From assembly GCF_023821985.2 (NCBI RefSeq), contig NZ_CP098805.1, positions 3,038,001-3,102,000 on the forward strand: a stretch of DNA of 64,000 bases. Direction: 5' to 3'. The notes below the pieces were generated by a model. That model had not been told where the DNA came from. It ran no database searches and saw only the letters and a program-made list of their open reading frames with translations. This document shows, one piece after another, positions 1 to 64,000 of this stretch. Numbering within the stretch: the first letter of the stretch is position 1; every line of letters starts with the position of its first letter. A program made the position numbers and the translations under genes. This stretch comes from Dyadobacter chenhuakuii (GTDB lineage: Bacteria > Bacteroidota > Bacteroidia > Cytophagales > Spirosomataceae).

Positions 1-187
1 CCAGACCTGCGCGGAATGTCATTGCACTCATAGGGCAGCTTTGGCAAGAGCCCTGCAACTCCAATTTAACGACCAGATCATCAGTCAATTCCACAAATTT
101 CACATCTCCACCGTCTGCGTGCAAATAAGGTCGTACCGTATCGAGTGCCTGCTCGATGAGCTCTATTATTTTTTCTTTTGAATCCAT
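1..187 (-). CDS. NifU-like C-terminal (Nfu) Fe-S scaffold protein, partial
   Basis: This is the N-terminal 62 residues of a small Nfu-type protein; the rest lies beyond the left edge. It starts with MDSKEKIIELIEQALD, continues with the Nfu hallmark region YLHADGGDVKF, and has the cluster-binding CxxC in GSCQSCPM. Nfu proteins hold a transient 4Fe-4S cluster between two such CxxC motifs and pass it to apo-proteins in the cytoplasm. The gene lies 66 bp downstream of the Mrp gene on the same strand, so the two Fe-S carriers probably form one operon. A second, two-domain Nfu protein is encoded at 48608-49204. The identification is firm; only the missing 3' end is uncertain. Confidence 0.9.
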   Translation of the reverse strand, partial: MDSKEKIIELIEQALDTVRPYLHADGGDVKFVELTDDLVVKLELQGSCQSCPMSAMTFRAGL

Positions 188-253
188 TGTTAAAAAATCT
201 ATTTGCTAAGGTGCAAGAATATATTCAAAAAATCAAATCATTAACATATAATG

Positions 254-1360
254 CTAAGCCTGGATTTCAACGGGCTGCGTTTTCTCCTTTGTAGCATTTC
301 TGATCGCAACCTGCTGCGCCAACGACTCAGCTGCATCACGGAAAGCATCATTCACAATCGGATTCATATCCATAACAGCCGGGCGTCCTTCATCACCTGC
401 CTCCCTAATGCCTTGTACCAAAGGAATTTGGCCTAATAAAGGAACATCAAACTTATCTGCAAGCAACTGACCTCCTCCTTTTCCAAAGATATGATACTGA
501 TGATCAGGCATTTCTTCCGGCGTAAACCAGGACATGTTTTCAATTACACCCAAAATCGGCACATTGATCTGCGGCTGGCGGAACATTTGCAAACCTTTGA
601 TAGCATCAGCAAGTGCCACTTTTTGAGGCGTGGTAACGATCACCGCTCCGGTTACGGGCACTGTTTGCACTAATGTTAAATGTATATCGCTGGTGCCGGG
701 AGGAAGGTCGATCAAAAGATAATCCAGATCACCCCAGTCCGTATCTGCAAAAAATTGCTTCAAAGCCTGGCTGGCCATTGGCCCACGCCAAACGACCGCG
801 CTATCAGGAGGAGTAAGAAATCCGATGGAGATCATTTTGATCCCGTATTGGCGGATCGGGTTAATGAAGTTTTTACCGTCTTTTGGCGTAATGGTAGGCT
901 GCATATTCTCTGCACCAAACATCACCGGGATCGAAGGCCCAAAAATATCCGCATCAATAATGCCGACCGAAGCGCCCGAACGGTGCAGCGCCATAGCAAG
1001 GTTCGCGGTGACTGTTGACTTACCCACGCCTCCTTTTCCGGAAGAAATAGCGATCACATTCTTCACGCCCGGAATAACCGGCCCGGACTGACGCGTTGAA
1101 GTTACATTGGCTGTAAGCTTGATAACAACCTCGACGTCTGGACTTAAATGCTCGTGAATTGCTGCCTCGCAATTTCTGCGGATCAGCTCTTTCAACGGAC
1201 AGGCGGGGGTTGTCAAAACAACTGTAAATCTTACCTGATTCACCCCGATTTCAATGTCCTGGATCATACCCAGCGTCACCAAATCCTTTTTGAGATCCGG
1301 TTCTTCAACAGTGCTGAGCGCCTGTAAAACTTTCTCCTTATTAATTGTAAATTCTCCCAT
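254..1360 (-). CDS. Mrp/ApbC-family P-loop ATPase, iron-sulfur carrier
   Basis: The protein has 368 residues: an N-terminal MIP18/DUF59 domain (about residues 1-85, with TPACPLKE), then a Mrp/NBP35 P-loop NTPase. The deviant Walker A GKGGVGKST is at residues 108-116, followed by the family signatures GIIDADIFGPSIP and LLIDLPPGTSD. Proteins of this family bind ATP and a bridging Fe-S cluster and deliver clusters in the cytoplasm. The usual C-terminal CxxC after ENMS is absent; the sequence reads ENMSWFTPEEMPD. From memory this is common in Bacteroidota homologues, but it means cluster binding must use other ligands. It probably shares an operon with the Nfu gene downstream. Confidence 0.93.
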   Translation of the reverse strand: MGEFTINKEKVLQALSTVEEPDLKKDLVTLGMIQDIEIGVNQVRFTVVLTTPACPLKELIRRNCEAAIHEHLSPDVEVVIKLTANVTSTRQSGPVIPGVKNVIAISSGKGGVGKSTVTANLAMALHRSGASVGIIDADIFGPSIPVMFGAENMQPTITPKDGKNFINPIRQYGIKMISIGFLTPPDSAVVWRGPMASQALKQFFADTDWGDLDYLLIDLPPGTSDIHLTLVQTVPVTGAVIVTTPQKVALADAIKGLQMFRQPQINVPILGVIENMSWFTPEEMPDHQYHIFGKGGGQLLADKFDVPLLGQIPLVQGIREAGDEGRPAVMDMNPIVNDAFRDAAESLAQQVAIRNATKEKTQPVEIQA

Positions 1361-1468
1361 TATACTGGTTAAGACCTCTCGATTTTTACGCCTTATGAAG
1401 CCCCGGAAACTTAAAAATATCTGATTCTATACTTCAATATTATGCAACACGAATTATTCCCAATGAGT

Positions 1469-2473
1469 TTATCTCAAATCTGAAAATTCATGGATTTTGT
1501 CTTCTGTTTCCGCAATTTCTCTGGTGACATCAATTTGCGATGACAGTGCTTTTAATTTTGACAACACGTTTTTCAGCAATTTCCGGTGACTTTCGGTAAC
1601 GCCATGCAAAGGCCTGTGCTGGGTCATTTGGCGTATAGCGTCCCATTCTTTCATAAGATTCCGGGCGCTGGGTTCAATGTAAGTTTTAGCGAAAGCATTG
1701 AAAATGTAATCCTCTGCAACCTTGGTCGGATGGATCATATCTTCCTCATAAAACCGGTAATCACGCAGCTCATCCACCATGATTTCGTAAGCAGGAAAAT
1801 ACTCGACATGCTTGTATTTTTCGGATAACCGGTGACAAACCAGCCGCAATGTTGACTTGCTAACCTGGTTCAGCGGCAGCGTATCCCGTGTATGCCTCAC
1901 CGGACTGACCGTCAATATCACCCTGAGATTTCTTTGGAAAGACTGCAATTTTTGGATCAGCTGATCATAAGCGATCATGATCTGATCGGGATGAAGCAAT
2001 TCTCTCAGGAAACGGTCGGCTGGCTGTTTATGACAATTGCCGACGATCAGATTCGTCTGCTTATGCCGGTAAGCAAATGCAGTTCCGAAAGTGATTACCA
2101 GAACATCCGCTTCTTTCAAAAAGACTCTTGCAGACACCAATTTATCTGTCAACTGTGCATGTAAAGCCTCCCTATCATGTCCGTACAACGATGAATGGAA
2201 ATCATGATGAAGCCAGATCTTATCCGGATTCTCTAAAAACAATGCTTGATTAGGCTCCTTACCTTCCAGCGTAATATCTAAAATCTTGGCAATGGCCAGC
2301 GGATTAAATGCAGTTCCAAAATCATTATTCAAAACCGGAAATTTATACCCGCCAAGCTGACTACCAAGCACATCTGCAAAACAAGAACCGATTGTCGCAA
2401 TCCTGGAATGATGGCCAATTTTCCAATCCGATGGAGTGGTCCCAACCTCCGTACTAAGCTTAATTTCCATCAT
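1469..2473 (-). CDS. GSCFA domain-containing protein
   Basis: The 334-residue protein carries the motif that names its family, IGSCFADVLG, near residue 30, and a later DMIHPTKVAEDYIF segment that resembles the Asp-x-x-His block of SGNH-like hydrolases. No signal peptide or membrane segment is evident, so it is likely cytoplasmic. GSCFA proteins are widespread in Bacteroidota. Their biochemical function is not established, although the fold is thought to be related to GDSL/SGNH esterases. The C-terminal part is helical and charged. It is transcribed away from the DUF6934 gene, with a 124-bp gap between the two starts. Confidence 0.85.
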   Translation of the reverse strand: MMEIKLSTEVGTTPSDWKIGHHSRIATIGSCFADVLGSQLGGYKFPVLNNDFGTAFNPLAIAKILDITLEGKEPNQALFLENPDKIWLHHDFHSSLYGHDREALHAQLTDKLVSARVFLKEADVLVITFGTAFAYRHKQTNLIVGNCHKQPADRFLRELLHPDQIMIAYDQLIQKLQSFQRNLRVILTVSPVRHTRDTLPLNQVSKSTLRLVCHRLSEKYKHVEYFPAYEIMVDELRDYRFYEEDMIHPTKVAEDYIFNAFAKTYIEPSARNLMKEWDAIRQMTQHRPLHGVTESHRKLLKNVLSKLKALSSQIDVTREIAETEDKIHEFSDLR

Positions 2474-2561
2474 TAACCTATAAAGTGTATCAATCGTAAA
2501 ATTACAAGTATTTGCCCGGTTTAGGGCAATTAATGTGTTTTCATAAATTAGAGAAAAGGAT

Positions 2562-2569
2562 TATGTTTG
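2562..2569 (+). promoter_or_regulatory. Candidate -7 element (TAnnTTTG)
   Basis: TATGTTTG matches the Bacteroidota -7 consensus and lies 28 bp upstream of the DUF6934 start codon, giving a leader of about 23 nt. There is no clear TTG -33 element at the expected distance, so the assignment is tentative. Confidence 0.35.
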
Positions 2570-2597
2570 GGATAAATTCACACGCTATATTTTATTG

Positions 2598-3035
2598 ATG
2601 GACATTAAGCCTTACCCCTTCACCGTACTAAATACCGAATTTCGATACGAATTCATTAGTATCAGTGCAACAAAAGCAGTACAAAAAGTTGTTTTATTTA
2701 CCGGAACCGGAGCTTCGGGCACTTATAATCTGGCACTTCTGGATGTATTGCAAGATGGACGTCTATGTGATGTTGCGGAAACCAGAAACAAAGATTTCAA
2801 AAAGGTCCTGGCGACAGTATTCCAAATAATTCATCATTTCTTCGAAACAAAACCTGAAAGCGTCGTTATGTTTATGGGAAGTGATGAGCGGAGGCATAGA
2901 ATGTATCGGATCATTATTAATAAGGAAGTTCGGGAAATATCCAGGTCTTTCATTGTATCAGGGGTAATCGGCGATTTTTCTGAATATTTTCAACCAAATA
3001 CACATTACGACTATTATTTAATTGAAAAATTATGA
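2598..3035 (+). CDS. DUF6934-like protein
   Basis: This is a 145-residue, apparently cytoplasmic protein. It opens with YPFTVLNTEFRYEFISI, has a central helix-rich stretch with IIHHFFE, and ends HYDYYLIEKL. It resembles the DUF6934 family, which from memory is frequent and often multi-copy in Cytophagales; no biochemical role is known to me. I chose the ATG at 2598 over the TTG directly before it. Its stop overlaps the next start by four bases (ATGA, 3032-3035), the usual mark of translational coupling. The pairing with a tiny, very basic downstream partner looks like a toxin-antitoxin module, but nothing in the sequence proves that. Confidence 0.7.
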   Translation: MDIKPYPFTVLNTEFRYEFISISATKAVQKVVLFTGTGASGTYNLALLDVLQDGRLCDVAETRNKDFKKVLATVFQIIHHFFETKPESVVMFMGSDERRHRMYRIIINKEVREISRSFIVSGVIGDFSEYFQPNTHYDYYLIEKL

Positions 3036-3196
3036 AACAGGAATTCAAACTCGTTGAGCTGCATGATGTGACGAATCATCCGATCGTTCAAAAGAAGCTG
3101 GCGCGGGCAAATGAGCTGCTTAGCAAAACTGATCTTTCTCCCATTTATGAAAGGAGAAAACAAAGGGAAGAGGCTAAGAAAAAGACGGGGATATGA
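3032..3196 (+). CDS. Small basic protein of 54 residues, unknown function
   Basis: The reading frame is ATG-initiated and runs from MKQEFKLVELHDV to a lysine/arginine-rich tail (ERRKQREEAKKKTGI). It overlaps the upstream DUF6934 gene by ATGA, and the downstream GH16 gene also by ATGA (3193-3196). This double overlap is the main evidence that it is a real, translated gene. The sequence is mostly helical and charged, with no membrane segment. It may be a partner of the DUF6934 protein. I do not recognise a named family. Confidence 0.6.
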   Translation: MKQEFKLVELHDVTNHPIVQKKLARANELLSKTDLSPIYERRKQREEAKKKTGI

Positions 3197-4029
3197 GCTT
3201 GGGCTTTGCTGCACTTGTTGCCATTGTATCGTTTGGTTGTACACAGCCAAACGACACAACGCTCGCTCAAAAGCCAGCAAAATATGAATTCGCCGCCCAG
3301 CCTTCCTGGCAGGATGAATTCGATTACGCTGGTAAGCCTGACCCGAAGAAGTGGAGCTATGACCTGGGGGATCATGGCTGGGGGAACAATGAGTTGCAGA
3401 ATTATACGGATCAGATCGAAAATGCCAAAGTGGAAAACGGGCATCTAGTCATTGAGGCTATCAAAGGAAAGTCGGGAAAGGCTGATTATAGTTCGGCGCG
3501 GCTGGTTTCGAAGGGCAAAGGGGATTTTACATATGGTAAGTTCGAAATCCGTGCCAAGCTTCCGAAAGGCCGCGGCACCTGGCCTGCGATATGGATGCTT
3601 GCGACTGGAAACAGCTATGGGAATAAGGGTTGGCCGGATAATGGTGAGATTGATATCATGGAACACGTAGGTTTTGACCAGAACCGGGTTCATGGAAACA
3701 TTCATACCAAGGCTTTTAACCATGCTATTAAGACGAATAAGGGTGATAATGTCGTCGTTGAAACGGTTTCGGAAGAGTTTCACATTTACTCCTGCGAATG
3801 GACGCCCGAAAGCGTGAAGATCCTGTTGGACGGCAAAGACTATTTTACTTTTAATAAAGAAGCTGGCTACGAATGGACTCAATGGCCCTTTGATAAACCT
3901 TTTCATTTAATTTTAAATATGGCTGTCGGAGGCAATTGGGGCGGACAGAAAGGCGTGGATGACAGCATTTTCCCTCAAAAAATGGAGGTGGATTACGTGC
4001 GCGTTTACCCGCTTGTCGAGAAAAAGTAG
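3193..4029 (+). CDS. Glycoside hydrolase family 16 lipoprotein (beta-glucanase/laminarinase type)
   Basis: The 278-residue protein has the GH16 catalytic signature GEIDIMEHVG, with nucleophile E152, assisting D154 and acid/base E157. Flanking family blocks are WPAIWM and, near the C terminus, FHLILNMAVGGNWGG. It should hydrolyse beta-1,3 or mixed-linked glucans. The N terminus is a short hydrophobic stretch ending in FGC, consistent with a lipoprotein exported to the cell envelope. It is odd in having no positive charge before the hydrophobic core, and its lipobox is weak. An in-frame stop 15 bp upstream rules out a longer start in this frame. It overlaps the 54-residue gene by ATGA and so seems coupled to it. 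A beta-glucosidase (62610-63959) encoded elsewhere in the window could act on its products. Confidence 0.9.
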   Translation: MSLGFAALVAIVSFGCTQPNDTTLAQKPAKYEFAAQPSWQDEFDYAGKPDPKKWSYDLGDHGWGNNELQNYTDQIENAKVENGHLVIEAIKGKSGKADYSSARLVSKGKGDFTYGKFEIRAKLPKGRGTWPAIWMLATGNSYGNKGWPDNGEIDIMEHVGFDQNRVHGNIHTKAFNHAIKTNKGDNVVVETVSEEFHIYSCEWTPESVKILLDGKDYFTFNKEAGYEWTQWPFDKPFHLILNMAVGGNWGGQKGVDDSIFPQKMEVDYVRVYPLVEKK

Positions 4030-4064
4030 CTTTGAAATTCGAGCGCATGGAAGTATCTTGCGCT

Positions 4065-5831
4065 ATGGATAATTTCGTTGTCTCGGCCAGAAAGTATCGT
4101 CCCGTCACTTTCGACTCGGTGGTTGGCCAGTCACACATCACTACAACTTTAAAAAACGCAATCCGCACCAATCACCTGGCGCAGGCTTTCCTTTTTTGCG
4201 GGCCGCGAGGGGTTGGAAAAACAACTTGCGCAAGGATCTTAGCCAAAACCATCAACTGCCAGAACCTTGGCGACGATGTGGAAGCGTGCGGCGAATGCGA
4301 ATCTTGTGTCAGTTTTCAAAACAATGCATCATTCAACATTCATGAGCTGGATGCTGCTTCCAATAACTCCGTTGAAGATATCCGTAACCTGATAGACCAG
4401 GTTCGTTACCCGCCTCAAACCGGGAAATACAAAATCTATATTATTGATGAGGTGCACATGCTTTCGCAAGCTGCCTTCAATGCATTTTTGAAAACGTTGG
4501 AAGAACCGCCTGGTTACGCCATTTTTATCCTGGCGACCACGGAAAAGCATAAAATTCTGCCAACCATTCTTTCACGCTGCCAGATCTTCGATTTCAACCG
4601 CATTCAACCGAAAGACATTGCTTATCACTTGTCAGATATCGCGCAGAAAGAGGGTATCGAAACAGAAAAAGAAGCATTGGAGCTGATCGGCCAGAAGGCT
4701 GATGGCGGTCTTCGGGATGCGCTTTCGATGTTTGACCTGAATGTGACATTTTCGACAGATAACAAGCTTACTTATGAAGCTGTGCTGGAAAATCTGCACA
4801 TTCTGGACTACGATTATTATTTCAAAATCACAGATGCGCTGACTTCGGGCAGCATTGCCCGCTCGCTGGTTTTATTTGATGAAATTTTGAGAAAAGGCTT
4901 TGACGGTCATTTGTTCGTGGTTGGCCTTTTGGAACATTTTCGGAATCTCCTGGTCTGCAAGGACCCGCAAACTGTCACGCTTTTGCAGGTTTCGGAATCA
5001 GCGGAACGGAAATATCAGCAGCAGTCGGCATTGGCGGATATGAGCTTTTTGTTGTCTGCGCTGAGCATTGCCAGCCAGTGTGATATCAATTATAAATCGG
5101 CCAAAAACCAGCGGTTGCATGTGGAGCTTTGTTTGATGAAGCTCGCCAATCTGCCCCATGTTCTTCAACTTTCTTCTCTTGCCGCCGTTGATGAAACGGC
5201 AAAAAAAAAAGTTGAGCCTGAGTTAAAACCTTTAAATACTGCCCCTGCAACGCCCATTGAAACGCCCAGCAATGGTTTGTCCTTAAATGGAAATCATACC
5301 GAGGCTCCGGCGCGCGTTGCACAGCCAGTTGCACAGGCCCCTTCGCGTCTCAAAAATACGATTGCATTGAGTCCTACAGCGGCGGTTGCAGAGACAGCAG
5401 TTAAAGAAAAGCCAAGTAGTGAGGTGGAGAATGGCTATGCGGCCTCGCAAACCAATGTAAGAAAAGAGGCACTTACATTCGAAACGCTGCAAACGCATTG
5501 GTATGAATTCGCCGAAAAGCGAAGGATAGCAGGTAACTCCACGACGGAAGAAATCAGTTTGAACAAAGAATTCAAACTGGAAGGCACGAGCATTGAAATC
5601 GCTTTGGACAACACGCACCAGTTGGAAGCAATGGCGAATGTGCGTTATGAACTGCTAACCTATCTCAAAAGTCGCATTGATGCACCGAGGCTGGAAATAA
5701 ACCCGCGCGTGGCGCCGCAGGAAGTGAACAGGCTTCCTTACACCCCGGCAGAAAAATTCAATTTCATGGCGGAGAAGAATCCGTATCTGCTGGAATTGAA
5801 ACAAGCTTTGGGATTAGATGTAGATTTCTAA
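4065..5831 (+). CDS. dnaX: DNA polymerase III subunit gamma/tau
   Basis: This is the clamp-loader ATPase of the replicase, 588 residues from the ATG at 4065. That start gives the conserved MDNFVVSARKYRP; two upstream starts at 4032 and 4047 are less likely. Walker A GPRGVGKTT has K52, zinc-binding cysteines follow in CGECESC, and the Walker B region is DEVHM (D128, E129). Domains I-III end near residue 375, followed by a low-complexity linker and a tau-specific C-terminal region. At the end of domain III is a run of ten adenines (5201-5210), and both shifted frames terminate within 16 nt after it. A gamma-like short form is therefore likely (see the separate entry). The gene is convergent with coaE. 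Confidence 0.96.
   Translation: MDNFVVSARKYRPVTFDSVVGQSHITTTLKNAIRTNHLAQAFLFCGPRGVGKTTCARILAKTINCQNLGDDVEACGECESCVSFQNNASFNIHELDAASNNSVEDIRNLIDQVRYPPQTGKYKIYIIDEVHMLSQAAFNAFLKTLEEPPGYAIFILATTEKHKILPTILSRCQIFDFNRIQPKDIAYHLSDIAQKEGIETEKEALELIGQKADGGLRDALSMFDLNVTFSTDNKLTYEAVLENLHILDYDYYFKITDALTSGSIARSLVLFDEILRKGFDGHLFVVGLLEHFRNLLVCKDPQTVTLLQVSESAERKYQQQSALADMSFLLSALSIASQCDINYKSAKNQRLHVELCLMKLANLPHVLQLSSLAAVDETAKKKVEPELKPLNTAPATPIETPSNGLSLNGNHTEAPARVAQPVAQAPSRLKNTIALSPTAAVAETAVKEKPSSEVENGYAASQTNVRKEALTFETLQTHWYEFAEKRRIAGNSTTEEISLNKEFKLEGTSIEIALDNTHQLEAMANVRYELLTYLKSRIDAPRLEINPRVAPQEVNRLPYTPAEKFNFMAEKNPYLLELKQALGLDVDF
5201..5210 (+). other. A10 slippage tract inside dnaX
   Basis: Ten consecutive A residues lie in frame as gcA AAA AAA AAA gtt. 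In the -1 frame the next codons are AGT TGA (stop at 5213-5215). In the +1 frame they are TTG AGC CTG AGT TAA (stop at 5224-5226). Slippage in either direction would give a product of about 383-386 residues covering the clamp-loader domains I-III. No obvious downstream stem-loop or upstream Shine-Dalgarno-like stimulator is visible, which favours transcriptional slippage over ribosomal frameshifting. Confidence 0.65.
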
Positions 5832-5832
5832 T

Positions 5833-6435
5833 TTAGCTTCTTGCCATCAGGAAAATTTCATGAAGCTTCAATATCTGCGGAATCAAAGCTGATCTTTCGT
5901 CATTATTGACAAAAAAATTGCCGACCATTCTTCGTTCGTCGTCCGAAATCTGTCTCTTTACAATGGCCCTGATCTGGTCCTCGCTGCGATTGTCCCTTTG
6001 CAGGATTCGGGATATCCGCAATTCTAATGGCGCTTCAACCACAACCACATAATCCAGTGCATTGCGGTCGCCAGCCTTATTCATAATGGCTGCTTCCTTT
6101 ACGACATACGGCGATCCTGCATGATTTTCAACCCAATCTGCGGTGTCCTGCATGACGACGGGATGAATGATTGCATTCAGTTTTTTGAGTAAATGTTCAT
6201 TGCTGAAAACCAGCGAGCTAACATATGCTGTATTATAATGTCCTTCGCTGGTGTAGGATTCTTTTCCTAACAGCGAGACAACACTTTCAATGATCTGGGG
6301 ATTGTGATTGGTGAGCCATTTGGCCCGGCTGTCTGCATTGTAAACGGGAATGCCCAGGCAGGCAAACAATTTACAGACAACACTTTTCCCAGAGCCGATT
6401 CCGCCGGTAATTCCAACTTGAAGGGGAAGTGACAT
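5833..6435 (-). CDS. coaE: Dephospho-CoA kinase
   Basis: This 200-residue P-loop kinase catalyses the last step of coenzyme A synthesis, phosphorylating the ribose 3' hydroxyl of dephospho-CoA with ATP. The start MSLPLQVGITGGIGSGKS contains the Walker A (residues 11-18). YNADSRAKWL corresponds to the conserved Asp segment after the P-loop, and HPVVMQD to the substrate-lid region. Length is normal for the family. It is the last gene of the minus-strand run that begins with nusB, 27 bp after the YbbR gene, and is convergent with dnaX, with its stop immediately next to the dnaX stop. Confidence 0.95.
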   Translation of the reverse strand: MSLPLQVGITGGIGSGKSVVCKLFACLGIPVYNADSRAKWLTNHNPQIIESVVSLLGKESYTSEGHYNTAYVSSLVFSNEHLLKKLNAIIHPVVMQDTADWVENHAGSPYVVKEAAIMNKAGDRNALDYVVVVEAPLELRISRILQRDNRSEDQIRAIVKRQISDDERRMVGNFFVNNDERSALIPQILKLHEIFLMARS

Positions 6436-6462
6436 GACGGAAAAATGACGTGAATGATGAAT

Positions 6463-7155
6463 TTACGGCGTGATCACATTGAGATACTGCGCCACCTCAA
6501 AACTGATGTAAACGTCCCGGTGACTCACCTCTACCAACGGCGAAACCGGCAGCGGGATGGGCAGGCTTTCGTCAAAGTTGTTTTGGATCTTGGGCGTAGG
6601 AACGCTGACACGAATCGTATCCGGATAAGTCTTGATCAACGAAACGGGCCCGTCGACAGATATAAGCGATGGGGAAACATTAATAATGCTTGAAATAACG
6701 TAACCATCGCGGATATTTATCGCCGCGCTATCCACCCGGATAGGAATGATCTTCCTGATCTTTCGCTCGAAATTGAGCTCGAATGTATCCGCAATGACAT
6801 AATTCACGTGCAGGTTTGGGAACAATTCCGTGATCTGGTCCGTCAATGTGGTCGAGTTGATGAAACTTGCCTCATTGGGGTTGTTAACCTTATAAACCAC
6901 CGGGTTAGCATTGAAATTAAGCCAGGATTTTTGCAGCAGCGTCCAGCCGTCGCCCGAGACATTCACGGAAATCCGTTTTGGTAATGGCTGCATAGGAACA
7001 AAAGCCGAATAATCGTATTCGATGTCCAGGGGATAATTAAGCTTAATCGAATAATTATCCTTGTTCAATACATTCATTAACCAAAAAAACGAGGCTGCCA
7101 GAATACATACAAAAAAGGTCTTGACTTTATTCTGGCCTGATGGTGCGTTACTCAT
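6463..7155 (-). CDS. YbbR-like domain protein (CdaR family)
   Basis: The 230-residue protein has one N-terminal transmembrane segment (about residues 11-26, VKTFFVCILAASFFWLMN) followed by an extracytoplasmic beta-rich region with YbbR-type repeats, for example RISVNVSGDGW and ISVDGPVSLI. In Firmicutes, YbbR/CdaR proteins bind and regulate the diadenylate cyclase CdaA; whether this holds in Bacteroidota is uncertain, and no cyclase gene is present here. It sits between yajC and coaE, an arrangement I recognise from other Bacteroidota genomes. Confidence 0.8.
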   Translation of the reverse strand: MSNAPSGQNKVKTFFVCILAASFFWLMNVLNKDNYSIKLNYPLDIEYDYSAFVPMQPLPKRISVNVSGDGWTLLQKSWLNFNANPVVYKVNNPNEASFINSTTLTDQITELFPNLHVNYVIADTFELNFERKIRKIIPIRVDSAAINIRDGYVISSIINVSPSLISVDGPVSLIKTYPDTIRVSVPTPKIQNNFDESLPIPLPVSPLVEVSHRDVYISFEVAQYLNVITP

Positions 7156-7164
7156 AACATGACT

Positions 7165-7467
7165 TTACCCTGCAATAGTACGCGCAACCGCTGACTTATC
7201 CACTGTAAGCTTCACTCCTTTATCCAGTTCAAGCGTAACAATGGCGTCTTCAACAGTATAAACCCGCGCGTGGATCCCTCCTATTGTAACGACCTGATCT
7301 CCTTTTTTAAGATTGCCAAGAAGCTCTTTTTGCTCTTTTTGTTTCTTTTGCTGCGGACGGATCATGAAAAAATAGAATACACCAATGATACCAACCCACA
7401 TCACGACCTGGTAAATCATGGCTTCTGAACCGCCACTTGCTGCTTGTGCTAAAATCGAAAATTTCAT
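7165..7467 (-). CDS. yajC: Preprotein translocase subunit YajC
   Basis: This is a 100-residue inner-membrane accessory subunit of the Sec translocon. A single N-terminal membrane helix (MIYQVVMWVGIIGVFYFF) is followed by the family signature MIRPQQKKQKEQKE and a small cytoplasmic domain with LKKGDQVVTIGGIHARV. It associates with SecDF and promotes protein export. It lies 9 bp upstream of the YbbR gene and 51 bp downstream of the DUF1573 gene, on the same strand. Confidence 0.95.
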   Translation of the reverse strand: MKFSILAQAASGGSEAMIYQVVMWVGIIGVFYFFMIRPQQKKQKEQKELLGNLKKGDQVVTIGGIHARVYTVEDAIVTLELDKGVKLTVDKSAVARTIAG

Positions 7468-7518
7468 TATAATGAACGGATTAGTAAGTTGTTAACCTTT
7501 CGGTTGTGATAGAGAAAG

Positions 7519-7959
7519 CTAGTTGAGTGTATCAGGCTTGGAAGCTGCATTTACAATTCCTTTCAGCCTGAGCTCCGTGTAAGCCGGCTCCGTGTTGGCA
7601 TAAACCGTTATGGTTTTTACCTGCGGGCCAGTTTTATTTTTACTGTCAAAACGGACTTTAATGCTGGAAGTCTGCTTCGGACCAATGGGATCTTTCGGCC
7701 ACTCCGGCGTGGTGCAGCCGCAAGATGAAGTTATATTATTGAGGATCAATGGATATTCGCCATCATTCCGGAACTTGAAATCATGTTCGACAACCTCCCC
7801 TTCCTGAATTGTCCCGAATTCAAATGTTGAACTATCGCTCAAAGTAAAAACAGGCATCTTTGAGTCTGCCTGTTTTGAATCTTCTTTATTATCGCTTTTG
7901 GAACAATTGGAAAGTAGTAATGCAACTCCCAATAAAAAACCCAATGACCGTATTTTCAT
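7519..7959 (-). CDS. DUF1573 domain lipoprotein
   Basis: The 146-residue protein has a lipoprotein signal (LGFLLGVALLLSNC, lipid-modified Cys at about residue 19) and one DUF1573 domain. The domain is a small immunoglobulin-like beta sandwich, recognised by FEFGTIQEGEVVEHDFKF and by the SCGCTTPEWP segment. DUF1573 proteins are abundant in Bacteroidota and related to ASH/MSP-type domains; no enzymatic role is known. It is probably anchored to the inner or outer membrane facing the periplasm. It belongs to the nusB-coaE run. Confidence 0.88.
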   Translation of the reverse strand: MKIRSLGFLLGVALLLSNCSKSDNKEDSKQADSKMPVFTLSDSSTFEFGTIQEGEVVEHDFKFRNDGEYPLILNNITSSCGCTTPEWPKDPIGPKQTSSIKVRFDSKNKTGPQVKTITVYANTEPAYTELRLKGIVNAASKPDTLN

Positions 7960-7968
7960 ATGAAATAA

Positions 7969-8271
7969 TCAGCTGGTCTGACCTTTGATTTGTGCCATCA
8001 GGCGATCTACGTCTTCAAGTAACTTTTCTGCTTTTTCGCGTGCATCATTCACAACACGCTCGCCCTCAGTCTTTGTGAAGTTATCAGGCTGGTCTTTTTT
8101 CTGAACCAGATCATCTATAACATCCTGTAATTTTTCTCTGTATTTAGACAATCTATATGTCAATTGCGTACGCAGAACCTCCCCTTTATCAGGTGCGTAG
8201 AGGATCCCGAGAGCAGCGCCAGTGACACAACCGGTTAAAAATGCGATTAAACTATTGCTCGTTTTACTCAT
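7969..8271 (-). CDS. YtxH domain-containing protein
   Basis: This 100-residue protein begins with a glycine/alanine-rich membrane-like segment (IAFLTGCVTGAALGILYAP) followed by DKGEVLRTQLTYRLSKY and a long charged helix, the typical YtxH layout. The family was first noted as a Bacillus general-stress protein, and its molecular role is unknown. It lies between nusB and the DUF1573 lipoprotein gene in the minus-strand run, with 9 bp to the latter. Confidence 0.82.
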   Translation of the reverse strand: MSKTSNSLIAFLTGCVTGAALGILYAPDKGEVLRTQLTYRLSKYREKLQDVIDDLVQKKDQPDNFTKTEGERVVNDAREKAEKLLEDVDRLMAQIKGQTS

Positions 8272-8307
8272 GACTTTTGGTTTTTAGCTGTAATTATTGT
8301 GCTCAGC

Positions 8308-9474
8308 CTATTTGTTATCTATCAGTCCGCGTCCGCTTTTTCTGATCACGCCTTCTTTGGCCAGTTTAACCGAAAGCACGTCCAGGACACCATTTACAAA
8401 CTTACCGCTTTTTGGCGTACTGTACCTTTTTGCAATTTCAATAAACTCGTTGATGGTTACTTTAACAGGAATTCCAGGGAAATGGATCAGCTCGGCAAGC
8501 GCCGTCTTCAGAATGATCAGATCAACCAATGCAATCCGGTCAAGTTCCCAGTTTTTCAGGTGCTCATCCAGATAAACATCATACTGGTCACTCTCCTCAA
8601 CAACAATCCTGCAAAGTTCCTCAACAAAAAACCGGTCTTCTTCCCAATCTTTTGTCAACGGAGAAATTTCAAATGTTGCGCTGTTATCTGCTGATCTTAA
8701 TGTTTTGATAGCAAGGCTCCTGATCAGTTCGCTATGGTCTACCCAATAGAGATCGCGCTGTTCCAGATATTCCAGGGGCACTTCATGCTTTAATATAACT
8801 TGCCGCAAAACGTGTTGCACAATGGCCTGATCTTCTTCCGGCGTATGCGATGCGTTTTTGCAATAAGCTGTGTATTCCTCGTCCTTACGCAGTGCTTCGC
8901 GATAGATTTTCCGGATCAGGTTCATTTCATTACTCCAATTGATCCCGTTCCTGATAATTTCTTCTTCAAGCGTCTTATCAGCAATCAAAACCTGGATAAC
9001 CCGGTTCGTATCGAGTCCGGCATCCTTTGGAAAAGGCGCCTCAGGATCATCGTATCTTCTTTCGCGGTCAATTTTAGCCTGATGCGAAAGCTCTATTAAC
9101 ATGGATAAAACACGGATGAAATCCACGTAAATGGATTCCGTTTCATTCAAAACCCGGCGAACCATTTTCTCCCCATCGGAAGTTGTTTGTCTGCTGTATG
9201 CCTCAAAAGCGCTCCGCGCCACTCTGATCACCTGCTCAGGAAGTTCTTCATCTTCCTTCGGCTTTCCGTGCTTGATAAATTCATCGAGGGTCATTCCGGC
9301 AAGCTTTCTCATTCCCGACAGTTTCGCCCGGTCCTGAAATTCCATGGAATTAAGATCCGGCTGAAAAGCCGCTTCAATGTGGTCTAAGGCCAGTAAACGA
9401 TTGGCATCTCTTGTAAGCTGACGGGCATAAAGCGCCTGAACCGCCTTAGTTCTTAATAATCTTCTATTCAGCAT
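8308..9474 (-). CDS. nusB: Transcription antitermination factor NusB (long Bacteroidota form)
   Basis: NusB binds boxA RNA with S10 (NusE) and supports antitermination on rRNA operons. The chosen start gives MLNRRLLRTKAVQALYA, the conserved NusB opening; a start four codons further upstream is possible but less likely. At 388 residues it is more than twice the length of E. coli NusB. The N-terminal half is an extension seen in Bacteroidota, and the canonical NusB helical bundle is the C-terminal part (LDRIALVDLIILKTALAELIHF, then VTINEFIEIAKRYS and FVNGVLD). It is the first gene of the run down to coaE. Confidence 0.92.
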   Translation of the reverse strand: MLNRRLLRTKAVQALYARQLTRDANRLLALDHIEAAFQPDLNSMEFQDRAKLSGMRKLAGMTLDEFIKHGKPKEDEELPEQVIRVARSAFEAYSRQTTSDGEKMVRRVLNETESIYVDFIRVLSMLIELSHQAKIDRERRYDDPEAPFPKDAGLDTNRVIQVLIADKTLEEEIIRNGINWSNEMNLIRKIYREALRKDEEYTAYCKNASHTPEEDQAIVQHVLRQVILKHEVPLEYLEQRDLYWVDHSELIRSLAIKTLRSADNSATFEISPLTKDWEEDRFFVEELCRIVVEESDQYDVYLDEHLKNWELDRIALVDLIILKTALAELIHFPGIPVKVTINEFIEIAKRYSTPKSGKFVNGVLDVLSVKLAKEGVIRKSGRGLIDNK

Positions 9475-9717
9475 AAGCCGGAACACTAATTGGATAAAAG
9501 GTACAGTAAATCAAAGAACGTATCTGTATTTGGCAGGGCCGTTTGAATACTTTCCCCTGCGTTTTTCGTTTAAAATTGACCGCAAAAATAGACTATTTTG
9601 TTTAGAATCGAAAAAATGAAATGCCGTCTTTTAAATTTGCAACGTTTTGAAACGATAGGATGTTGGTTAGTTATCGCCTGTCTGGCTTGGGAAAATCCGC
9701 AGTTAAAATAAGATATA

Positions 9718-11499
9718 GTGAAAGCATTAAAGTACCTCAACCAGTACTTATGGAAATACAAGTGGTATCTGATTCTTGGAACCATTTTTACAATTATTTC
9801 TAACCTTTTTGGAATAATCCCGGCCCAGCTTGTGCGTTACGCGCTGGATCTGGTGATTGAGACGCTGGACATTTATTATCTGTTCAACGGCGCCGCTTTG
9901 CAGACTGAGATGTATGACATTTTCGCGTTCAGCATCCTGCTATATGGCTTGTTAATCCTTGCTATGGCGCTTCTGAAAGGAATTTTCCTGTTCCTTGTCA
10001 GGCAGACGATCATCGTTATGTCTCGGCATATCGAGTTCGAGCTTAAAAATGACATTTACCAACATTACCAGACCTTACCAGCCAGTTTCTTCCGCCGTCA
10101 CAGCACAGGCGACCTGATGGCCCGGATTTCCGAGGATGTGAGCAATGTCCGGATGTATGTCGGTCCGGCATTAATGTATGGCATCAACCTGATCGTCCTG
10201 TTCTTTCTCGTCATTTCCTACATGCTCTCCGTGAGCACGAAGCTTACTTTATTTGTACTGCTGCCCCTTCCGGTGCTTTCGATCAGCGTTTACATTGTGA
10301 ACAGCATGATCATGAAACGCTCCCAGGAAATCCAGAAGCAGCTTTCCGGACTGTCCACTTACGTGCAGGAAGCTTTTTCAGGGATAAGGGTTATTAAATC
10401 CTTTGTTCAGGAGAAACATTCATATACGAATTTTGAAAGAGAGGCGGAAGATTTTAAAAAGAAATCATTGAGCCTGACCAAGGTCGACGCCTTCTTTTAT
10501 CCTGTAATTGTCTTGCTGATCGGGCTGAGTAACATTCTCGTCATTTTCGTCGGCGGGCAGGAAATCATCAATGGGAACCTTACGCCTGGGAACATTACGG
10601 AATTTATTTTATATGTTAATATGCTGACGTGGCCCGTGATGGCGCTCGGCTGGACAACGAGTCAGATCCAAAGGGCGGCATCTTCACAAACTCGGATCAA
10701 TGAGTTTTTAAATGAAAAAACAACATTGGTTTCGGTCAAAAATATCGAAAAACCACTCGAAGGCGCGATCACATTCAAACATGTAGGCTTCGTTTATCCT
10801 GATTCCGGTATAAAGGCGTTGCACGATTTTGATTTGGAGGTAAAACCGGGAGAAAGTGTAGCAATTCTAGGAACTACGGGTTCTGGAAAAAGCACGCTGG
10901 CCCATCTGCTGGGCCGTCTTTACGATCCGACAGAAGGTGAAATCCTGATTGACAACATTCCAATGAAGGACTACGATGTGCATGCTTATCGCCGGCAAAT
11001 TGGCTATGTGCCTCAGGATGTGTTCCTTTTCTCTGATTCGATTGAGAACAATGTTCGCTTCGGAACAACGGATATGCCGTTTGAACGGATTGAGCAAGCC
11101 ATTAAGGATGCCGACTTGTATAACAACATTAAAGAATTTCCGCAGGGTTATCAAACATTGCTAGGTGAACGCGGCATAACGCTTTCCGGAGGTCAAAAAC
11201 AGCGCCTATCCATTGCCAGAGCCATCGCACGTGACCCAAAAATCCTCGTTCTCGATGACTGCTTGTCCGCCGTCGATACCAACACGGAGAACATTATCCT
11301 TAACAATCTGAAACGCATCATGGATCAGCGCACCTCCGTGATCATCTCCCACCGCGTCTCCTCCGCCAAGCTCGCCGACCGCATAGTAGTGCTGGACGAA
11401 GGAAAAATTATAGAACAAGGAACCCACACCGAACTCATGGCCCTCAACAAGGCGTATAAAGAGCTGTATGAGAAGCAGTTAGTTGCGGAAGAAGCGTAA
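9718..11499 (+). CDS. ABC exporter half-transporter (MsbA/MdlB-like, permease fused to ATPase)
   Basis: The 593-residue protein has an N-terminal six-helix transmembrane domain (about residues 15-320) and a C-terminal ATPase. Walker A is GTTGSGKST with K391, the signature is LSGGQKQR, and the Walker B/D-loop reads LVLDDCLSAVD. An Asp stands where the catalytic Glu normally follows Walker B. That substitution is typical of the degenerate subunit of heterodimeric exporters, but no partner is encoded nearby. The substrate cannot be read from the sequence; lipids or drugs are usual for the family. The start is a GTG, as no ATG is available after the in-frame stop at 9709-9711. Confidence 0.92.
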   Translation: MKALKYLNQYLWKYKWYLILGTIFTIISNLFGIIPAQLVRYALDLVIETLDIYYLFNGAALQTEMYDIFAFSILLYGLLILAMALLKGIFLFLVRQTIIVMSRHIEFELKNDIYQHYQTLPASFFRRHSTGDLMARISEDVSNVRMYVGPALMYGINLIVLFFLVISYMLSVSTKLTLFVLLPLPVLSISVYIVNSMIMKRSQEIQKQLSGLSTYVQEAFSGIRVIKSFVQEKHSYTNFEREAEDFKKKSLSLTKVDAFFYPVIVLLIGLSNILVIFVGGQEIINGNLTPGNITEFILYVNMLTWPVMALGWTTSQIQRAASSQTRINEFLNEKTTLVSVKNIEKPLEGAITFKHVGFVYPDSGIKALHDFDLEVKPGESVAILGTTGSGKSTLAHLLGRLYDPTEGEILIDNIPMKDYDVHAYRRQIGYVPQDVFLFSDSIENNVRFGTTDMPFERIEQAIKDADLYNNIKEFPQGYQTLLGERGITLSGGQKQRLSIARAIARDPKILVLDDCLSAVDTNTENIILNNLKRIMDQRTSVIISHRVSSAKLADRIVVLDEGKIIEQGTHTELMALNKAYKELYEKQLVAEEA

Positions 11500-11564
11500 A
11501 TTTGGCCTCTGCGACAATAATTGCTGGATATTTGTATATTTATGGTGCTTTACTTGCAAGAATT

Positions 11565-11771
11565 ATGAGACAGACCATCACAGTTGACATAATTAATGAA
11601 AAAGCGCTCAATCTTTTAATGGATATGGAGCGCCTTGAACTGATCAGTTTAAGGAAGGAAGAGCGGAACGCGCCAGCAGATAGGTTGCAAATTGCTCAAT
11701 ATAAAGGAGGAATGTCAAAACAGTCTATCCAAGATGTTGACACTCATCTGGATGAACTTCGAGCAGGATAA
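11565..11771 (+). CDS. Antitoxin-like small protein upstream of a PIN remnant
   Basis: This is a 68-residue protein from the ATG at 11565 ([18 protein letters not shown]). A TTG-started extension from 11502 would add hydrophobic residues and is less plausible. The N-terminal beta-helix pattern and the acidic tail ending LDELRAG resemble the small antitoxins encoded just upstream of PIN-domain toxins in Bacteroidota. It stops exactly where the PIN remnant frame begins (11769-11773), which supports the pairing. It therefore looks like the surviving half of a VapBC-type module. Confidence 0.55.
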
Positions 11772-11929
11772 TAAAAGCAGCAGAAATTCGAAAACTGCAT
11801 AATCTTAAACTCCCGGATGCAATTATTGCTGCAACAGCAATGGTGTATAATCTTACGTTGGTGACACGAAACACCAAGGATTTTTCGAATATCAGCGGGT
11901 TAACATTGATAAATCCTTACGATCAATAA
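11771..11929 (+). pseudogene. C-terminal remnant of a PIN-domain (VapC-like) toxin
   Basis: Frame +2 encodes about 52 residues without a start codon: [16 protein letters not shown], then [10 protein letters not shown], then a terminal NPYDQ. The D-A-I-I-A-A-T-A block and the L-V-T-R-N-x-K-D-F block are the two C-terminal motifs of VapC-type PIN ribonucleases. The N-terminal 75 or so residues, including the first catalytic Asp, are missing. The frame joins the end of the antitoxin-like gene directly, suggesting an internal deletion that removed the start of the toxin. It should be non-functional. Confidence 0.75.
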
Positions 11930-11942
11930 ATCAAAAGCAACA

Positions 11943-12719
11943 TTACTTCGACACGACATCCTTTACCAGCTTCCGCATCTCTTCCTTCAATTCGCGCATT
12001 TCTGAATGTAAAGTCAGCAAACTCACTTGCTTGTTATCCGCTTCGAGGTCAAAAGTCAGTTTACTATTAACAATCCAGATTTCCTTGATCTCACTCCTAT
12101 CCAGTTTAATAGGGCTGTATTCCGGGTTTGAAGAAATTAGATTGATAAACGTTGACTGACTTTCCTGCTGTATTTTTTTCACTAAAATACTATCCACTGT
12201 CACAACAACGTAGATCTGCTTCGGATTCACGTCCTCCCAATCATCCAGCGCCTTCCCGACGATCCATTCGCCCGAATGCAGCACCGGCAACATACTATCT
12301 CCTTCCACCTGAAAACCTCGGAATGTAGCATTCCGGAATTCGGGCAGCGGGATAGAAAAGGCCGGCAATGTTTCAAACCATTGTGCATCCCCAATGTTGT
12401 TGGGATAACCGGCTGCCGCCTTGGCACTTACCAGTACGATGTTGTCTTTGCCAGCATTATCCACGGTCACAACCTTAGGACTCATCAGCAACTTGTCCGG
12501 CTGCAAATATTTCTGCTTGCTATCGCCGAAAAGCCACAGTGGGTTAATGCTATATTTTCGCAACAATTCCTTTACAACTTGCCCGGGAATCCGCGTCCGC
12601 CCACGCTCAATGTCAGCGGTCGTCGCGCTGATGCCCAGCTCGTCTGCAAAAGCAGACTGGGTCAAATTCAATTCTTCCCTTATTTGTTTAAAACGCTTGA
12701 ATTCCTCGTCGATCTGCAT
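11943..12719 (-). CDS. XRE-family repressor with S24 (LexA/CI-like) self-cleaving domain
   Basis: The 258-residue protein has an N-terminal HTH (about residues 10-50, LTQSAFADELGISATT) and a C-terminal S24 peptidase domain. The likely self-cleavage bond is A103-G104 in KAAAGYPNN. The catalytic Ser is S142 in EGDSMLP and the general base Lys is K181 in SILVKKI. The tail (about residues 232-258) is a predicted coiled coil. By analogy with LexA and phage CI, RecA filaments would trigger cleavage and derepression. It is divergent from the DinB-like/DnaE pair, and the 141-bp gap holds a GGA-N5-TCC array, so it probably represses those polymerases and itself. Confidence 0.88.
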   Translation of the reverse strand: MQIDEEFKRFKQIREELNLTQSAFADELGISATTADIERGRTRIPGQVVKELLRKYSINPLWLFGDSKQKYLQPDKLLMSPKVVTVDNAGKDNIVLVSAKAAAGYPNNIGDAQWFETLPAFSIPLPEFRNATFRGFQVEGDSMLPVLHSGEWIVGKALDDWEDVNPKQIYVVVTVDSILVKKIQQESQSTFINLISSNPEYSPIKLDRSEIKEIWIVNSKLTFDLEADNKQVSLLTLHSEMRELKEEMRKLVKDVVSK

Positions 12720-12764
12720 AGCCGAATGATCTGGTCAAAAAAATCTGTAACTCCTTATCACAAG

Positions 12765-12772
12765 CAAAGATA
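12765..12772 (-). promoter_or_regulatory. Candidate -7 element for the S24 repressor gene
   Basis: Read on the minus strand this is TATCTTTG, a perfect TAnnTTTG match, 46 nt ahead of the repressor start codon. The first GGA-N5-TCC site (12783-12793) lies just upstream on this strand, between the -7 and -33 positions, where a bound repressor would block RNA polymerase. No clear -33 TTG is seen. Confidence 0.45.
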
Positions 12773-12782
12773 CATATTTTTT

Positions 12783-12853
12783 GGAATATTTCCTTTTTAA
12801 TTTTGGATATGCTCCATATATTTGGAAATAATCCATATTTTTGTAAAAATTCC
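12783..12853. promoter_or_regulatory. Operator array: GGA-N5-TCC repeats between repressor and polymerase genes
   Basis: Three exact GGA-N5-TCC dyads occur at 12783-12793, 12805-12815 and 12824-12834, and a degenerate fourth (GTA-N5-TCC) at 12843-12853. Each is preceded by TTT or TTTT. Their centres (12788, 12810, 12829, 12848) are 22, 19 and 19 bp apart, about two helical turns, so they face the same side of the DNA. Two TAnnTTTG-like -7 elements for the plus strand (12817-12824 and 12836-12843) overlap the array. This is the layout expected for an operator shared by a divergent repressor and its target operon. Confidence 0.6.
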
Positions 12854-12860
12854 AAACGCA

Positions 12861-14090
12861 ATGGACCGTACGATACTACATCTGGATCTGGACACATTTT
12901 TTGTGTCGGTGGAGCGAAAGCACGACAGCCGTCTTAATAACCGCCCCGTACTCGTTGGCGGCACCGGGGACCGGGGTGTAGTAGCGGCATGCAGTTATGA
13001 AACCCGACCGTTTGGCGTGCATTCCGGCATGTCCATGAAGATGGCGCGTATGCTTTGCCCCGAAGCGACGATCATTCGCGGCGAAGCCGGGATTTATTCC
13101 AAGGAGTCGAAACTTGTGTCGGAGATCATTGCGGATACGGTGCCCGTTTTCGAAAAAGCCAGCATTGATGAATTTTATGCCGACCTGTCCGGGATGGACA
13201 AGTTTTTCGGCACTTATCAGCTTGCTACCAACCTGAGAGAGCGCATCAAACGTGAGAGCGGCCTTCCTATTTCCTGCGGCCTTTCGACCAGTAAAGTCGT
13301 GTCTAAGGTCGCGACCGGCGAGGCAAAACCGGACAATCACAAGAAGATCGAAGCAGGAACAGAAAAAAGCTTTCTGGCGCCCATGCACGTGCAAAAGATC
13401 CCGATGGTCGGGGACAAGACGAACAAGATCCTCTACGACATGGGTGTCAAATATGTGAAAACGATACAGGAAATGCCGGTGGAAATGATGGGCGAAATAT
13501 TGGGTAAAAACGGCATTCTGCTCTGGAACCGCGCAAATGGGCTCGACAACTCTCCTATCATTCCGTTTCATGAGCGCAAATCTATCTCGAATGAGCGGAC
13601 TTTCGGCAAAGACACCGGCGACGTGAAGCGAATGCGCGAAATGCTGCGTGCGATGGGTGAAAATCTGGCTTACCAGCTTCGGAATGGCAATAAACTCACT
13701 TCCTGCATTTCTGTTAAGATCCGGTATTCGGATTTTAATACGGTTTCCAAACAAGTGAAGATTCCTTACACATCTGCCGACCATACATTGATCCCTCAGA
13801 TTGAAAGGTTATTCGATTTGCTGCATAACCGTCGAATGATGGTGCGGCTTGTAGGAGTCAATTTCAGTGATCTTGTTTCCGGCAGTCATCAGATCAACAT
13901 GTTCGACGACTCTGAGGAGAAGTTAAATCTTTATCAGGCCATGGATTATATCCGAAACAGATACGGCACCGACAAGCGCGGAAACGCGATTCTAAGCTGG
14001 GGCACCACCATCGGCATCCCCAACATTTCCAGTATGGGAAACCCCTTCAACGGCGACCCACCCATCATCCCCGCACATCGGAATGCGTGA
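12861..14090 (+). CDS. Y-family DNA polymerase (DinB / Pol IV-like)
   Basis: This is a 409-residue translesion polymerase from the ATG at 12861 (MDRTILHLDLDTFF); a start further upstream would run through the operator array. Catalytic carboxylates are D9 in the first motif and D103-E104 in ASIDEFYADLSG. A beta-clamp-binding motif QINMF is at residues 344-348, followed by about 60 further residues. It should insert nucleotides opposite damaged bases with low fidelity. It is followed after 35 bp by a DnaE-type polymerase and is divergent from an S24 repressor, a set-up like the ImuA/B-DnaE2 mutasome cassettes of other phyla, with a DinB-like enzyme in place of ImuB. Confidence 0.93.
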   Translation: MDRTILHLDLDTFFVSVERKHDSRLNNRPVLVGGTGDRGVVAACSYETRPFGVHSGMSMKMARMLCPEATIIRGEAGIYSKESKLVSEIIADTVPVFEKASIDEFYADLSGMDKFFGTYQLATNLRERIKRESGLPISCGLSTSKVVSKVATGEAKPDNHKKIEAGTEKSFLAPMHVQKIPMVGDKTNKILYDMGVKYVKTIQEMPVEMMGEILGKNGILLWNRANGLDNSPIIPFHERKSISNERTFGKDTGDVKRMREMLRAMGENLAYQLRNGNKLTSCISVKIRYSDFNTVSKQVKIPYTSADHTLIPQIERLFDLLHNRRMMVRLVGVNFSDLVSGSHQINMFDDSEEKLNLYQAMDYIRNRYGTDKRGNAILSWGTTIGIPNISSMGNPFNGDPPIIPAHRNA

Positions 14091-14125
14091 ATTTACTCGA
14101 CGAATAAGTTTATTTCCAAAATACC

Positions 14126-17095
14126 ATGCTACTCAACTGTCACTCTTATTTCAGCCTTCGTTTTGGGACTATTCCGGAACAGGAATTGCTTCAAATAAGC
14201 AGGGAAAACGGTTATGGCTGCATTGCACTGACCGATATTAATAACACATCCGGCTGCCTGAACTTCATCAGAATGGCGCCGAAATATGACATTAAACCAA
14301 TCGTAGGAATTGATTTTCGTAATGGAATGCAGCAGCAATATGTAGGGTTAGCTAAAAATAACGCCGGGTTTCAGGAGCTGAATGCTTTCCTGTCAAGACA
14401 TTCTTTATTGAAAGAAGCATTCCCGGATGAAGCACCGGAGCTGGAAAATGCGGTGTTCATTTATCCCTTTGAAAAACTATTTGCTACTAAAAAAGAAACG
14501 TTGCTACCCAATGAGTTCATTGGCATTGCGCAAAAAGACTTGAACAGAATACGCTTTTCACCATTATATAAGCATAAGGAAAAGTTTGTGGTTATGCAGC
14601 CGCTGAGTTTTCGCAACAAGCGCGATTTCAACATGCACAGGCTATTGCGGTCGATCGATGAAAACACATTGCTAAGCAAGCTTTCACCTGCTGAAACGGG
14701 CGAAGAATCCGAGCAAATCATGCCGTTGAAGGTTTTAGAATATCACTTCAAGGAAAAAGATCTTGATTTCATTATCCATAACACCGAAAAACTGATGGAG
14801 GAATGCAGCATTCATTTCAATTTCGGTGATGACCGGGAGCATCAGAATCTGCGGGTTTATGGTGAAAGCGCAAAAGACGATTACCAAAAACTGACGTCAC
14901 TCAGTTATCAGGCACTGGGCTATCGATACGGTGCGCATGTAACGGACGAGATTTTTGACCGGATCGCTATGGAACTCGATCTCATCCAGAAGCAGAATTT
15001 CGTGCCGTTTTTCCTGGTTAACCATGACATTGTCAGCTATGCGCGACGGAAAGGCTATTATTATGTAGGTCGCGGAAGCGGCGCGAACAGCATTGTGGCT
15101 TATCTGCTAAACATTACGAATGTTGACCCTATAGAGCTGGACCTTTATTTTGAACGTTTCATCAACCTCCACCGTAAAAATCCGCCCGATTTCGACATAG
15201 ACTTTTCGTGGCGCGACCGCGAGGACGTGACACAATACATTTTCGACATTTTCGGAAAAAATGGGCAGGCATCGTTGCTGGCGACTTACAGCACATTCCA
15301 GCACAGTGCGGCCGTGCGCGAGTTAGGCAAAGTTTTCGGTTTGCCTACTTATGAGATCGATGCGCTGAGCAATGGAAAATTTGACCCGAAAAAACTGGAT
15401 CAGATTTCGGGGCTGGTCATCAAGTATGCGGGTTATTTGCAGGATAATAATCAGCCGAACCATTTGAGCATTCACGCGGGCGGAATCCTCATTTCGGAAA
15501 GGCCTATCCATTATTTTACCGCAACCGATGTGCCACCCAAAGGCTTCCCTACCACGCAATTCGACATGGTGATTGCGGAAGATGTGGGACTAAACAAGTA
15601 TGACATTCTTGCGCAGCGCGGATTGGCCAAGATCAAGGAAACTTTGGAAGTGATCCGATACAATCGCCCTGAGGAGCAGCCCATTGACATCGACGATGTC
15701 AAAAAATTCAAGACTGACCCAAAAATCAACGAGCTCATCAAGCAGGCGCAATGCATTGGTTGCTTTTATGTGGAATCGCCTGCTATGCGCATGCTTTTAC
15801 GCAAGTTGGAGGTGGATAACTATCTCGGTCTGGTGGCGGCAAGCTCCATTATCAGGCCTGGCGTGGCGAAAAGCGGCATGATGCGCGAATACATTTTGCG
15901 GCACCAAAATCCTGAGAAAATCCAGGAAGCACATCCTGAACTATTAAAATTAATGCCCGAAACGTACGGCATTATGGTTTATCAGGAAGATGTGATCAAG
16001 GTTGCGCACTATTTTGCCAAGCTTACATTGGGCGAAGCCGATGTGATCAGGCGTGGAATGAGCGGCAAATTTCGCGGGCGCGATGAGTTTGAGCGTGTGA
16101 AGAAAAAGTATTTCAAAAACTGCTCGGATATGGGTTATGCCCCGCAAACGACACAGGAAATCTGGAATCAGATCGCCAGTTTTGCCGGCTACGCATTTGC
16201 GAAGGGACATTCTGCGTCCTATGCAGTGGAAAGTTACCAAACCCTTTTCCTGAAAGCCTATTATCCATTGGAATATATGGTCGCCGTGCTGAATAACGGC
16301 GGAGGCTTTTACGCACCGGAATTATATCTGCACGAGGCCCGCATGATGGGCGCGACCATCATGGCGCCTTGCGTGAACAACAGCAATGCGCAAGCCGTGA
16401 TCAAGGGAAAGGACATTTATCTGGGATTACAGTTTTTGAATGAAATTGAAGAAAAAACGATCCTGAAAATTGTGTCGGCGCGCGAGCAGGATGGCGTGTA
16501 CACATCCTTGAATAATTTCATTGATCGCGTGGCCATTTCAATCGAGCAATTGACAATCCTGATCCGCATTGACGCATTCAGATTTACGGGAATTAACAAA
16601 AAAACATTGCTTTGGAAAGCGCATTTCCGACTTAGCAAAACACCGGCAAAAGTCCCGCAGAAGCAGTTGTTTCATACGGAAGTGAAAGATTATCAGCTCC
16701 CGACGTTCCACTCTTCGCCGATTGACGATGCATATGATCAGATAGAATTACTGGGTTTTGCATTATGCAGCCCTTTCGATCTTTTGAAAAATGCGCTGCC
16801 GAAAAGCGTCATGAGCAAAGACCTCCATGCTTACGTTAATCGCGAAGTGGTGCAATATGGGTATCTCGTAGCAGTTAAAAACACACGGACGGCGAGGGGT
16901 GAAACCATGCAATTCGGCACTTTTCTGGATCAGGAAGGGCATTTCATTGATACGGTGCATTTTCCACAGGTCGCAGCGAAGTTTAATTTTTCTGTAAAAG
17001 GTGTTTATAAAATCCGTGGCGTAGTCACAGAAGAATTTGGGTTTTTAACGATTGAAGTGATTGAAATTACAAGGATGGACTCCGCAACGCGTTAA
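14126..17095 (+). CDS. Short DnaE-type DNA polymerase III alpha subunit, probably error-prone
   Basis: The 989-residue C-family polymerase has catalytic Asp residues in PPDFDIDFSW (D355, D357 and D359; two of these are the metal ligands) and D493 in KYDILAQRGL. It has the usual PHP, polymerase, helix-hairpin-helix and OB regions, but ends after the OB fold without the tau-binding tail of replicative DnaE. The N-terminal PHP domain has lost typical metal ligands: NCHSYFS where HxHSxYS is expected, and ALTDINN where the block is usually ALTDHGN. Proofreading activity there is thus unlikely. Being shorter than replicative DnaE and sitting downstream of a Y-family polymerase, it is best read as a DnaE2/ImuC-like damage-tolerance enzyme. 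Confidence 0.88.
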   Translation: MLLNCHSYFSLRFGTIPEQELLQISRENGYGCIALTDINNTSGCLNFIRMAPKYDIKPIVGIDFRNGMQQQYVGLAKNNAGFQELNAFLSRHSLLKEAFPDEAPELENAVFIYPFEKLFATKKETLLPNEFIGIAQKDLNRIRFSPLYKHKEKFVVMQPLSFRNKRDFNMHRLLRSIDENTLLSKLSPAETGEESEQIMPLKVLEYHFKEKDLDFIIHNTEKLMEECSIHFNFGDDREHQNLRVYGESAKDDYQKLTSLSYQALGYRYGAHVTDEIFDRIAMELDLIQKQNFVPFFLVNHDIVSYARRKGYYYVGRGSGANSIVAYLLNITNVDPIELDLYFERFINLHRKNPPDFDIDFSWRDREDVTQYIFDIFGKNGQASLLATYSTFQHSAAVRELGKVFGLPTYEIDALSNGKFDPKKLDQISGLVIKYAGYLQDNNQPNHLSIHAGGILISERPIHYFTATDVPPKGFPTTQFDMVIAEDVGLNKYDILAQRGLAKIKETLEVIRYNRPEEQPIDIDDVKKFKTDPKINELIKQAQCIGCFYVESPAMRMLLRKLEVDNYLGLVAASSIIRPGVAKSGMMREYILRHQNPEKIQEAHPELLKLMPETYGIMVYQEDVIKVAHYFAKLTLGEADVIRRGMSGKFRGRDEFERVKKKYFKNCSDMGYAPQTTQEIWNQIASFAGYAFAKGHSASYAVESYQTLFLKAYYPLEYMVAVLNNGGGFYAPELYLHEARMMGATIMAPCVNNSNAQAVIKGKDIYLGLQFLNEIEEKTILKIVSAREQDGVYTSLNNFIDRVAISIEQLTILIRIDAFRFTGINKKTLLWKAHFRLSKTPAKVPQKQLFHTEVKDYQLPTFHSSPIDDAYDQIELLGFALCSPFDLLKNALPKSVMSKDLHAYVNREVVQYGYLVAVKNTRTARGETMQFGTFLDQEGHFIDTVHFPQVAAKFNFSVKGVYKIRGVVTEEFGFLTIEVIEITRMDSATR

Positions 17096-17190
17096 GGTTA
17101 TAGAAAGGGAAATTTTATTACGTTTTCATCCGGCTTTCGCTGGTTAAAGCATTACCTTGACTCATCTTAATATTTCTCTACAAAACGAAT

Positions 17191-17643
17191 ATGACAAAGC
17201 GAATCCATCTTATCCTTGCGCTTGCCTGCATTTTTTCGGCATGCACAAAGAAGGAATCTGAATCCTCCTCAGCGACAGAAAACACTGCTCAGCCTGTTTC
17301 TGAATGCTACGCTTACGCGACCGACAAGGACTCTGCCTTCCTGCATATTGAAATGACAGCTGACAACATTGTGACCGGGGAATTGGAATATAGCTTATTC
17401 GAAAAAGATAAAAACCGGGGCAAAATTGAGGGTAAAATCAATGGTGACACATTGCGGGCCGATTACCAATTCATGTCCGAGGGCGTAGCATCCACACGTG
17501 AAGTGGTGTTTCTAAAAAAGGATGGCAACTGGGTCGAAGGATTCGGGCCGGTGGATGAAAAAGACGGCGGCATGAGGTTCAGCGACAGATCTAAGTTGGA
17601 TTTCACCAATGGCCTTACGTTTAGAAATGCTAAGTGTCGCTGA
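17191..17643 (+). CDS. Hypothetical lipoprotein
   Basis: The 150-residue protein has a lipoprotein signal peptide (KRIHLILALACIFSAC, lipid-modified Cys at about residue 18) and a Ser/Glu-rich linker. A soluble beta-rich domain follows, containing CYAYATDKDSAFL and the repeat-like phrase GKIEGKINGDTLRADY. I know similar small Bacteroidota lipoproteins only as hypothetical. It stands alone between dnaE and an M16 peptidase gene, on the same strand. Confidence 0.72.
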   Translation: MTKRIHLILALACIFSACTKKESESSSATENTAQPVSECYAYATDKDSAFLHIEMTADNIVTGELEYSLFEKDKNRGKIEGKINGDTLRADYQFMSEGVASTREVVFLKKDGNWVEGFGPVDEKDGGMRFSDRSKLDFTNGLTFRNAKCR

Positions 17644-17711
17644 TTTCGAAAAAGTCGTAAGTTTTTTAAATATCTTTCGCTCTTCTGAGTGCATTAATTA
17701 AAATAAAAACA

Positions 17712-20522
17712 ATGAAAAAGGCGCTGATCGCTTTATATATCGCGGGATTTGGAATGGGCCCGCTGACTATTTCTTTTGCCCAGGATCTTTCGACCCAAAA
17801 AGTCCCGCTTGATCCGGGTGTGCGGACAGGAAAACTTAAAAACGGCCTGACTTACTATATCAGAAAGAATGCTGAGCCTAAAAACCGTGCAGAATTACGT
17901 CTTGCTGTAAAGGCAGGATCGGTCCTGGAAACGGATGCGCAACAAGGATTGGCGCATTTCATGGAGCATATGAACTTCAATGGCACGACCAATTTCCCTA
18001 AAAATGAACTGGTTAACTTCCTTCAAAAGACCGGTGTGCGCTTCGGGGCGGATTTGAATGCTTATACGGGTTTCGACGAAACTGTTTATATGCTGCCTAT
18101 TCCTACTGATTCGGCCGGATTGCTGGACAAAGGCCTTCAAGTGCTGGAAGACTGGGCGCACGGCGCCTTGCTGGATCCTGCCGAAATTGAAAAAGAGCGC
18201 GGCGTTGTGCTGGAAGAGTCGAGAATGGGACGCGGTGCGCAACAGCGTATGCGGGATAAATTCCTGAAAGTAATCCTCAATAATTCGCGCTATGCGGAGC
18301 GGCTGCCGATTGGAAAAGACAGCATTCTTAAAAGCTTCAAACCGGAGACAATTACAGCATTTTACAAGGATTGGTATCGCCCTGACCTGATGGCCGTTAT
18401 AGCTGTCGGTGATTTTGATGTGGATAAAGTGGAAGCTACGATCAAGCAGAAATTCGGTTCAATGCCTGCGCCTGTCAATGCTAAGAAGCGGACAAAATAT
18501 ACCATCCCACTGGATGGATCAACACAGGTGGCCATCGTGACAGATCCGGAATATCCGCAGAATCTGATTCAGCTTATTTACAAGCAGCCCAACAGCAAAG
18601 AGAGAACATTGAAAAATGTGCGGGACAACTTCGCGCAGGGATTGTATAATTCAATGATGGCGCAGCGCATGCAGGAGCTTACCCAAAAAGCGAATCCACC
18701 TTTTCTGTACGGAGACAGCCAGTATGGCGACTTCCTGGGTGACCTCGATTCTTATACTTCGATAGCATTGGCCAAAGATGCCGCTTCGATGAAAACTGCT
18801 TTGACCGCATTACTTGAAGAAAACGCACGTGTGCAGAAATTTGGCTTCACACAGCCGGAATTGGATCGGGCAAAAAAAGATTTTTACAACTCCATTGAGC
18901 AGTACTATAAAGAACGGGATAAGACTAAGTCGGCAAATCATGTTCAGGAATATCTGGACCATTTCCTGCACGAGGAGCCTTATATGAGCGCAGAGGCTTA
19001 TTTTGAATTTGTAAAAAAACATTTGGAAGGCGTCTCACTGGCGGAAATCAATGCGCTTGCCAAAAAATACATTACAGACAAAAACAGGGCCGTAGTGGTC
19101 ATGGGGCCCGAAAAGAGTAAGGACGAGCTGCCTAAGGAAGCCGAAATCCGGAAGCTGTTGCTTGAAGCAGGCAAAGATGTAACTGCCTATGTGGATGACG
19201 TCGTTGACTCTCCCCTCTTGCCTGCCGAACCAAAACCCGGGAAGGTGGTCAGCGAAAAGCAGTTGGATAAGCTGGGCGTTACCGAGCTTACATTGTCAAA
19301 CGGTGTAAAGATTTTGCTGAAACCGACAGATTTTAAAAATGATGAAATCCTGATCAAGGCAACCGGTAAAGGAGGCTATTCGCTATTTCCGGAAGAACGT
19401 GAAACGGGTATTTTCGCCAGTTATCTGATTCAATCTGGCGGTGTAGGGCCTTATAACCAAACGCAACTTCAAAAATTCCTGGCTGGAAAAACGGCCAGTG
19501 CCGGGCCTTACCTGAGCGAGCTCACCGAGGGAATGGGCGGCAGCACTAATCCGAAAGACCTGGAAACGACATTGCAACTGATATACGCCTACTTCACAGC
19601 ACCGAGGAAAGATGCGGACGTGGTAACCGGGATCTTGGCGAACCAAAAGGCCTATCTCGAAAACATGCAAAAAACGCTTACGCCTGAGAAAGTCTATTCC
19701 GATTCCCTGAATGGCGTCCTGACCAGCTATAACCCGAAACGCAGACCATTGAAGCCGGAAAGCATTGACAAGGTGAATTTGGATCGTGCGGTCGAAATGT
19801 ACAAAGACCGCTTTGCAGATGCATCCGATTTCGTGTTTACGTTCGTAGGTGCATTCAAGCCGGAAGAAATTAAGCCGCTGCTCGAAAAATACATTGGCGG
19901 GCTGCCTTCAACCGATCGTGATGATACATTTAAACACCCCAACATTTTCCCTCCGAAAGGGACTATTGACAAAACAATCTACAAGGGTTTAGAGCCCAAA
20001 AGCCGCGTTACACTGATTTCAAGTGGTGAATTTGAATATAGCCCTGAAAACAATATGCAGATCGAAGCATTGCAGGAAGTGCTGCAAATCAAGCTCATAG
20101 AGGCATTACGCGAAGAAGAAAGTGGTGTGTATGGCGTAAGTGTTTCAGAAAGCACTGACAAATTTCCCTCAGGACATTACCGGTTCAGCATTGGTTTTGG
20201 ATGCGCGCCTGAGAATGTGGACAAGCTTGTGAAACGCGCGAGAGAGGAAGTGAACAAGGTGAAGCAGAACGGTGCTGATCCAAAAGACATTGAAAAATTT
20301 GTAGCGGAAACACAACGTAAAACGGAAACTGCGCTGAAAACCAACAACTTCTGGCTGAATTACCTGGATGATAACACATTCCTGGGCGACGATCTGAACG
20401 AGATTTTCATGCAGGACAAATTATTGAAATCCATCACCGTTGCCAGCACCAAAGTCTCGGCTGAAAAGTATTTCAATGACGAAAACTTCATCAAGGTTGT
20501 GCTTATGCCTGAAAAGAAGTAA
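17712..20522 (+). CDS. M16-family zinc metallopeptidase (pitrilysin/insulinase type), secreted
   Basis: The 936-residue protein has a signal peptide (about residues 1-23, ending SFAQ) and two M16 halves. The N-terminal half carries the inverted zinc motif HFMEH (H82, E85, H86) and the downstream ERGVVLEE segment that supplies the third ligand. The C-terminal half (from about residue 520) lacks the motif and is the non-catalytic clam-shell partner. It should degrade peptides in the periplasm. Both halves in one chain is the usual form of large M16 peptidases. No partner gene is adjacent. Confidence 0.93.
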   Translation: MKKALIALYIAGFGMGPLTISFAQDLSTQKVPLDPGVRTGKLKNGLTYYIRKNAEPKNRAELRLAVKAGSVLETDAQQGLAHFMEHMNFNGTTNFPKNELVNFLQKTGVRFGADLNAYTGFDETVYMLPIPTDSAGLLDKGLQVLEDWAHGALLDPAEIEKERGVVLEESRMGRGAQQRMRDKFLKVILNNSRYAERLPIGKDSILKSFKPETITAFYKDWYRPDLMAVIAVGDFDVDKVEATIKQKFGSMPAPVNAKKRTKYTIPLDGSTQVAIVTDPEYPQNLIQLIYKQPNSKERTLKNVRDNFAQGLYNSMMAQRMQELTQKANPPFLYGDSQYGDFLGDLDSYTSIALAKDAASMKTALTALLEENARVQKFGFTQPELDRAKKDFYNSIEQYYKERDKTKSANHVQEYLDHFLHEEPYMSAEAYFEFVKKHLEGVSLAEINALAKKYITDKNRAVVVMGPEKSKDELPKEAEIRKLLLEAGKDVTAYVDDVVDSPLLPAEPKPGKVVSEKQLDKLGVTELTLSNGVKILLKPTDFKNDEILIKATGKGGYSLFPEERETGIFASYLIQSGGVGPYNQTQLQKFLAGKTASAGPYLSELTEGMGGSTNPKDLETTLQLIYAYFTAPRKDADVVTGILANQKAYLENMQKTLTPEKVYSDSLNGVLTSYNPKRRPLKPESIDKVNLDRAVEMYKDRFADASDFVFTFVGAFKPEEIKPLLEKYIGGLPSTDRDDTFKHPNIFPPKGTIDKTIYKGLEPKSRVTLISSGEFEYSPENNMQIEALQEVLQIKLIEALREEESGVYGVSVSESTDKFPSGHYRFSIGFGCAPENVDKLVKRAREEVNKVKQNGADPKDIEKFVAETQRKTETALKTNNFWLNYLDDNTFLGDDLNEIFMQDKLLKSITVASTKVSAEKYFNDENFIKVVLMPEKK

Positions 20523-20540
20523 CCTAATATGCTGACATGA

Positions 20541-20570
20541 AGGAAGATGCAGAGCTTACTGCATCTTCCT
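20541..20570. terminator. Terminator-like hairpin between convergent genes
   Basis: A perfect 12-bp stem (AGGAAGATGCAG with CTGCATCTTCCT) encloses a 6-nt loop. It lies 19 bp after the M16 stop and overlaps the 3' end of the DUF3820 gene. There is no U run, so it may slow polymerase or protect the 3' end rather than terminate fully. Confidence 0.5.
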
Positions 20571-20795
20571 CAGTCGGTAAAGCAGCTCCCCTAGCCCATT
20601 AATCTGGATTTCATACATGGTGCTGAGCAACATTCCGAGCTTACCTGCCGGAAATCCCTGCCGCTGAAACCATTCCAGATATGAAACCGGCAGATCGGCA
20701 ATCAATGTATCCTTGTATTTCCCGAAAGGCATTTTGTATTTCAAGAGCTCCTTCAAAATGGCCGGATCGGGCACTTGCATTTCTTCCATAAACAA
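20556..20795 (-). CDS. DUF3820 family protein
   Basis: The 79-residue protein has the family core MPFGKYKDTLIADLPVSYL, followed by EWFQRQGFPAGKLG. DUF3820 proteins are small and cytoplasmic; some have been annotated as quorum-sensing-regulated virulence factors, but the function is unclear. An alternative start at its third or sixth residue (both Met) is possible. It lies only 4 bp downstream of pncB on the same strand, suggesting co-transcription. Confidence 0.82.
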   Translation of the reverse strand: MFMEEMQVPDPAILKELLKYKMPFGKYKDTLIADLPVSYLEWFQRQGFPAGKLGMLLSTMYEIQINGLGELLYRLRKMQ

Positions 20796-20799
20796 TGTT

Positions 20800-22269
20800 T
20801 TAAGATTCGTTTGCTGCGCGAAGTTTCAGAATAAGGCTTGTTTTCATATCGAAAAGACCTTTTTCCAAACCGACAGGATAAGTGTGCGGGTTCACAAATC
20901 GCTTAATGCCTTTGTGAAAGTTGGAAAGCTGTTCCTGAACGCGGTCTCTCGTTTCATGAACGGAAGGCATTTTATAAACCAGATAACCTTTAACAAAAAT
21001 CGGCACCAGCAAGTCTTCAAAAGATGTGCTTTCTGAAAATGAACGGTTTCTGGTGAAATCATAAGGATCCACCATGGTCGCTTTGCCGGTTGCAGGTGTT
21101 TCGATGTTAAAAATCATGTCAGATACAAATCCTTTGGTATCCTTGAAACGGCGCACCTGCTGGATGCCGGGCGTGGAAACCTTGATAGCCTGTTCTGAAA
21201 GTTTTAACTTATAATCCCATTCACCTGATTCCGAACGGATTGCAGCAAGCTTGTATACACCGCCCAATGCAGGCTGATCATAGGCCGTCACGAGTTTTGT
21301 GCCTATTCCCCAAACATTGATCTTTGCACCCTGGATCTTCAAACTGTCCATAATGTGCTCGTCAAGATCATTGCTGGCCACAATGTTGGTTTTTTCAAAC
21401 CCTGCATCATCGAGGAGCTTCCGCGCTTCGATGCTCAAATAAGCCAAATCGCCCGAATCAAGCCGGATCCCGCCCAAGTCATACCCGCGCTCGCGAAGCA
21501 GATTACCCACTTTGATCGCATGCCGAACACCATTGAGTGAGTCGTAGGTGTCCACGAGCAGCGTTACATTGTTGGGCATATATTGCGCATACGTTTCAAA
21601 AGACTCCAATTCACTGTTAAATGACATAACCCAGCTGTGCGCGTGCGTGCCCTTTACAGGAATGTCGTACAGTTTACCGGCCAGGACATTCGACGTCGCA
21701 TCAAAACCACCAATGTAGGCGGCCCGGCTTGCCGTTACGCCACCGTCAGGACCTTGCGCTCGTCGCAAACCAAATTCAAGCAGTGTATCGTCCTTGGCAA
21801 CCAGGCGCATCCTGGCAGCTTTTGTGGCGATGAGCGATTGGAAATTTATGAGATTTAAAAGAGGCGTTTCCAGCAACTGACATTGTAAAATTGGCCCCTG
21901 GATGCGTAAAAGCGGCTCATTCGGGAAGACAGTGGTTCCTTCGGGTATTGCGTCGATGCTGCATGCGAATTCAATGTTTTTGAGATAATCCAAAAAACCT
22001 GGCTCAAACAGTTTTTCGCCGTCATTTCCTGTAATGGAGCCGACGTAGGCAAGATCCTCCTCGCTAAACCGGTATTCGCTCAGGTAATCAACAACGCTGC
22101 TGAGCCCACAGGCAATGGTGAAGCCGCCCTGAAACGGATGTTTTCTGAAATAAAGATTGAAAACCGCTTCCTGCTCGGCCTTTCCCGCTTTCCAATAGCC
22201 ATAAGCCATTGTAAGTTGATACAGATCAGTGAGTAAGCTTAGTGAAGTGTTGTATAACTGATTAATCAT
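20800..22269 (-). CDS. pncB: Nicotinate phosphoribosyltransferase
   Basis: The 489-residue enzyme makes nicotinate mononucleotide from nicotinate and PRPP, the entry step of the Preiss-Handler NAD salvage route. Family signatures are LTDLYQLTMAYGYWK at the N terminus, GTHAHSWVMSF (with the regulatory His) and GIRLDSGDLAYLS in the PRPP-binding part. I use the ATG at 22269 (MINQLYNTSLS); an upstream GTG at 22284 is possible. DUF3820 follows in the same direction. The promoter region contains a 7-bp inverted repeat at 22299-22315. Confidence 0.94.
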   Translation of the reverse strand: MINQLYNTSLSLLTDLYQLTMAYGYWKAGKAEQEAVFNLYFRKHPFQGGFTIACGLSSVVDYLSEYRFSEEDLAYVGSITGNDGEKLFEPGFLDYLKNIEFACSIDAIPEGTTVFPNEPLLRIQGPILQCQLLETPLLNLINFQSLIATKAARMRLVAKDDTLLEFGLRRAQGPDGGVTASRAAYIGGFDATSNVLAGKLYDIPVKGTHAHSWVMSFNSELESFETYAQYMPNNVTLLVDTYDSLNGVRHAIKVGNLLRERGYDLGGIRLDSGDLAYLSIEARKLLDDAGFEKTNIVASNDLDEHIMDSLKIQGAKINVWGIGTKLVTAYDQPALGGVYKLAAIRSESGEWDYKLKLSEQAIKVSTPGIQQVRRFKDTKGFVSDMIFNIETPATGKATMVDPYDFTRNRSFSESTSFEDLLVPIFVKGYLVYKMPSVHETRDRVQEQLSNFHKGIKRFVNPHTYPVGLEKGLFDMKTSLILKLRAANES

Positions 22270-22298
22270 CCCGCATTTTGACACAATATGAAGGGCCT

Positions 22299-22315
22299 AA
22301 TTAATAAAATTAATT
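22299..22315. promoter_or_regulatory. AT-rich inverted repeat upstream of pncB
   Basis: AATTAAT-AAA-ATTAATT is a perfect 7-bp dyad 30-46 bp ahead of the pncB start. It could be an operator, but A/T palindromes arise easily by chance. Apart from this and the dyad at 22459, I see nothing in the interval 22270-22625. Confidence 0.25.
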
Positions 22316-22458
22316 GACACATCAATAAGCCATTTGTCTGTAAGCGGAGTAAGGAGTTGACCAGCCTGTCAGTCATATCGCATTTTTTGCATAAATTTTC
22401 AATAACGTGCCTGCATTTTTACCAATCGCTTTGATTTAAATAAAAACAATTCTGCTTG

Positions 22459-22471
22459 GCTGATAATCAGC
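22459..22471. promoter_or_regulatory. Palindrome upstream of the XRE gene
   Basis: GCTGAT-A-ATCAGC is a perfect 13-bp palindrome about 155 bp before the start of the XRE-family gene. Size and symmetry suit a small HTH dimer. It is a candidate operator only. Confidence 0.3.
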
Positions 22472-22625
22472 TATTTAAATTAAACATTTCCTATTTTACG
22501 TGTGACATTACCTATAAACGTTAAGTGCCTCAATTCTTCCGATTGGTCTGAAAAATGATCTTTTGAACCCTTATAAATCGTATGTCTCTGGACAAAGGAG
22601 GTTTTTGTTCACTAAAACAACATTT

Positions 22626-22883
22626 ATGAACGAATCAATTGACACGCGGATCCGGGCTGTTGCATTGAATATCAGGAAGATCAGGGAGTACAGGAATTAC
22701 ACACAGGAGTATCTGGCGATGAAGCTGGGCATTTCACAAAATGCATATAGTAAGATTGAATTGGGTTACACGCGCATTACACTGGAACGTCTCATACAGA
22801 TCTCACACATTCTGGACGTAGATACGGTCAATCTGCTAAGCGCAAACGCGGAAGATCTGGTGCGGCTGCACACTTCGAAATGA
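22626..22883 (+). CDS. XRE-family helix-turn-helix regulator (small)
   Basis: This is an 85-residue single-domain HTH protein starting MNESIDTRIRAVALNI. The HTH core is YTQEYLAMKLGISQNAYSKIE, followed by the usual third and fourth helices (ITLERLIQISHILDV). Only a short tail follows, so there is no sensor domain. It may bind DNA as a dimer or serve as an antitoxin-like regulator, but no toxin is adjacent. An upstream TTG start (22563) would add 21 poorly conserved residues and is not favoured. Confidence 0.85.
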   Translation: MNESIDTRIRAVALNIRKIREYRNYTQEYLAMKLGISQNAYSKIELGYTRITLERLIQISHILDVDTVNLLSANAEDLVRLHTSK

Positions 22884-22902
22884 TGTAGCATTGCATGAAA
22901 GC

Positions 22903-22939
22903 AAAAAAGGGCTGTTTCGCGATGAAACAGCCCTTTTTT
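22903..22939. terminator. Bidirectional intrinsic terminator
   Basis: A 16-bp perfect stem (AAAAAAGGGCTGTTTC / GAAACAGCCCTTTTTT) with loop GCGAT separates the convergent XRE and glyS genes. It has a T run on both strands and so should terminate both. Confidence 0.92.
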
Positions 22940-22956
22940 ATGTCTTCTCTTAAATA

Positions 22957-24441
22957 TCAGATTGCTTCCAGAATGCGCTCGATAGCAACCTGATAGCCAA
23001 TCTTTTCTTTTAATTCGCTGATAGCAACGCGCTCCTGCTCCATTGTGTCGCGGTGGCGGATCGTTACCGTGTCGTCTTCCATAGTTTGATAATCCACCGC
23101 AATGCAGAATGGCGTTCCGATCAGATCCTGGCGGGTATAACGTTTGCCGATGGCCGCGCCGTCATCATAAGTGGTGCGGAAAGACGATTTCAGTGAGTTG
23201 GCAATCGCCTGCGCTTTTTCAGCCAACCCGTCCTTCTTAACCAGAGGAAGCACTGCCACTTTGAATGGTGCCAGGGCAGGATGCAGCTTCAAATAAGTTC
23301 TCTCCTTCACATTATCGCCTTCTCCTACCGTCTCAACAGTATAAGCATTGCAGAATGTAGCCAGGAAAAGCCTGTCCGCCCCTACCGAAGTTTCAACCAC
23401 ATACGGAATGTAGTTTCCGTAAGGCTTACCATTTTCGTCCAGGTCCGAATCGAAATATTGTTGTTTCTTTTTCGACAATTCCTGGTGGTTTCTCAGGTCG
23501 AAATCTGTTCTTGAATGGATCCCTTCCATCTCCCTGAAACCAAACGGGAACTGGTATTCAATGTCGACAGCCGCGTTTGCATAATGCGCCAGCTTTTCAT
23601 GGTCGTGGAATTTCAATTTTTCCGCAGGCAAGCCAATCGCTTTATGGAACTTCATCCTGGCTTCTTTCCAGCTCTCATACCAAGCCATTTCGGTGCCAGG
23701 GCGGATGAAAAATTGCATTTCCATTTGTTCAAATTCCCGCATACGGAATGTAAACTGACGCGCAACGATCTCATTTCTAAAAGCTTTTCCAATTTGCGCA
23801 ATCCCGAAAGGAATCTTCATCCGGCCGCTTTTCTGCACATTCAGAAAGTTGACAAATATTCCCTGAGCCGTTTCCGGACGCAGGTAAATCAGGTTCGAAT
23901 CCTCTGCAACCGAGCCAACCTGCGTACTGAACATCAGGTTAAACTGACGCACTTCCGTCCAGTTGGCAGTTCCCGAAACCGGGCATTTAATATTTTCTGC
24001 AATGATCAGTTCACGAACGCCGTTCAAATCTTCGGCACTCAGCAAACGGCCCATTTCAGCCAGCAAAGCCTGTCCTTTTCCAGCCTGGCCTTCCGCCTCA
24101 TATTGTTCCGCTTTTCCTTCCAGCAGCTGATCCGCACGATAACGCTTTTTAGAATCCTTGTTATCGATCATCGGATCATTAAAACCATCCACGTGACCGG
24201 AAGCTTTCCAGGTCAGCGGATGCATAAATATAGCCGCATCAATGCCCACAATGTTGTCGTGCAGCTGCGTCATGGCTTTCCACCAAGCCGCTTTCAGGTT
24301 ATTTTTCAACTCAACACCATTCTGACCGTAGTCATAAACAGCTTGCAATCCATCATATATTTCAGAAGAGGGAAACACAAAACCGTATTCTTTGGCATGT
24401 CCAACAATGTCTTGTAAAGAAGTAGCAGGTGCTTGGTTCAT
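22957..24441 (-). CDS. glyS: Glycine-tRNA ligase (single-chain, alpha2 type)
   Basis: The 494-residue class II synthetase charges tRNA-Gly. Class II motifs are visible: AQGIFVNFLNVQ, then GIAQIGKAFRNEI (motif 2 region), then EFEQMEMQFF. Motif 3 lies in VETSVGADRLFLATF, and the C-terminal anticodon-binding domain covers about the last 100 residues (from APFKVAVLPLVKKDG). This is the eukaryote-like one-chain form found in Bacteroidota, not the alpha-beta form of E. coli. No T-box leader is present. Confidence 0.96.
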   Translation of the reverse strand: MNQAPATSLQDIVGHAKEYGFVFPSSEIYDGLQAVYDYGQNGVELKNNLKAAWWKAMTQLHDNIVGIDAAIFMHPLTWKASGHVDGFNDPMIDNKDSKKRYRADQLLEGKAEQYEAEGQAGKGQALLAEMGRLLSAEDLNGVRELIIAENIKCPVSGTANWTEVRQFNLMFSTQVGSVAEDSNLIYLRPETAQGIFVNFLNVQKSGRMKIPFGIAQIGKAFRNEIVARQFTFRMREFEQMEMQFFIRPGTEMAWYESWKEARMKFHKAIGLPAEKLKFHDHEKLAHYANAAVDIEYQFPFGFREMEGIHSRTDFDLRNHQELSKKKQQYFDSDLDENGKPYGNYIPYVVETSVGADRLFLATFCNAYTVETVGEGDNVKERTYLKLHPALAPFKVAVLPLVKKDGLAEKAQAIANSLKSSFRTTYDDGAAIGKRYTRQDLIGTPFCIAVDYQTMEDDTVTIRHRDTMEQERVAISELKEKIGYQVAIERILEAI

Positions 24442-24555
24442 TCTATTTGGTTAAAAATCAATAAATAACAACAATTGAATCCACTAAAATCATCAATTGG
24501 GCAAAATTAGCGAATTTGCCGTCAATGCGGCAGGAAGGTTGGAAAATTTAGAGGT

Positions 24556-24999
24556 TCAAAGCGAAGGGCTTCCATTTGTTCTAACTCTATATATCGGTGT
24601 TTTCGATATGAGCAGGCTATCCAATTTGCTGCCGAAACTTCCATGAATTTCAAGATCATCGAATGTGACCTTTTCGTTAACAAGGATTTTAAGCACATCG
24701 TCACTTACATTCGCAAATTGCCTTGACCAACCGCTTCCAGGATCTCCACATAATGTTAAAAGCTCCAAGCCAGGCACATAATTTATAATGAACCTTCCAT
24801 TTTTTTTTGATATTACTTCGTATGCCTCCCTGTCTTTTGCGCTGTTCTGATAATGAGCATACAATTCAGGAATAGCCTGTCGTCTTTGTGCTGCTCTATC
24901 CCCTTCTTCTAGATAAATAGTTGATATCACAGGATCTATTCTATCCCCGCATCCGGATAATAGCGTGACCATAATCAGAAACCACAATTGAAATTTCAT
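24556..24999 (-). CDS. Hypothetical lipoprotein
   Basis: The 147-residue protein has a lipoprotein signal (WFLIMVTLLSGC, Cys at about residue 17). The rest is a short soluble domain with no motif I recognise; a readable landmark is ELLTLCGDPGSGWSRQF. The gene is AT-rich compared with its neighbours and contains an A9 homopolymer on the coding strand (24800-24808) in the middle of the reading frame. It lies 41 bp downstream of the DUF6973-like lipoprotein gene on the same strand, so the two are probably co-transcribed. Confidence 0.65.
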   Translation of the reverse strand: MKFQLWFLIMVTLLSGCGDRIDPVISTIYLEEGDRAAQRRQAIPELYAHYQNSAKDREAYEVISKKNGRFIINYVPGLELLTLCGDPGSGWSRQFANVSDDVLKILVNEKVTFDDLEIHGSFGSKLDSLLISKTPIYRVRTNGSPSL

Positions 25000-25040
25000 A
25001 ATCGTTTTAGAATAAGCAATGTGAAACTTAGCAACTCTTC

Positions 25041-26108
25041 TTAATTTGAATTCAAATTTACAAGATGCTGGTATGGGCCATAAAGATTGTTATACAAATT
25101 ATTCCACGTATTCTGAACGTTTCCACCATGCAAGTTGAGAATGTCAGTCATTGTATGTTTTGAGCTCGAATTTGCACGTGAGACGAACGTATTTATAATT
25201 TCATCATTTTTTGGGATGGATCTGAAAGGCCCGAATCCCCATTTCGTTTCGCTTTCCATCCATACTCTTGCTGACATGTTGTTATGCAAATCCATTGCTT
25301 CCTTTTGAGTATGCACTTGGTTTCCATTATCATCCTGTTCGTGCTTTGAAGTTCCATCTTGCGTAAAATCTATCGCCTGATTTTCACTAACCGGGGAGCC
25401 TTTCAATATGTAACGAATTGATAATGCATTCCATGTTGCATGCTTAAAGGCGTTGGCTTTATTGTCATCATCATTATTACCAAATATACTTGGAGTCAAA
25501 AATTCGACATCTTTTGCGGCCTGAATATAATGCTGAGCAAGTCCCGGATTTAGCAGCAAATGATTCTTTTCAGGCTTCGTCAAAGATCCCGGTGATGGAC
25601 CATTAGTCCTGGCATTTTTAGCGTTTTCCAACGCAATCACCTCCGCTACAACATCACGCTTGCATAGTGTCTGATAATAATCAAAGATGACAGCTCGCTT
25701 TTCGTTTGCTTCTAAATGCGTTTCAATGTCTGGAAAATCTCTGTAAATTCTTTCAAGATCTTTCTCCAAAACGCCCTCCTCCGAGTTGATAGTGGGATAT
25801 TTAGCGTTTTGCGTTACTAAAATACGGAGTAGTTCTTCGTAGGTTATCAATGCTCTCTCACCGGAAGAGCGAACATTAGCATCTTGCGCCGCCTTTTCAT
25901 AATAAGCATCAAATTCTTCCTGCGTTTGCCCGAAAAGTTCTTTTGGGAAATAGATAGGAATGATGACGCGCTCTCCCTTGAATTCAATCGTTTCTGCTTT
26001 TTCCGATGCATTTGGTGCCGACGTCTGTTCAAGTTTCGGATCATTACAAGACAAAATCGTGAAGCCAAAAATCAGCAAACTGGCAGCTTTTCCCAGATTT
26101 AATTTCAT
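25041..26108 (-). CDS. Lipoprotein with DUF6973-like domain
   Basis: This is a 355-residue protein from the ATG at 26108, which places a standard lipoprotein signal at the N terminus (KAASLLIFGFTILSC). The middle part is charged and helical. The C-terminal domain (about residues 210-350) has NAFKHATWNAL, then a histidine-glutamate pair (KHEQDD), then MDLHNNMSARVWM. The spacing of F-K-H-x-x-W-N, H-E and M-D-L-H-N-N resembles DUF6973. The conserved His/Glu/Asp residues suggest a metal-binding or hydrolytic site, but no activity is known to me. It is AT-richer than the flanking genes and may have been acquired. Confidence 0.65.
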   Translation of the reverse strand: MKLNLGKAASLLIFGFTILSCNDPKLEQTSAPNASEKAETIEFKGERVIIPIYFPKELFGQTQEEFDAYYEKAAQDANVRSSGERALITYEELLRILVTQNAKYPTINSEEGVLEKDLERIYRDFPDIETHLEANEKRAVIFDYYQTLCKRDVVAEVIALENAKNARTNGPSPGSLTKPEKNHLLLNPGLAQHYIQAAKDVEFLTPSIFGNNDDDNKANAFKHATWNALSIRYILKGSPVSENQAIDFTQDGTSKHEQDDNGNQVHTQKEAMDLHNNMSARVWMESETKWGFGPFRSIPKNDEIINTFVSRANSSSKHTMTDILNLHGGNVQNTWNNLYNNLYGPYQHLVNLNSN

Positions 26109-26153
26109 AAATTGTAACTGTTTAAATAGTGAAATATTATTTAAATGATTCAT

Positions 26154-26188
26154 GTCCCGCCCTTCCGACGCCAATCTGGGGGCGGGAC
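26154..26188. other. GC-rich hairpin in an AT-rich intergenic region
   Basis: GTCCCGCCC and GGGCGGGAC form a perfect 9-bp stem around a 17-nt loop, 46-80 nt ahead of the DUF6973-like gene. No T run follows on either strand. It may be a leader structure of that gene. The rest of 26109-26455 holds only the dyad listed next. Confidence 0.5.
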
Positions 26189-26267
26189 TTTATGCTGCAA
26201 GATATTTGACATTTATTAAGAAATAGCTTGGGACATTCAGTCAATTACCTGACGGCAGGCATGAGTG

Positions 26268-26311
26268 TCCGATCGGTATTTTTGGTGCAAGAAAATATTT
26301 GCAAAATCGGA
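26268..26311. promoter_or_regulatory. Nested inverted repeats upstream of the first FtsX permease gene
   Basis: An outer repeat TCCGAT (26268-26273) / ATCGGA (26306-26311) encloses an inner TGCAA-N8-TTGCA. The outer arms resemble those of the larger dyad ahead of the ABC/TolC pair (35197-35232). A TGGCA at 26388-26392 could be a sigma-54 -24 element, but no GC is present at -12. This is weak, circumstantial evidence for activator-dependent control. Confidence 0.3.
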
Positions 26312-26455
26312 GCGGTAATGTCCGAAACCGAACAAACTTTTACAAGAAAAATTGTTTAACATGTTGATTTTGAGCAAGTAACATGTATGGCATATTAGTT
26401 TTATAAGCTAAAACTATATTGCTTTTCAAATCCTGACTAATAACAACTTCATATC

Positions 26456-28849
26456 ATGTTCCTTAATTACTTCAAAATCGCGCTTCGGAATTTCCGGAAT
26501 CAAAGGCTGTTTAGCAGCTTGAATATCTTTGGGCTGGCGATTGGCATGGCGGCGGTTTGGCTGATGGTTTTGTATGTTGCCGATGAGCTGAGCTATGATC
26601 GTTTTCATGAGAAAGCGGACCGCATTTACCGGGTTACGCACGAAGCAAAATGGTCTACCGGCGGCTTCAAATTTGCGCCTACTTCGGCTCCATATGCTGC
26701 TGCGCTGCAAAACGATTATCCCGAAATTGAAAAGACGGCCAGAATCAGCACGGAAGGTGGCGGGACGATCACCTTTGCAGAAAAGAAGATAGAGGCTGGC
26801 AATATTTTCTTTACAGACCCTTCGATTTTTGGCATTTTCACTTATCCGCTGCTCTACGGCGATCCCAAAACAGCATTGCAGGGTTCGCAAAAAATAGTCC
26901 TTACTAAAAAATTGGCAGAGAAATTGTTTGGCGATGCTTCCGATGCTTTGGGGAAGACGGTTTTGTTTTCAAATAATTATCCAAATACCGTTACCGGCGT
27001 GCTTGCCGACGTGCCAGCTAATTCACATTTGAATTTTCAAGCATTGCGCTCGCTTCCTGAGAATTACACCTCTGGCTGGCAGCAATCGGATCTTTACACT
27101 TATATATTATTGAAAAACGGCGTCGACGCTGCGAAATTTGAGCATAAACTCGACGGATTTTTTACAAAATATCTCAAAAGCGAGCTTGGAAATGTGCAGT
27201 ACAAAATGTCGTTACAGCCACTGACTTCCATCCACTTACACTCTGACCTTGAATATGAGATCGGCGCAAACGGAAACATTAACACGATTTATATCTTCTC
27301 TGTCGTCGCTGCGCTCATTCTCATCATTGCCTGCATTAATTACGTGAATCTTTACACGGCGCGCTCCATGAAACGGGTGCGTGAAGTGGGTGTCCGTAAG
27401 GCGGTTGGCTCGAAGCGCTCACAATTGGTTGCCCAATTCCTGACCGAATCATTTCTAATGACCATTTCAGCAGGGATCATCGGTGTGTTATTGGTAATGA
27501 TTGCATTGCCTTTTTTCAATGAACTAGCGAATAAATCGTTGACAATGAGTTATGGTAATAGTTGGTCAACGGCTTTGGCAGCATTGGGATTTGTTGTGAT
27601 CATCGGTCTGGTCAGCGGCGTTTACCCTGCCTTTATGCTGTCTGGATTTCGGCCGGTTATTGCTTTAAAAGGTCAGTTGGGCAGCCAGATCGGCGGTGCT
27701 CAGTTTCGTAAATCGCTGGTGGTTTTCCAATTTGCCGTAACCGTGATCATGATCGCTTGTTCCGGCATTGTATACCGACAATTATATTATGTTAATCATA
27801 AAGATCTGGGGTTTAATAAGGACCAGGTTTTGACATTTCATATCGATCGCGAAGAAACCAGGAGTCAGATCAATGCGATCAAGCAGAAACTAAACCAGAG
27901 CCCGCTTATCGAAAGCGTTGCTGCTGCAAGCAATCCGTTAGGGAACAATGGGTTAAGTTCCGGCGGTTTGTTCATAGAAACCGAGTCTGGTGAAATGCCC
28001 GGTTCGCCACAGGTAATCAAGCGATTTTCGGCAGATGGCGATTTTGTTAAAACATTGGAAATTAAACTTTTGCAAGGCAGAAGTTTTCACGACAACTCCC
28101 CGGCTGACCAAACTAACGCACTGCTGGTAAATGAAGCTCTGGTAAAAAAACAAGGCTGGAATGATCCGGTAGGCAAAAGGATCAGATATTTTATTGATGA
28201 TAAAGGCACAACGAGGGAAGCAAAAGTGATTGGTGTGGTCGCCGATTTTCACACCTATTCTTTACAGCACAAGATTGAACCGCTGGCGATCCAGCTCCCG
28301 GCGCCATCGGACAAAGACAATGTTTACGTGCGCATCCAACGCGGAAAAACGCAGGAAGCGCTGGCTTACATTAGCAATGCTTACAAGCTTTTCGATCCCG
28401 AAGCCAAGCTTGATTTTCACTTTATCGACGAAAATTTTTCCAGACAATATCAGGCAGAACAAAAGCAGGGAAGTGTTTTGCTATCATTTGCAGTGTTGGC
28501 TGTCGTTATTGCTTGCCTGGGTTTGTTCGGGCTTGCAGCATTTGCCGCGGAAGCCAGAACTAAGGAAATTGGCGTCAGAAAAGTCCTGGGTGCCAGCGTG
28601 CAAAACGTCGTCTTGCTCCTATCGGGCGACTTTTTAAAATTGGTAATCATCGCCATCATAATCAGCATTCCTGTGGCAGTTTATGCCATGAAGGAATGGC
28701 TGAAAAGCTTTGAATATCAGGCTGGTTTATCGTGGTGGGTGTTTGCGTCGGCTGGTTTTATCGCATTGGTCATTGCGCTGCTCACAGTGAGTTTCCAGGC
28801 GCTCCGGGCTGCGCTGGTTAATCCGGTTGAATCATTAAAAAGCGAATAA
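26456..28849 (+). CDS. FtsX/MacB-type ABC transporter permease
   Basis: The 797-residue protein starts MFLNYFKIALRNFRNQ, the stereotyped opening of the large Bacteroidota FtsX-permease family. The first membrane helix (SLNIFGLAIGMAAVWLMVLY) is followed by a MacB-type periplasmic domain and an FtsX three-helix block (about residues 280-410). A second periplasmic domain and a second FtsX block (about 680-790) follow. The segments KRVREVGVRKAVGSKR and TKEIGVRKVLGAS are the cytoplasmic coupling loops that contact the ATPase. These permeases pair with an ATPase encoded elsewhere and usually act in mechanotransmission or efflux. A paralogue follows 92 bp downstream. Confidence 0.9.
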   Translation: MFLNYFKIALRNFRNQRLFSSLNIFGLAIGMAAVWLMVLYVADELSYDRFHEKADRIYRVTHEAKWSTGGFKFAPTSAPYAAALQNDYPEIEKTARISTEGGGTITFAEKKIEAGNIFFTDPSIFGIFTYPLLYGDPKTALQGSQKIVLTKKLAEKLFGDASDALGKTVLFSNNYPNTVTGVLADVPANSHLNFQALRSLPENYTSGWQQSDLYTYILLKNGVDAAKFEHKLDGFFTKYLKSELGNVQYKMSLQPLTSIHLHSDLEYEIGANGNINTIYIFSVVAALILIIACINYVNLYTARSMKRVREVGVRKAVGSKRSQLVAQFLTESFLMTISAGIIGVLLVMIALPFFNELANKSLTMSYGNSWSTALAALGFVVIIGLVSGVYPAFMLSGFRPVIALKGQLGSQIGGAQFRKSLVVFQFAVTVIMIACSGIVYRQLYYVNHKDLGFNKDQVLTFHIDREETRSQINAIKQKLNQSPLIESVAAASNPLGNNGLSSGGLFIETESGEMPGSPQVIKRFSADGDFVKTLEIKLLQGRSFHDNSPADQTNALLVNEALVKKQGWNDPVGKRIRYFIDDKGTTREAKVIGVVADFHTYSLQHKIEPLAIQLPAPSDKDNVYVRIQRGKTQEALAYISNAYKLFDPEAKLDFHFIDENFSRQYQAEQKQGSVLLSFAVLAVVIACLGLFGLAAFAAEARTKEIGVRKVLGASVQNVVLLLSGDFLKLVIIAIIISIPVAVYAMKEWLKSFEYQAGLSWWVFASAGFIALVIALLTVSFQALRAALVNPVESLKSE

Positions 28850-28941
28850 TATCGTAGTAAGCGCTGGGCGGCAAACCGTTAAAAATAGTTAAACGGCAGC
28901 TCAGCGAAAATCAGCGCCCGAAAATTTGGCTAGTTTTGGGA

Positions 28942-31347
28942 ATGATCCAAAATTACTTCAAAATCGCCTGGCGTAACCTGCTCAAACGCAAGTTCTATTC
29001 ACTGGTAATGATCTTCGGGCTGTCGGTCGGAATGACATTTACATTCCTCATTATGAGCTTCGTATGGGGTGAAATGAGGGTCAACAGCGACTTGCGAAAT
29101 GCGGACAATCAATACATTGTCCGCAGCAAATGGAAGAACCCGGATATGGGCATTGATATGGCGACGCTGGGTCCGCTTGGCGCAACGTTAAAAGCTGATT
29201 ACCCGGGTTTGGTGGCGAATTTCTACCGTTACGACGGCATTACAGTTGCCGTTTCCAAAAACGATAAACATTTCCGTGAGGAGGTGCAGACGGGTGATTC
29301 AACATTGCTTGCCATGTATGGTTTTCCGCTGTTACACGGCGATGCCAAAACTGCATTGAACAGGAGCAATTCGGTGGCCATAACCGAGGAAAAAGCATTA
29401 AAATATTTTGGCAGAACAGATGTTTTGGGTGAAACATTAACCTTGCACAATTTCATCGGCGGTAAGCAGGAATTCCAGGTTACTGCCGTTTTGAAAACGC
29501 TTGGTAATAATTCTGTGAACAATCTGTTGCCGAAGCCTGTGGAAATTTTTATTCCGCTAAGCAGCTTGGATGGCCGAAAGGGCGCCGAAGATAATTGGGA
29601 TTTCCCCTACATGATCACCTATATTGAGCTGCAAAACGGCATAACGCCGAAAGACCTTCAAAAGCCTGTTGCTCAAACTCTTGCGACGCACGGATCTGCA
29701 AATACAAAGGCCAATCTGGAAGTTTATCTCACGCCTCTCAAAGAATATTACCTCGACGCAAACAATGGATTAGTTCGGAAAATGATCTACACGCTCTCCG
29801 GCGTGACGCTTTTCATTTTGCTGATGGCCATTGTCAATTTCGTCAACATTTCCATTGGTAAATCCTCCTCTCGTTTGAAAGAAATTGGTGTTAGAAAAGT
29901 GCTGGGCAGTCAGAAAATGCAGCTGGTCGGTCAATTTCTTGCTGAATCCGTTATTCTTGCATTGCTAGCCATGCTTCTTTCGATCTTGTTTTACGAAATC
30001 TCGCGCGGAGCGTTTTCGGATATTTTGGGAAAACCATTGCCGTCTTCATTGGTATTGTTCCCTTATTCACTTGTTATGCCATTGTTGTGCGCATTGATAA
30101 TTGGCTTAATGGCAGGTATTTACCCAGCTTTTGTACTTTCAGGCATCTCTTCAATCGACTCCATGAAGGGCAAACTCAAATCGATCAGGGAAAATGTGCT
30201 GTTGCGACGGGGGCTTGTTGCCTCGCAGTTTGTCATAGCCCTGTTTGTGTTTGCGGGCGCAGTCGTCATCGCTAAACAGGTCGATTATTTTTTCAACAAA
30301 AATCTGGGTTACAACAAGGAATCGCTCGTTTCCATTGCCGTTCCCCGCGATTGGACGCCAGAGGGACTAGCAAAAATGGAAGCCATCCGGGACCAGCTTT
30401 CGCAATTAAAGGAAGTAAGTAATGTGAGTCTGTCCTACGAAATCCCAAACGGAAACAACGGCGGGCACACCGGGCTATACAAGTCCGGCCAGGATTCGAC
30501 ACAGGCCATTCACACCCAATTTGTAAGCACAGACGAAAAATATGCCGACACTTACCAGATCAAAATCCTGGCTGGAAAGTTCTTTAATGCCAAACAAGGT
30601 GCATTTCAGGCCAACCGGATCGTGCTGAACCAGACTGCTGCGAAAGCCCTGGGTTTCGCAAATCCTCAAGACGCAGTTGGCCAGCAGGTAAGGGTCCATA
30701 ATGTGCCTGGCATACTGACTGTTGACGGCGTTTCGGCAGATTTCAATTTCGCGTCTATGCATCAGGTTATCAAGCCATTGGGATTTTTTCACGTAAAAGA
30801 AGGAAACGCGTTCCGCTTCCTCACATTCCGCCTCAACCCGTCTAATTTGGGTGAATCCATGGCTGTTATTGAAAACAAATGGCGGGAGCTGATGCCCGAT
30901 GCGCCGTTCGAATATGCATTTATGGATGACACGCTTCAAAAACTGTATCAATCTGAAATGCAGCTCAAAAAGGCATCGCAAATAGCGACCATTCTTTCTG
31001 TAGTGATTGTTTTACTCGGCGTCCTCGGCATGGTTTCACTCAATGTCGCCCGCCGAACGCGCGAACTGGGCATCCGCAAAGTCCTCGGCGCCTCGGAAAT
31101 AGGCATTATCATGCTTTTTCTCAAAGAATTTTTGCTGGTAATGGCATTAGCCATGCTCATCTCCTTCCCCCTGGCATTCCTGACAATGAAACGCTGGCTG
31201 GAAACCTACGCCTACCGCATCCAGGTCGGCTGGGAACCGTTCGCCCTGGTCGGAACCGGATTTTGTCTGATTATCATTATCCTAGTCTGCCTGCAAACCA
31301 CAAAAGCAGCATTAATGAATCCTGTTAAGAGCCTGCGGAGCGAGTGA
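28942..31347 (+). CDS. FtsX/MacB-type ABC transporter permease (paralogue)
   Basis: The 801-residue protein starts MIQNYFKIAWRNLLKRK at 28942; an earlier TTG is not preferred. It has the same architecture as the upstream gene: MacB-type periplasmic domains and two FtsX blocks with coupling loops LKEIGVRKVLGSQ and TRELGIRKVLGAS. The two are moderately diverged, an old tandem duplication or separate acquisitions. The 92 bp between them contain imperfect inverted repeats (GCGCTG with CAGCGC; CCGTT with AACGG). The 3' end overlaps a convergent small gene by 36 bp. No ATPase is adjacent; the nearest is at 35395. Confidence 0.9.
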   Translation: MIQNYFKIAWRNLLKRKFYSLVMIFGLSVGMTFTFLIMSFVWGEMRVNSDLRNADNQYIVRSKWKNPDMGIDMATLGPLGATLKADYPGLVANFYRYDGITVAVSKNDKHFREEVQTGDSTLLAMYGFPLLHGDAKTALNRSNSVAITEEKALKYFGRTDVLGETLTLHNFIGGKQEFQVTAVLKTLGNNSVNNLLPKPVEIFIPLSSLDGRKGAEDNWDFPYMITYIELQNGITPKDLQKPVAQTLATHGSANTKANLEVYLTPLKEYYLDANNGLVRKMIYTLSGVTLFILLMAIVNFVNISIGKSSSRLKEIGVRKVLGSQKMQLVGQFLAESVILALLAMLLSILFYEISRGAFSDILGKPLPSSLVLFPYSLVMPLLCALIIGLMAGIYPAFVLSGISSIDSMKGKLKSIRENVLLRRGLVASQFVIALFVFAGAVVIAKQVDYFFNKNLGYNKESLVSIAVPRDWTPEGLAKMEAIRDQLSQLKEVSNVSLSYEIPNGNNGGHTGLYKSGQDSTQAIHTQFVSTDEKYADTYQIKILAGKFFNAKQGAFQANRIVLNQTAAKALGFANPQDAVGQQVRVHNVPGILTVDGVSADFNFASMHQVIKPLGFFHVKEGNAFRFLTFRLNPSNLGESMAVIENKWRELMPDAPFEYAFMDDTLQKLYQSEMQLKKASQIATILSVVIVLLGVLGMVSLNVARRTRELGIRKVLGASEIGIIMLFLKEFLLVMALAMLISFPLAFLTMKRWLETYAYRIQVGWEPFALVGTGFCLIIIILVCLQTTKAALMNPVKSLRSE

Positions 31348-31590
31348 TGCGGGTTGGGGATTATCATCCGAAAGCATCTTATGATAATCCTGAGTTGAGT
31401 ATTTTTTCTTGTCTAAAACTTCTTTCAATTCTTTTTGCAATCCCTGATCAAAATAATCCATCAACATCTTCCTAACTTCAAGTTCCTCTGACTCACTAAT
31501 GCCCTGTTCGAAAAGCCTTAACAAGCTAATCTGCATATCATTAAGCCTGCTACTTCCACGAAATTGTTCCGATGTTGACACCATTTCCAT
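31312..31590 (-). CDS. Small hypothetical protein (antitoxin-like layout)
   Basis: The 92-residue protein may start two codons further in, at a second ATG. A helical core (MQISLLRLFEQGISESEELEVRKML) is followed by a charged helix with DYFDQGLQKELKEVLDKK and a short tail. Proteins with this L-L-R-L-F...E-E-x-E-x-(K/R)-x-x-L pattern occur, from memory, beside PIN-type toxin genes in Bacteroidota. It lies 93 bp downstream of the DUF5615 gene on the same strand. Its 3' end runs 36 bp into the end of the convergent permease gene. Confidence 0.55.
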   Translation of the reverse strand: MEMVSTSEQFRGSSRLNDMQISLLRLFEQGISESEELEVRKMLMDYFDQGLQKELKEVLDKKKYSTQDYHKMLSDDNPQPASLAPQALNRIH

Positions 31591-31683
31591 CCTGATTTTA
31601 CCAATGCAATTTACTAAATATCGCGATTTACTGAAACAAATTTAATCCTGCTTAAAACTAATAATGGTGTGGTAATGTAATTA

Positions 31684-32028
31684 CTAAACAGATTTAAAAA
31701 CCTCATAAAGAACATATTCATCACTTTCTACAAACTCATGAATGGATTGAGTTTTTGACAGTAATATCTCAGCTAGTGCGGAGGTTGAACAGTTTCCGGT
31801 TCTTATCCAGATCACTTTGGGAGGAATGGAAAAAAGATGAAGAAGGCGGACAAAATCGTCATCAATGGTAAGAACTGCATCATAGTTATTTTCACGGGCA
31901 AACATGAAAATTTTATGATCATCTGCATTAATCAGATCCAAACTCTTCACATGCTGAACCTCACTATAACCTTCTGAAATAAGAGGCAGTAACCGATGCG
32001 AAATGTTCTGATCTACTAATAACTTCAT
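31684..32028 (-). CDS. DUF5615 PIN-like toxin component
   Basis: The 114-residue protein has the acidic residues of a PIN-like nuclease: D6 in MKLLVDQNIS, the LINADDHKIFMFA block, and the central LTIDDDF. DUF5615 proteins are classed as Mut7-C/PIN-like RNases and occur as toxins next to DUF433 antitoxins. Its start codon overlaps the stop of the DUF433 gene by four bases (32025-32028), the usual coupled order of antitoxin first. The pair looks intact. The likely action is RNA cleavage when the antitoxin is lost. Confidence 0.82.
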   Translation of the reverse strand: MKLLVDQNISHRLLPLISEGYSEVQHVKSLDLINADDHKIFMFARENNYDAVLTIDDDFVRLLHLFSIPPKVIWIRTGNCSTSALAEILLSKTQSIHEFVESDEYVLYEVFKSV

Positions 32029-32255
32029 GCAGCAACATCGTAAAAGATTTTCTTTTGCTGATTCGCGGAGAATTCTAATGCAACCATAATATCCTCCTTT
32101 GTCAACTCCGGAAAGTCAGCAATAATATCTTCGAATGACATTCCAGAAGCGAGCCAGAGCAAAATATCCTCTACTGTAATCCGCATTTCACGGATGCACG
32201 GCTTTCCACTTCTTTTGCCTTCATCTATGCTGATAATGTTTTTATAGATATACAT
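32025..32255 (-). CDS. DUF433 antitoxin component
   Basis: The 76-residue protein has the DUF433 hallmark SGKPCIREMRITVEDILLWLASGMS, followed by IIADFPELTKEDIMVALEFSA, a winged or HTH-like fold that binds DNA. Members pair with DUF5615 toxins and are thought to repress their own operon and neutralise the toxin. It is translationally coupled to the DUF5615 gene through an ATGA overlap. Confidence 0.85.
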   Translation of the reverse strand: MYIYKNIISIDEGKRSGKPCIREMRITVEDILLWLASGMSFEDIIADFPELTKEDIMVALEFSANQQKKIFYDVAA

Positions 32256-32309
32256 AACAGGATTCTATATGTTAAACAAAAATAGCAAATCTTTCCATAA
32301 GACTGCGCC

Positions 32310-33554
32310 CTAACTCAACCGCACGGAGAACAGATCCTTGGACCGCATATAAATGTAGCTGACGACGATGATGGTGAGGATGCCGCCGGCCATGACGGAT
32401 GGGACTGTGCCGAATGCTTTGGCCATAACTCCCGATTCGAACGCGCCGAGTTCGTTGGAGGAACTTACGAAAATGCCGTTTACGGCGGCTACGCGTCCGC
32501 GCATTTCGTCCGGAGGATAAATGAGTAGGATTGTTTGTCGGACGATTACACTTACACTGTCAAAGACACCGGTAGCGAACAGGGCGGCGCAGGATAACAT
32601 AAAATTGGTCGATAACGAAAAAATAATGGTGCAAACCCCAAAACCGGCCACGGCAATGAGCATATTTCGCCAGGCATTGTGCGTAGGCGGATAGTAAGCC
32701 ATCGCAAACATTGTGAGCAGCGAGCCAATGGAAGGAGCCGCCCTGAGCAATCCCAACCCTTGCGGCCCGACTTTCAAAATATCTTCTGCAAAAACGGGCA
32801 AAATAGCCACCACACCGCCGAAAAGCACCGAAAAAAGATCCAGCGAAATCGCATATAACACAATCCTGGTGCGGAAAACAAACCGGAAACCTTCTTTCAG
32901 ACTCTCTATAATAGGCGTAACAATCTTAGGAAATTCGGGGCGTGTTTTAATCATCCCTAACAAGATCCAGCAGACTACGAAGTTGCCGATCACAATCAGT
33001 AATGTGTTCGTAAGGCCCATGTAAGCGTAAAGAAAACCGGCTATGGCCGGACCGGTAATAGATCCAGCCTGTGAAAATGAGCTGCTCCAGGTGGATGAAT
33101 TGTGATAGATCACCCTGGGCACAAGAAATGGTTTCAGCGAACTCGAAGCTGGTGAGTAAAAGCCTTTTGCAAAACCTATTAAGGCAAAAACAGCATATAT
33201 GACGATCAAATGCTGCGTCTCCGAAAGCCTGTCATAAATAAATGGTTGAAAGGCCATGTAAAGGATCACAGAACCCAGCAGAATCACCACCAAACTAATG
33301 TGCATGATCGTGATCTTGTTCTTCTGATCGGCTACATAACCCCCGAAAATGGAAGTTATCACAAAAGGGATTACCTGCGCGAGCCCAATCAATCCAAGCG
33401 CCAGCGGATCATGGGTAAGTTTGTAAAGTTCATACGCGACAATGACTTCCTGGATAAGGATGGACGCGGAAAAGAGAAATGAATTGGATATAAAAAACCG
33501 GAAGTCGGAATACCGGAGCGCTGCGTAGGGATCTTGGGAAGAAACTGTTTTCAA
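32310..33554 (-). CDS. MFS transporter (EntS-like exporter)
   Basis: The 414-residue membrane protein has about 12 predicted helices. The characteristic loop between helices 2 and 3 reads FGGYVADQKNKI. The overall pattern (LALGLIGLAQVIPFV, then YSPASSSLKPFLVP) matches the EntS/MFS_3 branch, which includes the enterobactin exporter and macrolide efflux pumps. The substrate cannot be deduced. No siderophore or resistance genes are nearby. The gene is divergent from the secreted protein at 33698. Confidence 0.85.
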   Translation of the reverse strand: MKTVSSQDPYAALRYSDFRFFISNSFLFSASILIQEVIVAYELYKLTHDPLALGLIGLAQVIPFVITSIFGGYVADQKNKITIMHISLVVILLGSVILYMAFQPFIYDRLSETQHLIVIYAVFALIGFAKGFYSPASSSLKPFLVPRVIYHNSSTWSSSFSQAGSITGPAIAGFLYAYMGLTNTLLIVIGNFVVCWILLGMIKTRPEFPKIVTPIIESLKEGFRFVFRTRIVLYAISLDLFSVLFGGVVAILPVFAEDILKVGPQGLGLLRAAPSIGSLLTMFAMAYYPPTHNAWRNMLIAVAGFGVCTIIFSLSTNFMLSCAALFATGVFDSVSVIVRQTILLIYPPDEMRGRVAAVNGIFVSSSNELGAFESGVMAKAFGTVPSVMAGGILTIIVVSYIYMRSKDLFSVRLS

Positions 33555-33697
33555 TTCGTTAATTAGGTGTTCATTTTTGGTAACACGAATCTTTTACATT
33601 TCGTTTACAATGTTTTACAGGCCTTTTACGGCGTCTCTTTCATGTTGCCCTACATTTGGTTTAATCAAAAAACAGCCAACCTTTTAAGTCAAATGTT

Positions 33698-34159
33698 ATG
33701 AAAAACAATCTCTGGAAAATCGTCGCGGCGCTGACCGTCATGTTTTCACTTCCGCCCTCTGTTGCGTTGCCTAAGGAAACGGTGGATGGTTTTTACTGGA
33801 ACCCGGTTCTGCTGAATGGTCGCTCCGCAAGTCCTGCGCAATTGGCTGCCGCAAGTTCAGGTAAATTGTCGCTTGTAAGGTTTGATCCCCAATCCAGCCG
33901 GGTTACAAAAGTGGCATTCATGATTTACCTGAAAAGAGGCGGAAAGATCATCAATAATGATGCATATGCGCACAATAATGCGGTTCTGGAAGGTGACATT
34001 TACGAAGTTCTGAAACCCGCACAAGCCGGCGATCAGCTGATCATTGATCCCGTCGATAAAGAGGCTCAGATCGATCGGCGCGTGATCACCGTGCGCAGCG
34101 GTCAGTTGACACCGCAATTCAAATGGTTTGGTTTTTACAAAAAAGGCGATGGCTGCTGA
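33698..34159 (+). CDS. Secreted protein of unknown function
   Basis: The 153-residue protein has a signal peptide (NNLWKIVAALTVMFSLPPSVA, cleavage near residue 24) and a beta-rich domain. GDIYEVLKPAQAGDQLIIDPVDKEA and RRVITVRSG are its clearest phrases. The tail is reminiscent of the C-terminal domain of GldM-type proteins, but I would not assign that. A TACATTTG match to the -7 consensus lies at 33651-33658. It is followed after 85 bp (13 bp to the widest possible start) by a membrane-anchored winged-helix regulator, so it may be the signal or target of that regulator. Confidence 0.6.
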   Translation: MKNNLWKIVAALTVMFSLPPSVALPKETVDGFYWNPVLLNGRSASPAQLAAASSGKLSLVRFDPQSSRVTKVAFMIYLKRGGKIINNDAYAHNNAVLEGDIYEVLKPAQAGDQLIIDPVDKEAQIDRRVITVRSGQLTPQFKWFGFYKKGDGC

Positions 34160-34244
34160 TTCGTGATGGATTATGTTAAATTTGTTTATCCTCTTTAATT
34201 CCCTTTCAATGCAACCGTTCCGAATTGCTCTGTTTCAGAATTGC

Positions 34245-35129
34245 ATGGATTTCAGGAAAATTGTTTTCCTGGTGCTGTTCATTGAACTATGCTTTTCGGG
34301 AAATGGGGTTTTCGCAAATAATGAGCAATTCCGGTTTGCTGAAAAAGCCAATCTGGCCCTTCGGCGCACGGCGCATTTGCTGTTACTAAAAAACGGCGAT
34401 TCACTGTCAACCATCCCGCCCGTAAAGCAAACTGACCCGAACACATTCTCAATCCGGATGGAGCATTTTTTTGATTATGAGGAACTTCCGGCGTTACTGA
34501 AACAGTCGCTTGAAATGCAAAACGTTAGTCGCGGCTATAATGTAATGGTGCTGAATTGTGCGGACGGAGAAGTCAAGCTCGGCTATAATTTCCTTGAACT
34601 TAACCAAAAAGACGGCGTTGCCTGCGGTGGCAGAAGACTGGAAAAAGGCTGTTACCAACTGAAAGTCAGCTTCATTCCTGAAAACAATGAGACTAAAACC
34701 GCAAGCGGAAACTGGTGGCTGCTGCCGTTTGGAAGCGCGCTGGCCGGTCTGGGTTTCATGGTTTGGAACAAAACCAGGCACAAAAAGGATTTGAGGCCCA
34801 TTTCACCCGCTGCCAACATTACTATTGATACCCGGACACGCCTCGGCGCCTCGCTTTTTGACATTAGTAATCAAACATTGATTTCCGGCGATGCCACGCA
34901 CCAGCTTACATTCCGCGAAGCGAAACTGCTCGCATTGTTTGCCAAAAACCCGAACCAGGTTCTGGATCGCGACTTTATTCTCAAATCCGTCTGGGAAGAT
35001 GAAGGCGTAATTGTGGGCCGCAGCGTAGATGTGTTCGTTTCCCGGCTCCGCAAAATGCTCGCTAGCGATCCGGCTGTGAAGATTACCGCCGTCCACGGTG
35101 TTGGATACAAAATGGAGGTCTTTTCCTGA
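34245..35129 (+). CDS. Membrane-anchored winged-helix transcription regulator (OmpR/PhoB DNA-binding type)
   Basis: This is a 294-residue protein from the ATG at 34245, chosen because it starts a clean signal-like segment (RKIVFLVLFIELCFSGNGVFA). It has about 145 periplasmic residues including two Cys, then a single membrane helix (about residues 165-183, LLPFGSALAGLGFMVW) and a basic stop-transfer KTRHKK. A cytoplasmic OmpR-type wHTH ends the protein: FREAKLLALFAKNPNQVLDR, then GRSVDVFVSRLRKML, then VHGVGYKM. It lacks a receiver domain, so it should sense an envelope signal directly, like ToxR or CadC but with the DNA-binding domain at the C terminus. Its target is unknown; the ABC/TolC operon follows. 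Confidence 0.82.
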   Translation: MDFRKIVFLVLFIELCFSGNGVFANNEQFRFAEKANLALRRTAHLLLLKNGDSLSTIPPVKQTDPNTFSIRMEHFFDYEELPALLKQSLEMQNVSRGYNVMVLNCADGEVKLGYNFLELNQKDGVACGGRRLEKGCYQLKVSFIPENNETKTASGNWWLLPFGSALAGLGFMVWNKTRHKKDLRPISPAANITIDTRTRLGASLFDISNQTLISGDATHQLTFREAKLLALFAKNPNQVLDRDFILKSVWEDEGVIVGRSVDVFVSRLRKMLASDPAVKITAVHGVGYKMEVFS

Positions 35130-35196
35130 AATTTCCAGCGCACGCTTAACGCTTTCCGCAAGCATTTTATCCTATTTCCTGCACTTTCTTCATCAT

Positions 35197-35232
35197 CGTC
35201 CGATACCGTACACGTTTGTACGAATTCGGACG
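35197..35232. promoter_or_regulatory. 36-bp nested palindrome upstream of the ABC ATPase/TolC pair
   Basis: The sequence is a perfect two-level dyad: CGTCCGA-N3-CGTACA-N4-TGTACG-N3-TCGGACG. Both the outer 7-bp arms and the inner 6-bp arms are exact, with equal 3-nt spacers, centred at 35214/35215. It lies about 180 bp ahead of the ATPase start and about 75-100 bp upstream of a sigma-54-like element at 35286. That position and form suit an enhancer bound by an NtrC-type activator. The remainder of 35130-35394 shows no gene. Confidence 0.55.
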
Positions 35233-35284
35233 GTTCGGGTTTATAATCAAAAATGAAACTACTTACTATCAATAAGTTAACCTT

Positions 35285-35301
35285 TTGGCAAGCCTTTTTT
35301 T
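35285..35301 (+). promoter_or_regulatory. Possible sigma-54 (RpoN) promoter
   Basis: TTGGCAAG at 35285-35292 matches the -24 half of the sigma-54 consensus (TTGGCACG). The -12 half is T-rich (TTTTTT) where TTGC is expected, so the match is only half complete. The expected start of transcription would be near 35312, leaving a leader of about 80 nt before the ATPase gene. Confidence 0.3.
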
Positions 35302-35394
35302 AATAAGACTGGCATAAGAGACGGAGGTATATGCATTTGTTTTTAAATGTGCTTGTCTGTAATTATACCAAAAATCTCAAACCCAACATTTTTT

Positions 35395-36057
35395 ATGATT
35401 AAGTTAGAAAAGATATCCAAATATTACCCGGCAGGTTTCGGCAAAACGTATGTGTTGCGCCACATTGATTTACACATTAAAGAAGGCGAGTTTGTATCGA
35501 TCATGGGACCTTCCGGTTCCGGAAAATCGACATTACTGCATATTTTAGGGTTACTCGAAGAACCATCCGAGGGCGAATATCTTTTCCTGGACGAACCCGT
35601 TCAGAAACTGTCTGAGAAAAAGCGGACTGAACTGCACCGCCACCACATAGGATTTGTTTTCCAGGCTTATCACCTCATCGACGAACTGACTGTTTATGAG
35701 AACATTGAAACACCATTACTGTACAAAGGAACGCCAGGATCGGAGCGTAAAAGCAGGGTTGCAGAATTGCTCGACCGCTTCAATATGGTTGCCAAAAAAG
35801 ACCTTTTCCCCCACCAGCTTTCCGGTGGACAGCAGCAACTAGTAGGCGTTGCCCGTGCTATTGTGCATAACCCGAAAGTGATTTTTGCAGACGAACCAAC
35901 CGGCAACCTGCATTCTGAGCAATCAATCGAGATTATGGAATTATTTCAAAAACTTAACCAGGAAGATAAAGTTACCATCGTTCAGGTAACCCACTCGGAA
36001 GTCAATGCCGGTTATGGAAACCGGATTGTACGCTTAAAAGACGGGTGGTTAGCCTAG
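35395..36057 (+). CDS. ABC transporter ATP-binding protein (LolD/MacB type)
   Basis: The 220-residue stand-alone ATPase starts at 35395 ([16 protein letters not shown]); an upstream start at 35347 adds unrelated residues. Walker A is GPSGSGKST with K44, the signature is [14 protein letters not shown], and Walker B is [10 protein letters not shown]. The D-loop reads NLHS where NLDS is usual. Q-loop and H-loop residues are present ([14 protein letters not shown]). ATPases of this type drive FtsX-type permeases. None is in this operon, but two orphan permeases are encoded 4-9 kb upstream (26456-31347). It is followed by TolC after 15 bp. Confidence 0.92.
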
Positions 36058-36072
36058 CATTATCTATTAGCC

Positions 36073-37383
36073 ATGAAACATTTAATTTTACTTTTATGCC
36101 TTTTACCGGTTTTCGGGAAAGCGCAATCTACGCTCAGCCTCGCTGAATGTGTGGATCTGTTGATCAAAAACAACCTTACCTACAAACAAGGAAGCCTTCA
36201 AGCGGAAGCTGCTCAGGCTCAATTGCGCCAAACGCGGTCGCAGATCCTGCCGCAAATTTCAATCACGGCGGATCAGAGCTTGAATATCGGTCGCAGCATT
36301 GACCAATATACCAATACGTATATAGACCAGGTTTATGGTTATAATGCGATTGGAACGGGTGTTAGTATTCCCATTTTTCAGGGTTTTAAACTACAAAATC
36401 AAATCCGCCAGGGAACATTGCTTAAAGAATCGGCAGTAGAGAACCGCACCGCCGTTTTGAATGCGCAAACTGTTCTTTTAATGCAGGGTTATGTGAATGT
36501 TTTGGCAACCAATGCATTGCTGGATGCTGCTAACCAGCAGGTTGAATCATCAGCTCAGCAAGTTGACCGGGTAAGCAAGCAAGTAGATGCCGGAATTATT
36601 GGATCCAACCTCTTATTTGAAATTAAATCGCAGCTTGCCAATGACAAATTTGCCCAGGTAACAGCGCTTAACAATTACCGTACAGCCCGTCTCGCATTGT
36701 TTCAGCGGATCAACATTAGTCCCGACGATAAAGTCCAGTTCGAGGCATTGACCCCGAAAGAAACCATTCCCCAGGCAGATAACGCAACTGCCATTTATGA
36801 AGATGCGCAAAAGACCTTTCCGGAGCTCCGGAGTGCGGAGTTATATCGCCAAAGCTTTGCGTATCAGGTCAAAAGCATTAAAGCAGACAATTACCCATCG
36901 CTGAGTTTGGGCGGCAATATGCGGGCTTTTTATGCTTCCACCAATGCTAATCTTGATTATTTCAAACAATTGAACGCGACTCGCAACGGCTCCATTGGCA
37001 TAAGCCTGAACATCCCGATCATGGGTCGCTGGGTAACGCGTCCGCGTGTTGAGTATGCGAAAGTACAGGAACGCCTGGCGCAGAACACATTGGATGTAAC
37101 CAACCAGCAACTCAGACAAGCCATTGAACTCGCCGTGCTCAATCTCAATGCCATGGCCGATAAATATGCGGCAGCAACCGGACAGGTGGAATCGTTGACC
37201 GCCAGCTTTGCAGTGGTAGAAAGTAAGCTGAATGCTGGGATTGCCAACATCTTCGAGTATTCACTTGCCAAGGCCAATCTTGCCAAAGCACAGGCCAATG
37301 CCATCCAGGCAAAATATGATTATGTCATGCAGCAGAGATTATTGCAATACTATCGTCAGGGCAACTGGACGGGCGTATTTTAA
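36073..37383 (+). CDS. TolC-family outer membrane efflux protein
   Basis: The 436-residue protein has a signal peptide (KHLILLLCLLPVFGKAQ) and the repeated helical hairpins of the outer membrane efflux family. The typical opening is LSLAECVDLLIKNNL, and internal repeats begin near residues 95 and 300. It forms a trimeric channel that connects an inner-membrane pump to the outside. It is the second gene of the ATPase/TolC operon; no periplasmic adaptor (HlyD/MacA) gene is present, which is unusual for a complete tripartite pump. Confidence 0.9.
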   Translation: MKHLILLLCLLPVFGKAQSTLSLAECVDLLIKNNLTYKQGSLQAEAAQAQLRQTRSQILPQISITADQSLNIGRSIDQYTNTYIDQVYGYNAIGTGVSIPIFQGFKLQNQIRQGTLLKESAVENRTAVLNAQTVLLMQGYVNVLATNALLDAANQQVESSAQQVDRVSKQVDAGIIGSNLLFEIKSQLANDKFAQVTALNNYRTARLALFQRINISPDDKVQFEALTPKETIPQADNATAIYEDAQKTFPELRSAELYRQSFAYQVKSIKADNYPSLSLGGNMRAFYASTNANLDYFKQLNATRNGSIGISLNIPIMGRWVTRPRVEYAKVQERLAQNTLDVTNQQLRQAIELAVLNLNAMADKYAAATGQVESLTASFAVVESKLNAGIANIFEYSLAKANLAKAQANAIQAKYDYVMQQRLLQYYRQGNWTGVF

Positions 37384-37429
37384 GATATAAAAGAATGTTA
37401 GGTTAAATTTGGTATCGGTAATCTTTAAC

Positions 37430-37461
37430 AGGCAGTGACATTCTCACTGCCTCTTTTTTTG
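37430..37461 (+). terminator. Intrinsic terminator after the ATPase/TolC operon
   Basis: A 9-bp perfect stem AGGCAGTGA / TCACTGCCT with loop CATTC is followed by CTTTTTTT. It lies about 50 bp past the tolC stop. Confidence 0.92.
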
Positions 37462-37543
37462 TACTATTTGCTTAAATTAAGTTAAATAACTAATTGGTTA
37501 CATAAACATTATTATCTTGCTTCAACTAACTAAAACATCAGCT

Positions 37544-38197
37544 ATGAGAAAACTTATCCTCTTCTCGTCCCTCGGGATTTTGTGCCTGGTTGCCGAGGTC
37601 CGGGCGCAACTTCCGAAAGGCACCCGATATTGGGGCGCCACTATTACTTCCAATGGAGAAGCCACCACCCAGAAATCCAATGCTTACAAAGCAAATGCAA
37701 AACTCTCAAACATTTATCCGTCCCTGAGGACCGGTTGGGTTTTCAAAGAGAATACCATGTTTGGCATTGACCTAAGTCCGTCTATCAGCCTGTCGAGAAC
37801 TAAAAACGATTTTTCCGGAACTGAAAGCAAATATAAATACGACGGACTGGCCGTAAATCTGACTCCTTATCTCAGAAAATACAAACCATTGAGCCCCAAA
37901 TGGTTGTTATATGTTCATTCGGGAGTAAGCCTTAGTTATGTGAGAACCAAAAATACCGGTGACGAAGAATCCAGGATTAAAAATGGCTATGGTGCGGGAA
38001 TCAACATTGTACCCGGCGTTGCGTATCGGCTGACGCCGCGTTTCTGGATTGAGTCGGACGTGAGCGTTTTCAATCTTAACCTTTCGTACGTGAACTTCAA
38101 CGATAGCAACAACATCAATTTTGGAACAGGGTTAAGGTCTGAAATTCAGCAGTATTTTACGTTACGCGCTGCATGGTATATCCAAAAATCTAACTAA
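37544..38197 (+). CDS. Outer membrane beta-barrel protein
   Basis: The 217-residue protein has a signal peptide from the ATG at 37544 (RKLILFSSLGILCLVAEVRAQ) and alternating hydrophobic/polar strands ending in an aromatic residue (YFTLRAAWYIQKSN). The pattern fits an 8- to 10-strand barrel of the OmpA/porin_OMP-like type. An adjacent gene encodes a very similar protein, probably a tandem paralogue. The function is not deducible; small barrels of this sort can be structural or bind lipids. Confidence 0.75.
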   Translation: MRKLILFSSLGILCLVAEVRAQLPKGTRYWGATITSNGEATTQKSNAYKANAKLSNIYPSLRTGWVFKENTMFGIDLSPSISLSRTKNDFSGTESKYKYDGLAVNLTPYLRKYKPLSPKWLLYVHSGVSLSYVRTKNTGDEESRIKNGYGAGINIVPGVAYRLTPRFWIESDVSVFNLNLSYVNFNDSNNINFGTGLRSEIQQYFTLRAAWYIQKSN

Positions 38198-38205
38198 CCG
38201 ACGCC

Positions 38206-38886
38206 ATGAAAAAGCAAATATTAATCATATTGTTACTGCAAACCTGCCTTGCAACGGCAGCAATGGCCCAGCTTGAAGGAAGGCGGTTCCTGTCGGGCGG
38301 CATAGGCGTGAATTTCACGAATAACAATCCCGATCTGACCGAAGCCACGAATAACTACGGCGGAAATGTCAACATTGGTGTCGGAAAATTCACTACGCAG
38401 AATAAAGCAGTTGGCTGGAACCTGACCGGTTATCTCGGCGGAGCCAAGACCTTACGCTATGTCAACGGTCAAAATGAGTCCCATAGCGGGATCAGCCAAT
38501 ATGGAATTGGTGTGGGGCGGTTCTGGCAGTTTTATAAGCATTTCAACGAAAAAATCGGCATCTATGTCGGCCCTAACGTAAGCGCCAACTACAATTACAG
38601 AAAAGAACGGATTGACGAACAGAACGATGTCAATGATAAAAAAACCCATGAGACAACGCTCGCATTAGGCGTGGGTGCTGGTGTATATTACAGGTTGTCG
38701 GAAAGATGGTGGCTGGATGCAAGTCTTGGATTTGCCACTCCGTTTTCGTTGGGCTACACCAAAATCAACAATGATTTTATCGGATCCAATACGAGCTCAA
38801 CATCAAGTCAATTCACTTATAACCTGTCGCCGTCCTTCACTTTCCCAAGCGTCGGATTGGGGTTGCGTTATTTTTTGGCTCATTAA
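38206..38886 (+). CDS. Outer membrane beta-barrel protein (paralogue)
   Basis: The 226-residue protein has a signal peptide (KQILIILLLQTCLATAAMAQ) and a barrel-like strand pattern with GVGRFWQFYKHFNEKIGIYVG and a C-terminal segment VGLGLRYFLAH. It lies 8 bp after the preceding barrel gene, so both are probably one operon ending at the terminator at 38934-38969. The layout of strands and loops matches the neighbour, consistent with duplication. Confidence 0.75.
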   Translation: MKKQILIILLLQTCLATAAMAQLEGRRFLSGGIGVNFTNNNPDLTEATNNYGGNVNIGVGKFTTQNKAVGWNLTGYLGGAKTLRYVNGQNESHSGISQYGIGVGRFWQFYKHFNEKIGIYVGPNVSANYNYRKERIDEQNDVNDKKTHETTLALGVGAGVYYRLSERWWLDASLGFATPFSLGYTKINNDFIGSNTSSTSSQFTYNLSPSFTFPSVGLGLRYFLAH

Positions 38887-38933
38887 AAAGCTGCCCGATT
38901 TCTAATTTTTAAGACTTTTTACATTAAAAACAC

Positions 38934-38969
38934 TGTGGATATGCCTTCTCTGGTATATCCACATTTTTT
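38934..38969 (+). terminator. Intrinsic terminator after the barrel genes
   Basis: A 12-bp stem (TGTGGATATGCC / GGTATATCCACA, one G-T pair) with a 6-nt loop is followed by TTTTTT. It ends 7 bp before the next start codon. Confidence 0.9.
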
Positions 38970-38975
38970 ATATTA

Positions 38976-39671
38976 ATGAAAAAATATACCCTGTTTCTCA
39001 TTCTCGTTTGGCTGAGCGCTTGTCACAAGCCCAACACTGCTAATTTAGCAGAACCCTGGCAGCCCGATTACGACGTAAAAAGATCTGAGTCGTCGATTGA
39101 AGCATATGAGAAGAAGGATGCCATAAAAATGCCTGCGACCGGTGGGATCGTTTTTACCGGAAGCTCGTCATTTACCAAGTGGCAGAATGCAGCCGAAGAC
39201 CTTGCACCGCTGCCTATCATCAACCGCGGTTTCGGCGGATCAACATTCCCCGAGGTAATTTATTACGCGCCCCGCAACGTATTGAAATACAATCCTAGAA
39301 CAATTGTGACCTATTGCGAGAACGATATGTTCGGCAAAAAACCCAAGACGCCTGAACAGGTCCGGGACGAATACGTTACGTTTGTAAAACTCGTACGCGG
39401 CAAACTGCCTGATGTGCAGCTATATTTTGTTTCACTAAAACCTTCTCCGTCCCGGTGGGCGAAAAAGGAAGATGTGATCAAGGCCAATCAGCTGATACAG
39501 GAATACATTAAGAAAGACAAAAAACACCATTATATAGATGTCTGGCCAGTAATGTTGAAAAACGGCCGGCCGGACGGGAGCATATTTGTCGGCGACAGCC
39601 TGCATATGAATGATGAGGGTTACCGCCGGTGGACTAAGGTTTTCAAGCCGATTCTGGAAAAGGCATTGTAG
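38976..39671 (+). CDS. SGNH/GDSL-family hydrolase lipoprotein
   Basis: The 231-residue protein has a lipoprotein signal (TLFLILVWLSAC, Cys at about residue 16). Its SGNH blocks are: block I GSSSFTKW (nucleophile Ser), block II NRGFGGSTF (Gly), block III TYCENDMFG (Asn) and block V DSLHMNDEGY (Asp and His). Such enzymes cleave ester bonds, often acetyl groups on polysaccharides. The exact substrate is unknown. It lies upstream of a sugar kinase gene on the same strand but with its own spacing of about 130 bp. Confidence 0.88.
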   Translation: MKKYTLFLILVWLSACHKPNTANLAEPWQPDYDVKRSESSIEAYEKKDAIKMPATGGIVFTGSSSFTKWQNAAEDLAPLPIINRGFGGSTFPEVIYYAPRNVLKYNPRTIVTYCENDMFGKKPKTPEQVRDEYVTFVKLVRGKLPDVQLYFVSLKPSPSRWAKKEDVIKANQLIQEYIKKDKKHHYIDVWPVMLKNGRPDGSIFVGDSLHMNDEGYRRWTKVFKPILEKAL

Positions 39672-39802
39672 CGAAAATGTCTGGCCTGGCAGCTAAATCC
39701 AAAGATTTTAAAAGAACAGTAAGGGTATTGGTTTTAACGTAAAGTCACTATATTAACCGAAAAATACATTTCCGGGTAAAAAAGTGATATCGCATTCAAA
39801 TA

Positions 39803-41149
39803 ATGAAAGTAACAGCGGTTTTTGACATTGGCAGGACCAATAAGAAGTATGTACTTTTTGATGAAAAGTATCAGATTATAGATGAATTTTCAGAGTCACT
39901 TCCGGAGACAACGGACGAAGACGGGTTCCCGACCGAGGATATTGAACTGCTAACCAAGTGGGTGCAGGATCGCTGGACAGCTTTACTCGAAGATCCGAGA
40001 TATGATATCAAGGCAGTGAACGTGGCCGCATATGGTGCCAGTCTGGTGCATCTGGATGCTTCCAATAAGCCGCTTACACCATTGTATTCTTACTTAAAGC
40101 CTTTTCCTGAGGATCTTTTAAAGCAATTTTACAGCAAATATGGCGACCCGACGCGGCTTTCCCTGCAAACGGGTTCTCCGGCGATGGGCATGTTAAATTC
40201 GGGCATGCAGCTTTACTGGCTCAAATACACTTACCCCGACATTTACAAGCAGATCGCTTCAACATTACATTTACCACAATACATTCTCTATCTGCTCACA
40301 GGCCGTAAAGTGAGCGATTACACTTCATTAGGCTGTCATACAGCACTCTGGAGTTTCGAAATGTGGGATTACCACGAGTGGGTGAAAGAAGAAGGAATTC
40401 ATAAAAAGCTTGCGCCCGTTTTGGCGTCCTCTTCATTTATATACAGGCATAATGACAAGGGCATTCAGTCTGGATTTGGCTTGCATGATAGTTCCTCTGC
40501 GCTGATTCCATACCGCATGGCTGTTAAGAAGCCATTTGTATTGCTGTCAACCGGAACCTGGTGTATTAATTTCAATTCATTCGCTTCCAAGCCGATGACT
40601 TCCTATCAGCTCGAACGTGATTGCATGAACTACCTGACGCCCGAGGGCAGCGGGGTGACGGCTTCTCGATTGTTCTTGGGCAGGGAGCACGATTATCAGG
40701 TTGCGCGCATTGCGGAATATTTCCGCGTAGAGCCGGATTTTTACAAAACTGTTGCCTTTGATGAAGCAATCTTGAAACAAGATACGCCTCCTTTTTATAC
40801 CGCTTGCATGGTCGGAAACGGACCTTCACCTGAGCCAAGCCCACAAGACTGGCAGATCAGCGCATTTGCTTCAGCTGAAAGCGCCTATCATCATTTGATC
40901 AAAGGACTTACAGAATTGCTGTTCAAATCACTCGATCTGATCGGGATCAATGATGTGCAGGCGATCTATATTGACGGGGGTTTTGCAAGAAATGAGATTT
41001 TCACGAAGCTTATCGCGCGCAATTACCCGAATCACACCGTTTACGCGACGGACCTTCCTTATGCAACGTCCTTAGGCGCTGCATTGCACGTGACAAGGCC
41101 ACAAACATTCGATTTTTCAAAAGAAATTTACGAGATAGAAGCACAATGA
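39803..41149 (+). CDS. FGGY-family carbohydrate kinase
   Basis: The 448-residue protein has both actin-like domains of the FGGY family. The N-terminal phosphate-binding loop is VFDIGRTNKKYVLFD and the C-terminal ATP-binding loop IYIDGGFARNEIFTKL. The sugar is not certain; rhamnulose, fuculose and xylulose kinases share this layout, and YPNHTVYATDLPYATSLGAAL is the conserved C-terminal motif. No isomerase or aldolase genes sit beside it, so the pathway cannot be named. It is convergent with recG, with only 4 bp between the stops. Confidence 0.88.
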   Translation: MKVTAVFDIGRTNKKYVLFDEKYQIIDEFSESLPETTDEDGFPTEDIELLTKWVQDRWTALLEDPRYDIKAVNVAAYGASLVHLDASNKPLTPLYSYLKPFPEDLLKQFYSKYGDPTRLSLQTGSPAMGMLNSGMQLYWLKYTYPDIYKQIASTLHLPQYILYLLTGRKVSDYTSLGCHTALWSFEMWDYHEWVKEEGIHKKLAPVLASSSFIYRHNDKGIQSGFGLHDSSSALIPYRMAVKKPFVLLSTGTWCINFNSFASKPMTSYQLERDCMNYLTPEGSGVTASRLFLGREHDYQVARIAEYFRVEPDFYKTVAFDEAILKQDTPPFYTACMVGNGPSPEPSPQDWQISAFASAESAYHHLIKGLTELLFKSLDLIGINDVQAIYIDGGFARNEIFTKLIARNYPNHTVYATDLPYATSLGAALHVTRPQTFDFSKEIYEIEAQ

Positions 41150-41153
41150 TCCA

Positions 41154-43274
41154 CTAACTGATCCTGCTCCAATTGGTCGCCTCCTTGCCCATATGCTCAA
41201 TATGCGCACGAATGGGTTGGTTTACAGGTTGGAGCAGGTCAGGATCTGCATTCAGGATTTCCTCTGCTGATATTCTCGCTGCTTTCAGAATTTCTCCGTC
41301 CTGAGCCAGGTTGGCAACCAAAAGATCCAGAAGCCCGCTTTGCTGCGTTCCGGACAAGTCGCCCGGTCCGCGTAATTGAAGATCCACTTCCGCAATTTCA
41401 AAACCATCATTTGTCCTGCACATTGTTTCAATGCGTAGCTTGGTTTCCTTGCTGATTTTATAATCGGTGATCAGAATGCAATAGGACTGTTCGGCGCCCC
41501 TTCCTACCCTGCCGCGCAACTGGTGCAATTGAGATAAACCAAATCTCTCGGCATTCTCAATGACCATTACGGATGCATTGGGCACATTAACGCCAACCTC
41601 AATCACCGTCGTCGCCACCATGATCTTTGTTTCCCCACGCACAAATCGCGCCATTTCATAATCTTTATCGGCGGATTTCATCTTTCCATGCAGAATGCTG
41701 AGCGGCACGTCGGGAAATGCTCTTGAAACGCTTTCATAACCATCCATAAGGTCTTTCAAATCCATTTTTTCGGATTCTTCAATTAATGGATAAACCATAT
41801 AGATCTGCCTTCCTTTCGCAATTTCATCTTTCAGAAAACCAAAAACGGATAACCGGTGCGCATCATAGCGATGAACGGTCTTGATCGGTTTCCTGCCAGC
41901 CGGGAGCTCATTAATGGCTGAAATGTCAAGATCGCCGTATAGTGTCATCGCCAATGTGCGTGGAATGGGCGTTGCGGTCATAACAAGCATATGCGGGTTA
42001 ATGCGGCTGTTCTTAGCCCATAACTTCGCACGCTGTGCCACCCCGAAACGGTGCTGCTCGTCGATAATGCACAATCCCAGGTTCTTGAATTGCACAATGT
42101 CTTCTATAAGGGCGTGCGTACCTACGATAATGTGCATCGAGCCGTCCAGCAACTGCTTATGGATAAGCTCCCTTTCCTTTTTTTTGGTGGAGCCGGTAAG
42201 CTTGCAAATGTTGACACCCAAGGCGTCAGCGAATTTCTTTAAACCCTGATAATGTTGATCTGCCAGGATTTCCGTTGGGGCCATTAAGCACGCCTGAGCA
42301 TCATTATCCAGCGCGAAAAGCATGGAAATGAATGCGACAATGGTCTTACCGGAACCCACATCGCCCTGCAAAAGGCGGTTCATTTGCCTGCCGGTTTTCA
42401 GGTCCTCATGAATTTCTGAGAGAACCCGGATCTGTGCATTGGTTAATGTAAAGGGCAAATGATTCTCGTAAAACTGCTTTACCAGATTAGTATGGCCGAA
42501 AATCATCCCGGGATATTCCGTTTTGTGCAGCAGCTTGTTTTTGATCAACCGAAATTGATTGTAAAAAAGCTCCTCAAATTTCAATCTCCTCTGGGCCTGA
42601 TGCAGCCACGGTGCATTTTGCGGCAGGTGAAAGTTCCAAAGTGCATCAGCCTTCGAGACCAATCTGTATTTCTGAACGAGCGTTTCGGGAAGCGTTTCAC
42701 GGATGTGCGACCTGGAAACTTCCAGCAGCGATTTCATCATCCGGCTTATCGTCCGGCTGTCGACGAATTTCCTGCGAAGCTTTTCGGTAAGCGGATAAAT
42801 GGGCTGCCAGAAACCGCCGCTTTCGTTTTCCGGCGTGATCAGGTCGAGCTCCGGATGAGTGATGCTCCATCTGCCGCCAAATGCAACGGGTTTTCCAAAA
42901 ACAATATATTCCGTATTCGGGCGAAGATTTTTTTCGTACCAGGCAATGCTTTGAAACCAAACGAGTTCCAGTATTCCCGTGCCGTCCGTAAAGTATGCCA
43001 CGAGCCGCTTTTTGTTTCCTTCGCCGGTAAGGGTCCACTCGCGGAGCCTGCCCTTGATCTGCGCAGCCGGAAGCTGATCATTCAGGTTTTTGATCTGATG
43101 AAAAACGGTCCTGTCCTCATGTCGGAAGGGATAATGTTGGATGAGGTCACCAAACGTAAAAATGCCAAGTTCCTGATTCAGGAGAGCCGCTTTTTGCGGA
43201 CCTACACCTTTCAAAAACTCGATTTTTGTATCAAAGAAGCGTGTTCTTACTGTTTGGTTTGCATCAGAAGTCAT
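41154..43274 (-). CDS. recG: ATP-dependent DNA helicase RecG
   Basis: The 706-residue superfamily 2 helicase reverses stalled replication forks and branch-migrates Holliday junctions. An N-terminal wedge/OB domain begins with FLKGVGPQKAALLNQELG. The helicase core has Walker A LLQGDVGSGKT, Walker B CIIDEQHRFG, and motif III region MTATPIPRTLA. Motif VI is QLRGRVGRG, and the C-terminal TRG motif region follows. The start codon lies only 5 nt after a good TAnnTTTG promoter element, which implies a leaderless mRNA (see the promoter entry). Confidence 0.96.
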   Translation of the reverse strand: MTSDANQTVRTRFFDTKIEFLKGVGPQKAALLNQELGIFTFGDLIQHYPFRHEDRTVFHQIKNLNDQLPAAQIKGRLREWTLTGEGNKKRLVAYFTDGTGILELVWFQSIAWYEKNLRPNTEYIVFGKPVAFGGRWSITHPELDLITPENESGGFWQPIYPLTEKLRRKFVDSRTISRMMKSLLEVSRSHIRETLPETLVQKYRLVSKADALWNFHLPQNAPWLHQAQRRLKFEELFYNQFRLIKNKLLHKTEYPGMIFGHTNLVKQFYENHLPFTLTNAQIRVLSEIHEDLKTGRQMNRLLQGDVGSGKTIVAFISMLFALDNDAQACLMAPTEILADQHYQGLKKFADALGVNICKLTGSTKKKERELIHKQLLDGSMHIIVGTHALIEDIVQFKNLGLCIIDEQHRFGVAQRAKLWAKNSRINPHMLVMTATPIPRTLAMTLYGDLDISAINELPAGRKPIKTVHRYDAHRLSVFGFLKDEIAKGRQIYMVYPLIEESEKMDLKDLMDGYESVSRAFPDVPLSILHGKMKSADKDYEMARFVRGETKIMVATTVIEVGVNVPNASVMVIENAERFGLSQLHQLRGRVGRGAEQSYCILITDYKISKETKLRIETMCRTNDGFEIAEVDLQLRGPGDLSGTQQSGLLDLLVANLAQDGEILKAARISAEEILNADPDLLQPVNQPIRAHIEHMGKEATNWSRIS

Positions 43275-43278
43275 TATT

Positions 43279-43308
43279 CAAATATAGCGCGAATTCGTAA
43301 AAAACAAA
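43279..43308 (-). promoter_or_regulatory. Bacteroidota promoter for recG, likely leaderless
   Basis: On the minus strand: TTTG (43308-43305), 18 nt, TATATTTG (43286-43279), then AATA and the ATG of recG at 43274. Both boxes and their spacing match the consensus. Transcription would be expected to start at or next to the start codon. Confidence 0.65.
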
Positions 43309-43454
43309 GATCAGGGCTTTCGGATATGTTAATCAAAGTTAATGTGCCCGTTTCCCAACGGTTTTTGCACTACGTGGTTTGGTTCACAACTTTTGAATGG
43401 CGTATTTCGTTGGATTATTAATTTTTATCCACCTAAAATCAATTTTAATCATTT

Positions 43455-43955
43455 ATGAAAACCACATTTTTAACGCTTTTCCTGACATTAGTTTCATTGA
43501 CATGGGCAGCTGCACAAAGTCCGAGAGTGACAACCGACGGCCCTAATGTCAGCATTGCTTACGGCCAGCCTTCGAAAAAAGGAAGGGTCCTTTTTGGAAA
43601 AGAGGGAAGTGAAAGTTTGGAAAAATATGGAAAAGTATGGAGAACCGGCGCAAATGCTTCAACTGAAATCACTTTCAAAAAAGACGGCATGTTTGCCGGC
43701 AAAGCTGTGAAAGCAGGCACTTACAGCTTGTTCACAATTCCGGGAGAAAAAGAATGGTCTGTTATCCTTAACAGCGTTCTGGGCCAGTCTGGTGCTTACG
43801 ACTACGAAAAAAATAAAGACAAAGATGTTTTGAAAGTGACTGTACCAAGCAAAACATATCCTACATCAGAAGAAAAACTCACCTTCAAAGTAAGCGCAAC
43901 CTCGCTTGACTTCCAATGGGATAAATCAGGGTTTTCTGTTCCTTTGAAGTTTTAA
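43455..43955 (+). CDS. DUF2911 domain secreted protein
   Basis: The 166-residue protein has a signal peptide (TTFLTLFLTLVSLTWAAAQ) and one DUF2911 domain, recognised by ISIAYGQPSKKGR-like openings (here VSIAYGQPSKKGRVLFG), YGKVWRTGANASTEI and KAGTYSLFTIPGEKEWSVI. DUF2911 proteins are common in Bacteroidota, presumably periplasmic and of unknown function. It is divergent from recG with a 180-bp gap and convergent with the wHTH gene, with a strong hairpin between their stops. Confidence 0.9.
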   Translation: MKTTFLTLFLTLVSLTWAAAQSPRVTTDGPNVSIAYGQPSKKGRVLFGKEGSESLEKYGKVWRTGANASTEITFKKDGMFAGKAVKAGTYSLFTIPGEKEWSVILNSVLGQSGAYDYEKNKDKDVLKVTVPSKTYPTSEEKLTFKVSATSLDFQWDKSGFSVPLKF

Positions 43956-43961
43956 TTGGCT

Positions 43962-43997
43962 TGTCAGCCTGAGCGGACTGGGCCGCTCAGGCTGACA
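43962..43997. terminator. Strong hairpin between convergent genes
   Basis: A perfect 15-bp stem (TGTCAGCCTGAGCGG / CCGCTCAGGCTGACA) with loop ACTGGG lies between the DUF2911 and wHTH stop codons. There is no T run. It probably serves as a bidirectional transcription end or RNA stabiliser. Confidence 0.7.
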
Positions 43998-44004
43998 GGT
44001 AAGC

Positions 44005-44301
44005 TTACAAGTTCGCCCGAATCATATTTTCCAGCACTTGCAGGTGATCTGTAAATGCTTTTTGCCCTGCTTCTGTGGCTTTATAGGTTGTCAGGGGCTT
44101 CCTGCCCAGGAACTGCTTCTGGAATTCAATGTATTTTGTTTCTTCCAATGCTTTCAAATGTGAGGCGAGATTGCCGTCGGTTAGCTGCAAAAGTTCTTTT
44201 AATTCATTGAAACTGAGCGAATCATTCACCACAAGCACAGACATCAGCCCAAGCCTAATTTTACTCTCAAAAACTTTATTAAACTTCTCTAACCACTCCA
44301 T
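44005..44301 (-). CDS. Winged-helix transcriptional regulator (small, MarR/ArsR-like)
   Basis: The 98-residue single wHTH domain contains FESKIRLGLMSVLVVNDSLSF, LLQLTDGNLASHLKALEE and the wing FLGRKPLTTYKATEAG. This is the HTH_27-like type found in Bacteroidota, which regulates an adjacent membrane protein gene in many genomes. It lies downstream of the 371-residue membrane protein gene on the same strand (38 bp), suggesting it controls that gene, but no operator was identified. Confidence 0.82.
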   Translation of the reverse strand: MEWLEKFNKVFESKIRLGLMSVLVVNDSLSFNELKELLQLTDGNLASHLKALEETKYIEFQKQFLGRKPLTTYKATEAGQKAFTDHLQVLENMIRANL

Positions 44302-44339
44302 TTGTTACGGGCCTAAGGCCCCATTCTTGGCGACAAATT

Positions 44340-45455
44340 TTATCTGTTAAGCTCCATAAACAGCATTGCATCCCGGTTTCGAAGCCAAACGGCCTGGTCA
44401 CGCTGATTGTTTGCACGCGTTGTCAGCAGCGTCGAAACGAATCCGGTGCCTAATGATATCCAAAAAAAGGTTTTCACATTATTTCTATTTCCCGAAACAA
44501 GCGAGTTCACCGACCCTATGACGCCTGCCAGGGATAAAACATAAGCAATGTTTCTAGTCCGGCGGGAGCTTTTGTAAAGCTGAAGCCCGCCTTGCGAGAT
44601 GATAAACTCCTGTTTCAGCGCCCTTTGTCCTCTGTACAATACATTGTTTTTCACAAAACTATTTCCGCTTTGCAGATAAATGGTCTCCTTATCATACCAT
44701 TTTTTAGCCATTACCACGGCGCTGTCGGAAACGGACTGGCCGTTGCTGACAAAGGAAAACAACAATAACGCCACGCAAATGAGGCCTTTGGCAACCGTTT
44801 TGTTGCTGCTTAACTTTTCCCTTTCGTACCGGTTGTACATGGTAAGGCCATAAATAATGTGCAGTACGCCAAATCCCAGCGCCCAGAAAAGCAGGGAATA
44901 GTTGGTCATGAAAAGCGTAAGGCTGCCGAGTGCGATTTCGCAGATGCCCATGTAAAAGAGCTCCGGGTAAGTGAATTTGCTCGCATTAACTAGTGCAATG
45001 CCGTAAAAAATCAATGTTGCCGGAAATACGATCCATAACATGCGATGGTAAAGCAGCATAGCCAGGCAAAAGATCCCACCTGTTAAAAGTGGTACAAGCA
45101 TGCCGATCAACAATCTTTTAGAACTGCCATTCCAGACAGTTAACCCTCTTTTTCTGCCTTTACGTACAGTCAAAATAACGCCCGCAGCCAGCGACAGGAT
45201 CAGGACACAAATGCCATCGGCAATCAAAAAGCGGGCAACATCTTGCTGGCTGTTATCGCCGTAAGGTGCAGCCGGTGACGCGACGGCAACGAGCCAATCG
45301 GTTTTGAATTTCACATAGCCTACCCCGGCCCCGATCAGCGCAAAAACACCAATAAACACACCGCTTAACCCGCTTAGCGACAAGAACTTTGATGACCGCT
45401 CCATCAGGTTGCGGATCTCATTCAGGGTGTGCAGAGAGTCCTCGTTCGTATTCAT
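44340..45455 (-). CDS. Multi-spanning membrane protein of unknown function
   Basis: The 371-residue protein has a short cytoplasmic N terminus (NEDSLHTLNEIRNLMERSS) and about six membrane helices in its first 220 residues (for example FIGVFALIGAGVGYV and CVLILSLAAGVIL). A C-terminal part starts with another hydrophobic stretch (ICVALLLFSFVSNGQS) that looks like a second signal peptide with an AQ-like site. The C-terminal third resembles a small secreted domain. The layout might be a fusion of two genes. It is probably co-transcribed with the downstream wHTH regulator gene, a frequent pair. Confidence 0.65.
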   Translation of the reverse strand: MNTNEDSLHTLNEIRNLMERSSKFLSLSGLSGVFIGVFALIGAGVGYVKFKTDWLVAVASPAAPYGDNSQQDVARFLIADGICVLILSLAAGVILTVRKGRKRGLTVWNGSSKRLLIGMLVPLLTGGIFCLAMLLYHRMLWIVFPATLIFYGIALVNASKFTYPELFYMGICEIALGSLTLFMTNYSLLFWALGFGVLHIIYGLTMYNRYEREKLSSNKTVAKGLICVALLLFSFVSNGQSVSDSAVVMAKKWYDKETIYLQSGNSFVKNNVLYRGQRALKQEFIISQGGLQLYKSSRRTRNIAYVLSLAGVIGSVNSLVSGNRNNVKTFFWISLGTGFVSTLLTTRANNQRDQAVWLRNRDAMLFMELNR

Positions 45456-45479
45456 AGAACAGATTGTAAAAGCGTTAAA

Positions 45480-45854
45480 TCAAAAAAGGAGCAAAAATTT
45501 CGGGACAAAAATAATCAGGCCGACCAGCACCGCGGAGATAGCCAGAAGCAGGACCGCCGCAGCAGCCGTGTCTTTTACAACCTTAATAACAGGGTGATAA
45601 TCAGGCATAACGAGGTCTGCCAATTTTTCAATCGACGTGTTAAACGCCTCAGCAGCCAGCACCAGCGCAATTTGAATGATAATAATGGTCCATTCGACGG
45701 ACGAAATATCGAAAAACACACCGGCTACTAAAACCAGTATGCAGGCCATTAAATGGATGCGTGCATTGTTCTCGTAGCGAAATAGATTGTAAATCCCCAC
45801 ACCCGCGAAGCGAAAACTGCGTGCGGCTTTAAGAAAATCTATGGGTCCGTTCAT
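45480..45854 (-). CDS. Diacylglycerol/undecaprenol kinase family protein
   Basis: This is a 124-residue membrane protein from the ATG at 45854 (MNGPIDFLKAARSFRFAG). Three membrane helices and the DgkA signature AEAFNTSIEKLADLV are clear, with the catalytic Glu in the loop before helix 2 (NARIHLMA is the preceding segment). It should phosphorylate diacylglycerol or undecaprenol in the inner membrane. An upstream start at 45887 would add 11 residues and is not conserved. Confidence 0.9.
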   Translation of the reverse strand: MNGPIDFLKAARSFRFAGVGIYNLFRYENNARIHLMACILVLVAGVFFDISSVEWTIIIIQIALVLAAEAFNTSIEKLADLVMPDYHPVIKVVKDTAAAAVLLLAISAVLVGLIIFVPKFLLLF

Positions 45855-45961
45855 TTTGTTTGATTTCTGCGAAAATATGGAACGCAAAGTACAACAACAT
45901 CAGCACGAACGAAAACGTCAATGCGTGTTTTGTGCCTTCCCTTTTGCAAAAATAAGCTCGA

Positions 45962-46870
45962 TTATTTCTTATTAACCTCCTCAAAAGCCTTCATCATCGC
46001 CCATTCCCTTCCCGCTGTGTTTGCTTTGAAAGTTTCCAGGCAGCCACGGTCTTGCAGGGTAATGTAGCATGTTTTGCCATTTTTACCGCCGAAGCAAATG
46101 TTGGAAACCTTCTTACCAATGGTGGTAATGGTCTGGATTACTTTGCCTTCGGGAGATAGCACGGCAACTTCGCCTTTTCCATGCCTTGCAATGTAAAGAT
46201 TGCCTTCAATGTCGCAGCGCATGCCGTCCATTCCGCCGTCTTCAAACTTGTGAAGGAGCTTTTTGTTAGATAAAGATCCATCTGGTGCCAGGTCGAAAAC
46301 CCACACATTCCTTTGCACACTTTCGTTCACATACAACTTCTTTTCATCCGGGCTGACGTCTATTCCGTTGGTAGTCCCCATATTTTCGGCTACCAACCGC
46401 GTTTTGCCTTCGGGTGAAACGTGCCAGATCTGGCCCGTCCCCTCTTTCCAGTTCGGGTCGGAACAAAAAATGTGACCTTTTGCGGTGATAGCAAGGTCAT
46501 TGGGCTGGTTCATTTTCGGTTCGTTGGCAAAGACCGAAATGTCCTTTGTGAGCAGGTTGACTTTCAGCACATTATGCCCTGTAAAATCTGCTACGAAAAA
46601 AGTGTTTTTATCCGCAAACCGGATGCCGTTGCCTGTGCTGCCCTTGGGAAGGGTTACGAAAAAGCTTGCACTTCCTTTTTTACTCATAATAGCAACTGTC
46701 CCGTCACGGGCGAAATTCACTGCATATACGTTTCCTTCACTGTCAACCGCGGGGCCTTCACAGTTGCTTGTGAATTCACCTTCGTTGGAGAATTTTTTGC
46801 TTTTCGTTTGTGCAAAAGATGTCTGAGCAAAAACGGTGCAGGAAATCAGGAGGAGCAAAAATTTATTCAT
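45962..46870 (-). CDS. SMP-30/gluconolactonase-like secreted protein
   Basis: This is a 302-residue protein from the ATG at 46870, which begins a signal peptide (NKFLLLLISCTVFAQTSFAQ). A six-bladed beta-propeller of the SMP-30/LRE type follows: CEGPAVDSEGNVYAV, then GTTNGIDVSPDEKKLYV, then DGGMDGMRCDIEGNLYIA. The acidic residues at the propeller centre, which bind calcium in gluconolactonases, are present. It may hydrolyse a sugar lactone in the periplasm. It follows a redoxin gene on the same strand after 19 bp. Confidence 0.88.
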   Translation of the reverse strand: MNKFLLLLISCTVFAQTSFAQTKSKKFSNEGEFTSNCEGPAVDSEGNVYAVNFARDGTVAIMSKKGSASFFVTLPKGSTGNGIRFADKNTFFVADFTGHNVLKVNLLTKDISVFANEPKMNQPNDLAITAKGHIFCSDPNWKEGTGQIWHVSPEGKTRLVAENMGTTNGIDVSPDEKKLYVNESVQRNVWVFDLAPDGSLSNKKLLHKFEDGGMDGMRCDIEGNLYIARHGKGEVAVLSPEGKVIQTITTIGKKVSNICFGGKNGKTCYITLQDRGCLETFKANTAGREWAMMKAFEEVNKK

Positions 46871-46889
46871 GATCAAGAATTTCAAGGCA

Positions 46890-47534
46890 CTAATTTTTCC
46901 ATTTGATCGCGCAACCAACCGGCTTGGTAATGGTCGTAACGACGGGTTTTCCGGTCAAAAGATTGCTAACCGCTTCATCCGCATATAACTTGGTAACCCC
47001 GGCAGGGTCCTGCGGATTATCGTCGATCATACCAATGTAACGAACCGTGAATTTGGAGCCGTTTTTTTGTAAAATATAAACCTGCGGCGTGCGCCCTGCA
47101 CCAAACGCTTTGGCAACCTGCTGCGATTCATCCACCAGGTAAGGATAACCATATCCTTTCGAGGCTGCACGCTCTTTCATTTTCTCAAATGTATCGTCCT
47201 GATGCGTTCCGGGATCGCTCGGGTTAATGGCGATGACAGGAAAGCCCTGTGCGGCAAACTTATTGTTCAATGCAATAATCCGGTCTTCGTAAGCTTTGGC
47301 AAAAGGGCAATGGTTGCTTGTAAAAATCACAATGACGCCCTTAGCATTATTGAAATCACTCAGCGAAACCATGTTGCCGTCCGTATTTTTCAATCGGAAG
47401 CTTGCTGCCGCGTCGCCTACCTGATAGCCAGCGGATTGTTTCACTTCAATGAGTGCGATTTTTTCCTCAGATGCATTTGCATCGGACGCAAATCCTACAC
47501 CTAAAAACATTGCAACCCATAACCAAATTTTCAT
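46890..47534 (-). CDS. Redoxin/AhpC-TSA-like periplasmic protein
   Basis: This is a 214-residue protein from the ATG at 47534, giving a signal peptide (KIWLWVAMFLGVGFASDANA). A thioredoxin-fold domain contains ASFRLKNTDGNMVSLSDF, the single active-site Cys in TSNHCPFAKAYEDR and the cis-Pro loop GAGRTPQVYIL. With one Cys in place of CxxC it is more like peroxiredoxins than a disulfide reductase. It sits upstream of the SMP-30 gene (19 bp), so the two are probably one operon. Confidence 0.85.
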   Translation of the reverse strand: MKIWLWVAMFLGVGFASDANASEEKIALIEVKQSAGYQVGDAAASFRLKNTDGNMVSLSDFNNAKGVIVIFTSNHCPFAKAYEDRIIALNNKFAAQGFPVIAINPSDPGTHQDDTFEKMKERAASKGYGYPYLVDESQQVAKAFGAGRTPQVYILQKNGSKFTVRYIGMIDDNPQDPAGVTKLYADEAVSNLLTGKPVVTTITKPVGCAIKWKN

Positions 47535-47732
47535 TTTCCTGTTTTTTATACGCATGCTATCATTAAGACACAAAATATGGAATAAAGTAACAGATCGGAT
47601 TGTTAAGTTTTGTTAATTCAACGATTCAACGCCATGAAGGCTGGTAATCATATAAAGGTAACGGTTTGTCAAACTTTAACTATACGCACTGAAATATTTG
47701 CCGGGAAATCAGGTAACATTTGCGTTAATGCA

Positions 47733-47763
47733 TTGTAATTCTGTACGCAAGTGTCTATCTTTG
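47733..47763 (+). promoter_or_regulatory. Promoter of the rplU-rpmA operon
   Basis: TTG at 47733-47735, 20 nt, then TATCTTTG at 47756-47763: a good match to the Bacteroidota -33/-7 consensus. The expected start is near 47768, leaving a 35-nt leader before rplU. Confidence 0.75.
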
Positions 47764-47802
47764 CACCTCATTTTAGAAATCAGTTTTACATAATTTATTA
47801 AC

Positions 47803-48114
47803 ATGTACGCAATCGTAGAAATCGCAGGTCAGCAATTTAAGGTTGAAAAGGGTCTCGAAATCTTCACGCATAGGCTTGAAGGTGACGTGAACGCTGCTCT
47901 TGTGTTTGACAAAGTCCTTCTGGTTGACACCGCAGGCACAGTACAGGTAGGTCTTCCAACAGTTGCAGGCGCTTCTGTTAAGGCAACTGTCCTTGAACAC
48001 CTTAAAGGTGAAAAAGTGATCGTCTTCAAAAAGAAAAGACGTAAAGGTTACAAAGTTAAGAATGGTCACCGTCAGTATCTGACGAAGATCAGCATTGACG
48101 AGATCGTAGCTTAA
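47803..48114 (+). CDS. rplU: 50S ribosomal protein L21
   Basis: The 103-residue protein starts [17 protein letters not shown], the standard L21 opening, and ends with the basic [16 protein letters not shown] region that binds 23S rRNA. Length is normal. It forms an operon with rpmA, 42 bp downstream, as in most bacteria. Confidence 0.97.
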
Positions 48115-48156
48115 TCAGTTTTAAATAAAGAAATTATAATTAATAGTTAAGATATC

Positions 48157-48450
48157 ATGGCACATAAGAAAGGTGTAGGTAGCTCGAGAAACGGACGTGA
48201 ATCGGAAAGCAAGCGTCTGGGAGTAAAATTATTCGGTGGCCAGGTTGCCAAAGCAGGAAATATCCTGGTTCGTCAGCGTGGAACCAAGCACAATCCTGGT
48301 AACAATGTAGGCATCGGCCGTGACCATACTTTATTTGCATTGGTTGAAGGTAATGTAGTTTTCCGTAAGACGCGTCAAAACAAGTCATACGTTCACATTG
48401 AACCGCTTGCTGTTGCAGCAACTGAGGCTCCTGTTACAGCAGAAGCATAG
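48157..48450 (+). CDS. rpmA: 50S ribosomal protein L27
   Basis: This 97-residue protein begins [19 protein letters not shown], the exact L27 N terminus without the cleavable extension seen in Firmicutes. The core [15 protein letters not shown] is conserved. L27 reaches into the peptidyl transferase centre. The C-terminal tail of about 12 residues (Ala/Glu/Val-rich) is longer than in E. coli. An intrinsic terminator follows at 48482. Confidence 0.97.
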
Positions 48451-48481
48451 TCAGCAAAGGTCAAGAATCTGGCATTGAAAG

Positions 48482-48515
48482 AACCCGAAGGATATTTAGT
48501 CCTTTGGGTTTTTTT
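48482..48515 (+). terminator. Intrinsic terminator after rpmA
   Basis: Stem AACCCGAAGGA / TCCTTTGGGTT (11 bp with one G-T pair), loop of 7 nt, and a T7 run. It lies about 30 bp past the rpmA stop. Confidence 0.93.
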
Positions 48516-48607
48516 ATGTTTAAAGGAAGGCATCAAACCAAAACCCCGATTTGCTTGTTTAACCTACACAAAGTCATTTACCCGTTTAAAACATACTTAC
48601 CAAGCCA

Positions 48608-49204
48608 ATGCTAACACGCCCGGTTTTTGTATATACAGAATTAAGTCCGAACCCTAACTCGATGAAGTTTGTGCTCAACTTTGAGCTGGTGCCCGATGGA
48701 CTTTCGTTTGACTATCCTTCATTGGAAGCAGCTCTGGAAGAAGGAAAAGCTTCACCACTAGCGTCTGATCTCTTTCAGTTTCCGCATGTAAAAAGAGTTT
48801 TTATCGCCAGCAATTTTGTCACGATCACCAAGGACGATGCCATAGCATGGGAAGAGGTTCTGCGTGATACAAAGCAGTTTATCAAGATATATTTCGAAGA
48901 AAACCATCCCATTTTTGAACAACAGACAATTGATAAAAATACATTGATCGTCGATGAAAGGGATTCTGACACAGTGCAGAAAATCAAGGCAGCATTGGAT
49001 CAGTATGTTCGTCCGGCTGTGGAATCGGATGGCGGCGCTATTAATTTCCATTCGTTTAATGAGGATTCGGGTGTTGTGAAGGTGTTGTTACAAGGATCCT
49101 GCAGCGGCTGCCCTTCTTCTACCCTGACATTGAAAGCGGGCATTGAAAACCTGCTTACGCGTATGGTTCCGGATGTGAAGGAAGTGGTTGCCGAAGGCGT
49201 ATAA
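48608..49204 (+). CDS. Two-domain Nfu-type Fe-S scaffold protein (NfuA-like)
   Basis: The 198-residue protein has an N-terminal Nfu_N domain (VYTELSPNPNSMKFVLNFEL, then a region ending PHVKRVFIASNFVTI) and a C-terminal NifU-like domain (YVRPAVESDGGAINFHSF, with the CxxC in QGSCSGCPSS). It should carry a 4Fe-4S cluster between two subunits and hand it to target enzymes. It is a separate unit with a terminator at each end. The single-domain Nfu at the left edge shares the same CxxC block. Confidence 0.93.
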   Translation: MLTRPVFVYTELSPNPNSMKFVLNFELVPDGLSFDYPSLEAALEEGKASPLASDLFQFPHVKRVFIASNFVTITKDDAIAWEEVLRDTKQFIKIYFEENHPIFEQQTIDKNTLIVDERDSDTVQKIKAALDQYVRPAVESDGGAINFHSFNEDSGVVKVLLQGSCSGCPSSTLTLKAGIENLLTRMVPDVKEVVAEGV

Positions 49205-49224
49205 GAACATAAAGCTCATATATC

Positions 49225-49260
49225 GAAACCCTGTCATTCACTGGCAGGGTTTCTTTTTTT
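49225..49260 (+). terminator. Intrinsic terminator after the Nfu gene
   Basis: Stem GAAACCCTGTC / GGCAGGGTTTC (11 bp with one G-T pair), loop ATTCACT, then T7. It lies 21 bp past the stop codon. Confidence 0.92.
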
Positions 49261-49284
49261 GTGCCGTTTCACTAGTTTCGGCGT

Positions 49285-50376
49285 ATGAAGCAATCGCTGC
49301 AAAAATTTTTGGATCAAATTGAAAGTCTGCAATCCAATGGCACCCGCTATTTTCCTGACGGGATATTTCCCGCGCACAGGGAGAATAAACTGATAGGTTA
49401 CCACCGGCCGGATACGACCATCTTCTTTTCCGCGATCTCTTGCTTCACATTACAATCCATTGCGAAATATGCCGACCCGGAACTGCAAAAAACCATCGAA
49501 CGGATCTGTAAGAATGTAATCAAAAATTACCCGGATTTCCAGAACAAGGACGGACTTAAAACTTACAACTTCTGGAAAACCAGGCCGTCACGACACTTCC
49601 CGAATGGCCACATTTTTCATCGTTTTGAACATTTCCGTATTCCTGACGATGTGGATGATACAGCATTCATTTACCTCACAACCAGCCCTACAGCTAATGA
49701 ACTAGCCTGGCTGAAAGAGAAGCTCAAACTGCACGCCAACGGAACGAAGTTAAGCGTTCGCAATACATTTGAGGAATATAAAAGCCTAAAAGCCTACTCC
49801 ACATGGTTTGGCAAAAACATGTATGTGGAATTTGACGTTTGCGTCCTCAGTAATTTAATGTATTGCATTCTCCAATACGATCTTCCTCTGAATGAGCATG
49901 ATGAAGGTAGCTTGCTTTACATCCGCTCGGTTATAGAAACCGATCGATACATTACTATGCCGTTCCGCTGCGCGCATCAGTATCCGCGGACCCCGCTCAT
50001 TATTTACCACGTCGCGCGACTGATAGCGGCTTTTGATCCGCCTGCGTTGCAGCCGGTTAAGAGCAAATTTATTGCCGATGCACAGCGCATTTTAAAAACC
50101 ACCAATCATCCGATGGACAAGGTGATTATCTCTTCTTCGCTCATCCGGCTTGGTGTAAAAACCGAGCGCATTGGCATTGAAAATTTCACTAAAACCGATT
50201 TTAACGGCTTCTTTTTCTTTATAGCCGGCCTCCTTACTGCTTACGAGCACCCAATCCTTTACAAGCTCGCTATCAATCCGTTATTTCATATGCATTGGAT
50301 CTGCGAGGCCCATTGCTGGACACTTCTCGCAGAATATGAGACACTTTGGAACAACACCGCACAAAATATGCGTTAA
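49285..50376 (+). CDS. Protein with squalene-cyclase-like DVDDTA motif, unknown function
   Basis: This is a 363-residue, apparently cytoplasmic protein, all-helical by composition. At residues 121-127 it has the motif D-DVDDTA in the phrase RIPDDVDDTAFIYL. This is the DxDDTA acid motif of class II terpene cyclases and squalene-hopene cyclase, in which the middle Asp protonates the substrate. The protein is only about half the size of those enzymes, near one alpha/alpha toroid domain, and no isoprenoid gene is near. It is followed 30 bp later by a 2Fe-2S flavoreductase gene, with no terminator between, so the pair is likely one operon. I assign no reaction. The motif might be structural in an unrelated toroid. 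Confidence 0.6.
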   Translation: MKQSLQKFLDQIESLQSNGTRYFPDGIFPAHRENKLIGYHRPDTTIFFSAISCFTLQSIAKYADPELQKTIERICKNVIKNYPDFQNKDGLKTYNFWKTRPSRHFPNGHIFHRFEHFRIPDDVDDTAFIYLTTSPTANELAWLKEKLKLHANGTKLSVRNTFEEYKSLKAYSTWFGKNMYVEFDVCVLSNLMYCILQYDLPLNEHDEGSLLYIRSVIETDRYITMPFRCAHQYPRTPLIIYHVARLIAAFDPPALQPVKSKFIADAQRILKTTNHPMDKVIISSSLIRLGVKTERIGIENFTKTDFNGFFFFIAGLLTAYEHPILYKLAINPLFHMHWICEAHCWTLLAEYETLWNNTAQNMR

Positions 50377-50406
50377 ACTTTCATTCCATAACCGACGAAT
50401 AACGCA

Positions 50407-51453
50407 ATGTCCGAAGCCACGATTTCTTTACAGGTAAAACACATTATCCAGGAAGCAACCGATGCAAAGACATTCGTTTTTGAAAGAACGAACAAGCAGC
50501 CATTCACCTACAAAGCCGGTCAGTTCCTTACATTCCTGATTCCCATGCACGGGCACGAAACCAGGCGTTCGTATTCCATGAGTTCTGCGCCTGATGTGGA
50601 TGAAGACCCGGCCATAACTGTGAAGCGCGTTCCCAATGGTGAAGTATCGCGCTTCTGGATTAATACGGTAAAAGTGGGCGACCAGCTTAATGTATTGCCG
50701 GCTTCGGGCAGGTTTGTATTGGAAGAGTCCTTCGGATCGCCGCGCGACATTGTGCTTATAGCAGCTGGAAGTGGCATCACACCACTTTTTTCCATTTTAA
50801 AACAAGCCCTGGTGCAGGAAAAGGAAAGCAACATTACATTGCTATATGCCAGCAGGAACGTGCGGCATGCGCTGTTTCATGACCAGATCCGGCAATGGCA
50901 GGAGCAATTTCCGGAACGGCTGAATGTCGTCCACATTCACAGTCAGCCGCTGGACGACTGGAATGGGCTGCGCGGGCGAATTAACAACACCAGGCTGGAA
51001 CAGCTGGTCAACAAATCGTTGCGTTTCCAGCCCAGGAACGCACGTTTCTTCATTTGCGGCCCTTATGAGCTGATGCGTTCGGTGGAAATAACATTGCATT
51101 TCATGGGCTTTTCGTCCTTACAGATCAGGAAGGAGAATTTCATAATTCCTGCTGCACCACCGCCCCCGCCTGTCTCCTACCCGCACGTAATTAAGCTTAA
51201 TTTTCGGAGTGAGACACATGATCTTTTTGTTCCTGCCCACACCACCGTACTGGATGCGGCCCTGGCGGCAAATATTAAGCTGCCTTACAGCTGCAAAGGC
51301 GGAAGATGTTCGACATGTGCCGGGATATGCAGGTCCGGAAAGCTGCATATGAGTGTGAACGAAGTGCTCACAGACCGTGATTTGGAGGAAGGATGGGTCC
51401 TAACCTGCTCAGCTTATGTGGATTCCGCAGATGTTTCAATTGACATTATCTAA
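50407..51453 (+). CDS. Ferredoxin-NADP reductase-type flavoprotein with 2Fe-2S domain (PaaE-like)
   Basis: The 348-residue protein has three parts. An FAD-binding barrel carries RRSYSMSSAP (about residues 56-65). An NAD(P)-binding domain has VLIAAGSGITPLFSILKQAL and ends near FFICGPYELM. A C-terminal plant-type 2Fe-2S domain has ligands C296, C301, C304 and C334. This layout matches PaaE/phenol hydroxylase reductase components, which pass electrons from NAD(P)H to an oxygenase or ferredoxin. A short proline-rich linker (PAAPPPPP) joins the last two domains. Its physiological acceptor is unknown; the upstream DVDDTA protein is a natural candidate partner. Confidence 0.92.
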   Translation: MSEATISLQVKHIIQEATDAKTFVFERTNKQPFTYKAGQFLTFLIPMHGHETRRSYSMSSAPDVDEDPAITVKRVPNGEVSRFWINTVKVGDQLNVLPASGRFVLEESFGSPRDIVLIAAGSGITPLFSILKQALVQEKESNITLLYASRNVRHALFHDQIRQWQEQFPERLNVVHIHSQPLDDWNGLRGRINNTRLEQLVNKSLRFQPRNARFFICGPYELMRSVEITLHFMGFSSLQIRKENFIIPAAPPPPPVSYPHVIKLNFRSETHDLFVPAHTTVLDAALAANIKLPYSCKGGRCSTCAGICRSGKLHMSVNEVLTDRDLEEGWVLTCSAYVDSADVSIDII

Positions 51454-51467
51454 ACCATTTCAAGCAA

Positions 51468-51497
51468 AAAGCGTACGAATGTGATTTCGTACGCTTT
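51468..51497 (+). terminator. Terminator-like hairpin after the reductase gene
   Basis: Perfect 12-bp stem AAAGCGTACGAA / TTCGTACGCTTT with loop TGTGAT, 15 bp past the reductase stop. Only ATT follows, so the T run is weak. Confidence 0.65.
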
Positions 51498-51659
51498 ATT
51501 ATGGATTTAGGATTAGCAGAAAAATGGGTAATTCTGGAAAAGGTTAAAGGTTAGGTTCTTTCAAGTGTTAAGGACGAGGAACGTAGAATATTATTTTATT
51601 TGAGATCTTCCTGACAAAATTAATTGTAAAAATGGTTAATCCAATTAAAAATCGAAAAA

Positions 51660-51704
51660 GTGTTCGAGCACACACGCAAAATGTGTTCTCGGGATCGTAC
51701 CCGA
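51660..51704. promoter_or_regulatory. Inverted repeats in the leader of the LacI-type regulator gene
   Basis: Three overlapping or adjacent dyads occur: GTGTTCGAGCAC (51660-51671, near-perfect 12-mer with central CG), GAGCACACA / TGTGTTCTC (51666-51690, one mismatch), and TCGGG-N6-CCCGA (51689-51704). A central-CG palindrome suits a LacI-type operator, so autoregulation is possible. The rest of the interval 51498-51896 shows no gene. Confidence 0.35.
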
Positions 51705-51896
51705 AAGCGCAGACGTAAATGCATTTGCACTGCGTAAAACTAAACTCTATTCAGGACAATCTCAAATTTATTATAAATAAAATTTGAAAAGTATTGTGCC
51801 AGATACATTAGTTTGTTCTAAACTATTTATCCTTCAAATAAAAATTTGATATTCGTCCTGGCAACCGAAAGTGATGGATACAGACACCCCAAGAAA

Positions 51897-52958
51897 GTGA
51901 AAAAGAGAATCGTCAGAATAAAAGACATAGCAGAAAAGGCCCAAACGTCAAAAGGAACCGTAGACCGTGTATTGCACAACCGAGGCCGGGTTGCCGATGA
52001 TGTGCGTGAGCGTATTTTGAGCATTATCAAAGAGCTTAACTATGAGCCAAATTTCATAGCACAATCACTAAAATCCCAGAAGACTTACAATTTGGCCGTC
52101 CTTATCCCCGACCCAGATGCGGATTCGTACTGGGAAGCACCGAAAATCGGGCTTGAAAAGGCGGAAAAAGAATTACGTCAATATGGCGTATACATTACCC
52201 TGTTCATTTTCAATTCGCATGAGGAACAGTCATTTATCGCAAAGGCTAAGGAAGTTTCCAAAGAGCATCCCGACGGACTTTTGATCGCACCGGTTTTTTA
52301 CAAAGAAGCATTGCCTTTTTTCGAAGAATGGGCGAATCTTAATATTCCTTATGTGCTTTTCAACACGCAGATTGAGCATGTAAACCCGCTTTGCTACATT
52401 GGGCAGGACTCGTACAGAAGTGGCTCGCTGGCGGCAAAAATCCTGAGTTTCGGCTTGCAGTCGCCTGGGACCGTTTTGGTGGCGCACGTGAATGAAGACA
52501 TTTCGAACTCTGCCCATTTGATTACAAAAGAAGCTGGCTTCCGCGATTATTTTAAGGCCAGTGACGACGCTGCTTACAAGGTGATCAGCAAGGAGATCAA
52601 TTTCCCGGATGGAGAAACGCTCGATGACCAGCTGGATGCGATCCTGACAGATGAACCGGAACTGAAGGCCGTTTATGTCACCAATTCCAAAGCATTCGAA
52701 GTGGCCTCCTACCTGGAAAGAAAGGCTTTAAAACACATTAAACTGGTGGGTTATGACTTGTTAAAGCCGAACCTCAACTTCCTGGAAAAAGAGATCATTA
52801 ACTTTCTGATCAACCAAAATCCGCTTGGACAAGGTTACTGGGGAATTCATCAGCTGGCCAACTTCCTTGTGTTTAAAAAGGACATTCAGCCTATCAAATT
52901 CCTGCCGCTGGACATTATCACCAAGGAAAACCTGGATTATTATTTGGATCCCCAATAA
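51897..52958 (+). CDS. LacI-family transcriptional regulator
   Basis: This is a 353-residue protein from the GTG at 51897 (VKKRIVRIKDIAEKAQ); a TTG at 51846 would add 17 residues. The LacI-type HTH is IRIKDIAEKAQTSKGTVDRVLHNRG-like (read in two blocks, IKDIAEKAQTSKGT and VDRVLHNRGRV), followed by the hinge helix and a periplasmic-binding-protein effector domain (LAVLIPDPDADSYWEA, then YIGQDSYRSGSLAAKIL). The effector is presumably a sugar or sugar derivative. No sugar operon is next to it, so its target is unknown. Confidence 0.9.
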   Translation: MKKRIVRIKDIAEKAQTSKGTVDRVLHNRGRVADDVRERILSIIKELNYEPNFIAQSLKSQKTYNLAVLIPDPDADSYWEAPKIGLEKAEKELRQYGVYITLFIFNSHEEQSFIAKAKEVSKEHPDGLLIAPVFYKEALPFFEEWANLNIPYVLFNTQIEHVNPLCYIGQDSYRSGSLAAKILSFGLQSPGTVLVAHVNEDISNSAHLITKEAGFRDYFKASDDAAYKVISKEINFPDGETLDDQLDAILTDEPELKAVYVTNSKAFEVASYLERKALKHIKLVGYDLLKPNLNFLEKEIINFLINQNPLGQGYWGIHQLANFLVFKKDIQPIKFLPLDIITKENLDYYLDPQ

Positions 52959-52997
52959 GGTTTCTCGGATCAGCAGGGTTTTGCATAGTCATGCTGC

Positions 52998-55598
52998 TTA
53001 CAAATCGCCGAACTGGCTGTACATCTCTTTCAGCTTAGGTTCGGTTTCTTTGGCACGAATATCCTTGCGCAAAGCCGCTACACCCTGAATGTCTGTTAGT
53101 AAGCCCAAAGCCTGGAATGCACCAAATCTTACGAAGTAAGAAGGGTTTTCGCGCGCTAGCCCTTCCAGAACCGGAATGCTTTTGCGCTGCACATCCTGCT
53201 TGGATTTGATCAGATACTTTCCAAAAACCTGCAAAAAATTATACTTCTCAGTAGGCTTCATCGCCTTCATCTTGTCTAAAAACCAGTCGAACCGCTCCGG
53301 CTGGGCGAGTCCTGCGTAATAATTGCCAACTGATGTGACAATGGCATCATTGGGACTGTTTTCAAATTGTGCGGCTATTTCATTCGCATCGGTCGGTTGC
53401 GCCATCAGATATTTTTCTATCGCCACCGAAACGACCTGGTAAGAGCTGTCACTCAATGCTTCCCTGAAAATCGAATCGCTGTTGTTATCACCGAAAGAAG
53501 CCAGTGTGATCATCGCTTCCGAGCGCACTTGCGGATGTGCGTCCTGCCTTGCAGCGCTCTGGATCACCTTCTCAATATCAGCAAAACCGTCCCCGTCATA
53601 TTCCGAGAAATTACTGATCGCCATCTGACGGAATTTCCAGAAAGGATCCGTCATTGCCTTTACCAGAATTGCCCTTGCTAATGTATCCGTAAGGTTTCCT
53701 TCCAACGAAGCCAGCGCTTCATATTTATGTAAAAACCGGTCGCTATGCGTGTATTGGAACTCCATCTCACGTCTGTTCTTTTCATGCTCCACAACGCCAA
53801 GCAACTGCGCTTCCGCATCGAAAACAACCAGATCAGGCTTTTTAGCAGCTGGGAATTCGAGTGTTTGGTTTACCTTGTCGACTAGCACATTATACTGGCT
53901 TTTCTTACCATTGACCCAGACATCCACTTTCAGCGGAAGCCTGTAAACCGTTGTGGCCAGTGTGTCCTGGGTTTGTTTTAATTTCAAAAGAACCTTACCC
54001 GTTGCCGCCGCGTATTCCTGCTGGATTTTAATGTTTGGGTGCCCCGGCTTATGAAACCATTGGTCAAAAAACCAGTTCAGATCTTCTCCCGTAACTTTTT
54101 CGAAAGACATTCTCAGATCGTCGATCTCGGCGGTCCCGAATGCGTGGCTTTTCAAATAATGCTGAAGGGAAGCAAAAAAAGCATCATCGCCTACATAGTT
54201 GCGCAACATATGCAGGATCCGGCCTCCTTTGGCGTAGGAATGGCTGTCGAACATATTTTCACGATCCTTATAAAAATAGCGGATCATCGGCACTTGCTTT
54301 GTTTCGGATTCAGCCAGATATGCTTTCATTTCCTGCAAGTTCTGCCAGTCTGCTTCGTACTTTCCGTTGTTATACTCACTCCAAAGATATTCGGAGTAAT
54401 TTGCAAATGACTCATTCAAAGGAAGTTGCCCCCACTCTTCGGCGGTAACATAATCCCCAAACCAGTGATGCGCCAATTCATGGGCAATAACAGCGTCCGA
54501 GTTTCCGTCCACAAGCGACCGGGCGTCATTTTGAACGCCTTCTTCATGAACCGTTGCGGTTGTATTTTCCATTGCGCCCGCCACAAAGTCCCTTACGGCA
54601 ATCTGTGCGTATTTTTCCCAGGGATATTCTATTCCGAAAACGTTGGCAAAAAAGCCCATCATTTCAGGCGTACGGCCAAAGATTGCGTGTGCATCCTGTC
54701 CGTATTTTGGCTCAACGTAGTAACTAAGCTCCAATCCGTTTGGCATCATATCCTTGGCAACGACAAAGTCACCTACGGCCAGCATAGTAAGGTAAGGCGC
54801 ATGCGGAAGCGTTTGTTTCCAATGGTCGGTCCGCAAACCGTTTTTGCCTTCATTCTGAGCAACTAACAAACCATTTGACAACGTTTTATAGGTGCTGTCT
54901 ACGGTAATGTAAATGTCCTGGGTAAATTTTTGGTTAGGTGCGTCAATGGTAGGAAACCAGCAGCTGCTTCCTTCGGTCTCACCTTGCGTCCAGATCTGCT
55001 TCGGTTTGCCTTCATCCATACCATCCGCATTGATAAAATAAAGTCCTTTGTCGGATGCGCTGTCTCCCGGCTTGTCACGCGGAACGTCATTCGGACGCGC
55101 TATGTAATCTATTTTAACAAAAACGGTGTCTTTCCTGGTGTAGCTCTGGTCCAGCTTGATCAGCAATTTTCGCTTATCATAAGAATATTCCAGCTTTTTC
55201 TTGACTTTTCCCTGAATCTCTTCCGTGGACAATGATCCATAATCTCCCACCGTGTCCATGAGAGCGATGCCTTTTATATCAAAGCCCTTAGCATCCAGTT
55301 CCAGTATGTTTTGCGGATAAAAATGCGGCTTGAACATGAGAACGGCCGACGCCGGAACCTGCTGCTTTTCCCAGTCGAATGCGACATCAAGGCGTGTATA
55401 AAGAATATCACTTTTCCTTGGCCGCTCCGGACGGTAAGCGCCCTGTGAGGAAACTGTTCCAGGATTCCTTCTTCTCAGCGTATCTGCCACCTCGGCAGCC
55501 TGTGAAGGAACGGAGAACAATAGCAATGCTGTGCAGATAACAAAGATCAAACGGCCCAAAAAAAGCCCCCTATCGTGGCTGGTAACGTCTCTTTTCAA
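52998..55598 (-). CDS. M1-family zinc aminopeptidase, secreted
   Basis: The likely start is a TTG at 55598, which gives an 866-residue protein with a signal peptide (LGRLIFVICTALLLFSVPSQA). The open frame runs further upstream to 55775 into the next gene, but that part is unlike any M1 N terminus. The zinc site is HELAHHWFGDY with H373, E374 and H377, and third ligand E396 in LNESFANY, the HEXXH-X18-E pattern. GAMENTTATVHEE is the GAMEN-type exopeptidase motif. The last 200 residues form HEAT-like repeats. It should trim N-terminal residues from peptides in the periplasm. Confidence 0.92.
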   Translation of the reverse strand: MKRDVTSHDRGLFLGRLIFVICTALLLFSVPSQAAEVADTLRRRNPGTVSSQGAYRPERPRKSDILYTRLDVAFDWEKQQVPASAVLMFKPHFYPQNILELDAKGFDIKGIALMDTVGDYGSLSTEEIQGKVKKKLEYSYDKRKLLIKLDQSYTRKDTVFVKIDYIARPNDVPRDKPGDSASDKGLYFINADGMDEGKPKQIWTQGETEGSSCWFPTIDAPNQKFTQDIYITVDSTYKTLSNGLLVAQNEGKNGLRTDHWKQTLPHAPYLTMLAVGDFVVAKDMMPNGLELSYYVEPKYGQDAHAIFGRTPEMMGFFANVFGIEYPWEKYAQIAVRDFVAGAMENTTATVHEEGVQNDARSLVDGNSDAVIAHELAHHWFGDYVTAEEWGQLPLNESFANYSEYLWSEYNNGKYEADWQNLQEMKAYLAESETKQVPMIRYFYKDRENMFDSHSYAKGGRILHMLRNYVGDDAFFASLQHYLKSHAFGTAEIDDLRMSFEKVTGEDLNWFFDQWFHKPGHPNIKIQQEYAAATGKVLLKLKQTQDTLATTVYRLPLKVDVWVNGKKSQYNVLVDKVNQTLEFPAAKKPDLVVFDAEAQLLGVVEHEKNRREMEFQYTHSDRFLHKYEALASLEGNLTDTLARAILVKAMTDPFWKFRQMAISNFSEYDGDGFADIEKVIQSAARQDAHPQVRSEAMITLASFGDNNSDSIFREALSDSSYQVVSVAIEKYLMAQPTDANEIAAQFENSPNDAIVTSVGNYYAGLAQPERFDWFLDKMKAMKPTEKYNFLQVFGKYLIKSKQDVQRKSIPVLEGLARENPSYFVRFGAFQALGLLTDIQGVAALRKDIRAKETEPKLKEMYSQFGDL

Positions 55599-55666
55599 GA
55601 TGATTGTGTGGATGTATGTCAAAATGTTTTTGTTAGTATTTTTTGTTCTTTTGCTCAAATAAAATA

Positions 55667-56893
55667 TCAGGTCGGCAGGATTCTCCCTGCTTCTGCTGCT
55701 CTCCTGGCAGGAATATACGACACCAGCATTGTTATGATAACGACGATAACGCCCGTATAGAGTATATCTTCCCATATTAATTTAACGGGATAGGCATCCA
55801 CCAGTGACGTTGCCATTCCCATTGAAACAAATCCATATTTCAATTGCAATACGCATAGCAAAATTCCACCACCAAGCCCAGCCAGCGCACCAGACAGAGC
55901 CACAATTGCTCCTTCCGCAAGAAAAATTCTCCGGATCAACCCCGGCGTGGCGCCTAATGCATAGAGCATGGAAACGTCTTTCTTTTTCTCAATAGCCAGC
56001 ATGCTGAGCGAAAAGAAAATGTTGATCGCAGCTACTAAAATAATGAAAGACAAGGTTATAGCCACAAAAAGTTTTTCCAGACGGATCGCACGAAGCAAGT
56101 CGGAGTTAAGCGAATCCCTGTCTCTGACCACAAACCGGTCACCCAATTGATCCGCAATCCTCCTGCTTACCTTTCCTTCCTTGTAACCTGGCATAACCTG
56201 CACTTCCAGCGAAGATCTTTCACCTTCATATCCCATCAGCTTTTCAACCAATGCGATTGGTGCGATCACGTAATCGTCGTAACGTGTTTCTATAAAAAAT
56301 ATGCCGCCGGGCCTCAGCAGAAGGTGGTTAAATGCTTCTGAAGAGGTCAGGTTTAAGGTTTTGGAGCCGGTTTTGGGATACATTAATTGTAATGGCGTAA
56401 TAATGTCTTCCAAAGAAATGGATAAAGCATTCCTGACGCCTTCCGCAATGATGCCATACGGCGTGCCGCCCTGGCCATAAAGTTTTAATGTTCCTTCGAT
56501 GATCGCCGTATCGAGCTGCCCCTGCCGCTGAAATGTGCTGTCAACGCCTTTGAGCCGCACAATGATCTGCTGGTTACCATACTGGGCAAGCGCGTTGTCT
56601 TCCACAACCTGCGTAACCAGCCTGACGCCTTCAACGGATCTGACCTTTTGAATCAACGCATTATCTGTTTTAAACCTTTTGCCTTCTGCGGGCGTGATCT
56701 TAACGTCCGCATCGAAGGTTTTGAAGATTTTTCGGTTCAGGTCCTCCATTCCATTGAAAACAGAAAGCACGACGACCATAGCCATGGTTCCAACTGCTAC
56801 GCCAGCCATCGCGATGCGGGCTATGACGCTGATGAAGCTGCGTTTGTTCCGGGAAAAAAAATAGCGGACAGCGATCCTGTACGAAAGATGCAT
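55667..56893 (-). CDS. LolE/LolC-type lipoprotein-releasing ABC permease
   Basis: The 408-residue inner-membrane protein starts MHLSYRIAVRYFFSRNKR, the standard LolC/E opening. It has one N-terminal membrane helix (IARIAMAGVAVGTMAMVVVLSVF), a large periplasmic domain (about residues 45-265) and three C-terminal helices of the FtsX block, with the coupling loop KKKDVSMLYALGATP. It should extract lipoproteins from the inner membrane with a LolD ATPase. The LolD-like ATPase at 35395 is 20 kb away; no ATPase is adjacent. It lies 16 bp downstream of rbfA on the same strand. Confidence 0.9.
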   Translation of the reverse strand: MHLSYRIAVRYFFSRNKRSFISVIARIAMAGVAVGTMAMVVVLSVFNGMEDLNRKIFKTFDADVKITPAEGKRFKTDNALIQKVRSVEGVRLVTQVVEDNALAQYGNQQIIVRLKGVDSTFQRQGQLDTAIIEGTLKLYGQGGTPYGIIAEGVRNALSISLEDIITPLQLMYPKTGSKTLNLTSSEAFNHLLLRPGGIFFIETRYDDYVIAPIALVEKLMGYEGERSSLEVQVMPGYKEGKVSRRIADQLGDRFVVRDRDSLNSDLLRAIRLEKLFVAITLSFIILVAAINIFFSLSMLAIEKKKDVSMLYALGATPGLIRRIFLAEGAIVALSGALAGLGGGILLCVLQLKYGFVSMGMATSLVDAYPVKLIWEDILYTGVIVVIITMLVSYIPARRAAEAGRILPT

Positions 56894-56909
56894 TAGGCAG
56901 GAGCTTTAA

Positions 56910-57293
56910 TCAATTGGATTCGTCGTCCTCGTCCGGTTGAGCTGGTGGAATAACAATATCCGAAAATAGCAGGTCCATTTTGGCTGCATACTCGGCAGTA
57001 TCGTCCATATAGAATTGAAGATGAGGCACGATCCGAAGCTGGTGACGCACCCTTTCGCCCAGTTTCTGACGAATGAATTTGGTGTTTTCCTGAATCGTTT
57101 CCAGTAATATCGACTTATTTTTATCGGGCAAAAAACTCAGGTATGCTCTTGCAATGCTCAGATCTGGCGTAACACGCACGGCTGTAATGGTAACAAAAGA
57201 GCCATTCGTCAAATGATGTGCGTCCTTTTGAAATATCTCCCCAAGATCCTTCTGAATCTGCCTCCCTACTTTTTGTTGTCTTTTAGATTCCAT
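56910..57293 (-). CDS. rbfA: 30S ribosome-binding factor A
   Basis: This 127-residue KH-fold protein helps mature the 16S rRNA 5' end. Signature regions are RQKVGRQ-like opening (KRQQKVGRQIQKDLGEIF), then VTITAVRVTPDLSIARAYLSF, then RHQLRIVPHLQFYMDDT. The C-terminal tail is acidic (PDEDDESN). Length is usual. It precedes the LolE-like gene by 16 bp and is likely co-transcribed with it, an association I have seen in Bacteroidota. Confidence 0.95.
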   Translation of the reverse strand: MESKRQQKVGRQIQKDLGEIFQKDAHHLTNGSFVTITAVRVTPDLSIARAYLSFLPDKNKSILLETIQENTKFIRQKLGERVRHQLRIVPHLQFYMDDTAEYAAKMDLLFSDIVIPPAQPDEDDESN

Positions 57294-57394
57294 GTTTCAA
57301 AAGTACAAATATCCGGACTTATTTTGTTTTTGTAGAATGCGGAGTTGTAATTTCGTGAAAGTTATTCTGATAAGATACATAATCCGCATACTTC

Positions 57395-58807
57395 TTGTTA
57401 AGTTTTTTTCGCGTTAACGCACGGTATCAGAGCATCAGTCTGGTCGTATTTTTCCTGCTGCTCCGGCTTCCATTTTTCCTGGGGGGTGCGCCGCTGCTTA
57501 TCCCGGAACTGAGCTGGATGCTGGTAGGCGAGCAAATGGGCCGTGGATTTATGCTCTACCGGGACGTGTGGGACAATGTAAGCCCTTTTTCGGGCCTTAC
57601 TTACTGGCTTATCGACACGCTTTTCGGCCGCACGCAATGGGTTTATCAGCTCGCCGCGATCACGGTTTCAGTCGTGCAGATCCTTTATTTCAACTACGTT
57701 ATACATTCCCGGGAAGTTTTCCCCGAACGCACGTTCCTTCCAGGTGCTTTATACGCATTGTTCCTGAACATTTCCTTTGATATGGGCACGCTTTCGCCCA
57801 TGCTGATGGCTAATACATTCCTGCTTTTATCCTTCGGTGCCATTGTTAAGATCCTGGTAAGAAGGGAAGTAACGACCCAGGTTTTTGAAATGGGGCTTTA
57901 TATCGGGATTGCTACATTGTTTTATCTGCCGGCTTCATTGTTCATGATCTGGGCATTTTTGGCGCTGTTATTTTATACAGGTTCCACCGTGCGTCACCAT
58001 TTGCTGGGGCTGTTCGGATCTTTATTCCCGTTGCTGATGGTCGTGCTGTTCTTTTATATGAACAATGGCATTGAAAGTCTTAACAGGAACCTGCTGACTT
58101 CTGTCTTTCAGGTAAAACAATATAACCTCAATGATTTTTCCTCGCTGATCGCGTCGCTGTTGCTGCCGCTGGGCTTTGGGGTGATGGGTTTTATGCGGAT
58201 TTTCACCACGTTGCGCTTTGTCAATTATCAAACTCGGATTCAGCAGGTGATGGCGCTCTGGTTTATCATTGCGGTGTTCACCATTCCGCTCATGCAGTTT
58301 ATGGCGCCGATGCAGTTTGTGATCTTCATCCCGCCTGCTGCGTTTTTTGCAACACATTATTTTCAGAGTTTCAGAAAAAAAAGCTGGGCCGATGAGTTTC
58401 AGTTTATCACAATGGGCGCTGTGATCCTGATGATCCAATATCAGGGATTACGCGGCATTATACCTGGAATATCCATGGGTAAGCTCGAAAATCTGCGTGC
58501 AAAACAAGCAGCGCTTCCGGAACAGATCCAGAATAAGCGCGTTCTGGTGCTGGGGCAGCATTCAGGGGAGTATATCAATAATTACACGGCCACGCCTTAC
58601 CTCAACTGGGAACTCGCCAGCTATGATTTGCGCAACCTGGATAATTTTGACAGCGTGATCCACGTCTACGACAACTTCAAAAAGGATCCGCCGGACTACG
58701 TTATCGACAAAGTGAACATTATGCCGAAACTGCTTTACCGCGTTCCGGCATTAAGAAGCCAATATGAATTAAGTCCCTGGAAAGGGATTTATCAGCGTAA
58801 GATCTAG
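57395..58807 (+). CDS. DUF6427-like multi-spanning membrane protein
   Basis: The 470-residue protein has about ten or more membrane helices and belongs by its overall pattern to the DUF6427 family of Bacteroidota. Typical phrases are SLVVFFLLLRLPFFLGG, LLIPELSWMLVGEQMGRG and MLYRDVWDNVSPFSGLTYW. That region resembles the start of polymer- or glycosyltransferase-type (GT-C) membrane proteins, but no catalytic motif is clear. The only usable start is a TTG at 57395, because an in-frame stop lies 13 bp upstream. Its stop overlaps the rpiB stop by 4 bp on the other strand. Confidence 0.75.
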   Translation: MLSFFRVNARYQSISLVVFFLLLRLPFFLGGAPLLIPELSWMLVGEQMGRGFMLYRDVWDNVSPFSGLTYWLIDTLFGRTQWVYQLAAITVSVVQILYFNYVIHSREVFPERTFLPGALYALFLNISFDMGTLSPMLMANTFLLLSFGAIVKILVRREVTTQVFEMGLYIGIATLFYLPASLFMIWAFLALLFYTGSTVRHHLLGLFGSLFPLLMVVLFFYMNNGIESLNRNLLTSVFQVKQYNLNDFSSLIASLLLPLGFGVMGFMRIFTTLRFVNYQTRIQQVMALWFIIAVFTIPLMQFMAPMQFVIFIPPAAFFATHYFQSFRKKSWADEFQFITMGAVILMIQYQGLRGIIPGISMGKLENLRAKQAALPEQIQNKRVLVLGQHSGEYINNYTATPYLNWELASYDLRNLDNFDSVIHVYDNFKKDPPDYVIDKVNIMPKLLYRVPALRSQYELSPWKGIYQRKI

Positions 58808-59235
58808 CAGGCGATCTTATCCACCCGGGTCTGGTGACGGCCACCTTCAAATTCCGTCGCCAGGAATGCGCCTACGCTTGCCAGTGCCGTTTCCAATTCG
58901 ATAAATCGAACGGGTATGCAAATAATATTTGCATCGTTATGCTGGCGTGCTAATGCTGCCAATGGCAAATCCCAAACCAGCGCTGCACGGATTCCCTGAT
59001 GCTTGTTGGCCGTAATGCAAACGCCCTGGCCACTGCCGCAAAGCAACACGCCTTTCTCGAACTCGCCGCTTTCAACGCCGCTAGCCACGGGATGGGCAAA
59101 ATCGGCATAGTCAGCAGAATCGGCGCTGTATGTGCCGAAATCCTTCACTTCAAAACCATTCGTCGTTAACCAGTTGATAACCGGCTCCTTATATGGAAAA
59201 CCCGCGTGATCCGAACCGATAGCAATTTTTCTCAT
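58804..59235 (-). CDS. rpiB: Ribose-5-phosphate isomerase B
   Basis: This 143-residue enzyme interconverts ribose 5-phosphate and ribulose 5-phosphate in the pentose phosphate pathway. The start MRKIAIGSDHAGFPYKEP has the substrate-binding D10-H11. The catalytic Cys is in LLCGSGQGVCITANK, and ARQHNDANIICIP contains the HND motif. Length is normal. A TAACTTTG -7-like element is on the minus strand at 59274-59281. It is divergent from the LOG gene. Confidence 0.94.
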   Translation of the reverse strand: MRKIAIGSDHAGFPYKEPVINWLTTNGFEVKDFGTYSADSADYADFAHPVASGVESGEFEKGVLLCGSGQGVCITANKHQGIRAALVWDLPLAALARQHNDANIICIPVRFIELETALASVGAFLATEFEGGRHQTRVDKIAC

Positions 59236-59319
59236 TAGTTTTTTGTTAATTGTAACATTTAATGATGGTCTTACAAAGTTACGATTATCTACTTCAACAA
59301 CTAAATTGAATATCCGAAT

Positions 59320-60090
59320 ATGAGTGAAGAAGCAAAGCCAACCAATGCGGAATTAATAGACGTTTCCCTGATGAACCCCGCTGTTCCCGAAGATGAAAAG
59401 CGAATCAAGGAAGCATTTGAAGACCGGAATTGGAATGAGATAAAAAGTGCAGATTCCTGGGTTGTGTTTAAAGTAATGGCCGAGTTTGTCGAAGGGTTTG
59501 ACAAGCTGGCGAAAATCGGGCCTTGCGTTTCTATATTCGGGTCGGCGCGGACGCTATCCAGCAATCCGCATTACAAAACGGCCGAAGATATTGCAGCCAA
59601 GCTCGTAAGACATGGATATGGCGTAATTACGGGCGGTGGGCCCGGGATTATGGAGGCGGGTAACAAAGGTGCGCGTGAGCAAGGCGGAAAGTCGGTTGGA
59701 TTAAATATTAAACTCCCTTTTGAGCAGCATAGCAACATTTATATCGATCCTGACAAGAACATTAACTTCGATTTTTTCTTTGTACGAAAAGTAATGTTTG
59801 TTAAATATTCTCAGGGATTTATTGTTATGCCTGGCGGATTTGGAACGCTCGACGAAATGTTTGAAGCGATGACGCTGATCCAGACCAAGAAGATCGGCCG
59901 CTTCCCTATCGTGCTTGTAGGAAGCAGTTACTGGACCGGTTTGCTCGACTGGATCAAGGGAACAATGCTGACCGAGGGCAACATTAATCCCGAAGACATG
60001 AAACTAATCAGTGTTGTAGACACGCCGGATGAAGCCGTGAAAGTGATCGACAACTTCTACAATAAATATATGTTGAAGCCAAACTTCTAA
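59320..60090 (+). CDS. LOG-family protein (cytokinin riboside phosphoribohydrolase-like, TIGR00730)
   Basis: The 256-residue protein has the LOG signatures GGGPGIMEAGNKGA (residues about 106-119) and PGGFGTLDEMFEAMT (about 167-181). Members hydrolyse the N-glycosidic bond of nucleoside 5'-monophosphates; the plant ones activate cytokinin. In bacteria the substrate is usually AMP or a related nucleotide. An N-terminal extension of about 60 residues precedes the domain. A bidirectional terminator follows at 60113. Confidence 0.92.
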   Translation: MSEEAKPTNAELIDVSLMNPAVPEDEKRIKEAFEDRNWNEIKSADSWVVFKVMAEFVEGFDKLAKIGPCVSIFGSARTLSSNPHYKTAEDIAAKLVRHGYGVITGGGPGIMEAGNKGAREQGGKSVGLNIKLPFEQHSNIYIDPDKNINFDFFFVRKVMFVKYSQGFIVMPGGFGTLDEMFEAMTLIQTKKIGRFPIVLVGSSYWTGLLDWIKGTMLTEGNINPEDMKLISVVDTPDEAVKVIDNFYNKYMLKPNF

Positions 60091-60112
60091 GCACACAAGT
60101 CGCAACATTACC

Positions 60113-60157
60113 AGAGCCGTATCCTAGTCAAAACGAAGATACGGCTCTATTTTTTTT
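60113..60157. terminator. Intrinsic terminator shared by the LOG and HhH genes
   Basis: Stem AGAGCCGTATC / GATACGGCTCT (11 bp) with a 14-nt loop that includes the stop codon of the minus-strand HhH gene (60124-60126), followed by T8 on the plus strand. Confidence 0.9.
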
Positions 60158-61113
60158 ATCATAGCTTCATCCACAACCCGCACTTTCCGCAAATCTTCCA
60201 CATTCCTGAACGGCCCGTGCTGATTTCGGTAATTGATAATGATGGCAGTGACTTTCTTGTTTTTGAAATATGAATGCTTACCCAAGTCCTCGGCACTCAC
60301 GCTATTGAGATTAATCTTTTTCACTGCGCTGCTGACCTTTCCATAACGGTGCAGCTCAGCAAGCGCCACAGAGTCCAGCCCGAAAATCTCTTCGTATTGA
60401 TCCACAGAATGGAATCCGCCCAGCGCATCACGGAATTTGAGGATGCGTAACGAAAGCTTGCTTCCAATCCCGCGCAATTTCACAAGTTCGGTTGTATCCG
60501 CGGTGTTCATGTCAAATGCCGTTATGACCGTTTTCGAAGGCTTACTAAATGCTGAATAAGGTGCCTTATCGTTTCCAGTATGCTTTTTTATTCCGGCAGT
60601 GTTGTTTTCAAATGTTGGCTGAGCCGTAAAAACAATGTGCTTTTCGAGCTTATGGAACAGTTCTGACTGAAAATCGTAGATATTAAGCAGGTCGTTTTTC
60701 TTTCGGAACTTGCCTCCTTTGCTTCGAAAATTTTCAATTCTTTTAGCAAGAAATGCGGGAATGCCAAGCGTTTCCAGTTGGTCAACGGAGGCCACATTAG
60801 GATCAAAATTAGACAGCTTAGCCGGCTTCCCGGGTTTGCGTGCGAATGTTTTTTTAGGATACGGTTTAAAAGATTTGCTCTTAGCCTGGCTTGCCTTCTC
60901 CAACACAACGGCCAGACTATCGAGCATTTTCACATTAACCGGCCGCTCGTTGATGTGCAGCTCAGGCAACAGGAACCTCCGGAAAAAGAAGGGTAACCAC
61001 AGCAAAAGCAGGCAGAGCACCATGAGGACCAGCGCACCCCTGGCTTCTTTTCTTGAAATACCAAAATACGATTGCAGCAGTGACGCGATTTTACGAAACA
61101 TTTGTCGGGACAT
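60124..61113 (-). CDS. Helix-hairpin-helix protein, ComEA-like repeats
   Basis: The 329-residue protein has one membrane helix near the N terminus (GALVLMVLCLLLLWLPFFF, about residues 25-43) and a Lys-rich linker. Three or more HhH-type units follow, each around a phrase like NFDPNVASVDQLETLGIP, FDMNTADTTELVKLRGIG and NLNSVSAEDLGKHSYF. ComEA proteins bind incoming DNA at the cell surface during transformation. Here the repeats are more numerous than in ComEA, so a role in DNA uptake is only an analogy. The stop codon lies in the shared terminator. Confidence 0.85.
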   Translation of the reverse strand: MSRQMFRKIASLLQSYFGISRKEARGALVLMVLCLLLLWLPFFFRRFLLPELHINERPVNVKMLDSLAVVLEKASQAKSKSFKPYPKKTFARKPGKPAKLSNFDPNVASVDQLETLGIPAFLAKRIENFRSKGGKFRKKNDLLNIYDFQSELFHKLEKHIVFTAQPTFENNTAGIKKHTGNDKAPYSAFSKPSKTVITAFDMNTADTTELVKLRGIGSKLSLRILKFRDALGGFHSVDQYEEIFGLDSVALAELHRYGKVSSAVKKINLNSVSAEDLGKHSYFKNKKVTAIIINYRNQHGPFRNVEDLRKVRVVDEAMIKKIEPYLRFD

Positions 61114-61150
61114 TAATTTCCCTTTAGACGCTGCTTTCGTTTTTGGTCAC

Positions 61151-61187
61151 AAAAAAAACTGCGAAGATGTTTTTTACACCTTCGCAG
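61151..61187 (-). terminator. Intrinsic terminator of the DUF4097 gene
   Basis: On the minus strand: a 12-bp stem CTGCGAAGGTGT / ACATCTTCGCAG (one mismatch) with a 5-nt A loop and T8 tail (61158-61151), 19 bp past the stop. Confidence 0.88.
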
Positions 61188-61205
61188 CCCTCATTTACAA
61201 TATAA

Positions 61206-62249
61206 TTACTGATTCACAGAAACACTTCCGGCGCTGGCTGAGAGCGTAACCGGAATGCCGCCGCCATTCATTTTTCCACGTACACGGTCTTTTGCTGCTT
61301 CCCCATCAAAGTTTTTCAGGGCAATGTTCACTTTGTTTCCTTTCAGATCCAGGTCTACGCCCTTATCCATCGGCATGGTCACGCGAACGCTTCCCGCTGA
61401 GCTCGACAGATCCACATAATCGCCTAATTTAGCCATTTCCACCTCAATACTTCCCGCACTGGTGCTGGCCCGCAAGCTTCCCGATACATTAGCAAGCCTT
61501 ACCGAACCGCCCGATGTGCCGGTATTCAATGTGCCTTTAATGCCATCGCCTTTTACGCTTCCGCCGCTCGTGCGTGCTTCAATGTCGCCTTCAAGGCTAT
61601 TCAATGCAATGCTGCCGCCGGAGGTTTTGAGCTGGATTTTACCGGTCAATTCGGTTGCTTTAATGCTTCCTCCACTTGTATGGAGGTCGATGTCCTTTTT
61701 GCAATTCATGACATCAATGCTGCCGCCCGAAGTCCGTCCGCGGACCATACCGTCGAGGTCACTCACTTTCAGGCTTCCGCCGCTTGTCTCGAAATTCTGC
61801 TCACCGCTTAGCGACGCTATGTGGATGCTGCCGCCGCTGGTTTTTAAGTTTGTTTGTGTATTTCTTGGGGCCGAAACTTTGAAACCTATGGAAATGCTTT
61901 TTTTATCATTCCATTTTACATTGTTTTTCCGTTTTGCAGTCGCAACAACCCGGTTTCCTTCCGTCCCGATGAGAATGTCATAGTCTTCCAGGCGGTCTTC
62001 GATGTCTTCCTTGGTCAGTTCGCTCTTGCCATTCCAATTATTGGGTCTGACATACATTTCGACTTTGAATCCGCTGTTCTGGCCGCCATTTACGGTTATT
62101 GAGCCGCCGGATGTTTCTACGGCAAGTTCTTTCAGGTTTGCGCCGTTGAAATTTTTGGTAACATAGGGCTTATCGCTATCAACCTGGGCAGAAACGGCCC
62201 CTGCTGTGAAAAGCGCAAACATTATTAAAAGTAGTTTTCTGTTTCTCAT
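61206..62249 (-). CDS. DUF4097-family secreted beta-repeat protein
   Basis: This is a 347-residue protein from the ATG at 62249, which starts a signal peptide (KLLLIMFALFTAGAVSAQ). Residues 100-310 consist of about ten copies of a 19-22 residue unit centred on TSGGSI, TSGGSV or SAGSV, the pattern of the DUF4097 right-handed beta-solenoid. Such proteins form a flat, exposed surface and are assigned as putative adhesins or envelope structures. An intrinsic terminator follows. Confidence 0.86.
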   Translation of the reverse strand: MRNRKLLLIMFALFTAGAVSAQVDSDKPYVTKNFNGANLKELAVETSGGSITVNGGQNSGFKVEMYVRPNNWNGKSELTKEDIEDRLEDYDILIGTEGNRVVATAKRKNNVKWNDKKSISIGFKVSAPRNTQTNLKTSGGSIHIASLSGEQNFETSGGSLKVSDLDGMVRGRTSGGSIDVMNCKKDIDLHTSGGSIKATELTGKIQLKTSGGSIALNSLEGDIEARTSGGSVKGDGIKGTLNTGTSGGSVRLANVSGSLRASTSAGSIEVEMAKLGDYVDLSSSAGSVRVTMPMDKGVDLDLKGNKVNIALKNFDGEAAKDRVRGKMNGGGIPVTLSASAGSVSVNQ

Positions 62250-62352
62250 GTCTAATATGATTAGGTTTTTCTGAATGATGCTGAATCTAGCTGGGAGGTT
62301 GCATCGCCGGTATGGTTTTTGAAATAATATCTTTAAATACAAAAAGACTACT

Positions 62353-62583
62353 ATGAAAACCTTTCACATTGAAGTGGCGAATGACTCGGAAGAAGAATTG
62401 ATCACTAAAATCCTCGAAAATTTACAGCAAAAAGGAATGATCCATTTCAGCGAAATTCCTGAGCATGAATCCGCCGCCAGGTCTATGCGCGCATCCGAAG
62501 ACCAGGTTCACGAGATTATTGACGAAGCAGAGCTTGGCCCCTACTATTCCGAAAAGGAAGCCAAAGACATTCTTAATCTATAA
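62353..62583 (+). CDS. Small acidic protein, antitoxin-like, orphan
   Basis: This 76-residue acidic protein begins MKTFHIEVANDSEEELITKILENLQQKG, a beta-alpha start typical of small Bacteroidota antitoxins. The tail EIIDEAELGPYYSEKEAKDIL resembles the toxin-binding ends of RelB/Phd-like partners. No toxin gene follows: 27 bp downstream is the convergent GH1 stop, with a hairpin between. It is divergent from DUF4097. It may be a solitary antitoxin or have another role. Confidence 0.5.
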   Translation: MKTFHIEVANDSEEELITKILENLQQKGMIHFSEIPEHESAARSMRASEDQVHEIIDEAELGPYYSEKEAKDILNL

Positions 62584-62586
62584 GTT

Positions 62587-62608
62587 ATGCGACCACTCCC
62601 GGTCGCAT
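62587..62608. terminator. Short hairpin between convergent genes
   Basis: Perfect 8-bp stem ATGCGACC / GGTCGCAT with loop ACTCCC, 4 bp after the small orphan gene's stop and 2 bp before the GH1 stop. There is no long T run. Confidence 0.55.
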
Positions 62609-62609
62609 T

Positions 62610-63959
62610 TCACATTTTCAGAAAAGAGGCAAACCATTTGCCCGAATCCTTAACAGTGCGTTTCTGGGTCTTAAAATCCACATGCACCAGCCCAAATCGG
62701 GCTGCGTAGCCTTCTGCCCATTCAAAATTGTCCATCATTGTCCAGGCCAGGTAACCTTTCACTTTGACTCCTTCATTTTTAGCTTTCAAGATAGCAGCCA
62801 GATATTCCTGATAGAATGACTTACGCTCGGGATCATGAACATTTTCTCCCTCAACCTGATCGTGAAAAGCGGCACCGTTTTCCGAAACAATGATCTCCCG
62901 GATTCCGTCGTATGCGTCAAATTGTTTCAAAATGTGATACATTCCATCACTGCTTACTTCCCAGCCCATAGCTGTTACCGGCACATTCCTGAGTTTTGCA
63001 GGGACTTCTTTTAGCCAAACCACCGGTGCGAAATAAGAATGCTTCACCACCACACTGAAATAGTTTTGTATACCAATAAAATCGAAGTCAAATTTGAGCC
63101 TTTCGGCATCGCCGGGTTGCATGTAGCGTTTAATATTTCCTAAAAAACGGAACGCATCTGCCGGATAACCCATTCCCAATGCGGGCTCAATAAAGAGTCG
63201 GTTCATCAGTGCGTCGGCGCGTTTGGCAGCGCGTATGTCCCGGAAGCTCGCACTCGCTGGGTGTACATATGAACATGAAATGGCTGTTCCAATATAAGCA
63301 TCTGCAACATTGCGCCTGATCACTTCCCCACCGATCGCCTGGCACATGGCCAAATGATGCACAACGGGCAAAAAGTTGCTGATACTTTTCCTTCCCGGCG
63401 CATGCAATCCCGTGGTGTAACCTAGTCCCGCAACAGCCATCGGCTCGTTGAGCACAATCCATTTTTTGACCCTGTCGCCAAATGCATTTGCACATATCGT
63501 GGCGTAGGACTCAAACCATTCAAGAATCCTTCGATTTTTCCACCCGCCGAGATCTTCAAGTGCTTGCGGAAGGTCCCAGTGATAGAGCGTAATCCATGGA
63601 ACGATATCAAGTGACAAGCATTTGTCTATCAATTTATTATAAAATAAAATCCCGGCCTCGTTCACTTCGCCGTAACCTTTCGGCAAAATGCGTGACCAGG
63701 AAATCGAAAACCTGAATTCCTTGAAACCCAATGCATGGATCAGCTCGATATCGCTTTCGAAACGGTTATAAAAATCACAAGCTATGCGTGCATCATCCCC
63801 GTTTTTAATCTTGCCTTTTATCGTTGCAAACTTATCCCAGACGCACGGGCCACGGCCATCCACATCCACCGCCCCTTCGATCTGGTAAGCTGCCGTAGCG
63901 ACTCCCCAGCTGAAATCAGCACCAAAATCCTGCTTATTGAAATGAATATCCGTCGTCAC
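62610..63959 (-). CDS. Glycoside hydrolase family 1 beta-glucosidase
   Basis: The 449-residue TIM-barrel enzyme has acid/base E172 in VLNEPMA and nucleophile E360 in IVSENGAAF. The GH1 N-terminal signature FSWGVATAAYQIEGA is at residues 17-31. There is no signal peptide, so it is cytoplasmic and probably cleaves beta-linked disaccharides taken up by the cell. Length is typical. Nothing is seen between its start and the right edge (63960-64000). Confidence 0.95.
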   Translation of the reverse strand: MTTDIHFNKQDFGADFSWGVATAAYQIEGAVDVDGRGPCVWDKFATIKGKIKNGDDARIACDFYNRFESDIELIHALGFKEFRFSISWSRILPKGYGEVNEAGILFYNKLIDKCLSLDIVPWITLYHWDLPQALEDLGGWKNRRILEWFESYATICANAFGDRVKKWIVLNEPMAVAGLGYTTGLHAPGRKSISNFLPVVHHLAMCQAIGGEVIRRNVADAYIGTAISCSYVHPASASFRDIRAAKRADALMNRLFIEPALGMGYPADAFRFLGNIKRYMQPGDAERLKFDFDFIGIQNYFSVVVKHSYFAPVVWLKEVPAKLRNVPVTAMGWEVSSDGMYHILKQFDAYDGIREIIVSENGAAFHDQVEGENVHDPERKSFYQEYLAAILKAKNEGVKVKGYLAWTMMDNFEWAEGYAARFGLVHVDFKTQKRTVKDSGKWFASFLKM

Positions 63960-64000
63960 TGCTGCCTTTTTATGTGCCGGAAAGTTAGAAACATATTACA

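Follow-up and report, generated by a model that had tools for sequence, protein, structure and literature searches.

dnaX is an essential gene of replication, and in E. coli −1 programmed ribosomal frameshifting allows this one gene to give both tau and gamma. Whether and how a dnaX gene of Dyadobacter chenhuakuii makes the same two proteins is the question raised by a homopolymer within the 64,000-nucleotide stretch of DNA analysed here (the window). The gene lies on the forward strand, with a GH16-like open reading frame upstream and a coaE-like one downstream on the opposite strand, both named from a reading of their translations only. Its tau reading frame occupies positions 4065-5831 and encodes 588 residues from the ATG at 4065, the listed open reading frame (4032-5831) opening at the TTG at 4032. 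The identity of the gene was established by a TIGR02397 (dnaX_nterm) score of 428 bits against a cut-off of 250 and by Pfam clamp-loader domains, among them DNA_pol3_gamma3 at residues 250-374 of the 599-residue reading; the closest solved chains in the PDB are those of E. coli tau/gamma (E 1e-68). Just past the end of clamp-loader domain III (residue 374 of the same reading), the letters give a run of ten A at 5201-5210, flanked by C5200 and G5211, which we consider a putative slippage tract. The part specific to tau, consisting of the linker and the tau C-terminal domain, follows at 5211-5831.

The dnaX frame crosses the tract as ACG GCA AAA AAA AAA GTT GAG, the codon GCA spanning 5199-5201. 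An mRNA with one extra A would be read as ...AGT TGA and end at the TGA at 5213-5215, giving a gamma-like product of 383 residues. With one A fewer, reading would proceed as ...AAG TTG AGC CTG AGT TAA and end at the TAA at 5224-5226 after 386 residues; the same TAA would end an mRNA with two more A. An earlier note on this DNA had placed the run at the end of the clamp-loader domains, listed the two out-of-frame stops and given product sizes of 383-386 residues against 588 for tau, all of which was borne out by the letters, the Pfam match and translation from the ATG at 4065. The same note saw no stimulatory elements. This holds for elements of the E. coli type: no SD-like string is present at 5180-5200, despite the in-phase A_AAA_AAA in the run, and no stable downstream fold or stem-loop was found at 5211-5270 (−3.9 kcal/mol; most shuffles fold better, z +0.93). 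It does not hold for the sequence directly upstream, where a hairpin adjoins the run.

This hairpin, at 5184-5200, is a perfect 6-bp inverted repeat, GCCGTT-GATGA-AACGGC, located directly 5' of the A10 tract. The 5' arm (5184-5189) is the perfect complement of the 3' arm (5195-5200), the loop GATGA takes up 5190-5194, and no spacer separates the 3' arm from the run. The RNA fold of 5184-5213 reaches −9.7 kcal/mol, and none of 200 shuffles was as good. All six pairs are kept in 51 of 52 Dyadobacter-type loci, and the remaining one (L048) keeps five. Changes on both sides of a pair were found in three relatives (T-A to C-G in L038 and in L043, T-A to A-T in L083), and the compensatory pair in L038 costs two amino-acid changes. 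Across the seven distinct sequences, 97.6% of pairs are standard and the covariation score is 0.270 versus 0.088 for shuffled alignments, 3 of 500 of which scored as high; slid versions of the hairpin reached 0.087 at most. A second, unrelated hairpin, CTCTATCA-loop-TGATGGAG, adjoins the run in Flavobacteriaceae-like loci and covaries too (L203, L306). It was tabulated for 14 such loci, of which L307 keeps six of eight pairs; row fifteen of the table, L311, differs in sequence and has six pairs. On these sequence data, the Dyadobacter hairpin is likely a stimulatory element.

We examined conservation within the genus in 48 Dyadobacter genomes, all of which contain dnaX and all of which were read. 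In 47 of them the run is exactly ten A in the same codons and the TGA is in the same place, while the position of the TAA shifts between index 4 and 10 codons past the run. Because the 6.08-Mb genome contains seven exact A10 runs, both strands together, and yet the same codons hold the run in 47 of the 48 genomes, its occurrence in dnaX is not due to chance. The codon alignment of the 47 A10 genomes has 276 degenerate codons whose amino acid is kept in >90% of genomes. Seven of these are free of synonymous change, and every one falls inside the nine codons GCC GTT GAT GAA ACG GCA AAA AAA AAA, which hold the hairpin and the run. The most conserved 8-codon window lies in this stretch as well (mean homozygosity 0.989, versus 0.693 for the best window outside it), and in the alignment conservation sets in sharply at the first base of the inverted repeat, right after a variable codon. 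All 141 lysine codons of the run are AAA, compared with 619 AAA and 237 AAG upstream in the same genes. The synonymous G changes that the earlier note proposed to look for, as breaks of the run in relatives, are thus absent from the A10 genomes of the genus. The remaining genome, G032 (L048), is alone in the genus in having a run of eight A together with a broken first stem pair. Because of the A8, its TGA is in frame, so that the DNA templates gamma and the tau part is found in another frame; the locus may represent either a real flip inside the genus or an assembly error.

To cover a wider range, 288 loci were collected and two duplicates removed, leaving 286 Bacteroidota dnaX loci, of which those outside the genus were hand-picked across genera and families. 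The survey comprises 48 loci of the genus, 40 + 2 others of the family, 58 representing 19 further families of the order, 60 from a draw across the phylum and 78 named loci (80 were kept out of 593 and 78 used). dnaX had been matched in 213 of 222 genomes of the family (E 1e-60), 125 of 128 of the order and 146 of 148 of the phylum draw (E 1e-40). A run of at least nine A is present in 233 of the 286 loci: 47/48 in the genus, 28/40 and 2/2 in the rest of the family, 51/58 in the order, 30/31 in the same class, 14/29 in other classes and 61/78 among the named loci, whose run bearers include Pedobacter, Mucilaginibacter, Hymenobacter, Rufibacter, Chitinophaga, Sphingobacterium, Aquimarina and several Bacteroidales. 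Exactly ten A were found in 190 loci, nine in 27 and eleven in 14; two unusually long tracts, A13 in L317 and A12 in L298, make up the rest. The run is absent from three Bacteroides/Bacteroidaceae loci (L284, L290, L295) and from 15 of the 29 loci of other classes, where the loci lacking it are on average richer in G+C (0.56 vs 0.45).

Frames could be called at 231 of the run-bearing loci, with L311 and L317 set aside as unclear and frames that ran off the fetched sequence without a stop counted as open. The DNA templates tau at 171 loci; at 56, tau would require one A more and at four, one A fewer. In these 60 reversed loci gamma is templated and tau needs a shift, and a profile of tau C-termini recognises the out-of-frame part at all of them except L231. 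At 178 of the 231 loci (150 of the 184 that do not belong to the genus), both unused frames reach a stop within seven codons, compared with a control fraction of 0.13 in the same genes. The stop is nearer than in the control in all four combinations of frame and architecture (p 2.5e-39 to 1.7e-13; 185 loci, with the genus represented by L001 only). The conservation in relatives that the earlier note had suggested as a check was found for the run, at 51 of the 58 loci from other families of the order, and for the flanking stops, in both frames. The two architectures occur together in 12 of the 50 families sampled. A FastTree tree gives at least 34 architecture changes among the A-run loci, a count that rests on ≤130 residues without a comparison to shuffled labels, and for this reason we prefer the within-family counts.

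Hairpins adjoining the run appear to extend, on average and in varied sequences, across the phylum. In the 24 nt before the run, the mean MFE is −8.2 in the genus (48 loci, L048 included), −6.7 in the rest of the family (30), −4.5 in the rest of the order (51) and −4.5 in the rest of the phylum (44). In all four sets this is lower than the background at offsets of 30-150 nt upstream, where means range from −1.8 to −2.7. We compared the three non-genus sets, after removal of redundancy (family 29, order 51 and phylum 36 loci), with synonymous recodings (z −3.8, −5.0 and −3.4, respectively; none of 200 recodings as low) and with versions in which the arms had been swapped (z −5.2, −6.7 and −4.0). 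Six upstream control windows gave z of −1.3, −0.8, −3.5, −1.3, −1.0 and +1.1, one of them not flat. Only 17 of 116 single loci reached p<0.05. The arm-swap test backs a hairpin on average and weakly for single loci, because 3' arms rich in purines find numerous pairing partners. The 61 named run loci, fetched after the test had been designed, gave −4.77 versus a null of −2.63 (z −9.9, redundancy not removed).

The fold is at or below −4 kcal in 135 of 186 loci, with the last paired base 0-4 nt from the run in 116 of the 135, and it is seen in both architectures (−5.14 in 124 tau-templated and −4.44 in 60 reversed loci). Other A10 sites of the genus, 26 distinct sites from 30 loci, average −1.28, with one at −9.0. 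Loci without the run give −4.33 at the typical distance; these 52 loci are not matched for composition and include ribosomal-type loci, so that they are not a clean control and their value warns against reading much into the absolute MFE level. Behind the run, the sets of loci show no immediate dip, and 21-48 nt downstream the folding energies of the genus and family sets are somewhat lower, with parts at −3.2 to −4.0. An Rfam search with L001 and 11 ribosomal-type loci yielded nothing useful, the one match being below the gathering score (E 0.44).

These ribosomal-type loci belong to five genera of the same family (g2, g3, g11, g12 and g24). They lack a long run and carry GGAGG at a constant distance before an in-phase G_GGA_AAG or A_AAA_AAG, as in an E. 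coli-like dnaX frameshift site (L049-L054, L062, L063, L069, L087 and L088). Within genus g3, L051, L053 and L054 have a stop in frame right past the heptamer, and L052 is tau-templated. One more run-less locus of the family, L070, has neither GGAGG nor heptamer. According to the parts of the source covered, SD sequences are not read by the ribosomes of Bacteroidia, in which bS21, bS18 and bS6 hide the anti-SD (PMC9976891). We considered that loss of bS21 Tyr54 might free the anti-SD in the GGAGG genera. No such loss was seen: 10 of 10 matched genomes of this type have Tyr54, with G091 giving no bS21 match, and so do 15 of 15 A-run genomes.

Based on these findings, the best reading of the sequences is that dnaX is a programmed slippage gene in the studied Dyadobacter and in most of the Bacteroidia loci read, and we think it likely that hairpin-assisted transcriptional slippage makes tau and gamma from it. 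RNA polymerase would copy GCCGUUGAUGAAACGGC and then the ten A. Once all ten have been made, the RNA:DNA hybrid of ~9-10 bp would consist entirely of rA:dT, and the base of the hairpin would be positioned at the upstream edge of the hybrid, inside the RNA exit channel. The hairpin would close as in an intrinsic terminator, straining or melting the upstream hybrid and favouring realignment on the homopolymer, and part of the mRNA would end up with more or fewer A. Transcripts with ten A or ten plus 3n would encode tau (588 residues), while other lengths would lead at once to the TGA or TAA and to a gamma-like protein of ~383 or 386 residues comprising domains I-III. Both forms, in some tau:gamma ratio, would presumably enter the clamp loader. 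In the covered parts of a review, bacterial RNA polymerase is described as having a 9-10 bp hybrid and slipping at tracts of nine A or T (PMC5009743).

The same proteins might be produced by the ribosome, through a −1 frameshift on A_AAA_AAA in the run that would yield gamma (tau in the case of the reversed genes) and be stimulated by the hairpin or by SD-like strings. Such a shift would also serve the direction needed by the 56 reversed loci that require +1 nt, and the five genera with GGAGG and an in-frame heptamer (11 loci) demonstrate the arrangement within the same family. SD-like strings are moreover commoner before the run (30 of 185 loci vs 17 of 555 control windows), either as part of hairpin arms or as remnants or precursors of ribosomal sites. 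However, a heptamer needs 7 nt and ten A are kept, which is why we count the conserved run length in favour of slippage; likewise, a pure −1 ribosomal site needs a stop in one unused frame only, whereas both frames show an enrichment of stops. At four reversed loci the opposite direction is required, the run of the studied gene has no stable fold downstream, and the ribosomes of Bacteroidia are the ones reported above as not reading SD. Judging from ribosome footprints as generally known, a spacer-less hairpin would sit inside the ribosome when the run occupies the P and A sites. Since the hairpin base touches an A10 of hybrid length and the hairpin would lie inside a decoding ribosome, we favour hairpin-assisted slippage and regard the ribosomal shift as unlikely. 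The phase of the run alone excludes nothing: its phase independence had been considered as proof against the ribosome and was dropped, because any A10 phase holds an in-phase A_AAA_AAA.

Frame differences between loci could in principle reflect slipped-strand mispairing at the DNA level, that is, phase variation, or sequencing error. Homopolymers mutate and get misread, and lengths do differ, between L048 (A8) and the rest of its genus and between L060 (A9) and L061 (A10) of a single genus. Yet the reversed architecture fills every locus read of some families (f18, 5/5; f17, 3/3), 47 of the 56 loci that need one more A have exactly ten, with an in-frame stop soon past them, and the gene concerned is an essential one; we therefore hold this explanation to be very improbable. 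It is scarcely credible, finally, that the run merely encodes a lysine-rich linker and that slippage is harmless noise. Any phase of A10 does encode two or three lysines, but AAG is missing from the 141 run lysine codons of the genus versus 237 of 856 upstream, 60 loci stop in frame soon past the run, and the hairpin covaries in L038 despite the two amino-acid changes.

Hairpin-assisted slippage would place the gene close to dnaX of Thermus thermophilus (A9; Larsen 2000), the experimental precedent for programmed transcriptional slippage in the covered parts of the sources (PMC5009743, PMC1088944). The two genes share a single tau open reading frame, a run of at least nine A past the clamp-loader part (after domain III in Dyadobacter) and near stops in both other frames. 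In T. thermophilus gamma arises from length-variant mRNA, and the same is proposed for Dyadobacter. Dyadobacter dnaX has ten A, an adjoining hairpin that covaries and relatives with gamma templated. Of the possibilities discussed, the Thermus-like slippage proposed by the earlier note is thus the best supported by the conserved run length, the stops enriched in both frames, the flips of the templated product and the lack of synonymous G in the genus.

The earlier note was not aware of a description for this group. This has to be revised in part: a GeneTack survey of 2013 reported 17 two-ORF dnaX genes, including genes with ten A from nine species, and suggested transcriptional slippage (PMC3711429, as far as covered). 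These genes share the A10 with Dyadobacter dnaX and are probably of the reversed kind, in which the templated frame stops soon past the run, as it does in 60 of the relatives read here. The templated frame of the studied gene instead continues into tau, and the parts of the survey covered do not mention an upstream hairpin. Because the survey seeks frame changes in DNA, it would miss tau-templated genes. Among the open-access literature matches listed, with subscription papers mostly outside this scope, there was no report of a hairpin at the dnaX A10 or of a phylum-wide pattern.

The closest counterpart of the hairpin is found in the Roseiflexus IS630 element (Penno 2015), in which, according to the covered parts of the source, an inverted repeat is 5'-adjacent to the slippage motif and folds into a hairpin within the exit channel, beside the hybrid (PMC5009743). 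Dyadobacter dnaX likewise has an inverted repeat directly 5' of the motif, in a terminator-like geometry of a stem followed by a homopolymer of hybrid length. As described there, the Roseiflexus motif differs in being a T5C5 heteropolymer in a mobile element that gives a one-base deletion only, whereas the Dyadobacter motif is an A10 in a housekeeping gene from which several product lengths would be expected. With E. coli dnaX, the Dyadobacter gene would share the outcome, tau and gamma from one gene, and five genera of its family have an E. coli-like site; it differs in having no SD-like sequence or stable downstream fold and in the upstream location of its structure.

We tentatively extend this reading to the phylum, as an idea that we find plausible without leaning towards it. 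Bacteroidota may possess a cis element dedicated to this purpose: a terminator-like hairpin of the nascent RNA that, together with the A10 it adjoins, programs RNA polymerase slippage in an essential replication gene where ribosomes cannot use an SD stimulator. Slippage would yield all three frames, which would make a one-base change of the tract nearly neutral and allow the templated product to flip between tau and gamma many times, and some lineages may have swapped the element for a ribosomal frameshift site. If correct, RNA polymerase slippage would serve a core replisome subunit throughout a phylum, and the conserved hairpin stimulating it would be of a type described, in the literature covered, for one insertion sequence. 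Annotation of DnaX would then easily go wrong in such genomes, where the gene could be taken for a broken one, for one encoding only tau or for one encoding a short DnaX. Within the family, the same two proteins would be obtained by polymerase slippage or by ribosomal frameshifting, with either product templated, and this natural series would make it possible to ask why bacteria keep gamma at all.

Two further arrangements were noticed. L284, L290 and L322, all of Bacteroidales, hold GGGGCGTAGC in the dnaX linker, and a −1 shift on its G run meets a TAG at once. L274, L303 and L315, from Bacteroidales/Bacteroidetes MAGs, have no A run and carry, soon past domain III, an in-frame TAG within the common motif TAGATTGC(A/T)AGG, which is perhaps another recoding signal.
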